Assembly (NCBI RefSeq): GCF_037076455.1
Contig: NZ_AP028679.1
Coordinates: 2,991,501 to 3,055,500 of the forward strand
Length of the DNA stretch: 64,000 nucleotides
From: Desulfoferula mesophila
GTDB lineage: Bacteria; Desulfobacterota; Desulfarculia; Desulfarculales; Desulfarculaceae
Direction: 5' to 3'
In this document: positions 1 through 64,000 of the stretch, one piece after another
How the letters are laid out: every line of letters starts with the position of its first letter
Position numbering within the stretch: position 1 is the first letter of the stretch
Made by a program: the position numbers and the translations under genes
The notes under the pieces: model-generated
Seen by the model: the letters and a program-made list of their open reading frames with translations, nothing else
Databases searched by the model: none
What the model was told of the DNA's origin: nothing

Positions 1-746
1 TGCTCAAGCTATTAAACGTGGGCCAGTGGCTCTCGGTGCAGGTGCACCCCGACGATCCCACCGCCGCGCGGCTGGAAAACGAGCCCTGGGGCAAGGGCGA
101 GGCCTGGCACATCCTGCACGCCCAAACCGGGGCCCAACTGGTGCACGGCCTGAGCGCGGGCGCCGACGCCCGGCAGGTGGCCCAAGCCGCGGCCGAAAAC
201 CGGCTGCCCGAGATCCTGGCCAAGGTCCCGGCCAACTCCGGCGACACCTTCGACGTGCCCGCGGGCACCCTGCACACCACCGGGCCGGGCCTGTTGATCC
301 TGGAGGTGCAGCAGGCCTCGGACCTCACCTACCGCCTCTACGACTGGGACCGCCCCGGCCCGGACGGCAAGCCCCGGCCCCTGCACCTGCAGCGGGCCCT
401 GGAGGCGCTCAAGCCCAGCGGGCCGGGCGAACCCACGCCCTCCCGAACCCTGTCGCCGCCGCCCTGGCAGGTGCAATCCCTGGTCACCACCGCTTCATTC
501 GGGCTGCTCAAATATGCCATTATGGGTAAGGGCGCCCTGGAGCGCCCCGGCGGCGGACCCGGCCTGCTGTGGGTGGAACGGGGCCGGGGCAAGCTGGGCT
601 TCCCCGGCGGCGAGCATCCCCAAGAGCAGCTCCGTCCGGGTCAGTGCTGGCTGTTGCCCGCCGGATTGGCGCCGGCCATGGTGGAGCCCGCCGAAGACAT
701 GATTTTTTATCAAGCCTGGGCCCCCGGCCCCGGCGAGTCGGCCTAG
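1..746 (+). CDS. manA: Mannose-6-phosphate isomerase, type I (5'-truncated)
   Basis: The window opens inside this gene. The frame is open from base 3 and no start is visible. The first residues (LKLLNVGQWLSVQVHPDD) match the metal-site region of type I phosphomannose isomerases, where the QVHPDD histidine binds Zn. The enzyme interconverts fructose-6-P and mannose-6-P in the cytosol, for GDP-mannose and glycan synthesis. A second conserved block, VPAGTLHTTGPGLLILEVQ, holds another metal-site region. About 248 codons are present, so perhaps the first quarter is missing. The stop is 17 nt before the phosphohexomutase start, so the two are probably one operon acting in sequence. Confidence 0.9.
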   Translation, partial: LKLLNVGQWLSVQVHPDDPTAARLENEPWGKGEAWHILHAQTGAQLVHGLSAGADARQVAQAAAENRLPEILAKVPANSGDTFDVPAGTLHTTGPGLLILEVQQASDLTYRLYDWDRPGPDGKPRPLHLQRALEALKPSGPGEPTPSRTLSPPPWQVQSLVTTASFGLLKYAIMGKGALERPGGGPGLLWVERGRGKLGFPGGEHPQEQLRPGQCWLLPAGLAPAMVEPAEDMIFYQAWAPGPGESA

Positions 747-763
747 AGAGGAGAACCCGAGTA

Positions 764-2116
764 ATGAACCCCAATATTTTCCGCGAATACGACATCCGGG
801 GCGTGGTGGACCAGGACATTCACGACGCCGACGTGGTGACCCTGGGCAAGGCCATCGGCACCTACATGGAAGGCAAGGCGGTCAAGACCATAACCTTGGG
901 CCGCGATTGCCGCCTGAGCGCCGACCGCTACCGCGACCTGCTCTGCGAAGGCCTGCTGTCCACCGGCCGCCACATCAAGGAAATCGGCGTGGTAACCACT
1001 CCCATGCTGTATTTCTCGGTGTTTCATTTCGAGACCGACGGCGGGGTGATGATCACCGCCAGCCACAACCCGGGCAATTACAACGGCTTCAAGGTGATGA
1101 TCGGCAAGAGCACCATCTACGGCGAGGAGATTCAAAAGCTCTACCAGATCGCCGAGGCCGGCCGGTTCACCCAGGGAGAGGGCTCCAGGGAAGAGGTGGA
1201 CGTGACCACACCCTACTCCGACTACCTGGTGGAACACATCGACATCCCCAAAAAGCTCAAGATCGCGGTGGACTCGGGCAACGGCACCGCCGGCCCGGTG
1301 GTGCTGCCCATCATGCAGCGCCTGGGCATCGAGGTGACTCCCCTGTATTGCGAGATGGACGGCACCTTCCCCAACCACGAGCCCGACCCCACCGTGCCGG
1401 CCAACCTCACCGACCTAATCGCCACGGTAAAGGACAAGGGCCTCATGGCCGGGGTGGCCTTTGACGGCGACTGCGACCGGGTGGGCGTGGTGGACGAAAA
1501 GGGCCAGATCATCTTCGGCGACATGCTCCTGGCCATCTTCGCCCGCAGCATCGTCAAGGAGCATCCCGGCGCCCTGTTCATCGGCGAGGTCAAGTGCTCC
1601 AAGAACCTCTACGACGACATCGAAAAGCACGGGGGCAAGGCCCTGATGTGGCGCACCGGCCACAGCCTGATCAAGCAGAAGATGGCCGAGACCGGGGCGC
1701 TTTTGGCCGGCGAAATGAGCGGCCACATGTTCTTCAAGCACCGCTGGTTCGGCTTTGACGACGGCATCTACGCCGCCCTGCGCTTCTGCGAGCTGCTGGC
1801 CGCCAGCCAAGCGCCCCTGTCCACCTGGTTGGCGGACATGCCCCCGGTGGTCTCCACCCCGGAGATCCGGGTGGAGTGCGCCGACGACATCAAGTTCCAG
1901 GTGGTGGAGCACGTGAAAAAGGCCATGTCCGGCGACTACGAGGTCATCGACGTGGACGGGGTGCGGGTGAACTTCCCGGACGGCTGGGGTCTGGTGCGGG
2001 CCAGCAACACCCAGCCCGCCCTGGTGCTGCGCTTCGAGGCCCAGAGCGAAAAGCGCCTGGAGGAGATCCGGGCCCTGGTGGAGGGCGAGGTCAAAAAGGC
2101 CCGCGAGAGCCTGTAG
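764..2116 (+). CDS. Phosphomannomutase / phosphoglucomutase
   Basis: A 450-residue alpha-D-phosphohexomutase that moves phosphate between C6 and C1 of mannose or glucose through a phosphoserine. The catalytic Ser100 lies in TASHNP. The Mg loop DGDCDR gives three aspartates at about 234, 236 and 238. The sugar loop GEMSGHMFF and the C-terminal phosphate loop RASNTQPALVLRFEA are present, so all four domains are complete. The start was chosen at MNPNIFREYDIRG, the normal N terminus of the family, with a GAGAGGAG ribosome site. The frame is open further upstream, but that part overlaps manA and is not conserved. With ManA it links fructose-6-P to mannose-1-P. Dual PMM/PGM activity (AlgC type) is likely but not provable from sequence. 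Confidence 0.93.
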   Translation: MNPNIFREYDIRGVVDQDIHDADVVTLGKAIGTYMEGKAVKTITLGRDCRLSADRYRDLLCEGLLSTGRHIKEIGVVTTPMLYFSVFHFETDGGVMITASHNPGNYNGFKVMIGKSTIYGEEIQKLYQIAEAGRFTQGEGSREEVDVTTPYSDYLVEHIDIPKKLKIAVDSGNGTAGPVVLPIMQRLGIEVTPLYCEMDGTFPNHEPDPTVPANLTDLIATVKDKGLMAGVAFDGDCDRVGVVDEKGQIIFGDMLLAIFARSIVKEHPGALFIGEVKCSKNLYDDIEKHGGKALMWRTGHSLIKQKMAETGALLAGEMSGHMFFKHRWFGFDDGIYAALRFCELLAASQAPLSTWLADMPPVVSTPEIRVECADDIKFQVVEHVKKAMSGDYEVIDVDGVRVNFPDGWGLVRASNTQPALVLRFEAQSEKRLEEIRALVEGEVKKARESL

Positions 2117-2137
2117 CCTTCTCGGACTGAAATGAAA

Positions 2138-2165
2138 GCGCCCTCCCGCTGGGGAGGGCATTTCT
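2138..2165. terminator. Rho-independent terminator between convergent genes
   Basis: GCCCTCCC and GGGAGGGC form an 8-bp G/C stem with a short loop, followed by ATTTCTT. It ends the manA-phosphohexomutase transcript and abuts the stop of the small minus-strand gene, so it may act in both directions. Confidence 0.75.
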
Positions 2166-2506
2166 TATCTGTCGTATTCCAAGCTCACCTGATCGCCGAA
2201 GGCCTGGGCCAGGGCGGCTTCCAAATCCACCAGCTCGCGGGGCCCCTCACACTCCACCACCAGCTCGCGGTCGTCCAACAGCTTGAGGCGGCCGAACTTG
2301 GCGAAGATCTCGTTGGCCTTGGCCACGTCCACCGTGACCCAGCCCTTCATGCGGGCCAGCAGCTCCGGCCCCTTGAGGGGGCGTTCTATCTCCAAATCAA
2401 CTTGGCGTCTTTGGGCTTCCCAGCCGATGCGGCAGGGCTGGGTGAGGACCGGGCTGACCGGATCGAGCATGGCCGCGCAGGTGAGCCAAACCCTGGCTCT
2501 GAGCAT
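2165..2506 (-). CDS. Unknown conserved-looking protein, 113 aa
   Basis: I do not recognise this protein. It has no signal peptide or membrane segment. The C-terminal half (VTVDVAKANEIFAKFGRLKLL, then a run of charged residues) looks like a small alpha/beta fold. The gene looks real because AAGGAGG sits 6 nt before the ATG and a strong minus-strand promoter lies just upstream (2543-2571). It lies 85 nt beyond the end of the GGDEF/TPR gene and has its own promoter, so it is probably monocistronic. Confidence 0.6.
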   Translation of the reverse strand: MLRARVWLTCAAMLDPVSPVLTQPCRIGWEAQRRQVDLEIERPLKGPELLARMKGWVTVDVAKANEIFAKFGRLKLLDDRELVVECEGPRELVDLEAALAQAFGDQVSLEYDR

Positions 2507-2542
2507 GGGGCGCCTCCTTGTTGGGTTCGTTCACTGCCTTCG

Positions 2543-2571
2543 ACTATACGAGCCCGCCCAGGGGCCGTCAA
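2543..2571 (-). promoter_or_regulatory. Sigma70-type promoter for the 113-aa gene
   Basis: On the minus strand, TTGACG and TATAGT are separated by exactly 17 nt. The -10 box ends 37 nt before the ATG at 2506. Confidence 0.7.
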
Positions 2572-2591
2572 CCAAAGGCCGAGGCCGCGCC

Positions 2592-5021
2592 CTAGGCTTG
2601 GGCCGCCTCTTGGGCCAGCTCGGCCAGCTCTTGCAGGCGGCGCTCCCGGGGATGGCGCTCCAAGGCGTCGTCGATGAGGTCCAGGGCCTGCCGGGCCCGG
2701 CCCAGCTTGAGCAAAATTCGCCCGGCGGTCAGCGGGTGCTGCACCGCGCCCGGCTCCTGTTGCATGGCCCGCCGGGCCAGGGACAGGGCGATGTCCAGGT
2801 TGGCCTCCCGCTCCAGGTAAAGCCCGGCCAGGCCGCTCAGGGCGGCGGCGTCGCGGGGGTTGTGCTTGAGCGCCTCCTTGAAGGCGGCCTCGGCCTGGGC
2901 CCCCTGCCCCGCGGCGGCCAGCGACAGGCCCAGACGGCAATGCACCGCCTTTTTGCAGTCGGCCCGGGCCGCGGCCCGTTGCAGATAATTGAGGGCCTGG
3001 TTGGTACGGCCCCGCTCCTGGGCCAGGCAGCCCAGTTGAAACAGGGTGTCGGCGTGCTCGGGCTCCAGCTCCAGGCCGCGCTCCAGACAGGTCCGGGCCT
3101 CGTCGCGCCGCCCCAGGCGGAGTAGGGCCAGGCCCAGGTTGTAGTGGGCCATGTAGTCCTGCGGCGCCACCTCCCGGGCCCGGCGGAAGCACTCCGCCGC
3201 CTGCTCCATCTGGCCCAGGCGGCCGTGGCACACCCCCAGGGAGTTGAGCACGTTGTTTTCGTCGGCTTTGAGCAGGAGGGCCTTTTCATACTCGGCCACC
3301 GCCTCTGCCAGGCGGCCCTGGCCATAGGCCGCGTCGCCGCTGATGTTCAGGCTCACCGCGTCACAGGCCACCACGCTGTAGGGCTCCAGGAACCCGGCGT
3401 GCACCAGGGCCTTGGCCGCGTCGTAAAGGGTCTGTTCCACCGTGAAGCCCTGGCGGGGATGGGCGGCCACCCCGGCCCGCACCGGACGTCCGCCTTGCTC
3501 GCGCATCTTGTCCAGAGTGGCTCCGGCGGCCTGGGCCGCCTGCTCGGCCTCCACTCCTGGCAGCAGCGCGGCCAGGGCCTCGGGCGAGTAGCGGCCCAGC
3601 AGAGCTGCGGGTCCAAAGCTCTCCCGGGCCGCCTCGGTAAGCCCGGCCAAGAGGGCCTCGGCCCCCAGGCGACCGGTCACCTCAGCCACGCTCTCCAAAT
3701 CTTCCACCCCCAGCACCACGGCGGCCAGGGGCTCCCCGGCCGCGCACAACGCCGCGTACACGGCCATGAGCGAGCGCCGTTCCAGGGCTCCCGTGGCCTG
3801 CTCCAGGGTCACCGCCACCTCGCCGCCGGGCAGACTCAGGCTCTGGCGGTGGCCCGGCTCTTCGGCACTGGCGTCCTGGGGCGGCAGGCGGCGCAGGACG
3901 TCGCCGGGCCGCAGGGGACTGGCCGGGCTGGCCAGGCTCACCACCTCGGCCAGGGACTCCTCGGCCCCCAGCTTGCTCACCGCCACCTCGGCCTTGCTCA
4001 CCTGGGGCGGGCTGCCCGGTTCGCGCACCGCCAGGCGGTCGCCCTCGGTGAGCCCGTGCATGCGCCCCAGGTTGATGAGCACCCGGTCCAGGGGCATCAC
4101 CTCTTGCACCTGCCCGGCCTTTTCGGCGATCTCCTGGAAAAAAAGCAGTTCCTCCTGCCCCGTTCGCTCGGCGGCCAGCAGGGCCCGGCCCGCGCGCAGC
4201 TTCAACAGGGCGGCGGTGTCGCACGCCGGCCCGGCCCCCCGGTGGCCCAGGTGGGAGGCTCCCAGGCTCAGGCTCACCGGCCAGGGATCGCGCCTGGCCC
4301 CCTCCAGGCGCAGCTTGGAGGCCGAGCGTTGCAGGGCCTCGGCGGCGCGCCGGGCCGCCTGCACCGAGCCGGGCAGCAGCATGAAAAAGGTCTGGCCCAC
4401 CCGGGCCGTCACCAGGGCCTGGGGCGCGGCCTCGCCGATGAGGCGAGCCAACTCGCCCAGCACCTGGTCGCTGAGATTGCGTCCGTGGCGCTCCTGCCAG
4501 CCGGCCAGGCCTTGGGCCCGAATGGCCACCAGGGTCAGGCCCTCGCCCTGCCCCTCGCCGTCCAGGGCCAAGCGGCCGGTGGGCGGAGCCTGGGTAAGGC
4601 GAGCGGCCGCGCTGGTCAATGCCTCGTCCAGGGCGGCCTCGTTGCCCAGGCCGGTGAGTGCGTCGCGCTGGGCGGCCAGCCGGGAGCGCACCAGGGTCAG
4701 GCTGGTCTCCACCAGGGCGGCCAGGAAGGGGCGCACCGCGTCGGGGAGTTGCGCCTCGCTCACCCCGTGAGCCGCCAGCAGGCCCAGGGGCCGGGCGCCG
4801 TCCAGCAGGGGGATGAGCAAGCGACCGCCTCCCAGGTCCAACACCGCGCGGCCGTTTTGCAGGGCGTTGTGCAACAGCTCCTGGTTGGGCTCGCCCGGGC
4901 CGGGGGGAGGCAACAGGTCTATGCGGGCGCAGCCCAGGGCCTTGCGCAGGGGCGGCTTGACGAGCTCCTGAAAACGAATCAGGTCTTGGAAGCTGAGCGG
5001 GCGGCGCGCGGCGGGCGGCAA
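2592..5021 (-). CDS. Tandem degenerate GGDEF domains plus TPR protein
   Basis: An 809-residue cytosolic protein. Order: N-terminal GAF-like sensor region (about 1-115); a GGDEF-type domain starting at the typical DALTGLGNE, in which the signature is RVGQTFFMLLPG instead of R-GGDEF; a central beta-rich module (about 310-375, INLGRMHGLTEGDRL); a second GGDEF-like domain with RYSPEALAALLPG; and at least five TPR units (about 560-800). Neither GGDEF signature has catalytic residues, so diguanylate cyclase activity is unlikely. A sensor or scaffold role is inferred. The start is TTG with GAGG 8 nt upstream, 10 nt after the selA stop, so it is co-transcribed with selA. Confidence 0.8.
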   Translation of the reverse strand: MPPAARRPLSFQDLIRFQELVKPPLRKALGCARIDLLPPPGPGEPNQELLHNALQNGRAVLDLGGGRLLIPLLDGARPLGLLAAHGVSEAQLPDAVRPFLAALVETSLTLVRSRLAAQRDALTGLGNEAALDEALTSAAARLTQAPPTGRLALDGEGQGEGLTLVAIRAQGLAGWQERHGRNLSDQVLGELARLIGEAAPQALVTARVGQTFFMLLPGSVQAARRAAEALQRSASKLRLEGARRDPWPVSLSLGASHLGHRGAGPACDTAALLKLRAGRALLAAERTGQEELLFFQEIAEKAGQVQEVMPLDRVLINLGRMHGLTEGDRLAVREPGSPPQVSKAEVAVSKLGAEESLAEVVSLASPASPLRPGDVLRRLPPQDASAEEPGHRQSLSLPGGEVAVTLEQATGALERRSLMAVYAALCAAGEPLAAVVLGVEDLESVAEVTGRLGAEALLAGLTEAARESFGPAALLGRYSPEALAALLPGVEAEQAAQAAGATLDKMREQGGRPVRAGVAAHPRQGFTVEQTLYDAAKALVHAGFLEPYSVVACDAVSLNISGDAAYGQGRLAEAVAEYEKALLLKADENNVLNSLGVCHGRLGQMEQAAECFRRAREVAPQDYMAHYNLGLALLRLGRRDEARTCLERGLELEPEHADTLFQLGCLAQERGRTNQALNYLQRAAARADCKKAVHCRLGLSLAAAGQGAQAEAAFKEALKHNPRDAAALSGLAGLYLEREANLDIALSLARRAMQQEPGAVQHPLTAGRILLKLGRARQALDLIDDALERHPRERRLQELAELAQEAAQA

Positions 5022-5031
5022 GATATCAGCC

Positions 5032-6432
5032 TCAGGCGGCCAAGGCGGCCAGGGCCTTGGCGATGACCGCCGCGTCGTCGGCCACCAGGGTGCGCACGTC
5101 CATGAGCAGGTGGCCGTCTTCCAGGCGGCAGATTATGGGGGGATCGCCCGCCCTGAGCGCCTGCTCCAGGCGGGTGGCGCTCAGGCCCTTGACGGCCAGC
5201 CTGAGTAGGCGGGTGCGGGGCGCGGCCAGGGGCATGGCCCCGCCGCCCACCCGGCTCACGCCTTCCACGGTGGAAACCTCCAGCCGCTCCAGGCCCAGCT
5301 TCTTCAGGCGGGCGGCCAGGCGGTTGGCCCGCTCGCGCAGGCGCTCGTAGGGCACGGTGATCATGGCCAGGGTGGGGATCTCGGCCAGGGCCTTGGCCGG
5401 ATCACGGTAAAGCTCCAGGGTGGCTTCCAGGGCCCCCAGGGTCAGCTTGTCCACCCTGAGCGCCCGGTTGGTGGGGTTCTTGCGGCAGCGCTCCACGAAC
5501 TCGGCCTTGCCCAGGATGATGCCCGCCTGGGGCCCGCCCAAGAGCTTGTCCCCGGAGAAGGTGACCAGGTCCGCACCATCGGCCAGGGCCTCCTGCACCG
5601 TGGGCTCCTTGGGCAGGCCGTAGCGCGAGTAGTCCACCAGGCTGCCCGAGCCCAGGTCCTCCATCACCGGCAGATGGTAGCGGTCGCCCAGCTCGCGCAG
5701 CTCTTGTAGCGGCACCTCCTTGTGGAAGCCCACCACCGCGAAGTTGCTGGTGTGCACCTTGAGCAGCAGGGCCGTGTTGGAGGTGATGGCTCCCTCATAG
5801 TCGTGCAGATGGGTCTTGTTGGTGGCCCCCACCTCGCGCAGGATGGCCCCGGAGCGGGCCATCACGTCCGGAATGCGGAAAGAGCCCCCGATCTCCACCA
5901 ACTGGCCCCGGCTGACCACCACCTCGCGGCCGGCGGCCAGGGTCTGCAGGGACAAGAGCACTGCGGCGGCGTTGTTGTTGACCACCAGCGAGGCCTCGGC
6001 CCCGGTCAGTTCGCAGAGGATGCGGTCCACGTGCACGTAGCGGCTGCCTCGCGCCCCGGCCGCCAGGTCGTACTCCAGATTGCTGTAGGTGCAGTTGATC
6101 TCGATCAAGCGCTCCAGGGCCCGCCGGGCCAGCAGGGAACGCCCCAGGTTGGTGTGCACCACCACCCCGGTGGCGTTGACCACCCGCTGGAGGCTGGGCG
6201 CGGCCAAGCGCCGGGCCAGGGAGGCGGCGGCCAGGGCCACCGCCTCGCCGCCAAGCTCCTCGTCCGTTACTTCCTGGCCGTCCAGCAAACGGGCGCGCAG
6301 CCCGTCCAAGGTCTGGCGGGCCGCGCTCAAGATCAGGGGACGAGCCACCTCCGGGCGCAACTGTTGCAGGGACGGGTGCTCCAAGAGCTGGTCCACCTTG
6401 GGCAACCGCGCCAACCGCTTTTGTTCCGCCAT
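5032..6432 (-). CDS. selA: L-seryl-tRNA(Sec) selenium transferase
   Basis: A 466-residue PLP enzyme converting Ser-tRNA(Sec) to Sec-tRNA(Sec) with selenophosphate, the bacterial route to selenocysteine. The PLP lysine is K296 in FSGDKLLGGPQAG, matching the family position. The N terminus (LPKVDQLLEHP) and the core VVVHTNLGRSLL are typical. The start at MAEQKRLARLP has AGGAG 5 nt upstream; longer frames lack a site. No selB, selD or selC is in the window. The gene follows a NUDIX gene by 34 nt and precedes the GGDEF/TPR gene by 10 nt, an unusual partner for selA. Its presence implies that the organism makes selenoproteins. Confidence 0.95.
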   Translation of the reverse strand: MAEQKRLARLPKVDQLLEHPSLQQLRPEVARPLILSAARQTLDGLRARLLDGQEVTDEELGGEAVALAAASLARRLAAPSLQRVVNATGVVVHTNLGRSLLARRALERLIEINCTYSNLEYDLAAGARGSRYVHVDRILCELTGAEASLVVNNNAAAVLLSLQTLAAGREVVVSRGQLVEIGGSFRIPDVMARSGAILREVGATNKTHLHDYEGAITSNTALLLKVHTSNFAVVGFHKEVPLQELRELGDRYHLPVMEDLGSGSLVDYSRYGLPKEPTVQEALADGADLVTFSGDKLLGGPQAGIILGKAEFVERCRKNPTNRALRVDKLTLGALEATLELYRDPAKALAEIPTLAMITVPYERLRERANRLAARLKKLGLERLEVSTVEGVSRVGGGAMPLAAPRTRLLRLAVKGLSATRLEQALRAGDPPIICRLEDGHLLMDVRTLVADDAAVIAKALAALAA

Positions 6433-6466
6433 GGGCTCTCCTAGGGATAAGGGTCTTTTACTACTA

Positions 6467-7024
6467 TTACAAATCGCGCCCAGAGGCAAGAACCCGCCCC
6501 TGGCGCAGCCAGAAAAAGGTCAGGGCGGTGATGACGATGCAGTGGTCGATTTCCCCCGAGGCCACCATGGCCGGCAGATCGTCCTGTTTCACCCGAAAAA
6601 CCTGGATGCTCTCACCGTCGTCGGGCTCCGGTTCGCCGGGCACGGGGTCCACCAAGGCCAGATAGGTGTGGCAGGTGTTGTCGAACAGGGCCGGGTTGGG
6701 GTTCACCTTGCCCAGATAGGTCAGTTCCCGGGCGGTGTAGCCGGTTTCTTCCCTGAGCTCCCGGGCCGCGGCATCGATGGGCTTTTCGCCGGGGTCCACC
6801 AGGCCGCCGGGGATTTCCACGGCCCAGTCCTCCGAGCCGTGGCGCCACTGCTTGATGAGCACCACCTCGCCCTGGGGAGTGACGGGCACGATGTTGACCC
6901 AATCGCAGGAGTGCAGGGTTATGAAGGTGCCGGTGTGCGTGCCCAGGCGGCGCGTGCTGCGCCGCACGCTGAGCACCGGGTGTTCCAGCATGCTTTCGCT
7001 GTCGAGGATCTTCCAGCCGGACAA
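6467..7024 (-). CDS. NUDIX hydrolase, ADP-ribose pyrophosphatase type
   Basis: A 185-residue protein with a perfect Nudix box at residues 74-96 (G-x5-E-x7-REUxEExGY, read as GLVDPGEKPIDAAARELREE onward) that binds Mg and cleaves nucleoside diphosphates linked to X. The N-terminal strand region (WKILDSESMLEHPVLSVRR) and VNPNPALFDNTCHTYLAL resemble ADP-ribose/ADP-sugar pyrophosphatases (NudF type), so that substrate is likely. The start is TTG at 7024; a shorter ATG start at residue 12 is possible. It lies between yggT and selA on the same strand. Confidence 0.88.
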   Translation of the reverse strand: MSGWKILDSESMLEHPVLSVRRSTRRLGTHTGTFITLHSCDWVNIVPVTPQGEVVLIKQWRHGSEDWAVEIPGGLVDPGEKPIDAAARELREETGYTARELTYLGKVNPNPALFDNTCHTYLALVDPVPGEPEPDDGESIQVFRVKQDDLPAMVASGEIDHCIVITALTFFWLRQGRVLASGRDL

Positions 7025-7074
7025 GATGCTGCCTGCCTTTCACGGCGCCGGACGCGGCCGGGCGGCGGGCCGAG

Positions 7075-7374
7075 CTATTGGATATTCATGGCCGAGCCGA
7101 CGATGAGGCTCATCAGGCCGGAAATGATCACGTTTTGCAGAAAAATAATGGCCAGGATCAATATCACCGGCGCGATATCAAAGCCGCCGAAATTAGTGGG
7201 GATAATACGCCGCACCCGCCACAGCACCGGTTCGGTTACCGCGAACAAAAAGCGCACGATGGGATTGTTGGGGTCCGGGCGCACCCAGGTTATCACCGCG
7301 GCGGCCACGATTACCCACATGTAGGCGCCCAAAAGCCAGCTAATGAACTGAAGTATCTTTAGAAAAAATATCAT
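7075..7374 (-). CDS. YggT family membrane protein
   Basis: A 99-residue inner-membrane protein with two hydrophobic blocks. The family pattern is clear: VITWVRPDPNNPIVRFL, the conserved turn after the first helix region, then VTEPVLWRVRRIIPTNFGGFDIAPVILILAI. YggT proteins are implicated in osmotic adaptation and septum or membrane processes, but the molecular role is not settled. The start at MIFFLKILQF has GGAAG close by; the upstream extension to 7407 has no site and is not family-like. It is first in the operon yggT-NUDIX-selA-GGDEF/TPR. Confidence 0.88.
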   Translation of the reverse strand: MIFFLKILQFISWLLGAYMWVIVAAAVITWVRPDPNNPIVRFLFAVTEPVLWRVRRIIPTNFGGFDIAPVILILAIIFLQNVIISGLMSLIVGSAMNIQ

Positions 7375-7419
7375 TCTTCCAATCCCGTTATGCAGGTATC
7401 GGCTCAAAACTCTAGGCTA

Positions 7420-7448
7420 ATAGTGATTGCCCGCCCCCAGCCTGTCAA
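7420..7448 (-). promoter_or_regulatory. Candidate promoter for the yggT-selA operon
   Basis: Minus strand: a perfect TTGACA, 17 nt, then CACTAT (3 of 6 to consensus). It lies 46 nt before the yggT start. The -35 box is strong and the -10 box weak. Confidence 0.5.
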
Positions 7449-7542
7449 GCCCGGCCGCCTCTTGGTTTTAATTGCCCCTAAAAGCGGTACGCCCATTGCC
7501 TAAAGTCAGGATTCTTTTTACTTTCATAGACATGGCCCGCCC

Positions 7543-7571
7543 TTGAGATTGTAAAAACGACTTGTTATACT
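7543..7571 (+). promoter_or_regulatory. Sigma70-type promoter before the exported 141-aa protein
   Basis: TTGAGA, 17 nt, TATACT. The -10 box ends 85 nt upstream of the ATG at 7657, leaving an untranslated leader of roughly 80 nt. Confidence 0.75.
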
Positions 7572-7656
7572 GTGGAGTCAACAGCCTAGCAATTCATACC
7601 CATGCCATGGTTCAATGATGCTTACGGGACCGTGTGGATGGTGGGAGAAACCAACT

Positions 7657-8082
7657 ATGAAAAGCAAGCGTCTGGTGATGGTCTTTGGATTGGTGGCCGC
7701 CCTGGCCCTGGGTCTGGCCCTGGCCGTGCCGGCCGAGACGGCCAAGCCCAACGGGTGCCTGGACAAGAAACTCTGCGCCGAAAAGCTGCGCTTTGGCAAG
7801 CAGGCCTTTGAGCGCGGCGCCTACGGGACCGCCAAGGCTTATTTCAAGCAGGCTGTAGTCGCCGACCCCACTTCAACCGCCGCTTGGGCCTACTACGACC
7901 TCACCGTCATGTACGATGTGGCCCTGCAAGTACAAAAAGCGGGCCAGGTCAAGGTTTCCGGCGCCCCGGTGCCGGGTGCCGCGCCCCAGGCAACTCCCAG
8001 CGCCGCCGCTCCCTCTGCCGCTCCACCCGCGCCTAAATCTTCTCCCAAACCGGCCATAGTCATACAAGACGAAGGCTGCTAA
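7657..8082 (+). CDS. Exported TPR-like protein with Pro/Ala tail
   Basis: A 141-residue protein with a clear signal peptide (MKSKRLVMVFGLVAALALGLALAVPAE, likely cleaved near residue 27). The mature part has one TPR-like helix pair (LRFGKQAFERGAYGTAKAYF, then AVVADPTSTAAWAYYDLTV) and a low-complexity Ala/Pro/Ser tail (about 105-135) ending in DEGC. Two Cys near the mature N terminus (CLDKKLC) could form a disulfide. A periplasmic location is inferred and the function is unknown. The start at MKSKRL was chosen because the signal peptide begins there; the upstream extension has no signal. Confidence 0.75.
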   Translation: MKSKRLVMVFGLVAALALGLALAVPAETAKPNGCLDKKLCAEKLRFGKQAFERGAYGTAKAYFKQAVVADPTSTAAWAYYDLTVMYDVALQVQKAGQVKVSGAPVPGAAPQATPSAAAPSAAPPAPKSSPKPAIVIQDEGC

Positions 8083-8121
8083 TTCATTGTTCCCGGGTGG
8101 TTTGAATTCACGGATTTTCGA

Positions 8122-8147
8122 GGCGGGGAAAGACTAATTTCCCCGCC
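8122..8147 (+). terminator. Perfect 10-bp hairpin between two exported-protein genes
   Basis: GGCGGGGAAA and TTTCCCCGCC form a perfect 10-bp stem with a 6-nt loop. No long U tract follows, so it may be a weak terminator or an mRNA-stabilising hairpin 45 nt before the rhodanese gene. Confidence 0.5.
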
Positions 8148-8192
8148 CCTAGATCATACTTAACCGCATCATCTATCACGGAGGTAGGCGAG

Positions 8193-8816
8193 ATGAAGAA
8201 GTTTGTGGTGATCTTTATGGCAGTGGCCTTTGTGGCCATGACCGCCATGGTGGCCTTTGCCGCTGACAACCCCCTGAAGGCCGGCGAAAAAGCCTTCCAC
8301 AGCGAAGTGGTAAGCTGGATTCCCAAGGACAAGCACGTGACCATCGTCCAGCTGCACGCCAAGTGGCAGGAGGTTCTGGCCGGCAAGTCCAAGGCTATCC
8401 TGTTGGACGTGCGCACCCATCCCGAGTTTGACGCCTTCCACATTGAGGGCTCCAGCCACATTCACGCCGGCCACATGTACACCATCCCCGGCAAGATCAA
8501 AGACCCCAACGCCGAAATCTGGGTCTATTGCCGCACCCAGCATAGGGCCAGCTACGTGGCGGGCATGCTGTACAAGTACGGCTACAAGAACGTCTACTAC
8601 GTGGACAAGATGAAGACCAAGGACGGCGCCACGGTCACCGGTGGCGTGGTGGGTTGGGCCGCCATGGGTTACCCCTTCGTCAACTACTTCTACGGCCAGA
8701 TGAAGATTACCCAGTACATGAAGCAGGGTTCCTGGTCCGAGCGTAACTGCGGCAACTACATCCGCGAGTTCAGCGGCCAGCGCGGCGAAAAGTGCGGCCT
8801 CAAGGTCCTCAAGTAA
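8193..8816 (+). CDS. Exported rhodanese-domain protein
   Basis: A 207-residue protein with a signal peptide (MKKFVVIFMAVAFVAMTAMVAFA) and one rhodanese domain. The domain includes ILLDVRTHPEFDAFHIEGS and the active loop CRTQHR with catalytic Cys113, which would carry a persulfide. A periplasmic sulfurtransferase role in sulfur handling is inferred. After the rhodanese fold there is a C-terminal extension of about 45 residues (YGQMKITQYMKQGSW onward) containing two further cysteines. GGAGG sits about 9 nt before the ATG. A strong terminator follows. Confidence 0.88.
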   Translation: MKKFVVIFMAVAFVAMTAMVAFAADNPLKAGEKAFHSEVVSWIPKDKHVTIVQLHAKWQEVLAGKSKAILLDVRTHPEFDAFHIEGSSHIHAGHMYTIPGKIKDPNAEIWVYCRTQHRASYVAGMLYKYGYKNVYYVDKMKTKDGATVTGGVVGWAAMGYPFVNYFYGQMKITQYMKQGSWSERNCGNYIREFSGQRGEKCGLKVLK

Positions 8817-8841
8817 GCGCCGTCTGAGCAATTAGCGCCCC

Positions 8842-8874
8842 AGGGGGGCCGCCTCGCGGCGGCTCCCCTTTTTT
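8842..8874 (+). terminator. Rho-independent terminator after the rhodanese gene
   Basis: GGGGCCGCC and GGCGGCTCCCC pair around TCGC, followed by TTTTTT. A canonical intrinsic terminator. Confidence 0.9.
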
Positions 8875-8946
8875 ATCCCCGGCAGCCGAGCAAAAACCGG
8901 CCCTTGTGTGGTAGCCTTGGCCCAAGATCATTTCGGAGTGAACAGC

Positions 8947-10293
8947 ATGTCCCCAACAGACCTTAGAAACGACGCTGACCTGATCATCAAAGCGGCCTTG
9001 GCCTCGGTGGACCCCTCGCGCGCGGTCAAGGAGGCGCTGAGCCTTGAGGGCGACCAACTCACCGTGGGCGATCAGGCCATCGACCTGAAACGCTACCAGC
9101 GCATCATCGTGGTGGGCGCGGGCAAGGCCGGCGCCCCCATGGCCCAGGCGGTGGAAGAGGTGCTGGGCCGGCGCATCGGCGCGGGCCGGGTGGTGGTCAA
9201 GGACGGCCACGGCGCGCCCACCGAGGCCATCGAGATAATGGAGGCCAGCCACCCGGTGCCCGACGACCGCGGGGTGGAGGCCGGGCGCAGCATCGCCGAA
9301 CTGGTGCGCCAAGAGGCCGCGCCGGACACCCTGTTTTTGTGCCTGCTCTCCGGCGGGGGCAGCGCCCTGTTGGTGGCCCCGGCCGACGGAGTGTCCCTGG
9401 CCGACAAGCAGCAGACCACCCGCCTGCTGTTGGCCAGCGGGGCCGACATCGGCGAGATCAACGCCATCCGCAAGCACCTCAGTCAGCTCAAGGGCGGCAA
9501 CCTGGCCCGCCTGGCCGCGCCGGGCCGCCTGATCAGCCTGATCATCAGCGACGTGGTGGGCGACCGCCTGGACGTCATCGCCTCGGGTCCCACCGTGGCC
9601 GACCGCTCCACCTGGGAACAGTGCCGCGACATCCTGACCCGCTACGGCATCTGGGACCAGGTGCCCGACCCGGTGCGCGAGCGCATCCAGCAGGGCCTGG
9701 ACGGGGTCGTCCCCGACACCCCCAAGCCCGGCGACAGCGCCTTGGCCGGCGTGACCAACCTCATCGTGAGCAGCAACCGCATGGCCGTGGACCAGGCCCT
9801 GGGCCAGGCCCGCGAGCTGGGCTACGCCCCCCTGCTACTCAGCACCACCATCGAGGGCGAGACCAAGGACGTGGCCCGCATGCACGCGGCCATGGCCCGC
9901 GAGGTTTTGGCCAGCGGCAACCCCCTGCCCGCCCCCTGCTGCCTGCTCAGCGGCGGCGAGACCACCGTGACCCTGGGCGATGATCCGGGGGTCGGCGGGC
10001 GCAACATGGAGTTCGCCCTGGCCGCGGCGCTGGATTTGGAGGGACTATCGGGTGTGCTGGCGGTCAGCGTGGGCACCGACGGCACCGACGGCCCCACCGA
10101 GGCGGCCGGGGCTTGGGCCGACGGCGAGAGCGTGGCCCGGGGCGCGGCCCAGGGCCTCAAGGCGCGGCGCTTTTTGGAGCGTCACGACGCCTACAACTAT
10201 TTCCAGCCCCTGGGCGATTTGATCGTAACCGGTCCCACCCGCACCAACGTCATGGATCTCCGGCTGGTGCTGGTGCGCGGCCCACAGGAGTAG
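8947..10293 (+). CDS. Glycerate 2-kinase (GckA/MOFRL family)
   Basis: A 448-residue enzyme of the DUF4147/MOFRL class that phosphorylates D-glycerate to 2-phosphoglycerate. It is often mislabelled hydroxypyruvate reductase. Visible blocks: [61 protein letters not shown]; and the C-terminal MOFRL block [20 protein letters not shown]. The start at MSPTDLRND has GGAG 9 nt upstream. A role in glycolate/glyoxylate or serine-cycle carbon recovery is plausible given the GlcD/GlcF genes at 37.9-40.8 kb, but that link is inferred. The next gene begins 5 nt after the stop. Confidence 0.9.
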
Positions 10294-10298
10294 GCCTT

Positions 10299-11300
10299 TT
10301 GAGCGAGCCCCTGCTGGCCATCGACGACCTGAGCACGGTGTTCGACTCCGAGTCCGGGGCCGTGGTGGCCGTGGACGGCCTGAGCCTGTCCGTGGCACCC
10401 GGCGAGATCGCGGGGCTGGTGGGCGAGAGCGGCTGCGGCAAGTCGCTTACCGCGCTGAGCGTCATGGGCCTGCTGCCCCCGCCAGGCCGGGTGGCCGGGG
10501 GCAAAATCCGCTTCCAAGGCCGCGACCTGCTGGCGTTGAGCCAAGCCGAGATGCGCGCCCTGCGCGGGCGGGAGATCTCCATGATCTTCCAGGAGCCCAT
10601 GACCTCGCTGAACCCGGTGTTCACCGTGGGCCGCCAGATCGCCGAGGAAATCACGGTGCACGAGAAGGCCTCCCCCAAGGAGGCCTGGCAACGGGCCGTG
10701 CGGATGCTTGAGAAGGTGGGCATCCCCGAGGCCGCCACCCGGGCCCGGGCCTATCCCCACCAGCTCAGCGGGGGCATGCGCCAGCGGGTGATGATCGCCA
10801 TGGCCCTGGCCCTGGACCCCCGGCTGCTCATTGCCGACGAGCCCACCACCGCCCTGGACGTGACCATCCAGGCCCAGATACTTTCCCTGATGCGCCATTT
10901 GCAGGGCGAGACCGGGGCGGCCATTTTGCTCATCACCCACAACCTGGCCGTGGTGGCCCAGACCTGCTCCCGGGTGATGGTCATGTACACCGGCCGCCTG
11001 GTAGAAGACGCGCCGGTGGTGGAGCTTTTCGACCATCCCCTGCACCCCTACACCAGGGGCCTGCTGGCCTGCCTGCCCGCCCGCTCGCCCCGGCCGGGAC
11101 AGAAGCTGCCCACCATCGGGGGCATCGTGCCTCCCCTGGGCGACCTGCCGCCCGGCTGCGCCTTCAGCGATCGCTGCCCCGAGGCCTTTGACAAATGCCG
11201 CCAGGCCGAACCGGCCCTGGTGGAGGTGGCTCCCGGACATGCGGTGCGCTGTTATTTGCACCACGATCAGGCCCGGCGGGCCCGGAGGCTGGCCGCATGA
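10299..11300 (+). CDS. Oligopeptide/dipeptide ABC transporter ATP-binding protein (DppD type)
   Basis: A 333-residue ABC ATPase. Walker A is GESGCGKS at 42-49, the signature is [15 protein letters not shown] and Walker B is [12 protein letters not shown]. The C-terminal Cys-bearing extension ([17 protein letters not shown]) defines the oligopeptide/nickel-type importer ATPases (OppD/DppD). It would energise uptake of peptides or another small solute at the inner membrane. The start is TTG at 10299 with AGGAG about 8 nt upstream. It overlaps the following ATPase by ATGA. No permease or binding-protein gene is in the window, so the substrate is unknown. Confidence 0.9.
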
Positions 11301-12268
11301 ACCAGGCCGCGCCGTTGATGGCCCTGGAAGGCCTCACCAAGTATTTCAAGGTGGGCGCCGGGTTCATGGGCGTCCAGCGCCAGACGGTGCACGCGGTGGA
11401 CGGGGTAGACCTAACGGTGCGGCCCCACGAGGTGCTGGGCCTGGTGGGCGAAAGCGGCTGCGGCAAGTCCACCCTGGGCCGCCTGGCCCTGGGCCTGCTG
11501 GGGCCCACCAGCGGCCGGGTGATGTTCGAGGGCCGGGACATAACCACTCTGGACCGGGCCGGGTGGAAGGCCCTGCGCCGCCAAATGCAGGTTATCTTCC
11601 AGGACCCGGCCACCTCCCTGAACCCCCGTCTCAACGTGGGCTCCATCCTGGCCGAGCCTCTTTTGATCCACGGCCTGGCCACCCGCCAGGAGGCCAAGGC
11701 GCGGGTGGCCGAGCTTTTGAGCGAGGTGGGGCTCAGGCCCGAGCACGCCCGGCGCTATCCCCACCAGTTCAGCGGCGGCCAGCGCCAGCGTATCGGCATC
11801 GCCCGGGCCCTGGCCCTTCGGCCCAAGCTGGTGGTGGCCGACGAGCCGGTGAGCGCCCTGGACGTGTCCATCCAGGCCCAGGTGCTCAATCTGCTCATGG
11901 AGCTCAAGGAGAGCTTCGGTCTGACCTACATGTTCGTGGCCCACGACCTGTCGGTGGTGCGCCACGTCTCCACCCGGGTGGCGGTGATGTATCTGGGCAA
12001 GGTAGTAGAGGTGGGCCCGGCGGCGGTGTTCGACTCCCCGCCCCGCCATCCCTATACCGAGGCCCTCTTGGCCGCCGCGCCGGTGGCCGATCCTCACAAG
12101 GTCATGGCCCCGCCGCCGGTCAAGGGCGACGTGGCCAGCCCGGTGAACCCGCCCGCGGGCTGCCGTTTCCATCCCCGCTGCCCCGAGGCCCAAGACGTAT
12201 GCTCCCGCGAGGAGCCCCTGCTCAAGCAGATCGAACCCGAACACCTCTGCGCCTGCCATTTTCGCTAG
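11297..12268 (+). CDS. Oligopeptide/dipeptide ABC transporter ATP-binding protein (DppF type)
   Basis: A 323-residue partner of the preceding ATPase. Walker A is GESGCGKS at 51-58, the signature is [15 protein letters not shown] and Walker B is [19 protein letters not shown]. The C-terminal oligopeptide-type extension is [17 protein letters not shown]. Its ATG overlaps the stop of the upstream gene (ATGA), which indicates translational coupling and equal dosage, as expected for a heterodimeric ATPase pair. The transported solute cannot be told from these subunits. Confidence 0.92.
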
Positions 12269-12282
12269 CGGTCGCGCCCCAC

Positions 12283-12326
12283 AAAAAAACGGCATGACGA
12301 CTCATCATCGCCATGCCGCTGGTTTT
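12283..12326. terminator. Bidirectional terminator between dppF-like and panE genes
   Basis: CGGCATGACGA and TCGCCATGCCG form an 11-bp stem allowing one mismatch. It is preceded by seven A (U tract for the minus transcript) and followed by TGGTTTT on the plus side. It ends both convergent operons and looks strongest for panE. Confidence 0.8.
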
Positions 12327-12341
12327 CAGTGAAAGCTCGGA

Positions 12342-13277
12342 CTAGTCCTTGTTGGCCTCGCCCAGGTATTCGGCCTCCTTGGCCTGCACCAGCTGGGTCA
12401 GGGTGCGGTTGACCGGGGTGGGCAGGCCCACCTGCTCGCCCTGGCGCACCACCGCGCCGTTGATGTAGGCCACTTCGGTGCGCCGCTTGGAGAGCACGTC
12501 CTGGCGCATGGAGCTGATGTTGGTCCCGGTGCGCCGGGCCACCTGCTGCACCGCGGCCAGCATGTCCTGGTGCAAGAAGCGCACGCCCAGGGCCTTGCCC
12601 ACGGCCACCGCCTCGGCCACCGCCTCGGCCATGACCTCGCGGGCGGGCGCCAGTTCCAGGAGCTGGCCGTTGAGCACGTCCAGGATGGCGGTGAGCGGGT
12701 TGATGCCCGCGTTGATCACCACCTTGGTCCAGATGAGGTTTTGCACCCCTTCGTTGGCCTCGGTCTCGAAGCCGGCCTTGATCAACAGGTCGCGCACCTG
12801 GCAGGTGTAGTCGTCCAACAGGCCGCGGGCCGGGCCGATGTGAGTGACCCCTCGCCCGGCGTGACGCACCTTGCCCGGCCCCAGCAGGGTGGCCCCTTCG
12901 CTGGTGATGCCGCCCAAGACGCGCTCCGGGCCCAGGGCGTCCACCAGGGTCTCCACGTTCTCGGCCCCGTTCTGCAGGGTAAGAGCCCTGGCCTGGGGGT
13001 TCAGGTGGGACCTCAGGGTGCGGGCCACCTCCTGGGTGTGATAGGCCTTGGTGCAGATCACCGCCAGGTCCGCATCGGCCAGCGCGGCCGAATCGGCCCC
13101 GGCGGGTATGGCCAGGCGCTCCTGGCCCTGAGAGTGCTCCAGGAGCACCCCCTGCTCGTTGATGGTCCGGGCCCGCTGGGCGCGGTGGTCCAGCAGGCTG
13201 ACCTGGGCCCCGGCCATGGCCAGGCGGGCGGCCAGCATGAGGCCCATGGCGCCCGGGCCCACGATTACAATCTTCAT
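12342..13277 (-). CDS. panE: 2-dehydropantoate 2-reductase
   Basis: A 311-residue ketopantoate reductase, which reduces 2-dehydropantoate to pantoate with NADPH in coenzyme A synthesis. The Rossmann motif is GPGAMG at residues 7-12. NGAENVETLVDALG and the KVVINAGINPLTAIL block contain the conserved Asn and Lys of the active site. The start ATG at 13277 lies 9 nt downstream of the panB stop, so the two genes form an operon catalysing consecutive steps. panC and panD are not in the window. Confidence 0.93.
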   Translation of the reverse strand: MKIVIVGPGAMGLMLAARLAMAGAQVSLLDHRAQRARTINEQGVLLEHSQGQERLAIPAGADSAALADADLAVICTKAYHTQEVARTLRSHLNPQARALTLQNGAENVETLVDALGPERVLGGITSEGATLLGPGKVRHAGRGVTHIGPARGLLDDYTCQVRDLLIKAGFETEANEGVQNLIWTKVVINAGINPLTAILDVLNGQLLELAPAREVMAEAVAEAVAVGKALGVRFLHQDMLAAVQQVARRTGTNISSMRQDVLSKRRTEVAYINGAVVRQGEQVGLPTPVNRTLTQLVQAKEAEYLGEANKD

Positions 13278-13286
13278 CTGGGCCCC

Positions 13287-14126
13287 CTAAAACTTGAGTT
13301 GATCCACCACGGCCTGGTCCATGACGAAACCGTGTTCCGGGGCGGGGAAGTCGCTGGAGCGCACCTCTTGGGTGTAGGAGGTCACCGCCTGCTCCAGCTG
13401 TGGGAAGAGGTTCACGTACTGGCGGGCCATCTTGGGCGGCTTGCGCTCGGCCAGGCCGATGATGTCGTGCACCACCAAGACCTGCCCGTCGCAATCGGGA
13501 CCCGCCCCGATGCCGATGGTCACGATGGGCGAGTTGGCGGTGATGGCCGCGGCCAGGGCCGAGGGGATGCACTCGAAGACGATGAGCTTGGCTCCGGCCT
13601 CGTACAGGGCCGCCGTGTCGTCGATCATCTTCTGGGCCCCGGCCAGGTCCTTGCCCTGCACCTTGTAGCCGCCCAGGGAGGCCACGCTCTGGGGGGTCAG
13701 GCCGATGTGGGCGCACACGGGAATGCCCGCCTCGGTGATGGCCTTGACCTGGGGTGCCATCTCCGCCCCGCCCTCCAGCTTGACGCAGCCCACGCCGCCT
13801 TCCTTCATCATGCGCCCGGCGTTGGCCACCGCCTGGCTCACGCTGACCTGGTAGGACAAAAAGGGCATGTCGCCGATGAGCAGAGGGGTCTTGAGGCCCC
13901 GGCGCACCGCCTTGATATGGTGGATCATCTCGTCCATGGTCACCGGCACGGTGGACTCATAGCCCAGGACCACGTTGCCCAGGCTGTCGCCCACCAAGAC
14001 CGAATCCACCCCCGCCCGCTCCATGGCCAGGGCGGTGGGATAGTCGTAGGCCGTAAGCATGACGATTTTTTCTTGGTTTTGCTTTTTCTGTACCAGGTCC
14101 GGAACGGTGATAGGCTTGCGGTCCAT
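13287..14126 (-). CDS. panB: 3-methyl-2-oxobutanoate hydroxymethyltransferase
   Basis: A 279-residue enzyme transferring a hydroxymethyl group from 5,10-methylene-THF to ketoisovalerate, giving ketopantoate. Conserved blocks are LTAYDYPTALAMERAGVDS, VGDSLGNVVLGYESTVPVT, ADMPF-like IGDMPFLSY, and GIGAGPDCDGQVLVVHD near the C terminus. GGAGGAGAGG lies directly upstream of the ATG. It opens the panB-panE operon and uses the same C1 donor that is interconverted by the FolD encoded divergently 318 nt away, a plausible functional neighbourhood. Confidence 0.95.
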   Translation of the reverse strand: MDRKPITVPDLVQKKQNQEKIVMLTAYDYPTALAMERAGVDSVLVGDSLGNVVLGYESTVPVTMDEMIHHIKAVRRGLKTPLLIGDMPFLSYQVSVSQAVANAGRMMKEGGVGCVKLEGGAEMAPQVKAITEAGIPVCAHIGLTPQSVASLGGYKVQGKDLAGAQKMIDDTAALYEAGAKLIVFECIPSALAAAITANSPIVTIGIGAGPDCDGQVLVVHDIIGLAERKPPKMARQYVNLFPQLEQAVTSYTQEVRSSDFPAPEHGFVMDQAVVDQLKF

Positions 14127-14444
14127 AGTCCTCTCCTCCTCACATTAGGTAGAAGCCGTGGATGGCTGACGGGCCAAGGCCGGGCCTGTGCGGTAGTCTG
14201 GGTCCCCGAGGGGCTAACAGCAACCTGAGCCGAAGCCTTTGCCGCAGATTGTAGCTCCATTGGTAACGGACATATGGGGGCCTGTCAAGCGCGTCGGCCG
14301 CCGCTCTGGACGCAGAAAAAGATTGACACTATTTGCGCTGTGTGTTGTGTTTGGTGGCGCTGGCGCCTCCGGCGCGGCACACCTGAAAAGCCAAGCAAAC
14401 TTAATTGCCTAACACACGGCATTGTCTCAAGAAAGGAGTAGGCC
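14127..14444. other. Divergent intergenic region between panB and folD
   Basis: 318 nt without a gene. It contains a perfect TTGACA at 14323-14328 on the plus strand, but the hexamer at the right distance (TGTGTT) is a poor -10 box. A G/C hairpin (GGCGCC/GGCGC around 14360-14376) lies between it and folD. I looked for a tetrahydrofolate riboswitch core and did not see a convincing one. It must hold the start signals of both operons. Confidence 0.4.
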
Positions 14445-15320
14445 ATGGCGGCTGAGTTGATCAAGGGCTTGCCTATCGCCAAAGCGATCCGCGAGGAGAT
14501 TATCGAGGAAGTCAACGGACTCAAGGCCAAGGGCGTGCAGCCCAAGCTGGCCGTCCTGTTGGTGGGCGACGATCCCGGCAGCGTCTGGTACGCCAAGTCC
14601 AAGGTGGGCGTGGGCGAAAAGCTGGGCATCGTGGTGGACCTGCACACCATGGCTCCGGACACCAGCGAAGAGACCATCCTGGAGCAGATCCAGGGCTGGA
14701 ACATGGACTCGTCCGTGCACGGCATCCTGGTGGAGCTGCCCCTGCCCAAGGGTATTTCCAAGGAAAAGGTCATGGAGTCCATCGACCCCAAGAAGGACGT
14801 GGACGGCGTGCACCCGGTGAACCGCGGCTACCTCTTGGGCGGCCAGGAGCATCTGGCCCTGGTGCCGGCCACTCCGCTTAGCTGCATCGCCCTGGCCGAG
14901 CGGGCGGGCATCGACTTCAAAGGCAAGCGGGTCACCCTGGTCGGCCGTGGCGACACCGTGGGACGCCCCCTGGCCAGTCTGCTGATCAAGCGCGATGCCA
15001 CCATCACCGTCTGCCACACCAAGACCAAGGATCTGCCCGCCGAGTGCCAGCGGGGCGAGATCGTGGTGGCCGCCGCCGGTTTCGCGGGCCTGGTCAAGAA
15101 GGACATGATCAGCCCCGGCACGGTGGTCATCGACGCGGGCGTCAACGAGATCAAGGACGAGGCCACCGGCGAGAGCAAGTACGTGGGCGACTGCGAGCCC
15201 GACGTGGCCGACGTGGCCGCGGCCCTGAGCCCGGTTCCCGGTGGCGTGGGCAGCCTGACCACCACCATCATCATGGGCAACGTGCTCAAGGCCCTCAAGC
15301 TCCAGGGCGCGGACAAGTAA
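14445..15320 (+). CDS. folD: Methylene-THF dehydrogenase / methenyl-THF cyclohydrolase
   Basis: A 291-residue bifunctional enzyme interconverting 5,10-methylene-, 5,10-methenyl- and 10-formyl-THF. The catalytic Lys lies in YAKSKVGVGEKLGI. The substrate block VHGILVELPLPKGI and the nucleotide-binding loop VGRGDTVGRPLASLL (family form VGRSxxVGxP) are visible, as is the C-terminal PVPGGVGSLTTTIIMGN. GAAAGGAG precedes the ATG. It is followed after 12 nt by fchA, which adds a second cyclohydrolase-type activity. In anaerobes this pair belongs to the methyl branch of the Wood-Ljungdahl pathway. Confidence 0.95.
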   Translation: MAAELIKGLPIAKAIREEIIEEVNGLKAKGVQPKLAVLLVGDDPGSVWYAKSKVGVGEKLGIVVDLHTMAPDTSEETILEQIQGWNMDSSVHGILVELPLPKGISKEKVMESIDPKKDVDGVHPVNRGYLLGGQEHLALVPATPLSCIALAERAGIDFKGKRVTLVGRGDTVGRPLASLLIKRDATITVCHTKTKDLPAECQRGEIVVAAAGFAGLVKKDMISPGTVVIDAGVNEIKDEATGESKYVGDCEPDVADVAAALSPVPGGVGSLTTTIIMGNVLKALKLQGADK

Positions 15321-15332
15321 GGAGGAGCCAAG

Positions 15333-15971
15333 ATGGCCCAGCAAGTCTATGAGATGACCCTGAACGACTTTATAGAGATCGCGGCTTCCAAGAGCCACAC
15401 CCCCGGCGGCGGCAACGTGTCGGCGGTGGTGGCCACCCTGGGTGCCTCCATGGTGGCCATGGTGGGCAACCTGACCCTGGCCAACAAGAAGTACGAAGAG
15501 CACAAGGACCAGGCCCAGGGCTGCGTGGACCGGGTAATGGGCATGATCGCCAAGCTCAAGGACCTGACGGTCAAGGACATGGAGGCCTTTGACGCCTACA
15601 TGGGCGTGTTCAAGATGCCCAAGGACACCGACGAGGAGAAAGCGGCACGCAAGCAAGCCATGGAAGACGCGGCCAAGCAAGCCACCCTGGTGCCCCTGGA
15701 GATATGCAAGACCTGCCTGGACATCGTGGACGAGGCCGACGCCCTGTCCAAGTACGGCAACCTCATGGCCATCAGCGACGTGGGCGTGGGAGCCATGGTG
15801 GCCGAGGCGGCCCTGCGCTCGTGCATGCTCAGCGTGGACATCAACGTGCCCAGCATCAAGGACCAGGACTTCGTCAGGGACGTGTTGGCCGAGAAGGCCC
15901 GCCTGTTCACCCAGGCTGAAAAACTGCGCACCCTGGCCATGGCCCGGGTCATAGAGAAGATGGGCGGCTAG
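15333..15971 (+). CDS. fchA: Methenyl-THF cyclohydrolase / formimido-THF cyclodeaminase family
   Basis: A 212-residue all-helical FTCD cyclodeaminase-domain protein. The signature near the N terminus is SHTPGGGNVSAVVATLGASM, and the helical C-terminal half includes NLMAISDVGVGAMVAEAALR. Stand-alone members act as methenyl-THF cyclohydrolase (FchA) or formimido-THF cyclodeaminase. Coupling to folD (12 nt, GGAGGAG site) favours the first. Having both FolD and FchA is partly redundant unless FolD is mainly a dehydrogenase here. A strong terminator follows. Confidence 0.88.
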   Translation: MAQQVYEMTLNDFIEIAASKSHTPGGGNVSAVVATLGASMVAMVGNLTLANKKYEEHKDQAQGCVDRVMGMIAKLKDLTVKDMEAFDAYMGVFKMPKDTDEEKAARKQAMEDAAKQATLVPLEICKTCLDIVDEADALSKYGNLMAISDVGVGAMVAEAALRSCMLSVDINVPSIKDQDFVRDVLAEKARLFTQAEKLRTLAMARVIEKMGG

Positions 15972-15996
15972 CGCCCCCAGCGGCCCGAAAGCACGG

Positions 15997-16027
15997 CGGG
16001 AGCCCTCCGGGGCTCCCGTTTTTTTTT
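15997..16027 (+). terminator. Rho-independent terminator after folD-fchA
   Basis: CGGGAGCC and GGCTCCCG form an 8-bp stem with loop CTCCGG, followed by nine T. A textbook intrinsic terminator. Confidence 0.93.
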
Positions 16028-16042
16028 GCTTGGCGGGTCCGC

Positions 16043-16071
16043 TTGCGGCCCGCACCGGCCTGTGATAGCTT
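16043..16071 (+). promoter_or_regulatory. Promoter placing the transcript start at the ATG (possible leaderless mRNA)
   Basis: TTGCGG, 17 nt, TAGCTT. Only six bases separate the -10 box from the ATG at 16078, so the first transcribed base would fall on or next to the start codon. No Shine-Dalgarno sequence is present, which fits leaderless translation. Confidence 0.5.
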
Positions 16072-16077
16072 TTCCCC

Positions 16078-16485
16078 ATGCACAAGGGGTTACTGTTCAG
16101 ATGGGTGGTCAACGCCCTGGGCCTGCTCTTCGTATCCTGGCTGTTTGACGGCATCCAGGTGAACGGGGTGGGCTGGGCTTTCGTGGCCGCCCTGTTTTTG
16201 GGCATCTTCAACGCCCTGGTCCGCCCGGTCCTGATCCTGCTCACCCTGCCCATCACCGTGGTCACCATGGGCCTGTTCATCCTGGTGATCAACGCCCTGA
16301 TGCTCTGGCTCACCGGCACCCTGCTGGCCGGTTTCCAGGTGCACGGTTTCTGGACGGCGGTAGGGGGAGCCCTGGTGCTCAGCGTCATCAGCCTGGCGGC
16401 CAACTCCCTGGTGGGGGAGCGAGGCAACATCGAGGTGATCGACATGCGCCGCGACGCGCATGGTCGCTGGGAGCGGAGGGACTAG
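16078..16485 (+). CDS. Phage holin superfamily IV-like (YvlD-type) membrane protein
   Basis: A 135-residue protein with four predicted membrane helices (about 7-25, 30-50, 55-80 and 88-110) and a charged C-terminal tail. The pattern FLGIFNALVRPVLILLTLPI and LFILVINALMLWLTG is diagnostic of the YvlD/mycobacteriophage holin-IV family (PF04020), widely found on bacterial chromosomes outside prophages. Its function is unknown, and nothing else here is phage-like. The downstream 91-aa gene starts 3 nt after the stop, so they form a two-gene unit. Confidence 0.82.
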   Translation: MHKGLLFRWVVNALGLLFVSWLFDGIQVNGVGWAFVAALFLGIFNALVRPVLILLTLPITVVTMGLFILVINALMLWLTGTLLAGFQVHGFWTAVGGALVLSVISLAANSLVGERGNIEVIDMRRDAHGRWERRD

Positions 16486-16488
16486 GCC

Positions 16489-16764
16489 GTGGAGACGCAT
16501 CAAAGGTCGTTGCAGCTAAGGGTGGACTCCTGCCAGGAAGTCATCGACCACATCAGCCGCCGCCTGTCCGCCGAAGACATCAACCCCCGCATCGTGGACC
16601 AGTTGGAGCGCCTGCGCGAGCTGCTGGCCTTTTTGGATCACCGTCTGGTCAATGAAAACGACCTCTACCGCATCGAGGTCTCCACCAACCAACTCCTGCG
16701 CGAACTGGGCATACTTTTCAACCACAACCAGTTCGGCTCCCTCTACGACCACACCCTGCAGTAA
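16489..16764 (+). CDS. Unknown small helical protein, 91 aa
   Basis: I do not recognise the family. It is soluble and highly charged, with probable coiled-coil helices (VDSCQEVIDHISRRLSAED; IVDQLERLRELLAFLDHRL). GTG start with GGAGG about 11 nt upstream, 3 nt after the holin-like gene, so it is translated from the same mRNA. The tight coupling suggests a role at the membrane with that protein. Its 3' end faces the SDR gene across a terminator. Confidence 0.6.
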   Translation: METHQRSLQLRVDSCQEVIDHISRRLSAEDINPRIVDQLERLRELLAFLDHRLVNENDLYRIEVSTNQLLRELGILFNHNQFGSLYDHTLQ

Positions 16765-16787
16765 ATCCGGCCCACCCCGCGGCCGAT

Positions 16788-16827
16788 GGCCCGGCGCCGC
16801 CCCCCGGCGAGCCGGGCCGCTGATTTT
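16788..16827. terminator. Terminator hairpin between convergent genes
   Basis: GGCCCGGC (16788-16795) pairs with GCCGGGCC (16811-16818), followed by GCTGATTTTT. It ends the holin-like operon and lies at the 3' end of the convergent SDR gene. Confidence 0.7.
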
Positions 16828-17618
16828 TAGGTGAGCCCTCTATACAGGCCGCCGTCGATGAGGTAGCTGGCCCCGGTGATGTAGTCCGCCGGCTGGCCGG
16901 CCAAAAACACCACCAGAGCGGCGAACTCCTCGGGCTTGCCCAGGCGCTTCAGGGGAATGGCCGCCACCGTTTCGGCCAGGGCCTGGTCCCGGCTGATGCC
17001 CTCGGTCTCGGCCCGGTGCTTGAGAAGCTGCTCCACCCGCTCGGTGTGCATCCAGCCGGGCAAGATGTTGTTAACCGTGACTCCCGAGGCGGCCACCTCG
17101 TCGGCCAGGGTCTTGGCCCAGCCCACCACCGCCGCGCGGATGCTGTTGCTTAAAATCAGCCCGGCCAGGGGCTGCTTCACCGAAACGCTGGTCATGTTGA
17201 TCACCCGGCCCCAGCCCGCCTGCATCATGGCCGGCAGGAGCGCGCGGGTCATGGCCTGGGCCGAGAGCAGGGTCAGCTCCACCGCCCGGCGCCAGGCTGT
17301 CTCGTCCAGGTCCAGGAAGGCGCCGGTGGGCGGCCCGCCCGCGTTGTTCACCAGGATATCCACCCGGCCGAAGCGCTCCAGGGCGGCCCCGGCGAAAGCC
17401 GCCGCCGCGCCCTGAGCGACCAGGTCCACCGGCTGGGCCATGACCTGCACCCCGTACTCGTCCGCGATCTTCCCGGCCGCCTCGGTGAGCTTCTCCTCGC
17501 CGCGGGCGCACAGGGCCAGATGGCATCCCTCGGCGGCCAGGCCCTTGGCCACGGCAAAACCCAACCCCCGGCTGGCCCCGCCCACCAGGGCGACCTTGCC
17601 TTTAATCCCCATTTCCAT
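16827..17618 (-). CDS. SDR-family oxidoreductase lacking the usual Tyr/Lys pair
   Basis: A 263-residue Rossmann protein. The nucleotide loop is GGASRGLG (12-19), NNAG is present, and the C-terminal PADYITGASYLIDGG is typical. Where classical SDRs have Ser...Tyr-x3-Lys, this reads SVSVKQPLAGLILSNSIRAA: the Ser remains, but Tyr and Lys are replaced. This matches a known FabG-like subgroup with an imperfect tetrad, so its catalysis is uncertain. AGGAGG sits 6 nt before the ATG. The start overlaps the end of the ABC exporter gene by 17 nt. Confidence 0.85.
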   Translation of the reverse strand: MEMGIKGKVALVGGASRGLGFAVAKGLAAEGCHLALCARGEEKLTEAAGKIADEYGVQVMAQPVDLVAQGAAAAFAGAALERFGRVDILVNNAGGPPTGAFLDLDETAWRRAVELTLLSAQAMTRALLPAMMQAGWGRVINMTSVSVKQPLAGLILSNSIRAAVVGWAKTLADEVAASGVTVNNILPGWMHTERVEQLLKHRAETEGISRDQALAETVAAIPLKRLGKPEEFAALVVFLAGQPADYITGASYLIDGGLYRGLT

Positions 17619-19743
17619 GGTGATCCTCCTTGTTCTTGAGCCGTTGCAAGCGCACCAGGCGCGCGTAGAGCCCGTCCAGGTCCATAAGCTCCTGATGCCG
17701 CCCCTGCTCCACCACCCGCCCCTGGTGCATCACCAGGATGTTGTCCGCCCGGCGAATGGTGGACAAACGGTGGGCCACCACCAGGCTGGTGCGCCCGGCC
17801 ATGACCCGGGGCAGGGCCTTTTGAATGAGCCGCTCGCTCACCGGGTCCACGCTGCTGGTGGCCTCGTCCAACACCAGCACCCGGGGCTCCCCGGCCACCG
17901 CCCGGGCCAGGGCCAAGAGCTGGCGCTGCCCCGCGCTGAGGCGCCGCGCCCCCTCGCCCAACTGGGTGTCCAGGCCCGCCTCCAGGCGCCCCACGAACTC
18001 GGCCGCCCCGCTGACTTCCAAGGCCCGCTCCAGGTGCTCCTGGTCCACCTCCGGGCGATGCAGGGTGATGTTGTCCTTCACCGTGCCCGAGAGCAGAAAC
18101 ACCTCCTGGGAAACCAGGGCCACCCGCTTGGCCAGGTCCTTGCGGTCCATGTCCCTGAGATCCACTCCGTCGATGGCGACGGACCCCTGGTCCGGGTCGT
18201 AGAGGCGCAGGAGCAGGTTGACCAGGCTGGTCTTGCCCGCCCCGGTGGGGCCAACCACGGCCCAACTCTGGCCGGGCGGGATGGTCAGGTCAAGCTCGTG
18301 CACCACCGGCCGCCCCGGCTCGTAGCCAAAGGTGACCCCGCGAAACTCCACCTGGCCCGGCCCCGGCTGGGCCGGCGCGGCGGTGCGCGGCGCGGGCAGG
18401 GCCTGGTCGTTGTCCAGTAGATGGAAGATGCGCTCGCCGGAGGCCATGGCCGCCTGCATGATGTTGTACTTCTCGGCCAGGTCGCGCACCGGGCGGAAGA
18501 ACATCTGCATATAGGCGATAAAGGCCACCAGGGTGCCCAGGCTGAGCTGGTCCTGGATCACCCGCCCGCCGCCGTAGTAGATGATGAGAGCCATGGCCAC
18601 CGAGCTGAGTAGCTCGGTGATGGGCAGGAAAACGGTGAAGACCTTGACCTGGCGCATGCCCGCGGCGAAGTAGCCATCGTTGAGCTCGCGGAACTTTTCT
18701 TCCCCCGCCCGCTCGGCCCGGAAGAGCTTGATCACCGCCATGCCGTCCAGGGTCTCGCTGAGCCAGCTATTGATGCGCCCCAGATGGCCTTGCAGGCGGC
18801 GGAAGGCGTCGCGGGCCAGGCGGGAGAAGGCCCAGGCCAGGGCCCCCACCACCGGGGTGAGGGCCAGGCAGACCAGGGCCAGGTAAAAGTCCAGCCACAA
18901 CAACACCAGCACGATGCCCACGATGACGAAAAAGTCCTGAAACAGCGAGACCAGGGCGCTGGTGAACATTTCGTTGAGGTTCTGGATGTCGTTGGTCAGG
19001 CGGGTGACCAGCTTGCCCACCGGGTTGCGGCCGTAGAAAAACTCGTTGCGCCCCAGCAGGTGGCGGTAGAGCTGCTGGCGCATGGCCAGCATCATCTCCT
19101 GGCCGGTGCGCTCCAGGAGCATGGTCTGGAAATAGCCCAAGATGAACACCCCGGCGGCGGCCAGCAAGAACACCAGGGCCAAGCGGGCCAGACCCCAGGC
19201 GTCCGGAGCGCGCAGGGCCCGCACCTGGGCCTCGGGCAGCCGGGCCAGGTCCGGGGTGGCGATCACCCAACGCTCCCCCGCCTTGATGAACACCCGGGGG
19301 TGTTCCCCGGCCAGGCGCTCGGCCTCTTTGGTTTGGGGCGCCAGGTAAAAGGGGTCCTTGCTCACCGCGCCGGCCTGGCGCAGCTTGGCGGTAAGGCGGG
19401 GGTCCAGCTTGCGCCAAGCGGTTTCGGGCACGAACACCGCCCCGCTCCGACCGGGCAGGAAAGAGGCGCCCGCTCCCTGGCGCAACCGTGCCGCCAGCTC
19501 TGGCGGGGCGTCGCCGGGCCGCACCTCCAGGGCCTGGCGCACCATGTAGTTGTCAATGGCCAGGCGGGTGATGTAGGGCAGGCTCAGGTCCAGGCCCGTG
19601 GCCAACAGGGTGAGCAGCGAGGCGAACAGAATCACCGCCAAATGGGGCCGCCCATAGGAGGCCAGGCGCTTGAGCAGCCGGAAGTCGTAGGGCTTGCCCA
19701 GCTGGTCGCCTTCCATGTAGCCGAAATCTCCCGGCGGAGCCAT
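17602..19743 (-). CDS. ABC exporter subunit with large external insert
   Basis: A 713-residue fused membrane-ATPase half transporter. A first helix at about 35-60 is followed by an unusual hydrophilic insert (about 68-185) before the second helix, so membrane segments total about six. The ATPase has Walker A GPTGAGKT (K504), signature LSAGQRQLLALARAV and Walker B VLVLDEATSSVD with catalytic E627. It pairs with the upstream subunit, whose catalytic Glu is lost, giving a heterodimer with one competent site, as in BmrCD/TM287-288 type multidrug exporters. The start has GGAGG 11 nt upstream and lies 2 nt after the partner's stop. Confidence 0.9.
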   Translation of the reverse strand: MAPPGDFGYMEGDQLGKPYDFRLLKRLASYGRPHLAVILFASLLTLLATGLDLSLPYITRLAIDNYMVRQALEVRPGDAPPELAARLRQGAGASFLPGRSGAVFVPETAWRKLDPRLTAKLRQAGAVSKDPFYLAPQTKEAERLAGEHPRVFIKAGERWVIATPDLARLPEAQVRALRAPDAWGLARLALVFLLAAAGVFILGYFQTMLLERTGQEMMLAMRQQLYRHLLGRNEFFYGRNPVGKLVTRLTNDIQNLNEMFTSALVSLFQDFFVIVGIVLVLLWLDFYLALVCLALTPVVGALAWAFSRLARDAFRRLQGHLGRINSWLSETLDGMAVIKLFRAERAGEEKFRELNDGYFAAGMRQVKVFTVFLPITELLSSVAMALIIYYGGGRVIQDQLSLGTLVAFIAYMQMFFRPVRDLAEKYNIMQAAMASGERIFHLLDNDQALPAPRTAAPAQPGPGQVEFRGVTFGYEPGRPVVHELDLTIPPGQSWAVVGPTGAGKTSLVNLLLRLYDPDQGSVAIDGVDLRDMDRKDLAKRVALVSQEVFLLSGTVKDNITLHRPEVDQEHLERALEVSGAAEFVGRLEAGLDTQLGEGARRLSAGQRQLLALARAVAGEPRVLVLDEATSSVDPVSERLIQKALPRVMAGRTSLVVAHRLSTIRRADNILVMHQGRVVEQGRHQELMDLDGLYARLVRLQRLKNKEDHHGNGD

Positions 19744-19745
19744 GG

Positions 19746-21494
19746 CTAGCCTTCCTCCAGCTCGGCCAGGATGGCCTGCTCGGCGAACAGATCATGGTAA
19801 AGCCCCTGCAGGGCCATGAGCGAGGCGTGATCGCCCTCCTCCACCAGGAGGCCCTGGTCCAAGACATAGATGTGCCGGGCAAAGGCCACGCTGCCCAGGC
19901 GGTGGCTCACCACCAGGGTGGTGCGCCCGGCCCGCAGGCGGGCCAGGTTGGCCAGGATGCGGGTCTCGGTGCCGGTGTCCACGGCCGACAGCGGGTCGTC
20001 CAACACCAGCACCGCCGGGTCCAACAGCAGGGCCCGGGCCAGGCACAGGCGCTGGCGCTGGCCCCCGCTCAGGGTGTGGGCCCGCTCGCCCAGTTCGGTT
20101 TCCAGGCCCTGGGGCAGCTCCCGCACCTCTTGGGCCAACTCCGCCGCCTCCAGGGCGGCCCACAGGCGCGCCTCGTCGGCCGAGGGATCGCCCAGGGCCA
20201 GGTTGTGGGCCAACGTGGCCGAGAACAAAAAGGCCTCCTGGGGCACCTGCACCACGTGGGAGCGCAGGTCCTCCTGGGCCAGCTCCAACACGTCGGTCCC
20301 TTCCACGAACACCGCGCCTCCGGGCGGTTCGTACAGGCGGCCCAACAGGCGCAGCAAGGTGGACTTGCCGCTGCCGATGGGCCCCACCACCGCGGTAAGC
20401 TGTCCGGCCGGGGCCTTGAGGCTCACCCGGCTCAGGGTGTCGGACGCCGCGCCGGGGTAGCGGTAGGTCAACTCCCGCACCTCCACTCCCAGCTCGGGCT
20501 TTTGGGGCAGGCGGGCCGGGCGGGCCGGGTCTTGCACCGCCGGGCTTGCCTCCAGCACCTGGCTAACCCGCTCCAGGGAGGCGCGGGCCCGCTGCAACAG
20601 GCTCACCACCCAGCCCAGGGCCATCATGGGCCAGGTGAGCATGCCCAGGTAGGCGGTGAAGGCCACGAAGTCGCCGGGGGTGATCTGGCCGAACACGGCC
20701 AAGGGGCCGCCCGCCCCCAGCACCACGGCCAGGCTCAGGTTGGTGAAAAACACCATCAGGGGAAAGAACAGGGCCATGACCCGGGCCAGGCTCAGGTTCT
20801 GCTTGAGGTAGCCCCGGGCGCTCACCTCCAAGCGGCGCTCCTCGCTGTCGGCCAGGGCGTAGGTCTTGATCAGGCGCACCCCGCTGATCACCTCGCGCAC
20901 CTGCTCGGTCATGGCCGAAAAGGCCTCCTGCACCTTGGAGAAGCGGGTGTGAAAGCGGCGGCTCTGCTGGCGGGTGAGGATGACGATGGCGGGCATGGGC
21001 AGGATGGCCAGCAGCGCCAGCAGGGGGCTGATGTAGAGCATGAAACCGATGGCGGCCAGGCCCATGAAGGCGCCGTCCACCGCCGCCACCAGGCCGATGC
21101 CCGTGGCCATGCGGATGTTGTTCAGATCGTTGGTGGCCCGGGCCATGAGCTCGCCGGGGGGGTGGTCGTCCAGGTAGCCCACGTGCATGCTTTGCAGATG
21201 CTCGAAAAGCTCCCCACGCAAGCGGCGCTCCACCTCGCGGGAAAAGCCCATGAGCAGAGGGCGCCAGATGAGGCGCATGAGCACCATGGCCAGGGCCAGG
21301 CCCACGATACCCGCGCCGATGGTCATCAGGCGCTGGGCGTCGGCCCGCCCCAGGGTGAGGTCGTCCACCGCGAACTTGATCAGGCGGGGGATGTAGAGTT
21401 GGAAAACGTCCACCAGCACCAGGGCGACGAACCCCACCCCCAGGCCCAGGGCCTTGCGCCGGGCCAGGCCGCGCAACAAGGCCCAGGCTCTCAC
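19746..21494 (-). CDS. ABC exporter subunit with degenerate catalytic site
   Basis: A 582-residue half transporter with six membrane helices (about 15-310) and an ATPase domain. Walker A is GPIGSGKST (K377), signature LSGGQRQRLCLARAL and Walker B VLVLDDPLSAVD, in which D500 replaces the catalytic Glu. This substitution is typical of the non-catalytic half of heterodimeric exporters. Starts at GTG with GAGG upstream, 28 nt after the thioredoxin-like gene, and is followed at once by its partner. Cargo is unknown; drugs or lipids are common for the family. Confidence 0.92.
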   Translation of the reverse strand: MRAWALLRGLARRKALGLGVGFVALVLVDVFQLYIPRLIKFAVDDLTLGRADAQRLMTIGAGIVGLALAMVLMRLIWRPLLMGFSREVERRLRGELFEHLQSMHVGYLDDHPPGELMARATNDLNNIRMATGIGLVAAVDGAFMGLAAIGFMLYISPLLALLAILPMPAIVILTRQQSRRFHTRFSKVQEAFSAMTEQVREVISGVRLIKTYALADSEERRLEVSARGYLKQNLSLARVMALFFPLMVFFTNLSLAVVLGAGGPLAVFGQITPGDFVAFTAYLGMLTWPMMALGWVVSLLQRARASLERVSQVLEASPAVQDPARPARLPQKPELGVEVRELTYRYPGAASDTLSRVSLKAPAGQLTAVVGPIGSGKSTLLRLLGRLYEPPGGAVFVEGTDVLELAQEDLRSHVVQVPQEAFLFSATLAHNLALGDPSADEARLWAALEAAELAQEVRELPQGLETELGERAHTLSGGQRQRLCLARALLLDPAVLVLDDPLSAVDTGTETRILANLARLRAGRTTLVVSHRLGSVAFARHIYVLDQGLLVEEGDHASLMALQGLYHDLFAEQAILAELEEG

Positions 21495-21522
21495 GATCTC
21501 ACCTCGCTGGGAGAGACACGGC

Positions 21523-22917
21523 TCAATGCCTCAGGAAAGCCGCGCGGCAGGGCCGAGGCAACAGGAACTCCTCGCTGCGGGCCACCACGTTTTTCTGCGG
21601 ACCGATAAGCACCGTGATCCACATGCGCATCCGTCCCCCCTGGGGCAACTCGGGCATCTGGTCGCAACGCACGAACAGCAGGTAGTCGTCCAGGGAGGTG
21701 CTTTCCACCCGGTGGTAGAGCCGGTCCGCGTCGCCGGTGGGGCTCAGGGCCCTGCCCTTGGCGTCCTCGGGCCACAAGTTGACGGTCATCCACAGCCCCT
21801 GGTCGGTGGGCAGATCGCCGAGCCCGGCTTTGACCTTGAGCATCATGCCGGGATGATCTTCATAAACCTCGCCCTCGGTGAGAGCCAGGGACTTGATGCG
21901 CCCGCGGGCCGCGTTCACCCAGACGGTCCGGTCATCCTGCTGGGCCGGGGGAGAGGCCTGGTTGGGGGCCGCGCCCGGAGCCGGGGCCGAGGGAGGCGCG
22001 AACCGCGGGGCATGGGGCGCGTTGCGCGCATAATACCCGCCCGCGCCGCAGTTGGCGGCTATGGGGAAGCTGGCGCTGGAGTCCACCGCCTTGTAATGCT
22101 CATCGATCACCGACAGGCGGGCCACATAGGCGGAGGAGGTCCCCAAGGGCGGCAGCTGGTCGCATCTGACGAACATCATGAAGTATTCCTTGTTCACGTC
22201 GTCGATGCGCATGTACAGGGTCTTGGTCTGCCCCCCGTTTTCGGGGCTGATGTCCAGGGCCAGCCAGAGGCCGCGCACCGCGTTCAAATCGGCCACCTGC
22301 GCCACCGTGTGCACGTAGATGCCCCTGGCGCCCTGAAACTGCTCGCCGTCGGTGACCCACAGGTCCACGAAACGGGGATCGCCCGGACGGCGTCGCTTTA
22401 CCTTGGCCGCCTTGGGCTCGGGGCTTTTGGCCTTGGCCAGATAGGGATAGGCCGCGTTGGCCAGATGCATTTCCGACACCGGGCCCTCGAAGCGCTTCAC
22501 CACGCGCCCGGCGGGGTCTATGACCAGGGTGGTGGGCAACACCCGCACCCCCGCGTTGGCCTGGGCCCACTCCACGTCGCCCAGCACCACCGGCATGCGC
22601 AGGCCCAGACGGGCCACGAAGGGCTTGACCGCCTTGATCCCGCCCTTGTCCACGCTGAAGGCGATGGCGCTGACCCCGCGATCGGCGTATTCCTGGGCAA
22701 AGCGGTCCAGCTTGGGCAGCGCCCGCTTGCAGGGGCCGCACCAGGTGGCGAAGAAATCCACGATGACCACCCGGCCTCGGAACTGCTCCAGGCTCAGGCG
22801 GCCGCCCTCCAGGGCGGGCAGGTTGAAGTTGAGGGTGGTCGGCGGCGCGGCTTGGGCCGGTAAAATCACCGCCAAGAGCGCCAGGCAAATTACAAAAGCG
22901 GACAGGGCCTTAGCCAT
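21523..22917 (-). CDS. Periplasmic thioredoxin-fold protein with duplicated unknown domain
   Basis: A 464-residue protein. Signal peptide (1-23, ending AQA), then a TlpA/ResA-like thioredoxin domain (about 25-165) with the redox motif WCGPC (C60, C63) and the cis-Pro loop VLPTTLVID. The C-terminal part has two copies of a beta-rich module (about 185-290 and 335-455), each with an aligned core: GLWLALDISPE...EYFMMFVRCDQLP and GLWMTVNLWPE...DYLLFVRCDQMP. They are joined by a Pro/Ala-rich linker. I do not recognise the module. Thiol-disulfide reductase activity is likely; the repeats may bind a client. GGGAGG precedes the ATG. Confidence 0.85.
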   Translation of the reverse strand: MAKALSAFVICLALLAVILPAQAAPPTTLNFNLPALEGGRLSLEQFRGRVVIVDFFATWCGPCKRALPKLDRFAQEYADRGVSAIAFSVDKGGIKAVKPFVARLGLRMPVVLGDVEWAQANAGVRVLPTTLVIDPAGRVVKRFEGPVSEMHLANAAYPYLAKAKSPEPKAAKVKRRRPGDPRFVDLWVTDGEQFQGARGIYVHTVAQVADLNAVRGLWLALDISPENGGQTKTLYMRIDDVNKEYFMMFVRCDQLPPLGTSSAYVARLSVIDEHYKAVDSSASFPIAANCGAGGYYARNAPHAPRFAPPSAPAPGAAPNQASPPAQQDDRTVWVNAARGRIKSLALTEGEVYEDHPGMMLKVKAGLGDLPTDQGLWMTVNLWPEDAKGRALSPTGDADRLYHRVESTSLDDYLLFVRCDQMPELPQGGRMRMWITVLIGPQKNVVARSEEFLLPRPCRAAFLRH

Positions 22918-22975
22918 GTAGCCTCCCTATGGGTTACCAATCAATGATAATACCATTTGTCCGGTAGGGGGCAAG

Positions 22976-23005
22976 TTGACACCCCCCCCTTTTCGCCGGT
23001 AGACT
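22976..23005 (+). promoter_or_regulatory. Promoter with C8 tract in the spacer, before the RNB exonuclease
   Basis: TTGACA (22976-22981), an 18-nt spacer that begins with eight C and then four T, and TAGACT (23000-23005). The ATG is 35 nt further on, with GGAG. The homopolymer lies wholly inside the spacer, so slippage would change the -35/-10 distance. Confidence 0.7.
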
Positions 23006-23039
23006 CATCTACCCAATCTGCCGCGAAAGTCGGAGCGTA

Positions 23040-25025
23040 ATGAGCGACCCTATTGGCCAGCTAGTCGATTTCATCGAGAAAAACCGCGTTGAACTGGGTT
23101 TGGTGGTGGCGGCCAAGAAAGGGCGGCTCAATCTGCTCACCGCCGGCGGCCGTCAGACCACCCTGAATACCAACCGGGTTTTGTACATGTCCCCTGCCGC
23201 CATGGGCTCGGAGGCCACCCGGGAGGCGCAGGCACAATACCTGGGCGAGGTGCTCTGTGCCCGCGACGAATTGGCCGCTCAGGTGAACGTAGAGGAGTTG
23301 TGGGAGTTGGTCTACGAGGAGACCGATCCCCTGTCGCTAAAGGATCTGGCCCAGTTGGCCTTTGGCCGTCCCCTGAGCGACGACCAGGTCTCGGCCACCC
23401 TCCGGGCCCTGTTCAACGAACGCATCCATTTTCGTCTGGCCGGCAGCCAGTTTCTGCCCTACAGCCCCGAGCAGATCGAGGCCAAGCGCCTGCAGGCCGA
23501 GCGGGAGCAGGCCCGTCAGGCCCAGGTGGCCGAAGGGGTTGATTTTCTCAGGAACCTGCCCGATGAGGGCCCCCTGCCCCAGCCCCCGGAAGAACTGGGC
23601 CGATTGTTGGTGGACTACCTGGTTTTCCAGGAAGAGTGCCGCCAGGCCAAGCTGGCCAAAGAGGTGTTGGCCGGGGCCGAGGTGGGCGGAGCCAAAAAGC
23701 TGTTTCGCCTGCTGGTGAGCCTGGGGGTGCTGGAGCCCCACCACAACCTGGAGCTGATCCGCCAGGGCATAAGCGGGGAGTTCTCCGCCGAGGCCCAGGA
23801 CCAGGCCCGGGAGCTAGACCCCAATCCCAGCCAAGGCGGGGCGCGCACCGACCTCACCGACCTCTACACTTTCACCATCGACGGCAATTTCACCACCGAC
23901 TTCGACGACGCCCTGTCCTTTGAGCCGGACGATAACGGCGGGGGCACGCTGGGGGTGCACATAACCGACGCCGGGGCCATCATGCCCCTCGAGGGCCCCT
24001 TGGAAGACGAGGCCCGCACGCGGGCCACCTCTTTGTACCTGCCCGACGACCGCCTGCCCATGCTGCCCCCGCGCCTGAGCGAAGACCAGCTTTCCCTGCG
24101 CCAGGGGGAGCTGCGCCCTGCCCTGTCGGTGCTGGCCCGGCTGGACGCCGAGGGCAGGCTCATCGACTACCGCCTGGAGCGCAGCCTATTGAAGGTGCAC
24201 AAGCGCCTGACCTACGACGAGGCCGACGGCATGCTGGAAAGCGATGCCCGCCTGGCCGGGCTGCACGCCATATGCCACGCCCTGCGCCGGCGCCGGGGCG
24301 AGGCGGGGGCCTACTTTTTGCCCCTGCCCGAGGTGCTGGTGGGGGTGGACCCGGCCACCAAGGAGGTCTGGGTGCGCCGGGTGGACCGCAACGGGCCCAG
24401 CCGGGAAATGGTGGCCGAGACCGCCATCCTGGGCAACTGGCTCTTCGCCCTGTTCCTGGCCGATTCGGGAGCCCCCGCCTTGTTCCGCACCCAGGCCAAG
24501 CCCTCGGAGCCCATCGAGGAGCGCGATCCCAGCGACGTGTACCACCACTTCAAGCAGCGTCGCCTGCTCAACCGGGTGGAGATAACCGCCAAGCCGGGCC
24601 TGCACTCCAGCCTGGGGGTGCACCCCTACACCCACGCCACCAGCCCCATCCGCCGCTATTTGGACCTGGTGATGCAGCGCCAGATCGGCAGCATCCTGTG
24701 CGGCGGCCCGCCGCTGTACAGCGCCAAAGAGTTGGAAGAGCTGGCCATGGAGGTGGGCCCCACGGTGCGCCGGGCCATGCGGGTGCGCCAGGTGCGCCAG
24801 CGCTACTGGCTCTTGCAGTGGCTGCGCCAGCGCCAGGACCAGCCCCAAACGGCGGTGGTCATGGAGCGCCAGATGCGCCGCTGGCAACTGCTGCTCACCG
24901 ACATCATGATGCTGGTGAACATCCCCATCCGCGCCGGGCAGGAGCTTAGCCCCGGTCAAGAGGTGCAGGTGATGGTGGAGCGGGTGGACCCCTTTGACGA
25001 CATCCTGCGGGTGAAGCTGGTCTGA
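23040..25025 (+). CDS. RNB-domain exoribonuclease (RNase II/R family)
   Basis: A 661-residue 3'-5' exoribonuclease. The catalytic block TIDGNFTTDFDDALSF (about 279-294) has the spaced aspartates that bind two Mg ions. Later family blocks are LGVHITDAGAIMPLEG, ATSLYLPDDRLPMLP and TSPIRRYLDLVMQRQIG. The N-terminal part (1-270) is not the standard cold-shock pair of RNase R; it is a compact SH3-like start (VELGLVVAAKKGRLNLL) plus helical winged-helix-like regions, as in some RNase II-like proteins of bacteria and plastids. It degrades single-stranded RNA in the cytosol. Own promoter and GGAG site. Confidence 0.9.
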   Translation: MSDPIGQLVDFIEKNRVELGLVVAAKKGRLNLLTAGGRQTTLNTNRVLYMSPAAMGSEATREAQAQYLGEVLCARDELAAQVNVEELWELVYEETDPLSLKDLAQLAFGRPLSDDQVSATLRALFNERIHFRLAGSQFLPYSPEQIEAKRLQAEREQARQAQVAEGVDFLRNLPDEGPLPQPPEELGRLLVDYLVFQEECRQAKLAKEVLAGAEVGGAKKLFRLLVSLGVLEPHHNLELIRQGISGEFSAEAQDQARELDPNPSQGGARTDLTDLYTFTIDGNFTTDFDDALSFEPDDNGGGTLGVHITDAGAIMPLEGPLEDEARTRATSLYLPDDRLPMLPPRLSEDQLSLRQGELRPALSVLARLDAEGRLIDYRLERSLLKVHKRLTYDEADGMLESDARLAGLHAICHALRRRRGEAGAYFLPLPEVLVGVDPATKEVWVRRVDRNGPSREMVAETAILGNWLFALFLADSGAPALFRTQAKPSEPIEERDPSDVYHHFKQRRLLNRVEITAKPGLHSSLGVHPYTHATSPIRRYLDLVMQRQIGSILCGGPPLYSAKELEELAMEVGPTVRRAMRVRQVRQRYWLLQWLRQRQDQPQTAVVMERQMRRWQLLLTDIMMLVNIPIRAGQELSPGQEVQVMVERVDPFDDILRVKLV

Positions 25026-25402
25026 AATTGGTTTAGCGCCGCCGCGCCTATTACCTTTAAGAGTTTTGAAAAAATGAATGGGAGGCGATCCCCGCCTGGG
25101 CAACAGGCCCCAGCGCCTCTTGCACTGGCCTAGCTTTCGAACTGAGGCCCCCGATAACCAGGCAAGCCTCTCCGACCCAGCCTTCTCAGCAAGGCGGCGA
25201 GGCGACAGGTGGCCGGGGCGACGCGCCAGCCAACCCGCCTTTTCATTTTTTCCAGACTCTTTGCCCGGGAACGATCACAACGGGCCCGCCGGTCGCGGCA
25301 CAACGGTGGACGACGACCGGGGACTTAAGCGCCACATTGACTTATAGCGAGGTCTGAGCGCCGCCGACAACGCCGCCCAAGGAGGCCTGGCGAAGCCGCC
25401 CC
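25026..25402. other. Convergent intergenic region, 377 nt
   Basis: No coding region is supported. The last 60 nt are a copy of the dispersed palindromic repeat (25341-25400). A block around 25175-25215 (ACCCAGCC, then AAGGCGGCGAGG) resembles the left arm of that repeat, so the whole stretch may be a decayed or interrupted element. No obvious intrinsic terminator for the RNB gene was found. Confidence 0.45.
25341..25400 (+). repeat. Dispersed palindromic repeat, copy D (right half)
   Basis: Shares with the other copies the ordered blocks GAGGTCTGAGCGC, GCCGACAACGCCGCC and GCCTGGCGAAGCCG. Its right end lies 2 nt from the stop codon of the minus-strand FMN-protein gene. Other copies: 34917-35034, 39377-39497, 62923-63043 (inverted) and 63315-63368. 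Confidence 0.7.
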
Positions 25403-25876
25403 CTACTCCCCCATCTGGTTGCGCTTGCCGCTTAGATGCTCGATCTCCACACAGATCACGGCCAGGCCCTGGACCTTTTCGGGAGGGAAATCCATCTCGC
25501 CTTCATAGCCGCATTGGCGGGCGATGGCCGCCAGACCGGCCACCTTGGCCTCCAGATCTTCCACCAGGGTGGCCCGGCCCAGGCCCACCACGCTGCGGTA
25601 GCGGGTGTCCCATTTGCAGGGGTTGGGCCCGCTCATCAACTCCACCGACTCCATGACCGTGAAGCTGACCTTGGGGTTGGCGGCCAATATCTCCATCTTC
25701 AGGCCCTTGGGCCCGGTGTGCATGTAGACCTTGCCCTCCAGGCAGCCGTAGTTCATGGGCACCACGTAGGGCTGGTCGCCCTGGGCCAGGGCCAGGCAAA
25801 GGATGTTGCCGCGCTCCAGGATGGCTTGGGCCTCTTCGTTGATTTGCTTCTGGGTCTTGCGCAGGGGCCGCTGCAT
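25403..25876 (-). CDS. Pyridoxamine 5'-phosphate oxidase-like FMN-binding protein (NimA-like)
   Basis: A 157-residue split-barrel flavoprotein. Features fitting the NimA/PNPOx-like group are LALAQGDQPYVVPMNYG near the N terminus, MHTGPKGLKMEILAANPKVSFTV in the core and RYRSVVGLGRATLVED. Members reduce small nitro compounds or bind FMN/heme; the substrate is not predictable. The start at MQRPLRKTQ has GAGGAG 8 nt upstream; a longer frame lacks a site. It begins 2 nt after the glycosyltransferase stop and ends the hisH operon. Confidence 0.82.
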   Translation of the reverse strand: MQRPLRKTQKQINEEAQAILERGNILCLALAQGDQPYVVPMNYGCLEGKVYMHTGPKGLKMEILAANPKVSFTVMESVELMSGPNPCKWDTRYRSVVGLGRATLVEDLEAKVAGLAAIARQCGYEGEMDFPPEKVQGLAVICVEIEHLSGKRNQMGE

Positions 25877-25878
25877 GG

Positions 25879-27015
25879 TCAGGTCTCCTCGATGGTTTGG
25901 GCAATCACCATTTGCCAGGCAGGGGCCTGGGACTGCCAAGTGAAGTTTTGGGCCAGGGGCCGGTAATCCTCTTGCCGCGTGGCCTCGGGCTCTTGGGCCA
26001 GGTCAACCAGCCTCGCGCCCAACTCGCCCGGCGGATAGCGGAAACGGGCCGGGTAGAGCTGGGGATAGACCAGGGCGTCCGGCAGCAGGGGGCGACACCC
26101 AGCCCACACCGCTTCGGCCACGCTAATACCAAAATACTCTTGCCGGGCGGTGGAGACCACCACGTCGGCCCAGAAAAGCCATTTCCAATACAGGTTTCTG
26201 GCCTGGGCGTGCCCCCATTGCACAATGTGTCGCGTCAGGGCCTCTCGGGCCCGGGCGAACACCGCCGGAGGCTGGGCCGGGGCCGGGCCCAGCACCGCCA
26301 CCTGGAACTCCAGGCCCTGGGCGGCCAACTCCTCCAGGGCGGCGAAAAACTCCTCCGGCGCCTTGTCCTGGGCCCAGCGGTGGTTCCACAGGATGCGCAG
26401 CGGACCCCGGCGGGGCTGGCGGGTCTGGCTCGTGGCCTCGCCGGGGTCGATGGGCATGGGCAGGATCTGGCTCTTGGCGGCGATGGCCTGGGGCAGGCCC
26501 AGGGGGCGCATGTCCGGCAGGCGGCCCACCAGCTCCCGGGCCGCGCCCAGGAACTCGTCGCGATGAAAGCGGGAGTTGAACACCACCCGCCGGGCGGCCA
26601 GGGCGCTGGTCAGGTTGCTGAAGGCCAGGTACAGGTCGCGCTCACGCAGGTTCTTCTCGGCCCGGCCCGGAGCGGGATAGGCCAGCTGGTTTTCATGGAA
26701 CACCACCAGGGCGGGCACGGCGGCCAGGCTGGGAACCAGGCCCCTGAGTTCGGCCAGGCCCAGCATGTCCGAGGCCACCAGGCCGTCCCAGGGCCGGGCC
26801 AGCAACTCGGCCGCCTGATCGGCCAGAAAGGCCGCCGCCCCCCGCATGCGCCAGCGCCAGTGGCGCCCGGGCAGGCCCAGCAGGCTCCAGCGGGCCGGGA
26901 CATGCTGCATCAGGCCCTGGGCAAAGGCGGCGTGGGAGGCGGTGAGGTAGGGCTCCACCAACAAAAGACGCGGGCCGCTGGAGCCCGCGTCTTGCCTGAT
27001 CAGGTCGGAGGCCAC
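25879..27015 (-). CDS. QTMAN-type glycosyltransferase (tRNA-queuosine mannosyltransferase-like)
   Basis: A 378-residue GT-B enzyme. The N terminus has the DUF3524 hallmarks: LLVEPYLTASHAAFAQGL, LPGRHWRWRMRGAA, DMLGLAELRGL and VFHENQLAYP. The C-terminal half has the donor site (ILWNHRWAQDKAPEEFF and STARQEYFGISVAEAVWAGC). Animal homologues mannosylate queuosine in tRNA-Asp; bacterial members of the same architecture are presumed to modify queuosine or a related acceptor, which is inference. It sits between the beta-helix acyltransferase and the FMN protein with 2-3 nt gaps, so it belongs to the operon. Confidence 0.82.
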   Translation of the reverse strand: MASDLIRQDAGSSGPRLLLVEPYLTASHAAFAQGLMQHVPARWSLLGLPGRHWRWRMRGAAAFLADQAAELLARPWDGLVASDMLGLAELRGLVPSLAAVPALVVFHENQLAYPAPGRAEKNLRERDLYLAFSNLTSALAARRVVFNSRFHRDEFLGAARELVGRLPDMRPLGLPQAIAAKSQILPMPIDPGEATSQTRQPRRGPLRILWNHRWAQDKAPEEFFAALEELAAQGLEFQVAVLGPAPAQPPAVFARAREALTRHIVQWGHAQARNLYWKWLFWADVVVSTARQEYFGISVAEAVWAGCRPLLPDALVYPQLYPARFRYPPGELGARLVDLAQEPEATRQEDYRPLAQNFTWQSQAPAWQMVIAQTIEET

Positions 27016-27018
27016 GGA

Positions 27019-27822
27019 TCAGCGGATGACGCTCTTGGGCTTGTAGTAGCCGGCGGGCACGCTGGTGCAGGGGGCCACCAGGGAGCCCCGGCCCAGCACG
27101 GTGCCGGGGTTGGTCACCGAGTTGCAGCCGGTCTGCGCCCCGTCGCCCATGATGGCCCCGAACTTGCGCCGGGCCACGTGGTACACCGAGTCCCCCGCCT
27201 TGAGGTGATAGGGGCGCTCCAGAATCTTCAGGTTGGCCAGCTTGGTGCCTGCGCCCAGGTTCACGTTGCGGCCCAGGATGGAGTCTCCCAGGTAGGCAAA
27301 GTGCCCCGCCTTGGCCCCGTCCATCATGATGGAGCTTTTCATCTCCGTGGTGTGGCCCACCACGCAACCCACCCCCACCAGGCAACTGCCGCGCAAGTAG
27401 GCCCCCTGGCGCACCTCGGTGCCCGGCCCGATGTAGGTGGGGCCCTTGAACAGGGCGCCCGGCTCCACCACCGCGCCGGGGGCTATGTGCACCTGGTCGT
27501 CCAGGAAGACGGCCCCGGCGTAGACCACCGCCGCGTCGGTGACCTCCTGGCCGTTTAAGAACACGCGCATCTCGCCCTTGGTGGGGTCGCCGCCCAGGAG
27601 CTTGTAGTCGCAGTCGAACACCCGGCCCCGGTGCAGCACCACGGTGCGGGGCAGAACCTCGCCGCCCCCGCGCAGCAGGGCCCCAGTGTGCCCGGCGTAG
27701 TCAACCAAATCGGCCGTAAAGCTCTTTATACGGTCCAGTACGTCCCAGACCAGGTCCACGCCCTTGAAAAGTTCCTTGAAAGTGGCCTCTTCCAGGTCAA
27801 AAAGGTCTGACGGAGATACCAT
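27019..27822 (-). CDS. Left-handed beta-helix acyltransferase-like protein (GlmU C-terminal type)
   Basis: A 267-residue protein. After a helical start (about 1-70) it consists of hexapeptide repeats (IAPGAVVEPGALFKGPTYIG; VRQGAYLRGSCLVG). It contains a GlmU-like acetyltransferase block, KAGHFAYLGDSILGRNVNLG, and NSVTNPGTVLGRGSLV at the end. The GlmU pyrophosphorylase domain is absent. It could acylate a nucleotide sugar, or bind one. It lies 9 nt after hisF and 3 nt before the glycosyltransferase. A link to sugar or tRNA modification is possible but unproven. Confidence 0.78.
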   Translation of the reverse strand: MVSPSDLFDLEEATFKELFKGVDLVWDVLDRIKSFTADLVDYAGHTGALLRGGGEVLPRTVVLHRGRVFDCDYKLLGGDPTKGEMRVFLNGQEVTDAAVVYAGAVFLDDQVHIAPGAVVEPGALFKGPTYIGPGTEVRQGAYLRGSCLVGVGCVVGHTTEMKSSIMMDGAKAGHFAYLGDSILGRNVNLGAGTKLANLKILERPYHLKAGDSVYHVARRKFGAIMGDGAQTGCNSVTNPGTVLGRGSLVAPCTSVPAGYYKPKSVIR

Positions 27823-27831
27823 GATTTCTCC

Positions 27832-28611
27832 CTACCAGTATTTACGAACCCTGATGCCCCGTTCGGACAGATAGTCCTTTATTTGTGCCACACTAAAGTG
27901 ACCGTAGTGTGTCATCGAGGCGATTAGGGCGGCGTCGGCCTTGCCTTCGGTGAGCACGTCCGCCAGGTGCTGGGGCTGGCCCGCCCCGCCAGAGGCAATC
28001 ACCGGTATGGAGACGTGGCTGCTGATGAGCTGGGTGAGGGTCATCTCGTAACCCTCCTGGGTGCCGTCGGCGTCGATGCTGTTCAAGCAGATCTCGCCCG
28101 CCCCCAGGCGCTCGGCCTCTTGGGCCCACCACAGGGCGTCGATGCCCATGTGCTTGCGCCCGCCGTGGATCACCATCTCGTAGCCGCTGGGAATATTTTC
28201 GCTCACCGGCACCTTGAGCACGTCCATGCCCAGCACCACGCACTGGGCCCCGAACTGGCGCGAACCCTCGGCGATGATCTGGGGGTTGGTGACCGCCGAG
28301 GAGTTCACGCTGACCTTCTCGGCCCCGGCCAGGAGCACCGCGCGCATGTCCTCCACGGTGCGCAGGCCCCCGCCCACCGAAAAGGGGATGAAGATGCGCT
28401 CGGCCACCCGGCGCACCACCTCCAGCATGATGTCGCGGGCTTCGTGGCTGGCGGTGATGTCGTAGAACACCAGCTCGTCGGCCCCCTCGCGGTAGTAGAA
28501 CTCGGCCATCTCCACCGGGTCGCCGATGTCCACGTTGCCCTTGAACTTGATGCCCTTGGTGAGCTTGCCGTCGCGCACATCCAGGCAGGGGATGATGCGT
28601 TTAGAGAGCAT
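27832..28611 (-). CDS. hisF: Imidazole glycerol phosphate synthase cyclase subunit
   Basis: A 259-residue TIM barrel. Catalytic Asp11 is in [10 protein letters not shown], the second in VVLGMDV. Phosphate loops are FSVGGGLRT and VIASGGAG. It uses ammonia from HisH to make imidazole glycerol phosphate plus AICAR in histidine synthesis. Its first codons overlap hisH by 11 nt. The sequence has the local deltaproteobacterial style ([20 protein letters not shown]). The remaining his genes are elsewhere. Confidence 0.93.
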
Positions 28612-29248
28612 GGCCGCCCTCCTTGCCGTCCCAGGCCAGGAAATTCTCCAGGAGCTTCAGCCCCGGACGGCCCGACTTTTCGGGGTGGAACTGCACCGCC
28701 ACCATGGAGCCCCGGGCCACCGCCGAGGTGAAGGGGAAGCCGTAGTCGGTCACTCCGGCCACCAAGTCCTCGCTGGTTGGTTGCAGGAAGTAGGAGTGCA
28801 CGAAGTAGAACTCGGCTTCGGCCGGGATGCCCGCGAACACCGGGTGGTTCATCCGCCAGTCAACCCCGTTCCAGCCCATGTGGGGCACCTTGAGGGCTTC
28901 GCCCGCCGCGTCGCGGTGCTCCACCGGAAAGCGCACCACCTTGCCGGGCAAGAGGCCCAGGCAGTCGGTGAGGTCTTCCTCGCTGTAGTCGAAAAGAATC
29001 TGGGTGCCGAAGCAGATGCCCAGAAAGGGCTTGCCCTGGGCCACGATGTCGGTCAGCACCCGGTCCATTCCCTGGCGGCGCAGGCTGGCCATGCCCGATC
29101 CGGCCCGGCCCACCCCCGGCAGGATTACCCGCGCGGCCTGGGCGATGAACTCCGGGTCCCGGCTGATGGCGCAGTCCGCCCCCAGGGAGCGCAGGGCCCG
29201 CTCCACGCTGGTGAGGTTGCCCGCGTCATAGTCGATGATGGCGATCAA
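28601..29248 (-). CDS. hisH: Imidazole glycerol phosphate synthase glutaminase subunit
   Basis: A 215-residue class I glutamine amidotransferase. The nucleophile Cys79 is in [12 protein letters not shown], and the His-Glu pair is in [11 protein letters not shown] near the C terminus. It supplies ammonia to HisF. The start is TTG at 29248 (protein begins [11 protein letters not shown]) with AAGGAG 8 nt upstream. It heads a five-gene minus-strand unit, hisH-hisF-beta-helix-QTMAN-FMN protein. A 7-bp hairpin lies in its leader. Confidence 0.93.
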
Positions 29249-29268
29249 GGGTGTTCTCCTTATGGTTT

Positions 29269-29288
29269 GCCGGAGCCTAACCTCCGGC
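29269..29288 (-). promoter_or_regulatory. Leader hairpin upstream of hisH
   Basis: GCCGGAG and CTCCGGC form a perfect 7-bp stem with a 6-nt loop, ending about 8 nt before the AAGGAG ribosome site. It could affect translation of hisH or simply stabilise the mRNA. No U tract follows. Confidence 0.4.
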
Positions 29289-29459
29289 GCGGCTTAAGGA
29301 ATATATCATACCCCCCTTGGTCGGGCCGCGCCTGCGGCGACCGGCCCGGCCAAGGCGCCGGGGCGCGGCGGACGATGGGCGGGTTCGGGCCCGTTTTGCT
29401 TGGTCACGCGGCCGGCCATCCGGCCCTGGCTGGCCCGGCGAGGCCGGCCGCGCTGTTGG

Positions 29460-30308
29460 CTAATACTGGTAGAAGCCGCGGCCGGTCTTGCGCCCCAGCC
29501 AGCCCTGATCCACGTATTTTTTGAGCAGGGGGCAGGGGCGATACTTGCTGTCGCCCAGTTCCTTGTGCAACACCTCCATGATGGCCAGGCAGGTGTCCAG
29601 GCCGATGAGGTCGGCCAGGGCCAGGGGGCCCATGGGGTGGGCCATGCCCAGTTTCATGATCTGGTCGATGTCCTCGGGCTGGCCCACGCCTTCCACCACG
29701 CAGTAAACCGCCTCGTTGATCATGGGCATGAGGATGCGATTGGCCACGAAGCCGGGATAGTCGTTGGCCGGCACCGGAATCTTGCCCAGGGCCTTGGACA
29801 GCTCCATGACGGTATTAAAGGTCTCCTCGCTGGTGGCCAGGCCCTTGATCACCTCCACCAGCTTCATCATGGGCACCGGGTTCATGAAGTGCATGCCGAT
29901 GACCAGCTCGGGCCGACTGGTCACGCCCGCGATCTTGGTGATGCTGATGGAGCTGGTGTTGCTGGCCAGGATCACCCCGGCCGGGCAGATGCCGTCCAAC
30001 TGGCGGAAGATGTCCAGCTTGAGGTTCACGTTCTCGGTGGCCGCTTCCACCACGATGTCGGCCTGGGCCATGTCCTTGAGCTCGACCGTGGTCTTGATAC
30101 GATCCAGGATGGCCTCCTGATCGGCGGCGGTGATCTTTTCCTTTTTCACCAGGCGGGCCAGGCTGCCGCTGATGGTGTCCAGGCCCTTTTGGCAGAACTC
30201 TTGTTTGATGTCGCTCATGATCACGTTGAGGCCCGCGGCGGCCGCCACCTGGGCGATGCCGTTGCCCATCTGGCCGGAACCGATCACACCGATTGTGTTT
30301 ATTGCCAT
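29460..30308 (-). CDS. 3-hydroxyacyl-CoA (3-hydroxybutyryl-CoA) dehydrogenase
   Basis: A 282-residue NAD(P)-dependent dehydrogenase. The Rossmann motif GSGQMGNG is at 9-16. The catalytic block [19 protein letters not shown] contains the His, and [10 protein letters not shown] the conserved Ser/Asn; the C-terminal dimer domain is complete. It interconverts 3-hydroxybutyryl-CoA and acetoacetyl-CoA in fatty-acid/aromatic degradation or butyrate-type metabolism. The start at [10 protein letters not shown] has an AGGTG site. It is 25 nt downstream of the CDP-alcohol phosphatidyltransferase gene; no other beta-oxidation gene is nearby. Confidence 0.92.
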
Positions 30309-30333
30309 TATTCGCACCTTTCTTTCATAAAAA

Positions 30334-31029
30334 TTACCGCCCGCCCGCGGCGGGGGGTTCATCAAAACGGCCGGCGTACCAATCGCGGTAGTAACTGGCG
30401 CTAGCCCAGGCGCCGACCAAAATAGATATCCACATCACTGCCTTGGCCCCGACCATCAGCCAGTGCCAACCGGCCCAGGCGGCGATCAGCTGAAAGCCCA
30501 GGCCCGAGGCCAGGCCAAAGGTCTTGTACTTGCCCAGGCGGCTGGGTTTTACCTTGGGGGCGGGCCACAGGGGGGCCTGACGGCGGTTCTGGCGGAGCAT
30601 GTGCAGCAGGGGAATGACCAGGGCGTGGGCCTCCACCGCCAGGATGGCGGCCAGGGCCCAGGCGCTGAGCACCCCGTGGTACAACAGAACCAGGCTGGCG
30701 CTCACGGCCAGGACCTTGTCGCCCAGGGGGTCCAGGAAGGCCCCCAGTTTGGTCACCTGGCCCCGGCGGCGGGCCACCGCGCCGTCCAACAGGTCGCTGA
30801 AGGAGGCGAACAGGCCCAGGATTATGGCCCAGCCCAGGTAGTCGCCGGACAGGCCCACCACCCCCATGGCCACGGCGCAGGCCAGGCGGAACAGGCTGAT
30901 CTGGTTGGGGCTGATCCAGGGGGGGACCAACGACACCACCCAGGCCCCGAAGCCGCCGCTGGAAACCAAAGACAAGGGCACTCTCCCCGCCTGGTCGCGA
31001 AGCACGGCGCAGGACGTTAGGCCTTGCAT
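30334..31029 (-). CDS. CDP-alcohol phosphatidyltransferase family protein
   Basis: A 231-residue inner-membrane enzyme. The diagnostic motif D-G-x2-A-R-x8-G-x3-D-x3-D is intact at residues 82-104 ([20 protein letters not shown], then LGD). About five to six membrane helices follow. The family transfers an alcohol to CDP-diacylglycerol; PgsA (phosphatidylglycerophosphate) is one possibility, but the alcohol is not certain. The start is uncertain: ATG at 31029 has no clear site, and a GTG/TTG cluster about 16-22 codons later follows GGGGAG. Confidence 0.82.
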
Positions 31030-31084
31030 TGACAGGCGTTTTTCCAGGCCGGACTATAGCGCAAGCCCCCCAGGGGGGCAAGGA

Positions 31085-32980
31085 TTAATCAGCCGCGGCC
31101 CGCTCCAGGCGGTGCAGGGTCAGCTGCAACACGGCCAGGGCCGCCGGGGTCACCCCGCTGATACGAGCCGCCTGGCCCAGGCTGGCCGGGCGCACCCGGG
31201 TGAGCTTTTCCCTCACCTCGTGGCTGAGTCCCTCGATGGCCTGGTAGTCCAGGTCCAGGGGCAGGGCCTGGGCCTCCTTGGCCCGAAAGCGCTCCACCTG
31301 CTCCCGCTCCCGCTGCTCGTAGCCCGCGTAGGCGGCCTTGATCTGCACCTGCTCCACGGCGGCGGGCTCCAGGGCCTCCAGCTCGGCCAGGGCCGGGTGC
31401 AGGGTGGCCACCTGGGCCAGGTCCATGCCCGGCCGCCGCAACACCTCCGCCGCCCTGTGGGGCCGCCTGAGGGGGGCGCTGTTCAGGTCGGCCAGGCGGT
31501 CGTTGACCTCGGCGGTGGGGTTGAGGCGCACCGTTTCCAACAACTCCAAGGCCCGCTCCACCTGGGCCCGCTTGGCGCTGAAGGCGGCCCAGCGGGCGTC
31601 GTCCACCAGGCCCAGCTCCCGGCCCAGGGGGGTGAGGCGCAGGTCGGCGTTGTCCTCGCGCAGGGTGAGGCGGAACTCGGCCCGGGAGGTGAACATGCGG
31701 TAGGGCTCGCCGGTGCCCTTGGTCACCAAATCGTCGATGAGCACGCCCAGATAGGCCTGGGAGCGGTCCAGGATCACCGGTTCCAGCCCCTGGGCGCTGC
31801 GGGCCGCGTTGATGCCCGCCCACAGGCCCTGGGCCCCGGCCTCCTCGTAGCCGCTGGTGCCGTTGATCTGCCCGGCCATGTACAGGCCCGGCAAATGCTT
31901 GGACTCCAGCCAGGGAGTCAGGTCGCGGGGATCGCTGTAGTCGTACTCGATGGCATAGCCCGGCCGGGCGATCACCGCCCGCTCGCAGCCGGGCATGGTG
32001 CGCACCATCAGGTGCTGCACCTCGGCGGGCAGGCTGGTGGGGATGCCGTTGGGGTAGATCAGGGGCGAGTCCAGGCCCTGGGGCTCCAAGAACACCTGGT
32101 GGCTGTCCTTGTCCGGAAAACGCACCACCTTGTCCTCCAGGGAGGGGCAATAGCGGGCCCCCACCCCGGTGATCACCCCGGCGTACATGGGAGCCTGGTC
32201 CAGATTGTCGCGGATGAGCTGGTGGGTGGCCTCGGTGGTGTGGCTCAGCCAGCACACCCGCTGGGGCAGCACCGGGGCGCTGCTCAAAAAGCTGAACATG
32301 CGCGGCTGCTCGTCGCCCGGCTGCTGGGGCAGCGCATCGAGGTCCAGGCTGTCCATCTCCAGGCGCGGGGTGGTGCCGGTCTTGAGGCGGCCCAGGTTGC
32401 AGCCCAGCGCGGTCAGCTGCTCCGACAGGGCGTCGGCCGGGGGATCGCCCATGCGCCCGCCCCGGCTCTGGGTCAGGCCCACGTGGAGCACTCCCCTGAG
32501 GAAGGTGCCGGTGGTGAGGATCACCGCCTTGGCCGCGATCTCCCCTCCCCGGCCCGGCCGAATGCCCGCCACCCGGCCTTTGGTGACCACCAGGCCCTGG
32601 ACCTCGTCGTCCAACAGCCACAGGCCAGGCTGTTCGGCGCAGACCTGGGCCATGCGCCGGGGGTAGCGGTCGATGTCCACCTGGGCCCGGCTGGACCATA
32701 CCGCCGGGCCCTTGCCCTGGTTGAGCAGGCGGAACTGGATGCCCGTGGCGTCGGTGTTGAGCCCCATCTCCCCGCCCAGGGCGTCGATCTCCTTGACCAG
32801 GTGCCCCTTGGCCAGGCCGCCCACGGCCGGGTTGCAGCTCAGGGCGGCGATGTGGGCCAGGTTGATGGTGGCCAGCAGACACTTGGCCCCCAGGCGGGCG
32901 GCGGCCAGGGCCGCCTCGCACCCGGCATGGCCCGCGCCCACCACCACCACGTCGAAGCTATCGGGAAATTCAGCGCTCAA
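31085..32980 (-). CDS. mnmG: tRNA uridine-34 carboxymethylaminomethyl enzyme MnmG
   Basis: A 631-residue FAD protein acting with MnmE to place cmnm5 groups on U34 of certain tRNAs. The FAD motif is VVGAGHAGCEAALAAARLG, followed by the invariant ALSCNPAVGGLAKGHLVKEI. Mid-protein, YCPSLEDKVVRFPDK and GQINGTSGYEEAGAQGL are family signatures. The start is TTG at 32980 and overlaps the stop of the flavin reductase gene (TTGA). MnmE is not in the window. Confidence 0.95.
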   Translation of the reverse strand: MSAEFPDSFDVVVVGAGHAGCEAALAAARLGAKCLLATINLAHIAALSCNPAVGGLAKGHLVKEIDALGGEMGLNTDATGIQFRLLNQGKGPAVWSSRAQVDIDRYPRRMAQVCAEQPGLWLLDDEVQGLVVTKGRVAGIRPGRGGEIAAKAVILTTGTFLRGVLHVGLTQSRGGRMGDPPADALSEQLTALGCNLGRLKTGTTPRLEMDSLDLDALPQQPGDEQPRMFSFLSSAPVLPQRVCWLSHTTEATHQLIRDNLDQAPMYAGVITGVGARYCPSLEDKVVRFPDKDSHQVFLEPQGLDSPLIYPNGIPTSLPAEVQHLMVRTMPGCERAVIARPGYAIEYDYSDPRDLTPWLESKHLPGLYMAGQINGTSGYEEAGAQGLWAGINAARSAQGLEPVILDRSQAYLGVLIDDLVTKGTGEPYRMFTSRAEFRLTLREDNADLRLTPLGRELGLVDDARWAAFSAKRAQVERALELLETVRLNPTAEVNDRLADLNSAPLRRPHRAAEVLRRPGMDLAQVATLHPALAELEALEPAAVEQVQIKAAYAGYEQREREQVERFRAKEAQALPLDLDYQAIEGLSHEVREKLTRVRPASLGQAARISGVTPAALAVLQLTLHRLERAAAD

Positions 32981-33468
32981 CTCAACCCCAAATAGGCGTG
33001 TTCAAATTCGCCGGTGCCCAGCACCGCTCCGCCCCGCCACAAGACCCCGGAGGGCCGGACCAGAAGCAGCTCGTGGTCGCCGGGGGTGCTGCTGTCCAAC
33101 ACCCGGCAGCCGATGGCCCCCGGCCCCTGGGCCAACACCGGCAGGCCCAGGGGGCCTTCCAGGAACTCGATGCCGTCCCAGCGCTGCTCCGGCGAGCGGC
33201 CCAAGGCGGCGGCCAAGGCCAGGTCGCCGGAGGGCAGCAGGTTCAGGGCGAACTCGCCCTGGGCCAGGATTTCAGGCAGCAGGCCCCTGTTGTGGCGTAC
33301 CGCCACCTGGAGCAGGGGCGGATCGCCGCTGACCTGGCTGACCCAGGAGACCAGCATGCCCCGGGGCTGCTCCAGACCGCCGGTGCTCAAAAAATACAAG
33401 CCATAGGCCAGGCCGCCCAGGGCGGAGGCCATCTCCGGGCTCAGGGTGCTGATATTGGCAGGATTCAT
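32977..33468 (-). CDS. Flavin reductase-like domain protein
   Basis: A 163-residue FMN-binding split-barrel protein of the flavin reductase/HpaC-like group. MASALGGLAYGLYFLSTGG is the N-terminal strand pair, LVSWVSQVSGDPPLLQVAVR the flavin-binding segment and FALNLLPSGDLALAAALG a conserved later block. It probably reduces or carries FMN for a partner. ATGA overlap with ydcF upstream and TTGA overlap with mnmG downstream indicate tight coupling in ydcF - flavin reductase - mnmG. Confidence 0.82.
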   Translation of the reverse strand: MNPANISTLSPEMASALGGLAYGLYFLSTGGLEQPRGMLVSWVSQVSGDPPLLQVAVRHNRGLLPEILAQGEFALNLLPSGDLALAAALGRSPEQRWDGIEFLEGPLGLPVLAQGPGAIGCRVLDSSTPGDHELLLVRPSGVLWRGGAVLGTGEFEHAYLGLS

Positions 33469-34268
33469 GATGTAGCTTTCTCGGGCTCCGTCCCCAGGAC
33501 CTGTTTCAGCCATAGCCAGCCCAGGCCCAGATATTCGTGAATGGCTTCCTCGCTGTTTTGCAGCCCGGCGGCCGAAGGCAAAAAGGACGACAGACTCAGC
33601 CTGGGGTCCTTGGTGCGAAAGTCGCAGGGCGCGGCCACCGGGTCCAGGCCGTAGGCGCGGAACCAGGCCAGGGAGCGCGGCATGTGCATGGCCGAGGTCA
33701 CCAGGGCAAAGGGTTTTCCCTGGAGCCTGGCCTTGAGAACCCTGGCCTGATCCTCGGTGTCCCAGGAGAGGCTTTCCGCGGCCATGGCCTTGCGGGGCAC
33801 TCCCAATTCCCGGGCCAGGGCGATCATCACCTGCTCCTGCTCCACCGGCCGGTCCACCCCGCCGCCGGAGAGCACCAGCTTGGCCCCACGCAGGCCCCGC
33901 CACAGACGCACCCCTTCCAAAAGGCGCTTGAGGGTGGCCGAGCCCAGCCGGTCGGCCGGGCTGTTGTCCCCCAGGCTGGTGCCGCCGTTGAGCACAACAA
34001 TATCGCGCACGCCCCGCGCGCTCAACCCGGCGGGCGTGGCGTAGCTCCAATTACGCGCCTCCAGGGGGCGCATGAGGACTATGCCGGTGACGGGCAGGGA
34101 CAGCACCAGCAGCCACAGCCCGGCCAGGACCATCAGCCAGGGCCCCAGGCGCCGGGTGGGCCGCCGCCACCAAATGAGGGCCCCCACCAAGCCCAGAAGC
34201 AACACCTGCCCCAGGGGCAGCGCCAAGCAACTGATCAATTTTTTGGCCCAAAAGCCCCACAAGGCCAT
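33465..34268 (-). CDS. YdcF/SanA family (DUF218) membrane-anchored protein
   Basis: A 267-residue protein with two N-terminal membrane helices (about 12-35 and 42-68) and a DUF218 domain. The core strands are RDIVVLNGGTSLGDN, GAKLVLSGGGVDRPVEQEQ and ALVTSAMHMPRSLAWFRAYG. Family members act in envelope processes such as lipid carrier or peptidoglycan homeostasis; the reaction is not established. It heads the ydcF - flavin reductase - mnmG unit. No good ribosome site precedes the ATG. Confidence 0.85.
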   Translation of the reverse strand: MALWGFWAKKLISCLALPLGQVLLLGLVGALIWWRRPTRRLGPWLMVLAGLWLLVLSLPVTGIVLMRPLEARNWSYATPAGLSARGVRDIVVLNGGTSLGDNSPADRLGSATLKRLLEGVRLWRGLRGAKLVLSGGGVDRPVEQEQVMIALARELGVPRKAMAAESLSWDTEDQARVLKARLQGKPFALVTSAMHMPRSLAWFRAYGLDPVAAPCDFRTKDPRLSLSSFLPSAAGLQNSEEAIHEYLGLGWLWLKQVLGTEPEKATS

Positions 34269-34376
34269 GCGCTCGTCCCGCCGGGTAATAGGGTTGTGGC
34301 CCCAATTATGCCACCGCCCTTTGCCCAGGCAAAGCGCCGCCCCGCCCTGGATCGTTCCCAGGGGCCCGTATACTTA

Positions 34377-34450
34377 ATTTATTTTATGAATTAATATACC
34401 TATAACTCTATATTTAAATACTAATTTACCGTTACGTTTATTTGTAAATT
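34377..34450. other. Sharp A+T-rich patch upstream of the cupin gene
   Basis: By hand count the 60 bases 34381-34440 contain 11 G/C (18%) inside a genome of about 65-70% G+C. The patch lies between divergent ydcF and cupin genes, 100-180 nt upstream of the cupin start. It could be curved or easily melted promoter DNA, or a small foreign remnant. No coding sequence is supported there. Confidence 0.6.
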
Positions 34451-34525
34451 GGTGGTCCGGACCCGCGCGGGGGCGGCGATTTTCAGGGAATGGCTTAAGG
34501 CCGGTTTTCGGCGCCGGGGCTGGGT

Positions 34526-34531
34526 TATAAT
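34526..34531 (+). promoter_or_regulatory. Perfect -10 box for the cupin gene
   Basis: TATAAT lies 25 nt upstream of the ATG at 34557. No good -35 hexamer is at 16-18 nt, so an activator or the upstream A+T-rich patch may be needed. Confidence 0.5.
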
Positions 34532-34556
34532 TTAGGGCAACCTCAAGGGAGCAAGC

Positions 34557-34916
34557 ATGGACAAGCCCGTTTTGCTGAAAAACATCGATTTTGCCCAACC
34601 CCTGGACCTGGCCGGCCTGGTGGAATATCAGCCGGGCCAGGTGGTGAGCCGCACCCTGGCCCAGAACAACTTCCTGAGCCTGACCCTGTTCGCCTTTGAC
34701 GCCGGGGAGGGCATCAGCGCCCACACCGTGCCCGCCGACGCCCTGGTGCAGGTGTTCGACGGCCAGGCCGAGGTGGTCATCGACGGCCAGGTGATGAACG
34801 TGGCCGCCGGCCAGGTGGTGGCCATGCCCGCGGGCAAGCCCCACGCCCTCAACGCCCGCCAACGCTTCAAGATGGTGCTTACGGTCGTGCGTCCCCCTCA
34901 GACCGTCGGTCTCTAA
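34557..34916 (+). CDS. Small cupin-domain protein
   Basis: A 119-residue single-domain cupin. The first half motif reads GEGISAHTVPADALVQVFDGQ and the second VVAMPAGKPHALNA. Metal-ligand His residues (HTV, PHA) are present, though the usual G-x5-H-x-H is reduced. Small stand-alone cupins of anaerobes often bind metal or a small ligand; no reaction can be assigned. GGGAG precedes the ATG. Its 3' end meets the lutBA gene across repeat copy A. Confidence 0.85.
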   Translation: MDKPVLLKNIDFAQPLDLAGLVEYQPGQVVSRTLAQNNFLSLTLFAFDAGEGISAHTVPADALVQVFDGQAEVVIDGQVMNVAAGQVVAMPAGKPHALNARQRFKMVLTVVRPPQTVGL

Positions 34917-35034
34917 GGGCCCAGCCAGGCTACGGCAGACAAGGCATTCGGCAAGCGAAAGCCGCAGGCGTAGTAAAGCTACGTCGAGGCTTGAGCGCGC
35001 CGATAACGCCGCATGCCGGTGTCTGGCTGGATCC
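34917..35034 (+). repeat. Dispersed palindromic repeat, copy A
   Basis: Outer arms CCAGCCAG and CTGGCTGG (with AGGG/CCCT beyond) enclose an inner palindrome, GGCGTAG...CTACGTC at about 34966-34985, in a conserved GCCGCAGGCGTAG / CGTCGAGGC context. It fills the convergent gap exactly, from the cupin stop codon to the lutBA stop codon. It may act as a bidirectional terminator or be a mobile-type repeat. Confidence 0.75.
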
Positions 35035-37179
35035 CTACTTTTCCTTCTTGGCCTCGGCCAGGGCCTGGGCCAGATGCCGCACCTTGATGGGCGAGCCCAG
35101 TTGGTCCAGGCCGCCCTCCAGTTGCAGCACGCAGCCGGGGCAATCAGTGACCAGGGTGTCAGCCCCGGTGGCCGCCACCTGGCTGAGCTTGCGCTCCAGG
35201 ATGGCCGCCGAGAGCTCGGGGAAGTCCAGCGAATAGGACCCGCCGAAACCGCAGCACACCTCCTCGTCGTCATAGGGCCGGTACTCATAACCCGCCTGGG
35301 CAAGCAACTCCTTGGAGGCGTCGTGCACCCCCAGACCCCGGCAGAGGTGGCAGGGGGCGTGGTAGGCGAAGGAACGGTCCTGCTCCTGCCCCTGCGCCGA
35401 GCCCGTCTCCTTTTGCAGGAAGCTGGCCAGGTCGCTGACCTTGTCCGCCAGGTGCTGGGCCCGTTTGGCCCAGTCCGGGTCGTCGGCCAAAAGCTGGGGA
35501 TAGTTCTTCAGGTGGGAGGCGCAGGAGGCGCACAGGGTTAGCACGTAGTCGTGGTGCTCGGCGTCCAGGGCGGCCAGGTTTTGCCGGGCCACCTCCCGGG
35601 CGGTCTCCTCCTCGCTGGCCATGGCCGCGGGCAGGCCGCAGCAGGTCTGGTCCCGGGCGTAATCCACCTGAACGTTCTCGCCCTGGAGCAACCCCAGGAA
35701 GGCCTCGGCCTGCTCGGGATACACGAAGTCGATGAGGCAGCCGCCGAACAGGGCCACCTTGAGCCTTGGCGCGGCCGGGCGGGGGGCCAGGCGCTCCCAG
35801 CGGTCGCGCAGGGGCTCGGCCGTTACCACCGGCAGGCTGCGGAATTCCTGGCCCGGCGCGAAGAACAGGGGCAGGTGGCGGATGAGCCTCTCGCCCCCGG
35901 CCAGGGGCTTTTGGGCCAGATAGGCCTGGCGCAGCAGGAAGTGGAACAAGGGCCGGTTGTTCAGCACCCGGCGCAGGAGCTGGTTCTTGAGAGGGCGGCC
36001 CTCCTCGGCCATGACCAGCCCGGCGGTCTTTTTGATCAGCCCCGGCAGGTCGATGCCCGCCGGGCAGTTCACCTTGCAGGCTTGGCAGTTGAGGCAGTTC
36101 TTCACCAGCTCTCCGCCCGCCTCCAGGCCGTGGTAGAAGTAGGTGAGGATCAGGCCGATGGCCCCGATGTACACGTGGCCGTAGTGGTGGCCGCCCACCT
36201 TGCCGTAGATGGGGCACACGTTGGCGCAGGAGCCGCAGCGCAGACAGCGCAGGGCCTGGCTGAACACCGGGTCTTGGGACAGGGCCAGGCGGCCGTTGTC
36301 CAGAAACACGATGTGCAGCTCCTTGGTTCCGCCGTTGGCCGCGCACTCCACCGCCCCGGTGACCCAGGTGACGTAGGTGCTGATGGGCTGGCCGGTCACG
36401 GAGCGGGGCAACACCTGCAAAATTTTGAGCGGGGTGTTCAGGTCCGGCACCAGCTTTTCCAGGCCCACCAAAGCCACGTGCACCCGAGGCAGGGTGGTGA
36501 CCAGACGGGCGTTGCCCTCGTTGGTCACCGTGGCGATGGAGCCGGTGGAGGCTAGGGCGAAGTTGGCCCCGCTGATGCCCATGTCCGCTTCCAGCATGGC
36601 CTGGCGCAGCCGCTTGCGGGCCACCTCCACCAGGGCGGCGATGTCCTCGGGGTCCTGCTTTTCGCCGGTGACCTGGGTGAACAGCTCGGCCACCTGGCTG
36701 CGCGACAGGTGGATAGCCGGGGCCACCATGTGGCTGGGCTTCTCGTGGCGCAGTTGGATGATCCACTCCCCCAAATCGGTCTCGGTAACCTGCAGGCCCT
36801 GGGCCTCCAGGTAGGGGTTCAGGAATATCTCCTCGCTGGTCATGGACTTGGACTTGACCACCTTTTTGACCCCGGCCCGGGCCGCGATGCCCGCGATGAT
36901 CTCCCGGGCCTGGGCCGCGTCGCGGGCCAGGTGCACCGTGGCCCCGGCCGCCTCGGCCTTGGCCTTGAACTGCTCAAACAGCTCGGGCAGGTGGCCGATG
37001 GCCGCGTCCTTGGCCTCCCCCACCCCCTCGGCCAGGGCCGGGAAGTCCAAACCCGCGAAACCGGCCGCCCGGGCCCCCCGGTAGTGGGTCTGGAAGCGGG
37101 CCAGGGTCTGGCCCAGGAAGCGGTTGTCCAGGGCGCCCTTAAGGCTCTGGTGATAGCGGCGGCGGGAGGCGCGGCTCAT
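35035..37179 (-). CDS. LutB-LutA fusion: LUD / ferredoxin / CCG lactate-oxidation protein
   Basis: A 714-residue protein combining two normally separate subunits of the LutABC (LldEFG) L-lactate dehydrogenase complex. Residues about 60-300 form the LUD domain (EEIFLNPYLEAQGL; ASTGSIATVTNEGNARL). Two 4Fe-4S motifs follow: CLRCGSCANVCPIYG (about 313) and CLNCQACKVNCPAG (about 363). The last 240 residues are LutA-like with two CCG clusters, CCGLPAAM (about 513) and CCGFGGSYS (about 641). It would move electrons from lactate to the quinone pool or another carrier. The start has GGAGG upstream and overlaps lutC (ATGA). Confidence 0.9.
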   Translation of the reverse strand: MSRASRRRYHQSLKGALDNRFLGQTLARFQTHYRGARAAGFAGLDFPALAEGVGEAKDAAIGHLPELFEQFKAKAEAAGATVHLARDAAQAREIIAGIAARAGVKKVVKSKSMTSEEIFLNPYLEAQGLQVTETDLGEWIIQLRHEKPSHMVAPAIHLSRSQVAELFTQVTGEKQDPEDIAALVEVARKRLRQAMLEADMGISGANFALASTGSIATVTNEGNARLVTTLPRVHVALVGLEKLVPDLNTPLKILQVLPRSVTGQPISTYVTWVTGAVECAANGGTKELHIVFLDNGRLALSQDPVFSQALRCLRCGSCANVCPIYGKVGGHHYGHVYIGAIGLILTYFYHGLEAGGELVKNCLNCQACKVNCPAGIDLPGLIKKTAGLVMAEEGRPLKNQLLRRVLNNRPLFHFLLRQAYLAQKPLAGGERLIRHLPLFFAPGQEFRSLPVVTAEPLRDRWERLAPRPAAPRLKVALFGGCLIDFVYPEQAEAFLGLLQGENVQVDYARDQTCCGLPAAMASEEETAREVARQNLAALDAEHHDYVLTLCASCASHLKNYPQLLADDPDWAKRAQHLADKVSDLASFLQKETGSAQGQEQDRSFAYHAPCHLCRGLGVHDASKELLAQAGYEYRPYDDEEVCCGFGGSYSLDFPELSAAILERKLSQVAATGADTLVTDCPGCVLQLEGGLDQLGSPIKVRHLAQALAEAKKEK

Positions 37180-37730
37180 GATTGGTCCTCCAGCAGCAAT
37201 ATGTGCAGACGGCGGGGGCCGTGGGCCCCCAGGGTGAGCACCAGCTCGATGTCGGCGGTGCGGCTGGGCCCGGTGATGAAGGCCAGGTAGCCCGGAGCCT
37301 GAGACAGGGTCTGGTTCAGCTCCCCTTCCAGGGCGAACAGGTCCGTGCGCAGGTTGGCGGCGGGCAGCACGGCCACGTGGGTCTCGGCCAACATGGTGGC
37401 CAGGCGCAGCTGCTCCGAGGCCGAGTCCACCACGATGGTGCCGCTCTCGGCCACCCCCCACTGGGCCCGGGTGAGCCCGGTGTGGAAATCCCCCACCCGC
37501 TCCCTAAGGCCCTGGGTGATCAGCTCCAGGCCCTCGGCGGCGCAGGCGGCGCGGATCGCGGCCGTCTCGCCCTCGTCCCAGCCCGGCGCGGCCAGGCACT
37601 TGCCGCCCTGCTCTTTAGTCAGGCGGGCGGCCCGGGCAAAGGCCTCCTCCAGGCCGGCCACCGGGGTGACCACCGCCGCCACCGCTTGGGCCTGGCGGAC
37701 GAATTCAGCTCGCAGTTCGTCTTGCTTCAA
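37176..37730 (-). CDS. lutC: LutC-like LUD-domain protein
   Basis: A 184-residue LUD (DUF162) protein, the third component of LutABC-type lactate oxidation. Recognisable blocks are TRAQWGVAESGTIVVDS, AETHVAVLPAANLRT and GYLAFITGPSRTADIELVL, which ends in LGAHGPRRLHILLL. The start is TTG (protein begins MKQDELRAEF) with GGGAG 6 nt upstream; a longer frame to 37757 has no site. It is coupled to the LutB-LutA fusion and is divergent from the glcD gene. Confidence 0.88.
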   Translation of the reverse strand: MKQDELRAEFVRQAQAVAAVVTPVAGLEEAFARAARLTKEQGGKCLAAPGWDEGETAAIRAACAAEGLELITQGLRERVGDFHTGLTRAQWGVAESGTIVVDSASEQLRLATMLAETHVAVLPAANLRTDLFALEGELNQTLSQAPGYLAFITGPSRTADIELVLTLGAHGPRRLHILLLEDQS

Positions 37731-37803
37731 GGTCTTCTCCCATTTCGGACACCCCAATATTAGCAGATCATAGGCCGGTTAGAACCCGTTCGCCTACTTG
37801 CCG

Positions 37804-37832
37804 TTTCCAAAATGTGCTTGAACGCTTATAGT
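37804..37832 (+). promoter_or_regulatory. Candidate promoter for the glcD-type gene
   Basis: TTTCCA, 17 nt, TATAGT in the divergent lutC/glcD gap. The -10 box is 5 of 6; the -35 is 4 of 6. A transcript would start about 30 nt before the coding region. No clear operator palindrome was found. Confidence 0.5.
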
Positions 37833-37869
37833 ATTGGGGTTCCTGCCATGAACCACGCCGGGAGGGATG

Positions 37870-39252
37870 ATGAGCACCGCCGCCCTGCACCAGGAGTTCG
37901 CGCGCATCGCGGGCCCGGAGAACGTCTTTAAGGACGCCTCGGACCTACTCACCTATTCCTACGACGCGGCCCTGTTGCCCAGCCAGCCGCCCGGCCTGGC
38001 GGTGCGGCCCACCACCCTGGAGGCCCTGGGACAGGTGGTGCGCCTGTGCAACCAGGAGGGCCTGCCCCTCACCGTGCGCGGCGCCGGCACCAACCTGAGC
38101 GGCGGGACCATCCCGGCCCGGGAAGGGGTGGTGGTGGTCACCACCGCCCTGAACCGCATCGTGGAGATAAACCAAGAGGACCTCTACGCGGTGGTGGAGC
38201 CGGGGGTGATCAACGCCCGGTTGTTCGCGGAGGCCCAAAAGCTGGGGCTGTTCTACCCCCCGGACCCCGGCAGCCAGGCGGTGTCCACCCTGGGGGGCAA
38301 CGTGGCCGAAAACTCCGGCGGGCTCCGGGGGCTCAAGTACGGGGTGACCCGCGACTACGTCATGGGTCTGAGCTTTTTCGACACCGAGGGCCAGTTGGTG
38401 AAGACCGGCTCGCGCACCGTGAAATGCGCCACCGGCTACAACCTGGCCGGGCTGATGGTGGGCTCCGAGGGCACCCTGGGGGTGTTCGGCCAGATCATCC
38501 TCAGGCTGATCCCCCCGCCGGCGGCCAGCCGGGCCCTGCTGGCGGTGTTCGACCGGGTGCAGGCGGCCAGCGAGACCGTGGCCGCCATCATCGCCGCGCG
38601 CATCACCCCCGCCACCCTGGAGTTCTTGGACAACTTCACCATTCGCACGGTGGAGGAATTTTCCGGGGCCGGTCTGCCCACCGAGGCGGCGGCCCTGCTG
38701 TTGATCGAGGTGGACGGCCACCCGGCCCAGGTGGCCGAGGAGGCCCAGAAGGTCCAGGAGATCTGCCGGGCCCAAGGAGCCACCCTGGTGCGCCCGGCGG
38801 CCGACGCGGCGGAAAAGGAGCGCATCTGGACCGCCAGGCGGGCGGCCATCCCCGCCCTGGCCCGGCTCAAGCCCTCGGTGGTGCTGGAAGACGCCACGGT
38901 GCCCCGCAGCAAGGTGCCCGAGCTGGTGCGCTTCATCAACGATTTGGCCAAGCGCTACGAGCTGACCATCGGCACCTTCGGCCACGCGGGCGACGGCAAC
39001 CTGCACCCCACCATCGTCTTTGACCAGCGCGACGCCGAGCAGGAGAAGCGGGTGCGCCAGGCGGTGGAGGAGCTGTTCGACCGGGCCCTGGCCCTGGGCG
39101 GCACCCTGTCCGGAGAGCACGGCCTGGGGCTGACCAAGACCCGCTTTTTGGTCAAGGAGGTGGGCAAGGCCACCATCGCCTGGTCCCGGCGGCTCAAGCG
39201 GGCCATGGACCCCAAGGGCATCCTGAACCCCGGCAAGATCGTGGGGGCCTAG
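37870..39252 (+). CDS. FAD-linked D-lactate/glycolate dehydrogenase (GlcD type)
   Basis: A 460-residue flavoprotein of the VAO/PCMH family with a C-terminal FAD-oxidase domain. FAD contacts include LPLTVRGAGTNLSGGTIPA and PGSQAVSTLGGNVAENSGG. The C-terminal block TIGTFGHAGDGNLHPTIVFD has the substrate/metal His, and GEHGLGLTK is characteristic. It oxidises a 2-hydroxyacid (D-lactate or glycolate). The following GlcF-type gene is its likely electron acceptor. ATGATG at 37867: the second ATG is preferred because GGAG sits 5 nt before it. Confidence 0.92.
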   Translation: MSTAALHQEFARIAGPENVFKDASDLLTYSYDAALLPSQPPGLAVRPTTLEALGQVVRLCNQEGLPLTVRGAGTNLSGGTIPAREGVVVVTTALNRIVEINQEDLYAVVEPGVINARLFAEAQKLGLFYPPDPGSQAVSTLGGNVAENSGGLRGLKYGVTRDYVMGLSFFDTEGQLVKTGSRTVKCATGYNLAGLMVGSEGTLGVFGQIILRLIPPPAASRALLAVFDRVQAASETVAAIIAARITPATLEFLDNFTIRTVEEFSGAGLPTEAAALLLIEVDGHPAQVAEEAQKVQEICRAQGATLVRPAADAAEKERIWTARRAAIPALARLKPSVVLEDATVPRSKVPELVRFINDLAKRYELTIGTFGHAGDGNLHPTIVFDQRDAEQEKRVRQAVEELFDRALALGGTLSGEHGLGLTKTRFLVKEVGKATIAWSRRLKRAMDPKGILNPGKIVGA

Positions 39253-39270
39253 CCCGGATACTCCATGAAG

Positions 39271-39306
39271 GCTGTGCGGCAATACGCAGCTGTGCGGCAA
39301 TACGCA
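39271..39306 (+). repeat. Tandem 18-bp direct repeat, two copies
   Basis: GCTGTGCGGCAATACGCA occurs twice without a gap, just inside the left inverted repeat of the MITE-like segment. Two units only; not a CRISPR. Confidence 0.9.
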
Positions 39307-39376
39307 AAAGATTTAATCCATGAGGTCCCAATGAAAAGTATTTCCATACTCACCGCGCAGGGATTACACCAAACCT

Positions 39377-39497
39377 CGGCACAGCCGGCCAGCGGCGGAC
39401 AAGGCGCCTGGCAAAGGAGGGCCGCAGGCGTAGCCAAAGCTGCGTCGAGGCCCGAGTGCAGCCAGCAACGCCGTATGCCGGTGGCCGGCGCAGCCGG
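39377..39497 (+). repeat. Dispersed palindromic repeat, copy B (121 nt)
   Basis: From CGGCACAGCC to GGCGCAGCCGG, with the inner GCCGCAGGCGTAG / GCGTCGAGGC core. It has the same 121-nt length as the inverted copy at 62923-63043, although many positions differ, including paired changes in the inner stem. Confidence 0.75.
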
Positions 39498-39527
39498 ACG
39501 CGCCGCCTCCATGGAGTATCTGGGCTA

Positions 39528-40820
39528 ATGGGTAGCGTCACCCAGCTGGCCCGGCTCTTGGCCGAGCTGGACGAGCAGCTCATCACCTGCATGCGCTGCG
39601 GCTTTTGCCAGAGCGTGTGCCCCCTGTACGGCGAGACCGGCCGCGAGGCGGACGTGGCCCGGGGCAAGCTGGCCCTCTTGGACGGCCTGGCCCACGAGAT
39701 GCTCCAAGACCCCCACGGGGTGCGCGAGCGCCTGGAGCGCTGCCTGTTGTGCGGCTCCTGCGCGGCCAACTGCCCCAGCGGGGTAAAGGTGCTGGATATC
39801 TTCCTCAAGGCCCGGGCCATCCTGAGCGGCTATCTGGGCCTGCCCCCGGCCAAGCAGCTCTTGTTCCGCCAGGTGCTGGCCCGCCCGGCCCTGTTCAACC
39901 GGCTCATGTCCCTGGCCCCCCGCTTCGAGAACCTGCTCACCAGGCCGGTGGACAGCCTGCTGGACACCTCTTGCGCCCGCTTCACCTCCCCCCTGGGTCA
40001 GCGCCACCTAAAACGCCTGGCCCGGGTGCCCCTGCACCGCCTGGAGCCGCCGCGCTCCACCCCGGCCGGGGCCTCGGGACTCCGGGTGGCCTTTTTCGCG
40101 GGCTGCCTCATCGACAAGCTCTATCCGGCGGCGGGGCGCGCCGCCCTAAAGGCCCTGGAGCACCACGGGGTGGGGGTGGAGATGCCCGCCGAGGAGGCCT
40201 GCTGCGGCATACCCGCCCTGTCGGCCGGGGACATGCCCACCTTCAACAAGCTTCTGGGCCACAACCTGGCCCGCCTGGACCCAGGGCGCTTCGACTATTT
40301 GGTGACCGCCTGCGCCACCTGCGCGGGCACCATCCACCAGCTCTGGCCCCTGATGTGCGCCTCCCTAAGCCCCGCCGCCCAGGAGCGGGCCCGTGCCCTG
40401 GCCGCCAAGACCAGGGACGTGAGCCAGTTCCTGGTGGAGACGGACCTGGTACAGGGCCAAGCCCCCGCGCCCGATCCCCAGGCCCAGCCGCTGACCTATC
40501 ACGATCCCTGCCACCTCAAGAAATCCCTGGGGGTGTTTCGGGAGCCACGCCGCCTGCTGGCCGCCAACCCGGCCTGGCGCCTGGTGGAGATGACCGAGAG
40601 CGACTGGTGCTGCGGCCTGGGCGGCAGCTTCAGCCTGGAGCACTACGACCTGTCCCAGCGGATCGGCAAGCACAAGCTGGAGCACATCGCGGCCAGCGGT
40701 GCGGCCACGGTGGCCACCGGCTGCCCGGCCTGCATGTTGCAGATCAGCGACCAGCTGTCCCAGGCGGGCCGCCGGGTGGCGGTGAAGCACTATCTGGAGA
40801 TCTACGCCGATACCCTCTAG
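39528..40820 (+). CDS. Glycolate/lactate oxidase iron-sulfur subunit (GlcF type)
   Basis: A 430-residue protein with two N-terminal 4Fe-4S motifs, CMRCGFCQSVCPLYG (about 21-35) and CLLCGSCAANCPSG (about 74-87). Two CCG domains follow, CCGIPALSAGD (about 224) and CCGLGGSFSLEH (about 361). It passes electrons from the FAD subunit to the membrane. The start at MGSVTQLARL was chosen because the upstream frame lies in the repeat segment. It is separated from glcD by the 280-nt MITE-like element, which may alter co-expression. Confidence 0.92.
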   Translation: MGSVTQLARLLAELDEQLITCMRCGFCQSVCPLYGETGREADVARGKLALLDGLAHEMLQDPHGVRERLERCLLCGSCAANCPSGVKVLDIFLKARAILSGYLGLPPAKQLLFRQVLARPALFNRLMSLAPRFENLLTRPVDSLLDTSCARFTSPLGQRHLKRLARVPLHRLEPPRSTPAGASGLRVAFFAGCLIDKLYPAAGRAALKALEHHGVGVEMPAEEACCGIPALSAGDMPTFNKLLGHNLARLDPGRFDYLVTACATCAGTIHQLWPLMCASLSPAAQERARALAAKTRDVSQFLVETDLVQGQAPAPDPQAQPLTYHDPCHLKKSLGVFREPRRLLAANPAWRLVEMTESDWCCGLGGSFSLEHYDLSQRIGKHKLEHIAASGAATVATGCPACMLQISDQLSQAGRRVAVKHYLEIYADTL

Positions 40821-40837
40821 AAACGGCACGACGCGAA

Positions 40838-40867
40838 AAGGGACGGCCCAACGGGCCGTCCCTTGCA
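40838..40867. terminator. Terminator between glcF-type and kinase/BON genes
   Basis: AAGGGACGGCCC and GGGCCGTCCCTT form a near-perfect 12-bp stem with a tiny loop, flanked by A-rich and T-rich bases. It can serve both converging genes. Confidence 0.88.
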
Positions 40868-40897
40868 TTTGTGCGGCACAGCGCCCTAGGCGCGGCG

Positions 40898-41716
40898 CTA
40901 GAAGGTAAGGTCGGTGTGGCGCAGCTGGTTGTCCACCTCGGTGACCTCGGGGGTGTTCTTGGCGATCTCCTCGGCCTTCTTCACCGCCTCCCGGTCCAGA
41001 ACCGCCCCGGTGAGCACCAGGCGTCCCTTGCCATGGGTTTCCACTTCCACGTCGCGGGCGGGGAAGGTGGGCACCTTCTTCTTGATCAGCGCCTCGACCC
41101 GCTTGGCCAGGGCCAAGTCGGAGTACTTGTTCTTTTGCTCGTCGCTGACGGGCCCCAATTCCTTGGCCGCCAGACAGACCACGTCAGCCAGCAACTCCTG
41201 GGGCAGATCCGTGGAGTTGAGCACCATGTCGTAGAGGCTCCAGTCGTTGAGGTCCACCTGGAAGATGCTCTCGATCAGCGAACGCCGCTGCCGGTCGAAG
41301 TGGCGCACATAGTCCGCGGCCTCCTCCAGGCTCACGTTCTTGCGCTTGGCGATACGCTCCATGCGGAGGCGGAAAGGAGCCACGATGCGCACCTTGAGAA
41401 CCTTGGGCTGACCGGCCAGGACGATCTGGGAACCCCGGCCGCGCATCACCACGTCGCCCATGGCCGCTTGCTGATATATCAGGGAAGCGAAAAGGCTGGA
41501 GCCGGCAGGATCGCGAAAGAAGACGCGCTCGAAAAAGCCGGCGGGCTGCTCGGTTTCAAAAGTGCGGCAAATATCCGCCAATTCCTTGTCGCATTGCATG
41601 GCCAACTGATGGATATCGGCCACGCCGATGACCTTGATGCCCAACTGGTCGGCCGCCTGCTGGGATATCTCGTCTCCCAGGGAGCCGACCTTGCGCGAGA
41701 TTGCCACTATAGCCAT
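40898..41716 (-). CDS. Cytidylate kinase-like domain fused to a BON domain
   Basis: A 272-residue protein. Residues 1-200 resemble the cytidylate kinase-like family (PF13189): AISRKVGSLGDEISQQAADQLG in place of a P-loop, MRGRGSQIVLAGQPKVLKVRIVA, and RRSLIESIFQVDLNDWSLYDMV. Residues about 205-270 form a BON domain (LAKRVEALIKKKVPTFPARDV; GRLVLTGAVLDREAVKKAEE), usually a phospholipid or ligand-binding module. The first domain lacks a canonical GxxGxGK(S/T), so nucleotide kinase activity is doubtful. No export signal is present. Confidence 0.82.
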   Translation of the reverse strand: MAIVAISRKVGSLGDEISQQAADQLGIKVIGVADIHQLAMQCDKELADICRTFETEQPAGFFERVFFRDPAGSSLFASLIYQQAAMGDVVMRGRGSQIVLAGQPKVLKVRIVAPFRLRMERIAKRKNVSLEEAADYVRHFDRQRRSLIESIFQVDLNDWSLYDMVLNSTDLPQELLADVVCLAAKELGPVSDEQKNKYSDLALAKRVEALIKKKVPTFPARDVEVETHGKGRLVLTGAVLDREAVKKAEEIAKNTPEVTEVDNQLRHTDLTF

Positions 41717-41881
41717 TTATCACCTTCCGCTTGATTGTTAGCCGCAGCCCAGACGCAACGCGGGGCCCGCCAAGGGCAACCATCCTCAGTGCTTTTGGTT
41801 CATGTTAGCAGAACAACGCTCCCAGGGGAATGATTGGCTCGGCGGCCCTTGGGGCGGGCCGCCGAATGTGCTAACTTCATT

Positions 41882-41909
41882 TTGGCAGCAAAACGACCGG
41901 CTATATACT
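41882..41909 (+). promoter_or_regulatory. Promoter for the nitroreductase gene
   Basis: TTGGCA, 16 nt, TATACT. The -10 box ends 22 nt before the ATG at 41932, which has GGAGG about 8 nt upstream. Confidence 0.7.
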
Positions 41910-41931
41910 ACCGCTACTTGGAGGATTCTTG

Positions 41932-42471
41932 ATGGAACTGATGCAGGCCATCCGGGAGCGCAGGAGCATCCGCAAATTCGACGATCGTCCGGTGAGCGAC
42001 GAGGTGGTGGCAAGACTGATGGAAGCGGTGATGTTCTCTCCCTCCTGGGCCAACACCCAGTGCTGGGAGTTGGTGCAGGTGAAAGATCCGGCCCGGCGCG
42101 AAGGGTTGCAGCATACCCTGAGCAAGGGCAACCCCGCCACCAAGGCCATCGTCAGCGCTCCCGCCCTGTTCGTGATTTGCGCCCGCCTGGAAGCCTCGGG
42201 ATATTATAATGGGAAGGTGACCACCAAGTTTGGCGATTGGTTCATGTTCGACCTGGGCATAGCCTGCCAGAGCCTGTGCCTGGCCGCCTTTGACCAGGGC
42301 CTTGGCACGGTCGTCGTGGGCCTTTTTGACCACGACGCGGCCGGCAAGGTGATCAATTTGCCTTCGGGCTACGAAGTGGTGGCCATGATACCGGCGGGAT
42401 ACCCGGCCCAGGAGGTAAAAGCCCCCAAGCGGCGGCCTCCCGAGGAGTTTCTGCGGGTGGACGGGTTTTAG
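41932..42471 (+). CDS. Nitroreductase family protein
   Basis: A 179-residue FMN-dependent oxidoreductase. MELMQAIRERRSIRKFDDRPV is the classical N-terminal FMN contact, followed by MFSPSWANTQCWELVQV. The middle LGIACQSLCLAAFDQGLGTVVVGLFD and VVAMIPAGYPAQEVKAPKRR complete the fold. It would reduce quinones, nitro compounds or flavin-linked substrates with NAD(P)H; the physiological substrate is unknown. ATG was preferred to the TTG directly before it by spacing to GGAGG. Confidence 0.9.
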   Translation: MELMQAIRERRSIRKFDDRPVSDEVVARLMEAVMFSPSWANTQCWELVQVKDPARREGLQHTLSKGNPATKAIVSAPALFVICARLEASGYYNGKVTTKFGDWFMFDLGIACQSLCLAAFDQGLGTVVVGLFDHDAAGKVINLPSGYEVVAMIPAGYPAQEVKAPKRRPPEEFLRVDGF

Positions 42472-42502
42472 GCCGACCCAATTTTTAGACCAATAAATTC
42501 AG

Positions 42503-42531
42503 CCCCCGCCGCCTTGGGGCGGGGAAGTTTT
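42503..42531 (+). terminator. Terminator/leader hairpin before the aldolase gene
   Basis: CCCCGCC and GGCGGGG pair around CTTGG, followed by AAGTTTT. It lies after the nitroreductase stop and 20 nt before the aldolase ATG, so it could end the first transcript and limit read-through. Confidence 0.6.
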
Positions 42532-42550
42532 CACGAGAAAGGATAAGGGT

Positions 42551-43837
42551 ATGTCCAGCACCTACGCCCAAGACTTCGCCAAAGCGCTCCAGATAGGACG
42601 CCCGCCCAACATCACCCGCCTGTTCCCCAACTCCAAGGCCCTGCTGGTCAGCGGCAAGGTCATCGACCGAGCGCTGTCGGCCAAGGGCAAGGCCATGACC
42701 ATCGCGGCCAACGGGCGCAACCACTTCGTGATTCAAGGCGCCCTCAAGGCGGCCCAACGGGCCAACGCGGCCATTATCCTGGAGATCGCCAAGAGCGAGG
42801 GCGGGCGCGGCGCCTACTGCGCCACCAACTACTGGAACCTGGCCCGCCAGGCCGACCAGGTCATGAACGAGCTGGGCATCACCGTGCCGGTGGCGATTCA
42901 CGCCGATCACTACGCGGTGAAAAACGCCAAAGACCTGGAGGAGGCCAAGGTCGAGGTGCCCTCCATGTTCGAGGCGGGCATCACCTCCATCGCCATCGAC
43001 GCATCCCACCAGCCCGACCCGGACAACCTGCTGGCCAGCCTGGCCATCAACCCCTACATCCCCGCCTGGGCCGGCCTGGAGACCGAGGTGGGCGAGATCA
43101 AGGGCAGCGAGGGGCTCTCCACCGCCAAGGAGGCCCTGTTCCTCATCCAGGGGCTCAACGCCCACGGCATATCCCCGGATTGGATCGCGCTCAACAACGG
43201 CACCGCCCACGGCATCCAGACCTCCGAGCAGGGCATCCAGGTCGAGCTGACCGCCGAGATTCACCAGGCCCTTACTGCCTACAAGGTATCCGGGGCCCAG
43301 CACGGCACCAGCGGCAACAACTCCGACCGCCTGCGGCGCATCGCCCAGGAGACCAACACCACCAAGGCCAACGTGGCCACCGCCCTGCAGATGATCTCCT
43401 GGGGGGTCGAGGTGGACGAATACGGCAACGCGGCCCTGGACGGCGACGGCAACCTGATCAAGGTTCCCGGCCAGGGCATGTCCGAGGAAATGTGGGCCGA
43501 GATGATGGCCTATGCCCAGGAAAAGGGCTGGAAGGGCGGCAACACCAAAAAGCTCAACCTGCCTTTTGAAAACAAGCTGCTGGCCCAGCCCGCCTCGGTG
43601 CGCCACCGCATGGTCGATGGCGTGGAGCGCTTTGTCTACGACCTGATCACCAAGGTGTTCAACGCCCAGGACACCGCGCCCCTGGGAGTCGAGGCCATTC
43701 TCCAGGCGGGCGGCTTCGACCTGGGCCCCAAGGCCCAGCGCATCGAAGACCCGGCCAAATGGAGCGAGGATTACATCCGCGCCACCGGCGCCACCGTGGG
43801 CGGCGACAAGGGGCCCAAGGGCAACTTCGAGGACTAG
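42551..43837 (+). CDS. Class II fructose-bisphosphate aldolase family protein
   Basis: A 428-residue zinc aldolase. Metal ligands and active-site loops are VAIHADHYAVKN, NNGTAHGIQ and SGAQHGTSGNNSDRLRR, which carry His ligands and the phosphate-binding Ser/Asn. It would cleave or condense fructose-1,6-bisphosphate in glycolysis/gluconeogenesis. It is longer than E. coli FbaA (about 359) but matches the long aldolase type of several anaerobes, so a related sugar phosphate cannot be excluded. AAGGATAAGGG precedes the ATG. It appears monocistronic. Confidence 0.85.
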   Translation: MSSTYAQDFAKALQIGRPPNITRLFPNSKALLVSGKVIDRALSAKGKAMTIAANGRNHFVIQGALKAAQRANAAIILEIAKSEGGRGAYCATNYWNLARQADQVMNELGITVPVAIHADHYAVKNAKDLEEAKVEVPSMFEAGITSIAIDASHQPDPDNLLASLAINPYIPAWAGLETEVGEIKGSEGLSTAKEALFLIQGLNAHGISPDWIALNNGTAHGIQTSEQGIQVELTAEIHQALTAYKVSGAQHGTSGNNSDRLRRIAQETNTTKANVATALQMISWGVEVDEYGNAALDGDGNLIKVPGQGMSEEMWAEMMAYAQEKGWKGGNTKKLNLPFENKLLAQPASVRHRMVDGVERFVYDLITKVFNAQDTAPLGVEAILQAGGFDLGPKAQRIEDPAKWSEDYIRATGATVGGDKGPKGNFED

Positions 43838-43991
43838 GCGCCGCGGCGCGCCGCCGGGCTGGGCGGCGACGGCGGTGGGCAACGGCACAATTGGGGATGG
43901 GTGCAGGGCGCGACCGGTGCGGGCATCGGTTGCGCCCGAGGCCCCGTCCCATTGGCGACTTTCCTTTTTTAACGCACCAGCCGTCACGCTG

Positions 43992-44020
43992 TTGACAGGC
44001 CTAAGGGCCGAGGCCATAAT
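43992..44020 (+). promoter_or_regulatory. Strong promoter for the tRNA gene
   Basis: A perfect TTGACA, 17 nt, CATAAT (5 of 6). The -10 box ends 18 nt before the mature tRNA, fitting a short 5' leader processed by RNase P. Confidence 0.85.
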
Positions 44021-44038
44021 AACAATTTCTAATGCGCC

Positions 44039-44114
44039 GGGCCCATAGCTCAGTTGGTAGAGCCTCCGGCTCATAACCGGATAGTCCCTGGTTCGAGGCC
44101 AGGTGGGCCCACCA
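44039..44114 (+). tRNA. tRNA with CAU anticodon (Met, or Ile2)
   Basis: A 76-nt cloverleaf. Acceptor arms GGGCCCA and TGGGCCC pair, followed by ACCA with encoded CCA. The D-arm region is GCTCAGTTGGTAGAGC, the anticodon stem TCCGG/CCGGA with loop CTCATAA (anticodon CAT), and the T-arm holds GGTTCGAGGCC. It begins with a paired G, so it is not an initiator. CAU can be elongator Met or, if lysidine-modified, Ile2; I cannot decide by eye. A run of T follows. Confidence 0.92.
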
Positions 44115-44136
44115 TTTTTTTGAGGGAGAGCACCCT

Positions 44137-44247
44137 ATGCGAGCTTGCCTCGCGGCCTGCCCCCCAACCGGGGAAGAGCAAAGCAACCAACGCAGGGTTC
44201 TCCACGGGCGCCCCCCAGCAAAGGGGTGCCCTCTTCTTTGGGTGTAG
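44137..44247 (+). CDS. Possible 36-aa leader peptide upstream of the NIF3 gene
   Basis: A short open frame beginning MRACLAACPPTGEEQSNQRR and ending GCPLLWV. GAGGGAG sits about 8 nt before its ATG, while the NIF3 gene 4 nt after its stop lacks a clear ribosome site, so translation could be coupled. Its 3' half contains the terminator-like hairpin at 44206-44239. Three cysteines are notable. It may be only chance coding in a leader. Confidence 0.3.
   Translation: MRACLAACPPTGEEQSNQRRVLHGRPPAKGCPLLWV
44206..44239 (+). terminator. Terminator-like hairpin between the tRNA and NIF3 genes
   Basis: GGGCGCCCC and GGGGTGCCC form a 9-bp stem (one G-T pair), followed by TCTTCTTT. It may terminate the tRNA transcript or act as an attenuator for the downstream operon. 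Confidence 0.55.
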
Positions 44248-44251
44248 ATTG

Positions 44252-45394
44252 ATGTCCGGCAAGCCAGCCACAATCGGCGATTTCATGGAGGCGATGGAGC
44301 GGTGGGCTCCCGCCTGGAGCGCCGAGAGCTGGGACAAGGTGGGCCTGCAGGTGGGAGACCCGGCTGCCCCGGCCCCCAAGGTCTGGACCGCCCTGGAGCT
44401 GGACGAGCCGCTGTTGGCCGCGGCCCTGGAGGCCAAGGTCGCCCTGCTCTTGCTGCATCACCCGGTATTGTTCCAGCCCCTGGAGCAACTGCGGGTGGAC
44501 TCCCCGGCGACCGCCCGCCTGATCAAAGCCGCCAGTGAACCCCTGGCCATCTTCGCAGCCCACACCAACCTTGACTCCGCCCCCGGCGGAGTCAATGACG
44601 TTTTGGGGGAGCGTTTGGGCCTGAGCGAGCTCACCCCCCTGGTTCCCGCGCAAAACCAAGACATCGCCAAGCTGGTGGTTTTCACCCCGCCCGAGGCCAT
44701 GGAGGAAATCTCCCGGGCCCTTTTTGACGTGGGGGCCGGAAACATCGGCGACTACCGCGAATGCTCCTTCGCCGCCGTGGGGGTGGGGAGCTTTTGGGCC
44801 CCGCCCGACGGCCATCCCTACCTGGGCCGCCCCGGTGAAAAGGAGATGCTGGAGGAGTTGCGCCTGGAAATGGTGGTGCCCGCCGGACGGGTGCCCCAGG
44901 CCCTGGACGCGATTCGCCGGACTCACCCCTACGAAGAGCCGGCGGTGGACGTATATCACCTGCGCCAAAGCGCCCCGGGCTTTGGCATGGGCCGGGTGGG
45001 AAGCCTGGCCGCGCCCCGGCGAAGCGAGGTTTTCGCCGCGTGGGCGGCGGCCGAGTTGGAAGCGGGCTGGGCTCACCTGGGCGGGCGGGCGCCCGAGGTT
45101 ATCGAGCGGGTGGCCGTGGTGGGCGGCTCGGGCGGCGACCTGCTGCCCCAGGCGGCCGCGGCCGGGGCCCAGTTGCTGGTCACCGGCGAAGCCCGCCATC
45201 ACACCGCCGAACAGGCGGCGGACCTGGGCCTGGGCATCCTGTGCCTGGGCCACTACCAAACCGAGGCGGTGATCGTGGAGCCCTGGGCTCGCCGCCTGCG
45301 TCGTGAACTGACCGACCAGGGCCTGGTCAGCACCATTGAACCATACACCGGCGGGATCGATCCCTGGAGGCCGGTTGTCCCAGAGGAGGAATAA
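44252..45394 (+). CDS. NIF3-like dinuclear metal-centre protein
   Basis: A 380-residue Nif3/YqfO-type protein. Metal-ligand segments are SWDKVGLQVGDP, ALLLLHHPVLFQPL and IFAAHTNLDSAPGGVN in the N-terminal half, and LVTGEARHHTAEQAADLG in the C-terminal half. The middle (about 130-235) is the extra PII-like domain found in longer bacterial members. Often annotated as GTP cyclohydrolase type 2, but its true substrate is unsettled. First gene of a unit followed 2 nt later by the zinc-ribbon gene and then by RNase H. Confidence 0.9.
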   Translation: MSGKPATIGDFMEAMERWAPAWSAESWDKVGLQVGDPAAPAPKVWTALELDEPLLAAALEAKVALLLLHHPVLFQPLEQLRVDSPATARLIKAASEPLAIFAAHTNLDSAPGGVNDVLGERLGLSELTPLVPAQNQDIAKLVVFTPPEAMEEISRALFDVGAGNIGDYRECSFAAVGVGSFWAPPDGHPYLGRPGEKEMLEELRLEMVVPAGRVPQALDAIRRTHPYEEPAVDVYHLRQSAPGFGMGRVGSLAAPRRSEVFAAWAAAELEAGWAHLGGRAPEVIERVAVVGGSGGDLLPQAAAAGAQLLVTGEARHHTAEQAADLGLGILCLGHYQTEAVIVEPWARRLRRELTDQGLVSTIEPYTGGIDPWRPVVPEEE

Positions 45395-45396
45395 CC

Positions 45397-46125
45397 TTGT
45401 TTGATCAATTGCGTCTGTTGATAAGGCTGCAAGCCGTAGACAAAACCCTGTTCGACCTTGGGCAGGAGAGGGACGTCATACCAGGCCGTTTGGCCGATCT
45501 GACCCAAGCCGAGCAGGCCCTGCATGGCCAGTTGGAAGCCCAACAGACTCAGTTGGACCAGGTGCTCAAGCGCAAGGCGGACTTAGAAGAGATCGCCGAC
45601 AACGTGCGCGCCCGCCTGCGCCGGGCCGAAAACCGCCTCATGGGCTCCAAGAGCGGCAAGGAGTACCAGGCGGCCAACGCCGAGATCGACGACGGCAAGG
45701 ATTCCCTCAAGGACACCGAAAACCAGCTCCTGGAAGTAATGGAGCAGGTGGAGGCCCTGGAAAAGAAAGTCGCCGGCCTCAAGGAGCGCCATGACCAGTT
45801 GGCCGCCGCCTCCCAGGAGGAGCGGACCCAGCTGGAGGAGCGCTACCACAACACCGACACCGAAATCTCGCGCCTGGCCGGCACCCGCGAAGAGTTGGCC
45901 ACCGAGATAGACAAAGGCCTGATGAAGGACTACGACTTCATCCGCCAGGCCCGCGACGGCGTGGCCCTGGCCGCGGTGAGCGAAGGCACCTGCACCGTGT
46001 GCCACATGACCATACCCCCCCAGCAGTTCAACGAGTTGCAGCGCATGGACAAGATCATGTCCTGCCCCTCCTGCCGCCGCCTCATCTACTGGGCCGAGGC
46101 CGAGCAGCTAAAAGAGGACCAGTGA
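45397..46125 (+). CDS. Coiled-coil protein with C-terminal C4 zinc ribbon
   Basis: A 242-residue protein. Residues about 10-185 form long heptad helices (LIRLQAVDKTLFDLGQERD; ENQLLEVMEQVEALEKKVAG), with the conserved loop RLMGSKSGKEYQAANAEID. The C-terminal ribbon has CTVCHMTIPPQQFNEL and CPSCRRLIYW, four Cys for Zn. This is the CdsZ/DUF164-like family, regularly next to nif3 and RNase H in bacteria; nucleic-acid or ribosome binding is presumed. TTG start with GAGGAGG upstream. The stop overlaps the RNase H start (GTGA). Confidence 0.9.
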   Translation: MFDQLRLLIRLQAVDKTLFDLGQERDVIPGRLADLTQAEQALHGQLEAQQTQLDQVLKRKADLEEIADNVRARLRRAENRLMGSKSGKEYQAANAEIDDGKDSLKDTENQLLEVMEQVEALEKKVAGLKERHDQLAAASQEERTQLEERYHNTDTEISRLAGTREELATEIDKGLMKDYDFIRQARDGVALAAVSEGTCTVCHMTIPPQQFNELQRMDKIMSCPSCRRLIYWAEAEQLKEDQ

Positions 46126-46535
46126 GCCCCCAGGGCCTCGCGCTGACCCTGCACAGCGACGGCGGCTCCCGGGGCAACCCCGGCCCCGCCGGAGCCGGGG
46201 CGGTGCTCTACGACGACCAGGGCGACGAGGTGGCGGCCCTCAGCCGCTACCTGGGCAGCGCCACCAACAACGAGGCCGAATACCAGGCCCTGCTCATGGG
46301 CCTGGCCGAGGCCAAGCGTTTGGGGGCCGGGCGGCTCACCGTGAAGATGGACTCCGAGCTGATCGTGCGCCAGTTGGAGGGTCGCTACCAGGTCAGGGCT
46401 CCCGGCCTCAAGCCCATGTACGCCGAGGCCAAGCGCCTGTTGCAGGGCTTCGCTGCGGTGACTATCTTGCACGTACGCCGCGAGTTCAACAAGCGGGCGG
46501 ACGAGCTGGCCAATCAGGCCATGGATAGGCGCTAG
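46122..46535 (+). CDS. Ribonuclease HI family protein
   Basis: A 137-residue RNase H fold. Catalytic carboxylates are in LHSDGGSRGNPGPAG (Asp), NNEAEYQALL (Glu), KMDSELIVRQLEG (Asp) and the end motif RREFNKRADELANQAMD (Asp). It degrades the RNA strand of RNA-DNA hybrids. This stand-alone type (ypdQ-like, without the basic protrusion of E. coli RNase HI) is common behind zinc-ribbon proteins. GTG start overlapping the previous stop. The RNase P RNA gene follows. Confidence 0.9.
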   Translation: MSPQGLALTLHSDGGSRGNPGPAGAGAVLYDDQGDEVAALSRYLGSATNNEAEYQALLMGLAEAKRLGAGRLTVKMDSELIVRQLEGRYQVRAPGLKPMYAEAKRLLQGFAAVTILHVRREFNKRADELANQAMDRR

Positions 46536-46549
46536 GGCTTCAAATCAGA

Positions 46550-46555
46550 TATAAT
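46550..46555 (+). promoter_or_regulatory. -10 box for RNase P RNA
   Basis: TATAAT lies 13-14 nt upstream of the inferred 5' end of the RNase P RNA. The corresponding -35 region is poor. Confidence 0.55.
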
Positions 46556-46568
46556 TCAATAGCCGGGA

Positions 46569-46937
46569 CGGAGTCGGCCGGATGACCGCCGGCCCCCTTG
46601 GGGGGCGGGAGGAAAGTCCGGGCACCGCAGGGCAGGGTGCTGGCTAACGGCCAGGGGGGGCGACCCCACGGAAAGTGCCACAGAAAACAAACCGCCCGCG
46701 CCTGTTGCGCGCGGGTAAGGGTGAAACGGCGAGGTAAGAGCTCACCGCTGGGGCGGCGACGCCCCAGGCACGGCAAACCCCACCCGGTGCAAGACCAAAT
46801 AGGGAAGCGTCACGAGGGCGGCCCGCCCCAGCTTCCGGGTAGGTCGCTGGAGACGGCGGGCAACCGCCGTCCTAGATGAATGGTCATCGCCCGGCCGCCA
46901 GGCCGGGAACAGAACCCGGCTTACAGGCCGGCTCCGC
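46569..46937 (+). ncRNA. rnpB: RNase P RNA, bacterial class A
   Basis: The catalytic RNA of RNase P, which trims tRNA 5' ends. P1 is formed by GGAGTCGGCC near 46570 and GGCCGGCTCC near 46926. Universal core segments are present in order: GAGGAAAGTCCGGGC (CR I), CCACAGAAAACA (CR II), GGTAAGGGTGAAACGG, GTGCAAGACCAAATAGGG (CR IV region), and AGAACCCGGCTTACAGGCCG (CR V). About 369 nt. Ends are placed from P1 pairing and may be off by a few bases. Confidence 0.95.
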
Positions 46938-46963
46938 CCCGGCTCTTCACGGGGAACTAGCGC

Positions 46964-47452
46964 ATGAAGGACAACTACCGAGTCAGGCCGGCTCAGCTCG
47001 CGGACGCCGATGGGCTGTGCCGCATCCTGGAGTCCCTGGGCTGGTTTCCCCATCTGGACGGCAGCAGCCAGAGCCGGGCGGGCATCATCCGTCAAATAGC
47101 CCTGTGCCTGGCCGACTACGGCCACTGCCTCTTGGTGGCCCAGCAGCCCGGCGCGGGCCTGGTGGGCTACGTGTCCCTGCACCGCAACCCCTCCCTGTTC
47201 CTCGCCTCGCCGGAGGTTTACCTGGCCGAGCTGTTCGTGCGCCCGGAGGCCAGAAGGCACGGAGTGGGCACCGCCCTGTTGGAAGAAGCGGAGCACTGGG
47301 CCCAGCGGGAGGGCTGCTCACGCATGATGCTGATCAACAACCGCCAGCGCCAATCCTACCTGGATGAGTTTTACGCCAAGCGGGGCTGGCACGAGCGCGA
47401 GGACATGGCCAACTTCGTGCTACCCCTGCACCGGCCGGGGGAAAGTGACTAG
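46964..47452 (+). CDS. GNAT family N-acetyltransferase
   Basis: A 162-residue acetyl-CoA-dependent acyltransferase. The acetyl-CoA loop is LFVRPEARRHGVGTALLEEAE (R-x2-G-x-G/A type), preceded by LVGYVSLHRNPS. MMLINNRQRQSYLDEFYAKRGW is the C-terminal motif with the conserved Tyr. The acceptor is unknown. It starts 27 nt after the RNase P RNA. Its end overlaps the ATP-grasp gene by 8 nt, which suggests that both enzymes act on one product. Confidence 0.87.
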   Translation: MKDNYRVRPAQLADADGLCRILESLGWFPHLDGSSQSRAGIIRQIALCLADYGHCLLVAQQPGAGLVGYVSLHRNPSLFLASPEVYLAELFVRPEARRHGVGTALLEEAEHWAQREGCSRMMLINNRQRQSYLDEFYAKRGWHEREDMANFVLPLHRPGESD

Positions 47453-48233
47453 GCCGCTGGTCATCGGGGCGCGCCTTCGGCGCTATCCCCAATTCACCAC
47501 CCTGGGGCCCCGCCCCAACCTGGAAGATTATTCCCCCCAAGAGCTGGAGTTGATCCGCCGGGCTCCGGTGGTCTTTTATCCCACCGAGGCCCTGGCCCCC
47601 CAGCTGGCCGCCCTGGGCAAGCGCCTGTTCCCTTCCCTGGCCTGCCACCTTCTGGAAGGCGACAAGATAAAACAGACCACCCTGTTCAAGCTGCTGGGCC
47701 TGCCCCACCCGCGCACCAGGGTCTTCTACGGCAGCCAGCGCCGGGACATCGCGGGCCACTTCGCTTTTCCCTTTGTGGCCAAGAAGCCCCGCGCCTCCTG
47801 CCGGGGCCGGGGGGTGTATCTCATCGAAAACCAGGCCCAGCTCGACGCCTATCTGGCGGACAACAAGGTGGCCTACATCCAGGAGCGCCTGCCCATCCAG
47901 CGTGACATCCGGGTGGTGCTCATCGGTTTCGAGCCGGTGTGCGCCTACTGGCGGGTGCCGCCGCCGGGAGAGTGGCGCAGCAACGTGGCCCAGGGAGCCG
48001 TGGTGGATTTCGCCGGGGTGCCGCCCCGGGCGGTGGAGTTGGCCGCGCGGCTGGCCCGGGCGGCGGACCTGGACGAGGTGGGGGTGGACCTGGCCATGGT
48101 GGACGGCCAAGCCCTTCTGCTAGAATTCAACGTGAAGTACGGCCGCCAAGGGCCCGCGCTGATGGGCTTGGACGTGGTGGATTACGTGGCCCAAGGCATA
48201 TTGGCGGGCAAGCTGCCGCCTCCGAGGGAGTAG
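47445..48233 (+). CDS. RimK-like ATP-grasp ligase
   Basis: A 262-residue ATP-grasp protein. FVAKKPRASCRGRGVYLIE is the ATP-binding segment with Lys and a Gly-rich loop. AYIQERLPIQRDIRVVLIG contains the adenine-contact and Arg residues. The Mg residues lie in EVGVDLAMVDGQALLLEFNVK. It would ligate a carboxylate to an amine or thiol; RimK relatives add amino acids to peptides or proteins. GTG start with GGGGG, overlapping the GNAT gene. The 113-aa gene follows 3 nt later. Substrate unknown. Confidence 0.82.
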   Translation: MTRPLVIGARLRRYPQFTTLGPRPNLEDYSPQELELIRRAPVVFYPTEALAPQLAALGKRLFPSLACHLLEGDKIKQTTLFKLLGLPHPRTRVFYGSQRRDIAGHFAFPFVAKKPRASCRGRGVYLIENQAQLDAYLADNKVAYIQERLPIQRDIRVVLIGFEPVCAYWRVPPPGEWRSNVAQGAVVDFAGVPPRAVELAARLARAADLDEVGVDLAMVDGQALLLEFNVKYGRQGPALMGLDVVDYVAQGILAGKLPPPRE

Positions 48234-48236
48234 GAC

Positions 48237-48578
48237 ATGAGCCGTTGGATGCAGATCAGGGTCCGGGTGGAGCCGGTGTACAAGAAGAGCTTTGCCAAGG
48301 ACTTCCCCAAGCTCTACCGGGTGGTCACCGGCCTGGACAACAGCCTCATCGACCGGAACCCCACCTTCCTGGACCTGGTGCCCCTGGTGGTGCGCCTGAG
48401 CCACGAAAAAACCCTGGAGCCTGGCCTGTCCTCGGCCATTGGCCACTACGGCCCCAAGATCGTTCAGCTGCACCGGCAAATCACCGAGGCCATTGGCGGC
48501 TGGAAGCTGGGCGAGGCCGAGAAGCTGCTCTACGAGCTGGAGGACAACTTCGCGGCCTTTGAGAAGGAGCTGGGCTGA
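48237..48578 (+). CDS. Unknown protein, 113 aa, third gene of a GNAT/ATP-grasp cassette
   Basis: I do not recognise this protein. It is soluble and helical, rich in Lys/Glu (VRVEPVYKKSFAKDFPKLYRV; EAEKLLYELEDNFAAFEKELG), with no signal or Cys. GGGAG precedes the ATG, and the 3-nt gap to the ATP-grasp gene argues for co-translation. It could be a structural partner, a carrier or a substrate of the ligase; none of these is shown by the sequence. Confidence 0.65.
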   Translation: MSRWMQIRVRVEPVYKKSFAKDFPKLYRVVTGLDNSLIDRNPTFLDLVPLVVRLSHEKTLEPGLSSAIGHYGPKIVQLHRQITEAIGGWKLGEAEKLLYELEDNFAAFEKELG

Positions 48579-48850
48579 AAGAGCCGCCCTACCCCCGGCT
48601 ACGCCCGCAGCGGAGACGGCTGCCTTGTCGCGGCTCGCAATTTGACCGTCCCCGTGACGATTCGGACAACGACCACGAGGGCCGCGCGATCAGACCGCCC
48701 CAAAAGAGGCCCCCCGGCAAACTCTTTTTTCCAAACCTCTTATTGCCCAGCCAACCAAACGCCGGTCATCCAGGGGGCCCTGTAAAACCCACCGAATGAC
48801 CGGCGTCACTATCGTTGCTTGCTTGAGAGAGCCGCCCAGCGCGGCCATGC
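48579..48850. other. Convergent intergenic region, 272 nt
   Basis: No gene is supported. On the minus strand around 48598-48645 the order GACAAGGCAG ... TGCGGGCGTAGCC resembles the left arm of the dispersed palindromic repeat, so this may be a decayed sixth copy. No clear U-tract terminator was seen for either side. Confidence 0.35.
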
Positions 48851-49408
48851 TTAGAAGGCCCAGGCCAGGCCCACCAGGAGCTGGTTGCTGCTCACCCCCT
48901 GGTTTTGGTTGTCCAGGCCGGCGTTGCTGATATGGCGCCAGCGGTAGCCCACGTCCAGGCTCATGGCCTCGCACAGAGGAAAACGCAGGCCCAGGCCGCC
49001 AAAGGACAAGAAGTTGAAACCCAGGCCCAGCTCGCTTATATCCAGGGTGTTGTAAGAGGGGCCGGCGCCGGCTTCCACATAAGGCAGAAACACGTCGTTG
49101 CACATGAGGTAGAGACGCAGGGCGGGGACGATGGCCACCTCCACCCCGGTGTCGTAATCAAAAAAAACGCCCACCTGGCCTTCCACGCGAAAATCCAGGC
49201 GCAGATCCTTCCTTACCCAAATCGGCATGGCCACGTCGGCGAACATGCCCGCCTCGTAAAGGTCGCCGTCGTCGGTATCCATGGACACGTTGCCAAAGGC
49301 GGTCAGGCCCCACTCATTGAAACCCAGGACCCCGGCGGAAGCGGGAACCACGTTTGAACACAGGAGGCAGGACACCAGGAACAGGGGCAGGAACAGGCTC
49401 CGAGCCAT
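48851..49408 (-). CDS. PagL-like outer-membrane lipid A deacylase homologue
   Basis: A 185-residue exported beta-barrel protein. Signal peptide (about 1-25), then alternating amphipathic strands ending in the aromatic C terminus GLAWAF typical of outer-membrane barrels. The C-terminal block YRWRHISNAGLDNQNQ matches the lipid A 3-O-deacylase (PagL) signature, with His159 and Ser161. The third catalytic residue of PagL (Glu, 14 residues after the His) reads Ser173, so activity is uncertain. The start at MARSLFLPLF has GGGAGG upstream; the longer frame lacks a signal at its N terminus. Confidence 0.75.
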   Translation of the reverse strand: MARSLFLPLFLVSCLLCSNVVPASAGVLGFNEWGLTAFGNVSMDTDDGDLYEAGMFADVAMPIWVRKDLRLDFRVEGQVGVFFDYDTGVEVAIVPALRLYLMCNDVFLPYVEAGAGPSYNTLDISELGLGFNFLSFGGLGLRFPLCEAMSLDVGYRWRHISNAGLDNQNQGVSSNQLLVGLAWAF

Positions 49409-49561
49409 GTTTTGCCTCCCTAGTACTGCGATAGTTACCACTTTGGTCTTCCCGTTTACCGCAAGCTTCAGGAGAGACTGAAGGTCAATCCGATAATCCT
49501 GGGGCAACAACCCAGGTGTCAAGCGCCTGCCGGGCCCGGTTGGTTTGACTTTGCCCCCGGA

Positions 49562-49590
49562 TTAGCGTATTTCTAAATCGTAAATATAAT
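49562..49590 (+). promoter_or_regulatory. Promoter for the glycosyltransferase gene
   Basis: TTAGCG, 17 nt, perfect TATAAT. The region between is A+T-rich. The -10 box ends 35 nt before the ATG. Confidence 0.6.
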
Positions 49591-49625
49591 CTTAACCCCG
49601 GGATGATGCCAACAAGGAGACCTCG

Positions 49626-50849
49626 ATGCCTGAGGTGCACCTAGAGGAAAACCCCCAGAACATAACTTCAGCCCAGATGGTGGTGGCCATCCCGTCTTAC
49701 CGGGAAGCCGAACTCATCGCCTACCCCACCAGCCAGGCCGCCCAGGGCCTAAAGCGCTTTTTCGGCGACAAACAAGGCGTAATCATCAACTGCGACAACA
49801 ACTCCGACGACGGCACCAAGGAGGCCTTCTTTGGCGCCGACACCGAGGACGTGCCCCAGATTTATCTTTCCACCCCCCCGGGGGTAAAAGGCAAGGGCAA
49901 CAACTTCAACAACCTTTTTCGCAAGGTGGTGGAGTTGGGCGCCGAGGCGGTGGTGGTGGTGGACGCGGACCTCAAGTCCATCACTCCCCAATGGATCAAG
50001 CACCTGGGCGAGCCCCTGTTCAACGAGTTCGGTTACGTGGCTCCCCTGTACGTACGCCACAAGTACGACGGCACCATCACCAACTCCATCGCCTATCCCC
50101 TGACCCGGGCCCTGTATGGCCGGCGGGTGCGCCAGCCCATAGGCGGCGACTTCGGGTTCAGCGGAGAGCTGGCCCGCATCTACCTGGCCAGCCCCACCTG
50201 GACCGAGTCGGTGAGCCACTTCGGCATCGACATCTGGATGACCACCCTGGCCATGAACAACAACATCCCCATCTGCCAGGCCTTCATGGGCCGCCCCAAG
50301 ATCCACAAGCCCAAGGACCCCGGCTCGGATCTGGGCCCCATGTTCAGCCAGGTGGTGGGAACCATCTTCGATCTCATGGTGCAAAGCGCCGGCTACTGGA
50401 TGCGGGTGAAATGGTCCAAACCCACCTCCATCTACGGCTTCGGACTGGGCGAGGTGGAGATGCCGCCTCCCGTGAAGGTGAGCCAGGAAAAGCTGGCCGA
50501 GAATTTCCGGAGCGGCATGGGCCGCTACCGCGAGACCTGGCAACAAATCCTCACCGAGCCGATCTTCGCCAAGGTGGAGGAGGTGGCCAACCTGCCCGCC
50601 GAGCAGTTCGACTTTCCCACCCAAACCTGGGCCAAACTTCTTTTTGACTATGCCGGGGCATATAATAGAAAAGTAATGGACTCCCAGCAGCTGTTGGATT
50701 CGCTGATCCCGCTCTATTTCGGAAAGACCCTTTCCTATGTGCGCAAGACCGAGCGGATGAGCGTACAGCAGGCCGAGGATTTCATCGAAAACGAGTGCAT
50801 GGTTTTCGAGGAAACCAAGCCCTACCTGGTGGACCACTGGGTGGCCTAA
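49626..50849 (+). CDS. GT-A fold glycosyltransferase, glucosyl/mannosylglycerate synthase-like
   Basis: A 407-residue cytosolic glycosyltransferase. The N-terminal domain starts VVAIPSYREAELIAYPTSQA. The nucleotide-sugar metal site is VVVVDADLKSITPQWIK (D-x-D). RQPIGGDFGFSGELARIYL and VSHFGIDIWMTTLAMNNNI resemble acceptor segments of glucosyl-3-phosphoglycerate and mannosylglycerate synthases (GT81/GT78-like). A compatible-solute or glycerate acceptor is therefore possible, but the family match is approximate. The next gene, a lone receiver, starts 19 nt after the stop. Confidence 0.72.
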   Translation: MPEVHLEENPQNITSAQMVVAIPSYREAELIAYPTSQAAQGLKRFFGDKQGVIINCDNNSDDGTKEAFFGADTEDVPQIYLSTPPGVKGKGNNFNNLFRKVVELGAEAVVVVDADLKSITPQWIKHLGEPLFNEFGYVAPLYVRHKYDGTITNSIAYPLTRALYGRRVRQPIGGDFGFSGELARIYLASPTWTESVSHFGIDIWMTTLAMNNNIPICQAFMGRPKIHKPKDPGSDLGPMFSQVVGTIFDLMVQSAGYWMRVKWSKPTSIYGFGLGEVEMPPPVKVSQEKLAENFRSGMGRYRETWQQILTEPIFAKVEEVANLPAEQFDFPTQTWAKLLFDYAGAYNRKVMDSQQLLDSLIPLYFGKTLSYVRKTERMSVQQAEDFIENECMVFEETKPYLVDHWVA

Positions 50850-50868
50850 CCGACCTTAAGGTGGAAGC

Positions 50869-51237
50869 ATGGCCAAGATACTGATCGTCGATGACGAAGA
50901 GCATATCCGCTTTCTGTACTCCGAAGAGTTGGCCGACGAGGGCTACGAGGTGGCCACCGCCGACAGCGGCTATCAGCTCTTGGAGCGCATCGAAAAGGAA
51001 AAACCCGACTTGGTGGTTTTGGACATCAAGATGGTGGACTACAACGGGCTGGACCTGTTGCAGGACATCCGCAACAAATATTACGACCTCCCCGTGATCC
51101 TCTGCACCGCGTACGACACCTTCAAGGAGGACATGAAGTCCATAGCCGCGGACTTCTATGTGATCAAGTCCTTTGACCTCACCGAGTTGAAGAACAAGAT
51201 CAAGATGGCCCTGGAGACCAAGCTGCCGGAAGAATAG
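50869..51237 (+). CDS. Stand-alone response-regulator receiver domain
   Basis: A 122-residue CheY-like domain with no output domain. Phospho-acceptor Asp52 is in VVLDIKMVDYNG, the acidic pair is DD8-9, Thr in ILCTAYDT and Lys in YVIKSFDL. It is co-directional with the glycosyltransferase (19-nt gap, GGTGG site) and is followed by a strong terminator. Single receivers act by binding partners; here the adjacent glycosyltransferase is the first candidate. No histidine kinase is in the window. Confidence 0.9.
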   Translation: MAKILIVDDEEHIRFLYSEELADEGYEVATADSGYQLLERIEKEKPDLVVLDIKMVDYNGLDLLQDIRNKYYDLPVILCTAYDTFKEDMKSIAADFYVIKSFDLTELKNKIKMALETKLPEE

Positions 51238-51256
51238 GGTCCAGCGCCTGAAAAGC

Positions 51257-51291
51257 AAAACCGCCCCCGGCTAGGCCGGTGGGCGGTTTTT
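51257..51291 (+). terminator. Terminator after the receiver gene
   Basis: AAAACCGCCCCCGGC and GCCGGTGGGCGGTTTT form a long near-perfect stem followed by T. It stands 18 nt from the stop of the convergent DVU0772-like gene and can serve both. Confidence 0.92.
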
Positions 51292-51308
51292 GTCCTACAG
51301 GCGTTTGC

Positions 51309-51674
51309 TTAATGTTGGGTGGCGCCCAACTCATCCTTGAGCCAGGACTCGATCTCCGGCGTCAGACCGTACACGCCCTTGTGCCCACCCCAAGTTTCCT
51401 GGAAATGATCGCGCAAATCCTCAGGCAGGGCGATTACCGCCAATTCCTCGGCTCCGCCCATGTTGCGGCGGATGAAATGCAGCACCGGTCCGTCTTCCCA
51501 AGAGTAAACCACGAAATAGTAAGATTCTTCATCCTGGGAGCGCACCATGCGTATCCCGTGATTCCAACCGTTGCCCCACTCCAAATATAACGACACGGCC
51601 TTTTCCGGGGTCATTTCCCAATCGATCTCGTTGATCAATTGCTGGTCCGCGCGTATTTCCTGCAATGTCAGCAT
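51309..51674 (-). CDS. DVU0772-like small conserved protein
   Basis: A 121-residue soluble protein that resembles, from memory, the DVU0772 family of sulfate reducers and relatives: IDWEMTPEKAVSLYLEWGN, SYYFVVYSWEDGPVLHFIRR and GHKGVYGLTPEIESWLKDEL. Function is unknown. The start at MLTLQEIRADQQ has GGAGG 5 nt upstream; four extra codons of open frame before it are unlikely to be used. It stands alone, with lptG 127 nt away on the same strand. Confidence 0.75.
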   Translation of the reverse strand: MLTLQEIRADQQLINEIDWEMTPEKAVSLYLEWGNGWNHGIRMVRSQDEESYYFVVYSWEDGPVLHFIRRNMGGAEELAVIALPEDLRDHFQETWGGHKGVYGLTPEIESWLKDELGATQH

Positions 51675-51801
51675 GGCTGCCTCCATTTAGTAATAGTTCT
51701 TATTTTTATTATAATGCGGAGGCGCGCCGGTGCAAGCGATTTGTGCCCCCACCGGGGGCCTGACCCGCAGGAATCGTCGATAAATTATTAATGGCGGTTG
51801 G

Positions 51802-52881
51802 TTACTGTTTGACGTGGGTGAACATGAACACCCCGAACAGGCCGAAGAACAGGTTGGGCAGCCAGACGGCCAGCACTGGCGGCAACACCCCCGTATATCC
51901 GAATATGCTGCGCACGTAGCTGAAGCTCACCCAATACATCAGGGCCACCCCCAGCCCGATGATGATGGCCGAAGGCAAAAAACGGCCCTTTTCCTTGAAC
52001 ATGGCCAACGGGATACCGATCAGGGCCATGATCAGGCACACAAAGGGGAACGACAGCTTGGCCTGCATGTCCACCCTTTGGCGCACGGGGTCAAAGCCCT
52101 GCCCTTGCAGCTTGGCCACGTAGCGGGCCAACTCGCCCAGGCTCATCTCAGCGCTGGGCTTGCTCATTTCGGCGAAGTCGGATGGCTTCTCCGGCAGAGT
52201 CAGGGGCAGTTGGTCGAATATCTTGACGTCGTAGCCGCCGCCCGGCACCCGCTTCTGGTACAGGCCGTTGAAAAACACCCACTTGCCGTCGATGTAACGG
52301 GCCCGCGCGGCGTCGATGCGCTCGCTGAGGTTGAACTCCGGGTCGAAGCGGTAGCAGGTGACTTTGGCCAGGCTCTGGCTGTCGGGCAGGTACAGCCCCA
52401 CCTGGTAGATGGAGTTCTGCCCCTTGAACCAGAAATGCTCGGTCTGGTACAGCCGGCCCGGCTGCTTTTCCACCCGCACGGTCCAGATGTAGTTGGTGCG
52501 GCTCTTGGTGATGGGCAGCACCACCTCGTTGATCAAGGCCACCCCCAGGGCCAGGACCATGGCCAAGAGCAGGATGGGCAGGCTGAAGCGGAAGATGCTG
52601 ATGCCGGCGGACTTGACGGCCACGATCTCGTTTTTCTTGGCCATGAGGCCCAGGGACAGGATGCTGCCCATGAGGATGGCCATGGGGATCATCAGACCGG
52701 TGATCTCCGGCACCTGGAGCAGGAAATAGCTGAACATGGTGGAGGCGGGCACCCCCGCCTCTATGAAGTTGTCCACCTTTTCGATGAAATCGAACAGCGT
52801 GAAGATGGCCACGAAGCCGACCACCAAAAAGCCGAACAGCTTGAGGAACTCGCGGGCCACGTATAGGGCTAGAATGCGCAC
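51802..52881 (-). CDS. lptG: LPS export ABC transporter permease LptG
   Basis: A 359-residue inner-membrane permease of the LptB2FG transporter that extracts lipopolysaccharide. Six helices: three at the N terminus (about 12-115) and three at the C terminus (about 270-355), around a periplasmic beta-jellyroll. The coupling-helix region KKNEIVAVKSAGISIFRFSLP is conserved. GTG start immediately after the lptF stop, with GGAGG upstream. LptB, the ATPase, is not in the window. Confidence 0.92.
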   Translation of the reverse strand: MRILALYVAREFLKLFGFLVVGFVAIFTLFDFIEKVDNFIEAGVPASTMFSYFLLQVPEITGLMIPMAILMGSILSLGLMAKKNEIVAVKSAGISIFRFSLPILLLAMVLALGVALINEVVLPITKSRTNYIWTVRVEKQPGRLYQTEHFWFKGQNSIYQVGLYLPDSQSLAKVTCYRFDPEFNLSERIDAARARYIDGKWVFFNGLYQKRVPGGGYDVKIFDQLPLTLPEKPSDFAEMSKPSAEMSLGELARYVAKLQGQGFDPVRQRVDMQAKLSFPFVCLIMALIGIPLAMFKEKGRFLPSAIIIGLGVALMYWVSFSYVRSIFGYTGVLPPVLAVWLPNLFFGLFGVFMFTHVKQ

Positions 52882-54069
52882 TCAGTCCTCCGTGGCTTCG
52901 TCTTGGCCCCGGTGGCGCAAGCGGCGGATAAGCTCCGGCAGACGGTCCAGTTTGTCCAGCAGGGGGATGGGGGCTTCGTGCAGGGCCTGGCGGAACATCA
53001 ATACGCCCACCAGGGCGAAGACGATGTTGGGCACCCACATGCCCACGACGGGCGGGTAGTAACCGCCCTCGCCAAAGGACCAGGCCGCCGAGAGCAGCAG
53101 ATAATAGGCCAGGAACACGATCAGGGCCACGGCCACCCCCCAGGAGCGGCCGCTCTTGGAGCCTATGCCCAGGGGCAGGCCGATGAGCGCCATGACCAGA
53201 CAGGCGAAGGGCAGGCTGAACTTCTTTTGCAGCTCCATATCCAGGAGGTAGTACTCCTTGGAATCGGGGTTCACCTTGCCCATGGCCGCCAACAACTCGG
53301 TGACGTACATCTCCTTCTCGTGCTTTTCCTTGCGCTGCTTGGCCACGAAGGCCCCGGCGTTCAAGGTGATGTCATAGGTCTCGAAGGCGGCGGTCTGGGG
53401 CGATTTACGCTGCGGGTCCACCGCGTAGATGCCCCCCTCGTACAGGCGCAGGGTCAGCTTGCCCTTTTTGGCCGGGAAAAACTTGCCCCGCTTGGCCACG
53501 ATGGTGTGCTGCTTTTTCTTGTCGCGCTGGTCCACGATGAACACGTCCTTGAGCACTCCGCCGCCGGGCAGCTTGTCGATGTAGATCACCAGGTTGGGGA
53601 AGGTGTCGATAAAGGAGCCTTCCTTGAGGGCCAGCTCGGCCTGGGTGGAGGCCACCTGGTAGATCAGGTTTTCGAAGCGGTTGTTGCCCCAGGGCAGGGC
53701 CCACAGGGCCAGCATGCTGGTGACCAGCCAGGAGAACAGGGCCAGGGCGGCCACCGGGGGCAGCAGCTTGGTAAGGCTGATGCCGGCGGCCTTGAGGGCC
53801 ACCACCTCGTTGTCGGACGACAGGCGCAAAAACCCGATGAGCACCCCCAGCAAGGTGGCCATGGGGATGGTGAACACCAGGAAGTAAGGCATGGTGTACA
53901 TGAGCAGGCGGCCCACCACGTCCAGGCCCACGCCCCGGCTCACCACCAGGTCGGTGAGCTCCATGATCTTGGCCATGAGCAAGACGAAGGTAAAAACCCC
54001 CAAGCTCACGAAGTAGGGCGAGAGCATCTCAAAAAGGATATAGCGGTGGATTATCCTTGCCTTGAACAT
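52882..54069 (-). CDS. lptF: LPS export ABC transporter permease LptF
   Basis: A 395-residue partner of LptG with the same six-helix and periplasmic jellyroll layout. Family blocks are ARIIHRYILFEMLSPYFVSL, LMAKIMELTDLVVSRGVG, SSDNEVVALKAAGISLTKLL and LPFACLVMALIGLPLG. It precedes lptG with no gap. The ATG at 54069 lacks a Shine-Dalgarno sequence and sits 7 nt after a good -10 box, which suggests a leaderless transcript. Divergent from dgt. Confidence 0.93.
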   Translation of the reverse strand: MFKARIIHRYILFEMLSPYFVSLGVFTFVLLMAKIMELTDLVVSRGVGLDVVGRLLMYTMPYFLVFTIPMATLLGVLIGFLRLSSDNEVVALKAAGISLTKLLPPVAALALFSWLVTSMLALWALPWGNNRFENLIYQVASTQAELALKEGSFIDTFPNLVIYIDKLPGGGVLKDVFIVDQRDKKKQHTIVAKRGKFFPAKKGKLTLRLYEGGIYAVDPQRKSPQTAAFETYDITLNAGAFVAKQRKEKHEKEMYVTELLAAMGKVNPDSKEYYLLDMELQKKFSLPFACLVMALIGLPLGIGSKSGRSWGVAVALIVFLAYYLLLSAAWSFGEGGYYPPVVGMWVPNIVFALVGVLMFRQALHEAPIPLLDKLDRLPELIRRLRHRGQDEATED

Positions 54070-54076
54070 GCAAGGG

Positions 54077-54105
54077 AGTCTAAAGGTTGGAGGTGGGTTT
54101 GTAAA
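54077..54105 (-). promoter_or_regulatory. Promoter for lptFG, possibly leaderless
   Basis: Minus strand: TTTACA, 17 nt, TAGACT. Seven bases separate the -10 box from the lptF ATG, so transcription would begin at about the start codon. The same stretch contains the ribosome site of the divergent dgt gene. Confidence 0.65.
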
Positions 54106-54116
54106 GGAGAGTGGTC

Positions 54117-55169
54117 ATGAACCTGAGAAAGCAACGCGAGGCCCTGGAAGAGCTGATGCTCAGCCCCCACGCCGCCCGCTCGGCGGCCAGCAAGGGACGC
54201 CAGCGCCCCGAACGCGAGGACCCCCTGCGCCCGGCCTTTCAGCACGACCGCGACCGCCTCCTGTATTGCAAGGCCTTTCGCCGCCTCAAGCACAAGACCC
54301 AGGTATTTCTGGCCCCCACCGGCGACCACTACCGCACCCGTCTGACCCACACCCTGGAGGTGTCCCAGATCGCCCGCACCATGGCCCGGGCCCTGCGCCT
54401 GAACGAAGACCTCACCGAGGCCATCGCCCTGGGCCACGACCTGGGGCACACCCCCTTTGGCCACGCCGGGGAGACGGTGCTGGACAAGCTGTTGCCCGGC
54501 GGCTTCAAGCACCACCAGCAATCGCTGCGCGTCGTGGAACTCTTGGAGAAAAACGGCAAGGGCCTCAACCTGACCTTCGAGGTGCGCCAGGGCATCGCCG
54601 GGCACTCCAAGGGCAAGGGGCCCTTTTTGCCCAAGCGGGGGGACAAGACCAAGCTGACCCTGGAGGGCCAGTTGGTGCGCGCCGCCGACGTGATGGCCTA
54701 CATCGCCCACGACACCGAGGACGCCATCCGGGGCGGGGTGCTGAAACGCAGCCAGTTGCCCAAGCCGGTGGTCAAGGTGTTGGGCTCCACCCTGAGCCGC
54801 CAGATCAACACCATGGTCAAAGACCTGATCGCCCAGAGCCTGGCCGCCGGAGGCGCGGTGCTGTGCATGCGCCCGGAGGTGGAGGAGGCCATGAAGGGCC
54901 TGCGGGGATTTCTCTACGACCGGGTCTACGAGAACATGGAGGTGCACGAGGACTTCATCAAGGCCTCCAAGGTGGTCGAAGAGCTATTCGGCATGCTCTG
55001 CAACCCCCAGTACGACAAGACCTACCGGGAGTACCTGGGCGGCCCGCCGCCCGCCAAGCTGGCCGAGCGCCAGCGGGCCGCGGCCGATTACATCGCGGGC
55101 ATGACCGACCGCTACGCCCTGAACATGTACCAGAGCGTGTTTCTGCCCCATCCCTGGGGGAGGATGTAG
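54117..55169 (+). CDS. dgt: dGTPase-like HD-domain triphosphohydrolase
   Basis: A 350-residue HD phosphohydrolase of the deoxyguanosinetriphosphate triphosphohydrolase-like family, releasing triphosphate from dNTPs. Metal residues: His in TRLTHTLEVSQIAR, and the HD pair in AIALGHDLGHTPFGHAGE. FRRLKHKTQVFLAPTGDHYR is the allosteric/substrate block. It belongs to the shorter class, without all insertions of E. coli Dgt. The ATG was chosen 7 nt after AGGAG; a GTG two codons earlier is too close. An A+T-rich HEPN-like gene follows after 39 nt. Confidence 0.9.
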   Translation: MNLRKQREALEELMLSPHAARSAASKGRQRPEREDPLRPAFQHDRDRLLYCKAFRRLKHKTQVFLAPTGDHYRTRLTHTLEVSQIARTMARALRLNEDLTEAIALGHDLGHTPFGHAGETVLDKLLPGGFKHHQQSLRVVELLEKNGKGLNLTFEVRQGIAGHSKGKGPFLPKRGDKTKLTLEGQLVRAADVMAYIAHDTEDAIRGGVLKRSQLPKPVVKVLGSTLSRQINTMVKDLIAQSLAAGGAVLCMRPEVEEAMKGLRGFLYDRVYENMEVHEDFIKASKVVEELFGMLCNPQYDKTYREYLGGPPPAKLAERQRAAADYIAGMTDRYALNMYQSVFLPHPWGRM

Positions 55170-55208
55170 GGGAGAGCAATCTGGGAGGCAATAAAAAGAA
55201 ATAAGGTC

Positions 55209-55745
55209 ATGAACAAAAAAGACGTAAAAGAAGAAAATCATGACAAGCAATACCAAAAGTATCTTTTTTACAAGGTCTATACAATTGATTTTGATACCGC
55301 TCTAAGAACGTTAAGAGTTTTAAGTCGGTACAGAAAAAACGACGTTCGGTATTGTTTGCTTCGCGATATAGTTATTACTTACTGCCGCCCTTTCTCTAAG
55401 AACAAAGGATCTAACTTCCATAACTCCCTGAGGTCCAAAAAATTCGTTCCCCAGATTTTTCTGCCCTTCCATACTGAATTAATGGCAGTACGTAACCAGC
55501 TTTTTGCCCACACAGACCTTACTTACTACAGGCCTCAAGTGGTCAACTGGAGTACGCCAGGGCAAATAAGATTCCCAATGGCGTTCAAAGGATACGACTA
55601 TGCTAAATTGAACGCGCGGGTGTCAGAAATAAAAAAATTAGTCAACAGTGTGGCTCAAAAACTACAAAATGAGATTGATCAAATGGAAAAAATCTATGCT
55701 CAAAACAATTTTAGCAAAGGCGATGGCAAGCTCTATCTGAGCTAA
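55209..55745 (+). CDS. A+T-rich HEPN-like protein, probably horizontally acquired
   Basis: A 178-residue protein that I cannot place in a named family. It is rich in Lys, Asn, Tyr and Phe, with mostly helical segments and a central VRNQLFAHTDLTYY. Arg95 and His101 form an R-x5-H arrangement with the HEPN ribonuclease-type spacing (R-x4-6-H). A hand count of 55261-55740 gives 190 G/C of 480 (40%), against roughly 55-70% in neighbours, so recent transfer is likely. A weak AAGG site precedes the ATG. No antitoxin gene is adjacent; the upstream dGTPase homologue is the nearest partner. Confidence 0.72.
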   Translation: MNKKDVKEENHDKQYQKYLFYKVYTIDFDTALRTLRVLSRYRKNDVRYCLLRDIVITYCRPFSKNKGSNFHNSLRSKKFVPQIFLPFHTELMAVRNQLFAHTDLTYYRPQVVNWSTPGQIRFPMAFKGYDYAKLNARVSEIKKLVNSVAQKLQNEIDQMEKIYAQNNFSKGDGKLYLS

Positions 55746-55763
55746 CGACTATATTTTCCTCAC

Positions 55764-56618
55764 CTACCCCAACAACTCCAGCGCGGTGCCTGCCGCCACC
55801 TGCTCCCGCTCCCAGGTGGTGAGCGGCAAATCCTCGAACCACTCGCGAAAGGCCGCGGCGTCGCGCCAGGGGCTGTCGGTGCCGTAGAGCACCCGGTCCG
55901 GGCCCTTGCGGCGGATTATCTCCACCAGGCGGCGGGGCTCCACCAGCCCGTGCAGGTATGAGATGTCGAAGTAGACGTTGTCCAGGCCGTACAACGGGTC
56001 CAACTCCTCCCAGCCGTAGAGGCTGCCCCCGTGGGCGGCGATGAGCCTGAGGCCGGGGTGGGCGTGGGCCAGGGCGGCGATCTGGCGGGGCTCGCAGCCG
56101 CTGAAGCCGAAGAAGTTGACCACCTGCTCCAGATGGGGCTTGGCCCGCACCAGGCCCTCGAGGTGGATGGTGTCCAGGAGCACCGGCAGGCGCTCGGCGG
56201 CCAACAGGTCGAACAACTGGACCGCCTCGAGCTGCTCCAGGTTGATGCGCTGGATAAAGGGGTGTAGTTTCACGCCCTTGAGGCCCAGCTCCAACAAGTC
56301 GCCCAACTGGCGCCGGGGCTCGGCCAGGGGGTGCAGGGTGCCGAAGGGGATTATCTGGGGGTGCTCCTGGGCCACCTGGGCCACCCAGCGGTTGAGCTCC
56401 CCGACGCGGCCCCTGGAGCCGGTGACCGGCAGGAGCACGCAGCGCTCGGCCCCGGCCCGGGCCATGGCCTCCAGCAGGGCCTCCACCGAGCCCCCGCCGT
56501 GCACCCGCCACTTGTGGGGGCTGGCGTCGGGCAAGTCCTCGTCCAACATGGCCAGGCGTTCGCCCAAGACCTCGAGATCCTGGGGCAAAAATGCATGGGT
56601 GTGCGCGTCGATGAGCAT
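55764..56618 (-). CDS. Amidohydrolase family (TIM-barrel metal-dependent) protein
   Basis: A 284-residue amidohydrolase-2-like enzyme. Metal-ligand motifs are LIDAHTHAF at the N terminus, KGVKLHPFIQ, RLIAAHGGS and the final Asp in LYGTDSPWRD. Relatives hydrolyse or decarboxylate cyclic or carboxylated substrates; the substrate here is unknown. AAAGGGGG directly precedes the ATG. It stands alone, convergent with the HEPN-like gene and divergent from leuS. Confidence 0.85.
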   Translation of the reverse strand: MLIDAHTHAFLPQDLEVLGERLAMLDEDLPDASPHKWRVHGGGSVEALLEAMARAGAERCVLLPVTGSRGRVGELNRWVAQVAQEHPQIIPFGTLHPLAEPRRQLGDLLELGLKGVKLHPFIQRINLEQLEAVQLFDLLAAERLPVLLDTIHLEGLVRAKPHLEQVVNFFGFSGCEPRQIAALAHAHPGLRLIAAHGGSLYGWEELDPLYGLDNVYFDISYLHGLVEPRRLVEIIRRKGPDRVLYGTDSPWRDAAAFREWFEDLPLTTWEREQVAAGTALELLG

Positions 56619-56834
56619 GTTCCCCCTTTGGGGCCGCCAGCGGGCCCAGGTACGGTTCCAGGCGTCAGCTTGGGTTATGAAACCGCCTCAGTCAAGTGCG
56701 GCCTCACCGGCAAGTTGGTTTACAGGTGCCTGACACTGTGGTAAAAACCGCCTAACGTCCTGCGCGTAAGCGGGCGTTTTTACAATGGACGGGCCCCGGC
56801 CGTCTATACCTCTAGGCCATGTCAAGGCATCACC

Positions 56835-59318
56835 ATGGAACAACGCTACGACCCCAAAAGCATTGAAAGCCGCTGGCAGCAGCAGTGGGAACAAGACGGC
56901 ATCTTCGCGGTAAGCGACGACGCCGCCAAGCCCAAGTACTACCTGCTGGAGATGTTCCCCTACCCCAGCGGCCGCATCCACATGGGCCACAGCCGGGTGT
57001 ACACCATCGGCGACACCCTGGCCCGCGTCCGGCGCATGCAGGGCTTCAACGTCCTGCATCCCATGGGCTGGGACGCCTTCGGCATGCCCGCGGAGAACGC
57101 GGCCATCGCCAACAAGTCGCACCCCGCCCGCTGGACCTACGACAACATCGACTACATGCGCTCCCAGCTCAAGAAGCTGGGATACTCCCACGACTGGAGC
57201 CGGGAGCTCGCCACCTGCGACCCCAGCTACTACCGCTGGGAACAGCTCATGTTCGTGCGCATGTGGGAAAAGGGCCTGGTGTACCGCAAGAAGTCCCTGG
57301 TCAACTGGTGCGACACCTGCCAGACGGTGTTGGCCAACGAGCAGGTGGAGGCGGGCAACTGCTGGCGCTGCGACAACCCGGTGGACCAGCGGGAACTGTT
57401 CGGCTACTTCTTCAAGATCACCGACTACGCCGAGGAGCTTTTGGCCAAGCTGGACGAGCTGCCCGGCTGGCCCGAGCCGGTCAAGATCATGCAGCGCAAC
57501 TGGATCGGCAAGTCCTACGGGGCCGAGATCCATTTCCCCATCGAGGGGCGCGACGAGGTGATCCGGGTGTTCACCACCCGGGCCGACACCCTGTTCGGGG
57601 CCACCTTCATGAGCCTGGCCCCCGAGCACCCCATGGCCCTGGAGCTTTCGGCCGGCACCGAGCAGGAGCAGGCGGTCAGGGAATTCATCGCCAAGGTCAA
57701 GCGCCAGTCCTTCAGCCAGCGGGCCGACGACAAGAGCAAGGAGGGCGTGTTCACCGGAGCCTGGTGCACCCATCCCCTCACCGGCCGGCGCGTCCCCGTG
57801 TACGTGGCCAACTTCGTGCTCATGGAGTACGGCACCGGCGCGGTGATGGCCGTGCCCACCCACGACCAGCGCGACTTCGAGTTCGCCCGGCAGTACGGCC
57901 TGGAGCTCGTCGAGGTGATCGCCGGGCCCGAGGGCGCGGTGGGGGTGGACAACATGACCCAGGCCTTCACCGACTACGGCACCCTGGTCAACTCCGAGGC
58001 CTTCGACGGCCTGGGCAGCGAAGAAGCCAAGCGGGCCATCGCCGCCGAGTTGGAGAAAAAGGGCCTGGGCCGGGAGACCATCAACTTCCGCCTGCGCGAC
58101 TGGGGCATCAGCCGCCAGCGCTACTGGGGCGACCCCATCCCGGTGATCCACTGCGCCAAATGCGGCCAGGTGCCGGTGCCCGAGGCCGACCTGCCGGTGA
58201 CCCTGCCCCTGGAGGCCCAGCTCACCGAGACCGGCGGCAGCCCCCTGCCCGGCCTGGAAGAATGGGTCAACGTGACCTGTCCGGTCTGCGGCGGCCCGGC
58301 CCAACGCGAAACCGACACCATGGACACCTTTGTGGAGTCCTCCTGGTATTTCGCCCGCTACGCCTGCCCCCACTACGACCAGGGCCCCCTGGACCCCGGC
58401 CCCACCGACTATTGGATGCCGGTGGACCAGTACATCGGGGGCATCGAGCACGCGGTGCTGCACCTGTTGTACTCGCGCTTTTTCACCAAGGTGATGCGCG
58501 ACCTGGGCCTGGTCAAGGTGGACGAGCCCTTCACCAACCTGCTCACCCAGGGCATGGTCATCAAGGACGGCTCCAAGATGTCCAAGTCCAAGGGCAACGT
58601 GGTGGACCCGGACCTGATGGTGCAGCGCTACGGCGCGGACACGGTGCGCCTGTTCATCCTGTTCGCCGCGCCCCCGGAAAAGGAACTGGAATGGTCCGAC
58701 CGGGGGGTGGAGGGAGCCAGCCGCTTCCTGGGCCGCTTGTGGCGCCTGGGCCTGGCCGTGGCCGAGCAGGCCGCCGGGGTGGAGCCCTTTGCGGGCGGCG
58801 AGCTGTCCGAGGGCCTCAAGGCCCTGCACACCAAGACCCACGAGACCATCAAGAAGGTCAGCGAGGACACCGGCGACAAGTACCAGTTCAACACCGCCAT
58901 CGCGGCCATCATGGAGTTGGTCAACCAGATCAGCCTGGCCGAGCAGGACGAGTCCCTGGCCGGCGAGCCCCTGCGGGCGGCGGTGCTGCGCGAGGCGGTG
59001 GAGGCGGCGGTGGTGCTCATCAGCCCCATGGCCCCCCACATCGCCGACGAGCTGTGGCAACGCCTGGGCCACTCGGGCTACCTCATCGACCAGGCCTGGC
59101 CCGCCTGGGACGAGGCAGCCCTGGTGCGCGAGGAGAAGCTGGTGGTGGTTCAGGTGCAGGGCAAGGTGCGCTCCAAGCTGACCCTGTCCGCCGACGCGGC
59201 CGACGCCGAGCTGGAGTCCGCGGCCCTGGCCGATGAAAAAGTGCAGAAATTCATCGACGGCAGGCCGGTTAAAAAGGTAATAGTAGTCCAGGGCAAGCTG
59301 GTGAATATCGTTATCTAG
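56835..59318 (+). CDS. leuS: Leucyl-tRNA synthetase
   Basis: An 827-residue class I synthetase charging tRNA-Leu. HIGH motif: HMGH at 49-52 in [12 protein letters not shown]. The zinc/connective region includes [15 protein letters not shown] and CWRCDNPV. The CP1 editing domain (about 230-420) has [15 protein letters not shown] and [38 protein letters not shown] near 580. The C-terminal anticodon and tail domains are complete. It leads leuS-lptE-holA, an arrangement kept in many proteobacteria. The 215-nt leader contains a possible hairpin and T run at about 56754-56781. Confidence 0.97.
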
Positions 59319-59372
59319 CCCTGGCTCGTCCGGGGCGCCGGTTTTGACGGCGGGAGCATATAGGGAGTAGCG

Positions 59373-59891
59373 GTGGTGAAGAGACTTTCGATTGCAGGCA
59401 TTTTGATGTTGGCGGTCTTGGTGGCGGCCTGCGGATACCAATTCCGCGGCAAGCAGAACAACCTGCCCAGCGACGTCAAAAGCATCGCCATACCGGTCTT
59501 CAAGAACGACACCAACGAGGTGCGCATAGAGCAGATCTTCACCGACGCGGTCATCATGCAGTTCAACCGCAGCCAGATGGTGCGGGTGGTCTCTAAAAGC
59601 GACGCCGACGCCGTGCTCAGCGGCACGGTGACCCGCGTGCTGGTCGACGATGTGGCCCTCACCGCCAACGACACCAGCCGCCAGCGGCGCATCACGGTGT
59701 GGGTCTCGGCCAAGCTGACCCGCACCCGCGACGGCAAGGTGCTGTGGCAGAACAAGAGCCTTTGGCAAAACGACACCTACGCCGTAAGCGCCAGCCCCAC
59801 GGTCACCGAGACCAACAAACGACTGGCCATTACGGCTCTGGCCAAGGTGATGGCCCAAACCCTGCACGACAGCGTCTTCGAGAACTTCTAG
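59373..59891 (+). CDS. lptE: LPS assembly lipoprotein LptE
   Basis: A 172-residue outer-membrane lipoprotein that plugs and assembles LptD. Lipobox LVAAC with Cys20 after a short signal. The mature start CGYQFRGKQNNLPSDVKSIAI and the strands IAIPVFKNDTNEVRIEQIF are characteristic of LptE/RlpB. GTG start with GGGAG; two adjacent GTG codons are possible. Its position between leuS and holA is the conserved one. With lptFG at 51.8-54.1 kb it supplies part of the LPS export system. Confidence 0.92.
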   Translation: MVKRLSIAGILMLAVLVAACGYQFRGKQNNLPSDVKSIAIPVFKNDTNEVRIEQIFTDAVIMQFNRSQMVRVVSKSDADAVLSGTVTRVLVDDVALTANDTSRQRRITVWVSAKLTRTRDGKVLWQNKSLWQNDTYAVSASPTVTETNKRLAITALAKVMAQTLHDSVFENF

Positions 59892-59904
59892 CCGGGGGGC
59901 GGCG

Positions 59905-60918
59905 ATGGCCTCCGGCAGCCGTCAGAGGGACCCTGCGGCCCTTCCCTGGCCCGAAGTGGCCCGGGGCGAACCGGGGGCCCTCTATGGCCTTTTCAGCGAC
60001 GAGGATTTTCTGCTCATCCAAGGGGTGGAGCAGTTCACCGCCTCGCCCGCCTTCAGCGACAACCCCTCGCTCAACGTGGAGCGCTTCCTGGCTTCGGAGA
60101 CCAAGCCCGCCCGGGTCTTGGACAGCGCCCAGACCCTGCCCTTTTTGGGCAGCCGGCGCCTGGTGGTGCTTAGCGAGGCCCATCTGTACAAGGCCGAACA
60201 GGCGGCGGAGTTTCTGCCCTATCTGGCCGACCCCTGCCCCAGCACCACCTTGGTGATCACCGGAACCAAGCTGGACGCGCGCACCAAGTTCGCCAAGGCC
60301 TTGAACCAGGCGGGCAAGGTGCACCAGTTCCCCAAGATGTACGCCCGCCAACTGGTGCCCTGGCTGCAGGGCCGGGCCGCGGTGCGCGACAAAAGCCTGG
60401 ACAACCAGGCCGCCGCCTATCTGGCCGAATTGGCCGGGCTGGGCCTGGGTGCGCTGGACTCGGAGTTGGAAAAGCTGTCGCTGTACGTGGGGCGGGAGCG
60501 GCGCATCACCCTGGACACGGTGCGCCAGGTCATGGGCAATTCGCGCCTGTACTCCATTTTCGATTTCACCGACGCGGTGGCCGCCGGTGGCCTGACCCGG
60601 GCCTTGTCCAGCTATGCCCAGCTGGACTCCCTGGGCGAGCCGGCGGTGCGGGTATTGGCCATGCTCACCCGCCTGTACCGCCAGCTCCTGGAGACTCGGC
60701 GGGTTCTGGACCAGGGCGGCGGACCCCAGGAGGTGCAGCGCGCCCTGCGCACCCCTCCCCAGGCCACGGGCACCCTGGTGGAGCGGGCCAAGCGCGAGAC
60801 CCCGGCCGGCCTGAGCCGGGCCTTGAAGGCGGTTCTCACCGCTGACGTGGCCCTCAAGTCCTCCCCAGGGGCGGACCGGGTCATCATGGAGCGTCTTATT
60901 ATGGACTTATGCGCCTGA
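59905..60918 (+). CDS. holA: DNA polymerase III delta subunit
   Basis: A 337-residue clamp-loader subunit that opens the sliding clamp. Although divergent at the N terminus (GALYGLFSDEDFLLIQGVEQF), it has the delta pattern SRRLVVLSEAHLYKAEQAA, FPKMYARQLVPWLQGRA, LDSELEKLSLYVG and VMGNSRLYSIFDFTDAV, ending in VALKSSPGADRVIMERLIMDL. The start has GGGGGG upstream, 13 nt after lptE. Convergent with rpsT. Confidence 0.93.
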   Translation: MASGSRQRDPAALPWPEVARGEPGALYGLFSDEDFLLIQGVEQFTASPAFSDNPSLNVERFLASETKPARVLDSAQTLPFLGSRRLVVLSEAHLYKAEQAAEFLPYLADPCPSTTLVITGTKLDARTKFAKALNQAGKVHQFPKMYARQLVPWLQGRAAVRDKSLDNQAAAYLAELAGLGLGALDSELEKLSLYVGRERRITLDTVRQVMGNSRLYSIFDFTDAVAAGGLTRALSSYAQLDSLGEPAVRVLAMLTRLYRQLLETRRVLDQGGGPQEVQRALRTPPQATGTLVERAKRETPAGLSRALKAVLTADVALKSSPGADRVIMERLIMDLCA

Positions 60919-60971
60919 GCCGGCCCAAGCCGGCCCGGGCGCCAAGAAAAGCGGACTGCGGCGCCGGATCG

Positions 60972-61232
60972 CTACAGGGCGGAAACCTGGCGGGACAGGC
61001 GCGAAATCTTGCGGGCGGCGTTTTTCTTGTGGTAAACGCCCTTGCCGGCGGCCCGGTCGATGACCGGCACGGCCTGCTGCAAGGCGCTCTGGGCCGCTTC
61101 GGCGTCACCGGCGTCTATGGCCTGGCGCACCTGTTTGACCACGTTGCGAACCCGGGTGCGATAAGCCCGGTTGCGCGCGCTGCGCTTTTCAATCTGGCGG
61201 GCCCTTTTAAGGGCAGAAGCATGGTTGGCCAA
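60972..61232 (-). CDS. rpsT: 30S ribosomal protein S20
   Basis: An 86-residue basic helical protein binding 16S rRNA. MANHASALKRARQIEKRSAR and AGKGVYHKKNAARKISRL are the family hallmarks. The start codon is TTG at 61232, with GGAGG 8 nt upstream. E. coli rpsT also starts with UUG, where it takes part in autoregulation, so the same control may exist here. Own promoter at 61301-61329. Confidence 0.96.
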   Translation of the reverse strand: MANHASALKRARQIEKRSARNRAYRTRVRNVVKQVRQAIDAGDAEAAQSALQQAVPVIDRAAGKGVYHKKNAARKISRLSRQVSAL

Positions 61233-61300
61233 CTCAGTATCCTCCGGATAAGTTTAGGCTCCGGGCGGTTAAGGGGCCCGTCGCCCCTGACAGACCCAAA

Positions 61301-61329
61301 CTTTTAACGGGAGCCGGGGTCCCTGTCAA
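61301..61329 (-). promoter_or_regulatory. Promoter for rpsT
   Basis: Minus strand: perfect TTGACA, 17 nt, TAAAAG. The leader of about 60 nt contains a small hairpin (AGGGGC/GCCCCT near 61272-61288), possibly relevant to S20 autoregulation. Confidence 0.75.
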
Positions 61330-61338
61330 GGGGTTTTG

Positions 61339-62910
61339 ATGTCATCAGCCAGTGAACAACATAAAATGACCCGAGCCGCGGGGGTGGTGGGCCTGGCCAC
61401 TTTGGCCAGCCGGGTGGGCGGTTTTCTGCGCGACGTGGCCATCGCCTACCTGTTTGGGGCCGGTCCGGCGGCGGACGCCTTTTTCGTGGCCTTCCGCATA
61501 CCCAACCTTTTGCGCCGCCTTTTCGCCGAAGGCACCCTTACCATAGCCTTCATACCGGTGTTTACCGAACTGCTCAAGAAAAAGGGACGCGAGGAGGCCT
61601 TTCTCCTGGCCCGCTCCACCCTTTCCCTGCTGGCCCTGGCCCTCTTGGCGGTCACCATCGCCGGAGAGATATTCGCGCCCCAGGTGGTGCGGCTCATCGC
61701 GCCGGGCTTCACCCCCGGCGAGGGCACCTTCGCCCTGGCGGTGGAAATGACCCGCTGGTGTTTGCCCTACATATTCTTCATCAGCCTGGTGGCCCTGGCC
61801 GGGGGCGTCCTGAACTCTTTGGGGCATTTTTTCGCTCCCGCCGCCGCCCCGGCCTTGTTGAATCTTACCATCATAGCCGCCGCCCTGGTTCTGAGCCCCC
61901 GGGTGGACCCGCCGGTGCTCAGCCTGGCCCTGGGGGTGCTCGTCGGCGGGGTGGCCCAGCTTTTGATGCAGCTACCCTACCTCAAGGCCCTGAAGGTGCC
62001 CTTCAAGCCCGCCTGGGATTTGAAGAACCCGGCCCTCAGGCGCATGTTGCGCCTGATGATCCCGGCCATCTTCGGGGCGGCGGTGTACCAGGTGGCGGTG
62101 CTCATCGACACCATCCTGGCCTCTTTTTTGCCCAGCGGCACGGTGAGCTACCTCTACTACGCCGACCGGCTGATCCAGTTCCCCCTGGGGGTGTTCGCCA
62201 TCGCGGTGAGCACCGCCATCCTGCCCAGCCTGTCGCGCCAGGCCGCCGACGGTGACAAAAAGGCCCTCCTGGGCACCATGGGCTACGGCCTGCGCCTGAT
62301 CCTGTTCATCACCCTGCCGGCCATGGTGGGGCTGTTGGTCCTGGCCCGGCCCCTGGTGGTGCTGTTGTTCATGCGCGGCGAATTTACTCTGGCCATAGCC
62401 GGGGAGACCGCCGGGGCGGTGATGGGCCTGGCCGCCGGGCTTTGGGCCATCGCCGCGGTGCGGGCGGTGGTGCAGTCGTTCTACGCCCTCAAGGACATCA
62501 AGACCCCGGTGATGGTGGCCGCCCTGTGCCTGGTCATCAAGCTGGGCTTCTCCCTGGCCCTCATGGGCCCGCTGCAGCAGACCGGCCTGGCCCTGGCCAC
62601 CTCGGCCTCGGGCGTGGTCAACCTGCTGTTGCTTTTGTGGCTGCTCAGAAAACGGGTGGGGCTGTTGGGCGGGCGGCGGCTGCTCAAGTCCGGCCTGGGC
62701 ACCTGCGCGGCGGCCGCGGTCATGGGCGCCCTGGTGGCCCTGGTGGCCTATGGCCCGGACTGGGGCGACCAGCAGGCCGCCCTGTGGCGCTGGGCCCGGC
62801 CCCTGGCCGCCCTGGGGGTGGGCACCGCCTCCTACTTCGTGGCGGCCAAGCTCATGCGCCTGGCGGAACTGGGCGAGCTGTGGGAGGTGTTTCACCGCCG
62901 GCGGGCCTAG
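61339..62910 (+). CDS. murJ: Lipid II flippase MurJ
   Basis: A 523-residue inner-membrane protein of the MOP superfamily with about 14 helices. It flips lipid II for peptidoglycan synthesis. Conserved: ATLASRVGGFLRDVAIAYLFGAG, DAFFVAFRIPNLLRRLFAEG (with the essential Arg residues), FIPVFTELLKKKG, VLIDTILASFLPSGTVSYLYYADRL and QFPLGVFAIAVSTAILPSLSR. The start is ATG after AAGGGG. It ends next to repeat copy C. Divergent from rpsT. Confidence 0.95.
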   Translation: MSSASEQHKMTRAAGVVGLATLASRVGGFLRDVAIAYLFGAGPAADAFFVAFRIPNLLRRLFAEGTLTIAFIPVFTELLKKKGREEAFLLARSTLSLLALALLAVTIAGEIFAPQVVRLIAPGFTPGEGTFALAVEMTRWCLPYIFFISLVALAGGVLNSLGHFFAPAAAPALLNLTIIAAALVLSPRVDPPVLSLALGVLVGGVAQLLMQLPYLKALKVPFKPAWDLKNPALRRMLRLMIPAIFGAAVYQVAVLIDTILASFLPSGTVSYLYYADRLIQFPLGVFAIAVSTAILPSLSRQAADGDKKALLGTMGYGLRLILFITLPAMVGLLVLARPLVVLLFMRGEFTLAIAGETAGAVMGLAAGLWAIAAVRAVVQSFYALKDIKTPVMVAALCLVIKLGFSLALMGPLQQTGLALATSASGVVNLLLLLWLLRKRVGLLGGRRLLKSGLGTCAAAAVMGALVALVAYGPDWGDQQAALWRWARPLAALGVGTASYFVAAKLMRLAELGELWEVFHRRRA

Positions 62911-62922
62911 CCCGATAGTCCT

Positions 62923-63043
62923 CCGGCTGCGCCAGGAAGCGTCATGCTGCGTTGGCGGCATCGCTTGGGCCTCGGCGTATATATCAATACGCCTGCGGTC
63001 CGCGCTCGCCGCCGCCTAGCCTGACACTCCCTGGCTGTGCCGG
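62923..63043 (-). repeat. Dispersed palindromic repeat, copy C (121 nt, inverted)
   Basis: Reverse complement reads CGGCACAGCCAGG to CCTGGCGCAGCCGG. Its inner stem is GGCGTAT / ATACGCC, where copy A has GGCGTAG / CTACGTC: both arms differ in a compensating way. Its right end lies 12 nt beyond the murJ stop codon. Confidence 0.78.
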
Positions 63044-63149
63044 TAATGGTTGCGAATAGAACTAAAAATACTTTGGCACCGCACGACGCCATATGAACAA
63101 GAAAATTTCGGCGCAAAATCCTCATAACCGGCTGGGCCATAAATAACAA

Positions 63150-63198
63150 GGGCCGGGACGCTCGACGCTAACGAGATTCCCGGCCCATTAACTTTTTT
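63150..63198 (+). terminator. Strong intrinsic terminator
   Basis: GGGCCGGGA (63150-63158) pairs with TCCCGGCCC (63178-63186), followed by ATTAACTTTTTTTT. It is 240 nt beyond murJ, so it terminates murJ or an unrecognised short RNA. Confidence 0.85.
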
Positions 63199-63314
63199 TT
63201 CCTGACAATGCCAAAAAGGGTGGCCACCACCATGGGCCTGCGATGCTTGGGAGCAGACTCGCCGGTGGTCGTCTTTACCCCTTCCAAACCTCTACTAATA
63301 ACACCCCGAACCGA

Positions 63315-63368
63315 TCTAGAGGCCCGAGCCCAGCCGACAACGCCGCCATGCGAGGTCTGGCGAAGCCG
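63315..63368 (+). repeat. Dispersed palindromic repeat, copy E (right half)
   Basis: Blocks GAGGCCCGAGCCC, GCCGACAACGCCGCC and GTCTGGCGAAGCCG. Closest to copy D. Its right end touches the stop codon of the minus-strand 101-aa gene at 63369. Confidence 0.68.
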
Positions 63369-63674
63369 CTAGTGGGTCTGGCCGGTCAGGGGCTCCAACA
63401 GGCGGCCCTTTTCATCGACCAGGTACACGCTGAAACCCTCGTCCTGGGCCTGGCCCAAGAGCTGGGCCTTGTGAATGGCCTCCACGCTGCGGCTGTACAC
63501 CCCTTCGGTGTCGGGAAGGCGGCCCACCAACATCAGGGCCTGATCCTTTTCCGCGGTCACCGGGATAAAGCTCTCGCCGTCATCGTCGGCCATCCCCAGG
63601 AAGTTCTCGTCGTTTCTGGTGCGCTCTATGATCACCCACACGTATTGGCTGGCGTCAACTTCATTGCCGGACAT
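63369..63674 (-). CDS. Unknown small protein, 101 aa
   Basis: A soluble, acidic protein without signal or membrane segment. YVWVIIERTRNDENFLGMAD, SFIPVTAEKDQALMLVGRLP and FSVYLVDEKGRLLEPLTG suggest a compact alpha/beta fold, somewhat like small SseB/DUF-type proteins, but I cannot name the family. GGGAG precedes the ATG, and codon use is like its neighbours. Apparently monocistronic. Confidence 0.65.
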   Translation of the reverse strand: MSGNEVDASQYVWVIIERTRNDENFLGMADDDGESFIPVTAEKDQALMLVGRLPDTEGVYSRSVEAIHKAQLLGQAQDEGFSVYLVDEKGRLLEPLTGQTH

Positions 63675-63992
63675 GCTTGTCTCCCGGTTCCAGATTTAGC
63701 TGCGTTCCTATCAAAATTAGGACCTCCCACCCGCCGCGTCAAGCCTCCCCTTGCCTTTCGGGCCCAGGCGCACCATATTTAGGCCATGTGCACCTGCCGC
63801 GAATACAAAGAGCCCTATCGCCCACCCAGCCGAGGCGGGGCGGCCCGGCGCCGCCGCATCCTGCTGGCGGCCAAGGGCCCGGACAAGTCCCCCGTAGCGG
63901 CGGAGACCCCCGGCGAAGCCGCTTCCCTTGCGCCTGTCCGCCGCCCGCGCTAGAGTAGGCCCTCCAACCTCATAAGGAGAGGGCCAACTCAT
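63675..63992. other. Intergenic region before the last gene, 318 nt
   Basis: Open frames occur on both strands (for example a 56-codon frame at 63785-63953 on the plus strand) but have no convincing ribosome site or conserved pattern. The plus side near the end carries AAGGAG at 63974-63979, which looks like the ribosome site of the next gene. Confidence 0.4.
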
Positions 63993-64000
63993 ATGGGACT
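63993..64000 (+). CDS. Probable start of a gene cut by the window end
   Basis: ATGGGACT follows AAGGAG by about 13 nt. Only eight bases are visible, so the call rests on the ribosome site alone. Confidence 0.3.

What the first reader, a model, noticed from the sequence alone, without database searches (positions are those of the whole stretch)
34917..35034. Dispersed palindromic intergenic repeat family with covarying inner stem
At least five related elements occur in 40 kb: 25341-25400, 34917-35034, 39377-39497, 62923-63043 (inverted) and 63315-63368. They share ordered blocks (GCCGCAGGCGTA, CGTCGAGGC, GCCGACAACGCCG, CTGGCGCAGCCGG). Copies B and C are both 121 nt. Outer and inner arms can pair, and the inner arms differ between copies in matching ways (GTAG/CTAC against GTAT/ATAC), which points to selected structure in RNA or DNA. 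I do not know a name for it.
Basis: seen in the sequence. Interest (0 to 1): 0.7.

Follow-up and report, generated by a model that had tools for sequence, protein, structure and literature searches.

The report
Oriented hairpin repeats behind stop codons
A 121-base hairpin sequence is scattered about 100 times through this bacterial genome, nearly always directly behind a gene's stop codon and pointing towards the replication origin; its paired bases change together, so it looks like a small mobile DNA hairpin whose shape is under selection.

Summary
The repeats are real and go well beyond the window. A covariance model from 24 copies finds about 102 copies in the 4.48-Mb genome (family Desulfarculaceae), none inside genes. 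The 121-nt nested hairpin covaries above the phylogenetic background: 99 same-branch double changes at paired columns against 21.5 expected (slid controls 1.00 ± 0.19 fold). All pairs with E ≤ 1 lie in the structure.

(1) The element's 3' end abuts the stop codon of an antisense gene (38/42 simple cases within 20 nt; 1/42 on the other side).
(2) Orientation follows replication: 89/102 point towards dnaA, although only 54% of genes are leading-strand. Two congeners agree (22/26, 37/50).
(3) Congeners show empty, differently filled or inverted sites, so the repeat is mobile. No target duplication; no Y1/RAYT transposase in this genome.

Window copy C sits in a 278-bp terminal-inverted-repeat MITE. 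Full-length model matches occur in 83/394 genomes of the phylum (1/30 outgroup genomes). The core matches one published in 2009 for 24 "short RNA elements" of Geobacter metallireducens.

Best reading: a REPIN/ERIC-like mobile hairpin, mobilising enzyme unknown, with unusual replication polarity and stop-codon placement.

The parts
25281..25401 (+). Copy A: degenerate full-length copy (reader gave 25341-25400, its better-kept 3' half); 3' end next to the stop codon of the gene 25403-25876 (-)
   Evidence: R1 26.3 bits; gene call
34917..35037 (+). Copy B: full-length hairpin filling the whole gap between two convergent genes (34557-34916 + and 35035-37179 -)
   Evidence: R1 103.2 bits; empty in congener G001, inverted in G007 and G004
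34967..34973 (+). Copy B inner stem, left arm GGCGTAG
   Evidence: sequence; structure
34979..34985 (+). Copy B inner stem, right arm CTACGTC
   Evidence: sequence; structure
39250..39527 (.). 278-bp MITE with about 22-30 bp inverted ends (TAGCCCGGATACTCCATGAAGG / TAGCCCAGATACTCCATGGAGG) and TA at both borders, carrying copy C; supplies the stop codon of the gene 37867-39252
   Evidence: empty site in G005, G004, G001; inverted ends
39377..39499 (+). Copy C: full-length hairpin inside that MITE
   Evidence: R1 112.6 bits; present in G007 at 94% identity
62921..63042 (-). Copy D: full-length hairpin, 3' end 10 nt behind the stop codon of the gene 61384-62910 (+); one of the 13 copies against the usual orientation
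   Evidence: R1 127.9 bits
63315..63368 (+). Copy E: 3'-half remnant, ends directly at the stop codon of the gene 63369-63674 (-)
   Evidence: 82% match to copy A over 51 nt; not found by R1; gene call

Best explanation
This is a family of non-autonomous mobile DNA hairpins, comparable in style to REPINs and ERIC but separate from both. The unit is a 121-123-nt nested, bulged hairpin that ends (C/G)CGGC...GCCG(G/C). SHOWN: many dispersed extragenic copies; structure kept by compensatory change; presence, absence and inversion at orthologous sites; fixed placement of the 3' end against a stop codon; orientation that follows the replication arm. INFERRED: the folded single strand is the substrate that an unidentified enzyme, supplied in trans, recognises, and copies enter or are kept at gene 3' ends in a replication-coupled way. 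In the common orientation the less stable of the two possible hairpins lies on the lagging-strand template; either this orientation is better tolerated, or that strand is the one used for insertion. Some copies, such as window copy C, have also been captured by a TIR MITE and travel with it.
For: About 102 copies, none inside genes, 1 of 102 in a divergent gap. Tree-aware covariation, 99 double changes against 21.5 expected, repeated in G006. Empty sites for copies B and C in congeners, inversion of B, and non-orthologous copies at shared sites. Copy number differs between close genomes. 3' end within 20 nt of a stop codon in 38 of 42 simple convergent cases against 9.2 expected, repeated in G005 and G006. 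Replication polarity 89/102, p = 4.5e-15; 22/26 in G005 and 37/50 in G006. Element strand folds better than its complement in 77 of 81 copies. No target duplication, as for single-strand movers.
Against: No mobilising enzyme is identified: Y1 transposases are absent from this genome and from three other carrier genomes, and only 1 of 8 Y1 loci has a copy within its 3-kb stretch. For plain copies no clean empty site with base-exact borders was obtained, so the exact mobile unit is inferred from the alignment. Placement directly behind stop codons could also reflect host selection. The age test for differential loss of the minority orientation was inconclusive (p = 0.01 by score, no effect by branch length).
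Confidence: 0.55

Rival explanations
1. A transcribed 3'-UTR or regulatory RNA hairpin. Placed 0-14 nt behind the stop codon, it stabilises the message or stalls the terminating ribosome, as shown for E. coli REPs within 15 nt of a stop codon. The covariation would then be selection on RNA.
For: Stop-codon placement; compensatory changes and G.U pairs; REPs fewer than 16 nt from a stop codon lower translation (PMC12306157); the Geobacter relatives were annotated as predicted short RNAs (PMC2700814).
Against: The better-folding strand is antisense to the abutting gene; in 23 tandem cases it is antisense to both neighbours. Replication polarity is not expected. Copies turn over fast between species.
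Confidence: 0.2
2. A host-selected polar chromosome signal, in the way of KOPS or gyrase-bound BIMEs: a protein reads oriented sites to organise replication, segregation or supercoiling, and selection keeps the orientation.
For: Polarity and origin-proximal density in three genomes; conserved bulged motifs that a protein could bind.
Against: The same site is occupied, empty or inverted in congeners; sister genera of the family have no match; tandem arrays and degenerate remnants are common.
Confidence: 0.1
3. A decaying palindrome without selected structure: the arms stay complementary because hairpin-templated repair copies one arm onto the other.
For: Such repair would produce same-branch double changes. 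Copy B is inverted in place relative to congeners, which hints at hairpin or cruciform dynamics.
Against: Bulges and asymmetric loops stay conserved instead of being corrected. G.U exceeds A.C about 2.4-fold, although a sign test by column is only suggestive.
Confidence: 0.08

Closest known systems
24-member 'predicted short RNA' family of Geobacter metallireducens (Gmet_R1005 and 23 others; Aklujkar et al. 2009, PMC2700814, Additional file 4), also reported in G. sulfurreducens, G. uraniireducens and Desulfotalea psychrophila
   Same: Intergenic, multicopy; its central palindrome GRCGTAGCGCTGCTACGCC equals the centre of this element on the complementary strand (G[A/G]CGTAGC-loop-GCTACGCC), including the variable second base.
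   Different: Only the core is given in the legend; the full alignment could not be read. The authors point to 5' regions and an RNA role; no covariation, replication polarity or stop-codon rule is described in the text read here.
REPINs / BIMEs (Bertels and Rainey 2011, PMC3116915)
   Same: Long hairpin of about 100 nt, extragenic, compensatory changes, clusters, thought to be mobile; two-sided orientation of some tandem arrays about the origin was noted there too.
   Different: Here no two tagged REP units, and no RAYT in this genome.
GTAG/CGTC-tagged REPs (Di Nocera et al. 2013, PMC3733652)
   Same: Palindromes mostly downstream of genes; CGTC REPs likewise lack a dedicated transposase.
   Different: Those are short 8-9 bp stems (CGTC class) with a terminal tag. 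Here CGTC lies inside the innermost stem of a 121-nt hairpin, and the ends carry no tag.
ERIC (about 127 bp, Enterobacteriaceae)
   Same: Similar size, imperfect palindrome, intergenic (own knowledge).
   Different: Different host group; sequences were not compared here.
TIR MITEs
   Same: Copy C and a few others lie in 226-278-bp units with inverted ends and TA at both borders.
   Different: Most copies have no such ends and no target duplication.

Membership tests
REP/REPIN (RAYT-mobilised) | RAYT (Y1 transposase, PF01797) in the genome | tested here: not met
   0 matches in own genome; 4 of 8 genus genomes have one, all 8 have the element
REP/REPIN (RAYT-mobilised) | RAYT gene flanked by the repeats | tested here: not met
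   1 of 8 Y1 loci of the genus has a copy in its roughly 3-kb stretch, none of the others
REP/REPIN (RAYT-mobilised) | conserved GTAG/GTGG foot at the hairpin base | tested here: not met
   flanks show one covarying base pair and no conserved tetranucleotide
REP/REPIN (RAYT-mobilised) | extragenic, mostly 3' of genes, long hairpin with compensatory changes | tested here: met
CGTC-tagged REP | 8-9 bp stem with a terminal CGTC tag and CCA-like tail | tested here: not met
   121-nt nested hairpin, CGTC inside the inner stem; definition from PMC3733652
Geobacter 2009 short-RNA family | core GRCGTAGCGCTGCTACGCC | tested here: met
   complement of the inner stem GGCGTAGC..GCTACG[T/C]C in most copies; loop length and sequence differ
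Geobacter 2009 short-RNA family | full-length similarity outside the core | not testable with these tools
TIR MITE | terminal inverted repeats and a target duplication | tested here: not met
   plain copies: no duplication; met only for the carrier units such as 39250-39527
ERIC | sequence similarity to the ERIC consensus | not tested
   compared by size and shape only, from own knowledge
Any Rfam family | score above the gathering cut-off | tested here: not met
   only RNase P and a tRNA in the window

The most novel reading that the evidence does not exclude
A phylum-wide superfamily of mobile hairpins that inserts, in one fixed polarity, directly behind stop codons of genes replicated as leading strand. 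It would use a replication- and gene-end-coupled single-strand mechanism with a mobilising enzyme outside the known RAYT/IS200 group.
Probability: 0.22. Interest if true: 0.8.

Novelty: new variant of a known kind. Interest (0 to 1): 0.55.

Why it matters
Extragenic palindromes have been known for decades without agreement on whether they are selfish DNA or host signals. A family with tree-supported covariation, a fixed offset from stop codons and a replication polarity that can be counted in any complete genome makes insertion bias, RNA function and replication selection separable by simple tests. If the phylum-wide matches hold, it also joins scattered 'multicopy sequences' of many related genomes into one family.

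Tried and rejected
Rfam scan of the window: no family. Target-site duplications for the plain class: none above the control. RAYT/Y1 as mobiliser: absent from this genome. Leading-strand gene bias as sole cause of the polarity: genes are only 54% leading, and in tandem gaps orientation follows replication. Plasmid and phage homologues: none by blastn. Core-motif hits in viral contigs: all 10 lack the element around the core, so they are chance matches. 'Minority-orientation copies are younger': only partial support. Near-palindromic reverse-strand hits were removed before counting. A regular-expression scan for two neighbouring repeats timed out. The first R-scape-like run used a cruder null (3 of 3 significant pairs in the structure); the improved one is. 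An open reading frame through copy C was considered as coding and dropped: the MITE insertion in an intergenic gap explains the sequence, and codon usage was not tested.

Full report
OBSERVATION. The five places were read directly. B (34917-35037), C (39377-39499) and D (62921-63042, minus strand) are full-length nested hairpins of 121-123 nt. A (25281-25401) is a degenerate full-length copy. E (63315-63368) is a 3'-half remnant of the same family. The window lies at 2,991,501-3,055,500 of a single 4,479,191-bp contig. Congeners named in public records are Desulfarculaceae MAGs: the dnaA search returned a contig whose length (84,983) and match equal G005 contig C89. I believe the window's own genome is Desulfoferula, but that is from memory and was not tested.

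FAMILY SIZE. Twenty-four copies found by a 12-mer search gave alignment A2 and covariance model R1. R1 finds about 102 non-redundant copies in the genome (the list used is). Because the element is a near-palindrome, the reverse strand of good copies also scores, but far lower, so their strand is not in doubt. All eight genomes of the genus carry the element in 26 or more copies; one genome of another genus in the family does too (43 matches), and the other family members show none. In a draw over the phylum, 83 of 394 genomes (54 of 244 genera) have matches, nearly all over the full model (1-123), up to 68 bits outside the genus and its family. Of 30 outgroup genomes one has a single weak match of 35 bits. 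The E-values are rough and the outgroup set differs in composition, so I call the phylum-wide family probable, not proven.

STRUCTURE. RNAalifold finds one long bulged stem of 38 pairs, 19 of them with compensatory changes. Observed covariation exceeds shuffles (score 0.320 against 0.153; 0 of 500) and slid partners (at most 0.082). In the set from congener G006 the score is 0.298 against 0.115, with 29 of 38 pairs changed on both sides (that alignment was fitted to the model, which favours the structure). Since related copies can mislead shuffles, I built a tree of 81 copies and counted double changes on the same branch: 99 at structure pairs against 21.5 expected, with slid controls at 1.00 ± 0.19 times expectation. 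G006 gives 52 against 11.8. In an R-scape-like test, 8 of 8 pairs with E <= 1 are structure pairs. The element strand (plus strand for B and C) folds better than its complement in 77 of 81 copies with DNA parameters and 72 of 81 with RNA parameters; copies share ancestry, so these counts are not independent. G.U + U.G outnumbers A.C + C.A by 220 to 93, though by column this is only suggestive. One strand therefore appears to be the folded one.

PLACEMENT. With my own codon-based gene calls (877 genes over 885 kb) no copy lies inside a gene. 68 of 102 are between convergent genes, 33 between tandem genes and 1 between divergent genes. The element's 3' end faces an antisense gene's stop codon in 91 of 102. 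For single copies in convergent gaps, 38 of 42 are within 20 nt on that side and 1 of 42 on the other, against 9.2 expected for uniform placement (maximum 18 in 10,000 draws). G005 (14 of 21; other side 0 of 14) and G006 (20 of 29; other side 1 of 35) agree. In one example a terminator-like hairpin with a T run lies farther downstream (L063 about 5290-5335), so there the element sits between stop codon and terminator rather than replacing it.

REPLICATION POLARITY. dnaA is at position 8-1336 (identified by its sequence and by the matches), and GC skew is weakly positive on 0-2.24 Mb and negative beyond (p = 4.5e-5), so the origin is taken to be at 0. On the right arm 45 of 50 copies are on the minus strand; on the left arm 44 of 52 are on the plus strand (Fisher p = 4.5e-15). 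No copy lies between 1.92 and 2.45 Mb, so the exact terminus does not matter. By clusters it is 71 of 80 (p = 4e-13). Copies are denser near the origin (KS p = 6e-7). Genes are only 54% leading. In tandem gaps the element is antisense in 21 of 23 gaps with leading-strand genes and sense in 8 of 10 gaps with lagging-strand genes (p = 1e-4; 0.008 without MITE copies), so replication and not gene direction sets orientation there. Contigs of G005 and G006 were placed on replication arms by synteny and the copies counted by hand; 22 of 26 and 37 of 50 follow the rule (p = 0.0005 and 0.0009). The G006 count assumes one direction per contig, and some copies are shared by descent between the species. 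In a distant single-contig genome (G315), copies over a 1.3-Mb stretch are all on one strand (13 of 13) and mixed elsewhere, which is suggestive only.

MOBILITY. At orthologous gaps in congeners, copy C is absent (7, 15 and 25 bp against about 280 bp) in G005, G004 and G001 and present in G007. The inserted unit is a 278-bp MITE with inverted ends TAGCCCGGATACTCCATGAAGG / TAGCCCAGATACTCCATGGAGG and TA at both borders; similar carriers lie at 1597071, 1822884 and 3769046. Copy B's site is empty in G001; in G007 and G004 it carries a close relative of B in the opposite orientation (86% identical and second-best of all copies for G007), so elements can invert in place or be replaced. At several shared sites the two species hold copies that are not each other's closest relatives, which means renewed insertion or conversion at the same gene ends. 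No target duplication is seen for plain copies.

WHAT IT IS. The best reading is a REPIN/ERIC-like mobile hairpin with an unknown mobilising enzyme. It is not a REPIN by definition: no tagged REP units and no RAYT in this genome. The closest published relative is the 24-member family of G. metallireducens with core GRCGTAGCGCTGCTACGCC (PMC2700814), which equals the centre of this element on its complementary strand apart from the loop, including the variable second base. In E. coli, REPs within 15 nt of stop codons affect translation (PMC12306157), so an RNA role is a serious rival. Against it stand the replication polarity, the antisense position of the better-folding strand, and rapid turnover. 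In the common orientation the less stable hairpin is on the lagging-strand template. IS200/IS605 elements insert into that strand (PMC6006769). Whether the polarity here reflects tolerance after insertion or the insertion strand itself is open; the age test between the two was inconclusive.

LIMITS. Gene calls and the origin are inferred; the model was seeded by a motif search; E-values are rough; the distant homologues were scored but not read; no experiment bears on any step.

Noticed in passing
L063:5111-5155 and 5230-5275 (G000 about 89.1-89.3 kb): A second palindromic repeat, GTAGGTTGGGTTGAGCGAAGCGAAACCCAAC-like, follows many copies on the side away from the abutting gene; homology between copies often extends into it.
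   Followed up: partly
L063:5411-5633, with similar stretches near L063:7982-8203, 17629-17855 and 18228-18475: A third dispersed repeat of about 225 nt (GTCATGGCGAGGAGCGG...CTCGCGATGAC), with many matches in congeners.
   Followed up: no
window 39250-39527; G000 1597071, 1822884, 3769046, 3936902: TIR MITE with TA at both borders; most units carry the hairpin, and the one at 3936902 is only about 170 bp. The autonomous parent was not found.
   Followed up: partly
G000 1371463-1371543: Deletion derivative of the element that has lost the inner hairpin but keeps both outer arms.
   Followed up: no
G006:C8:184908 and C1:746786; also G001, G002, G004, G005, G010: Each carrier genome tested has a second, divergent dnaA-like gene (32-36% identity to the main one).
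   Followed up: no
window 46570-46939 and 44039-44111: Bacterial RNase P class A RNA and a tRNA gene.
   Followed up: no
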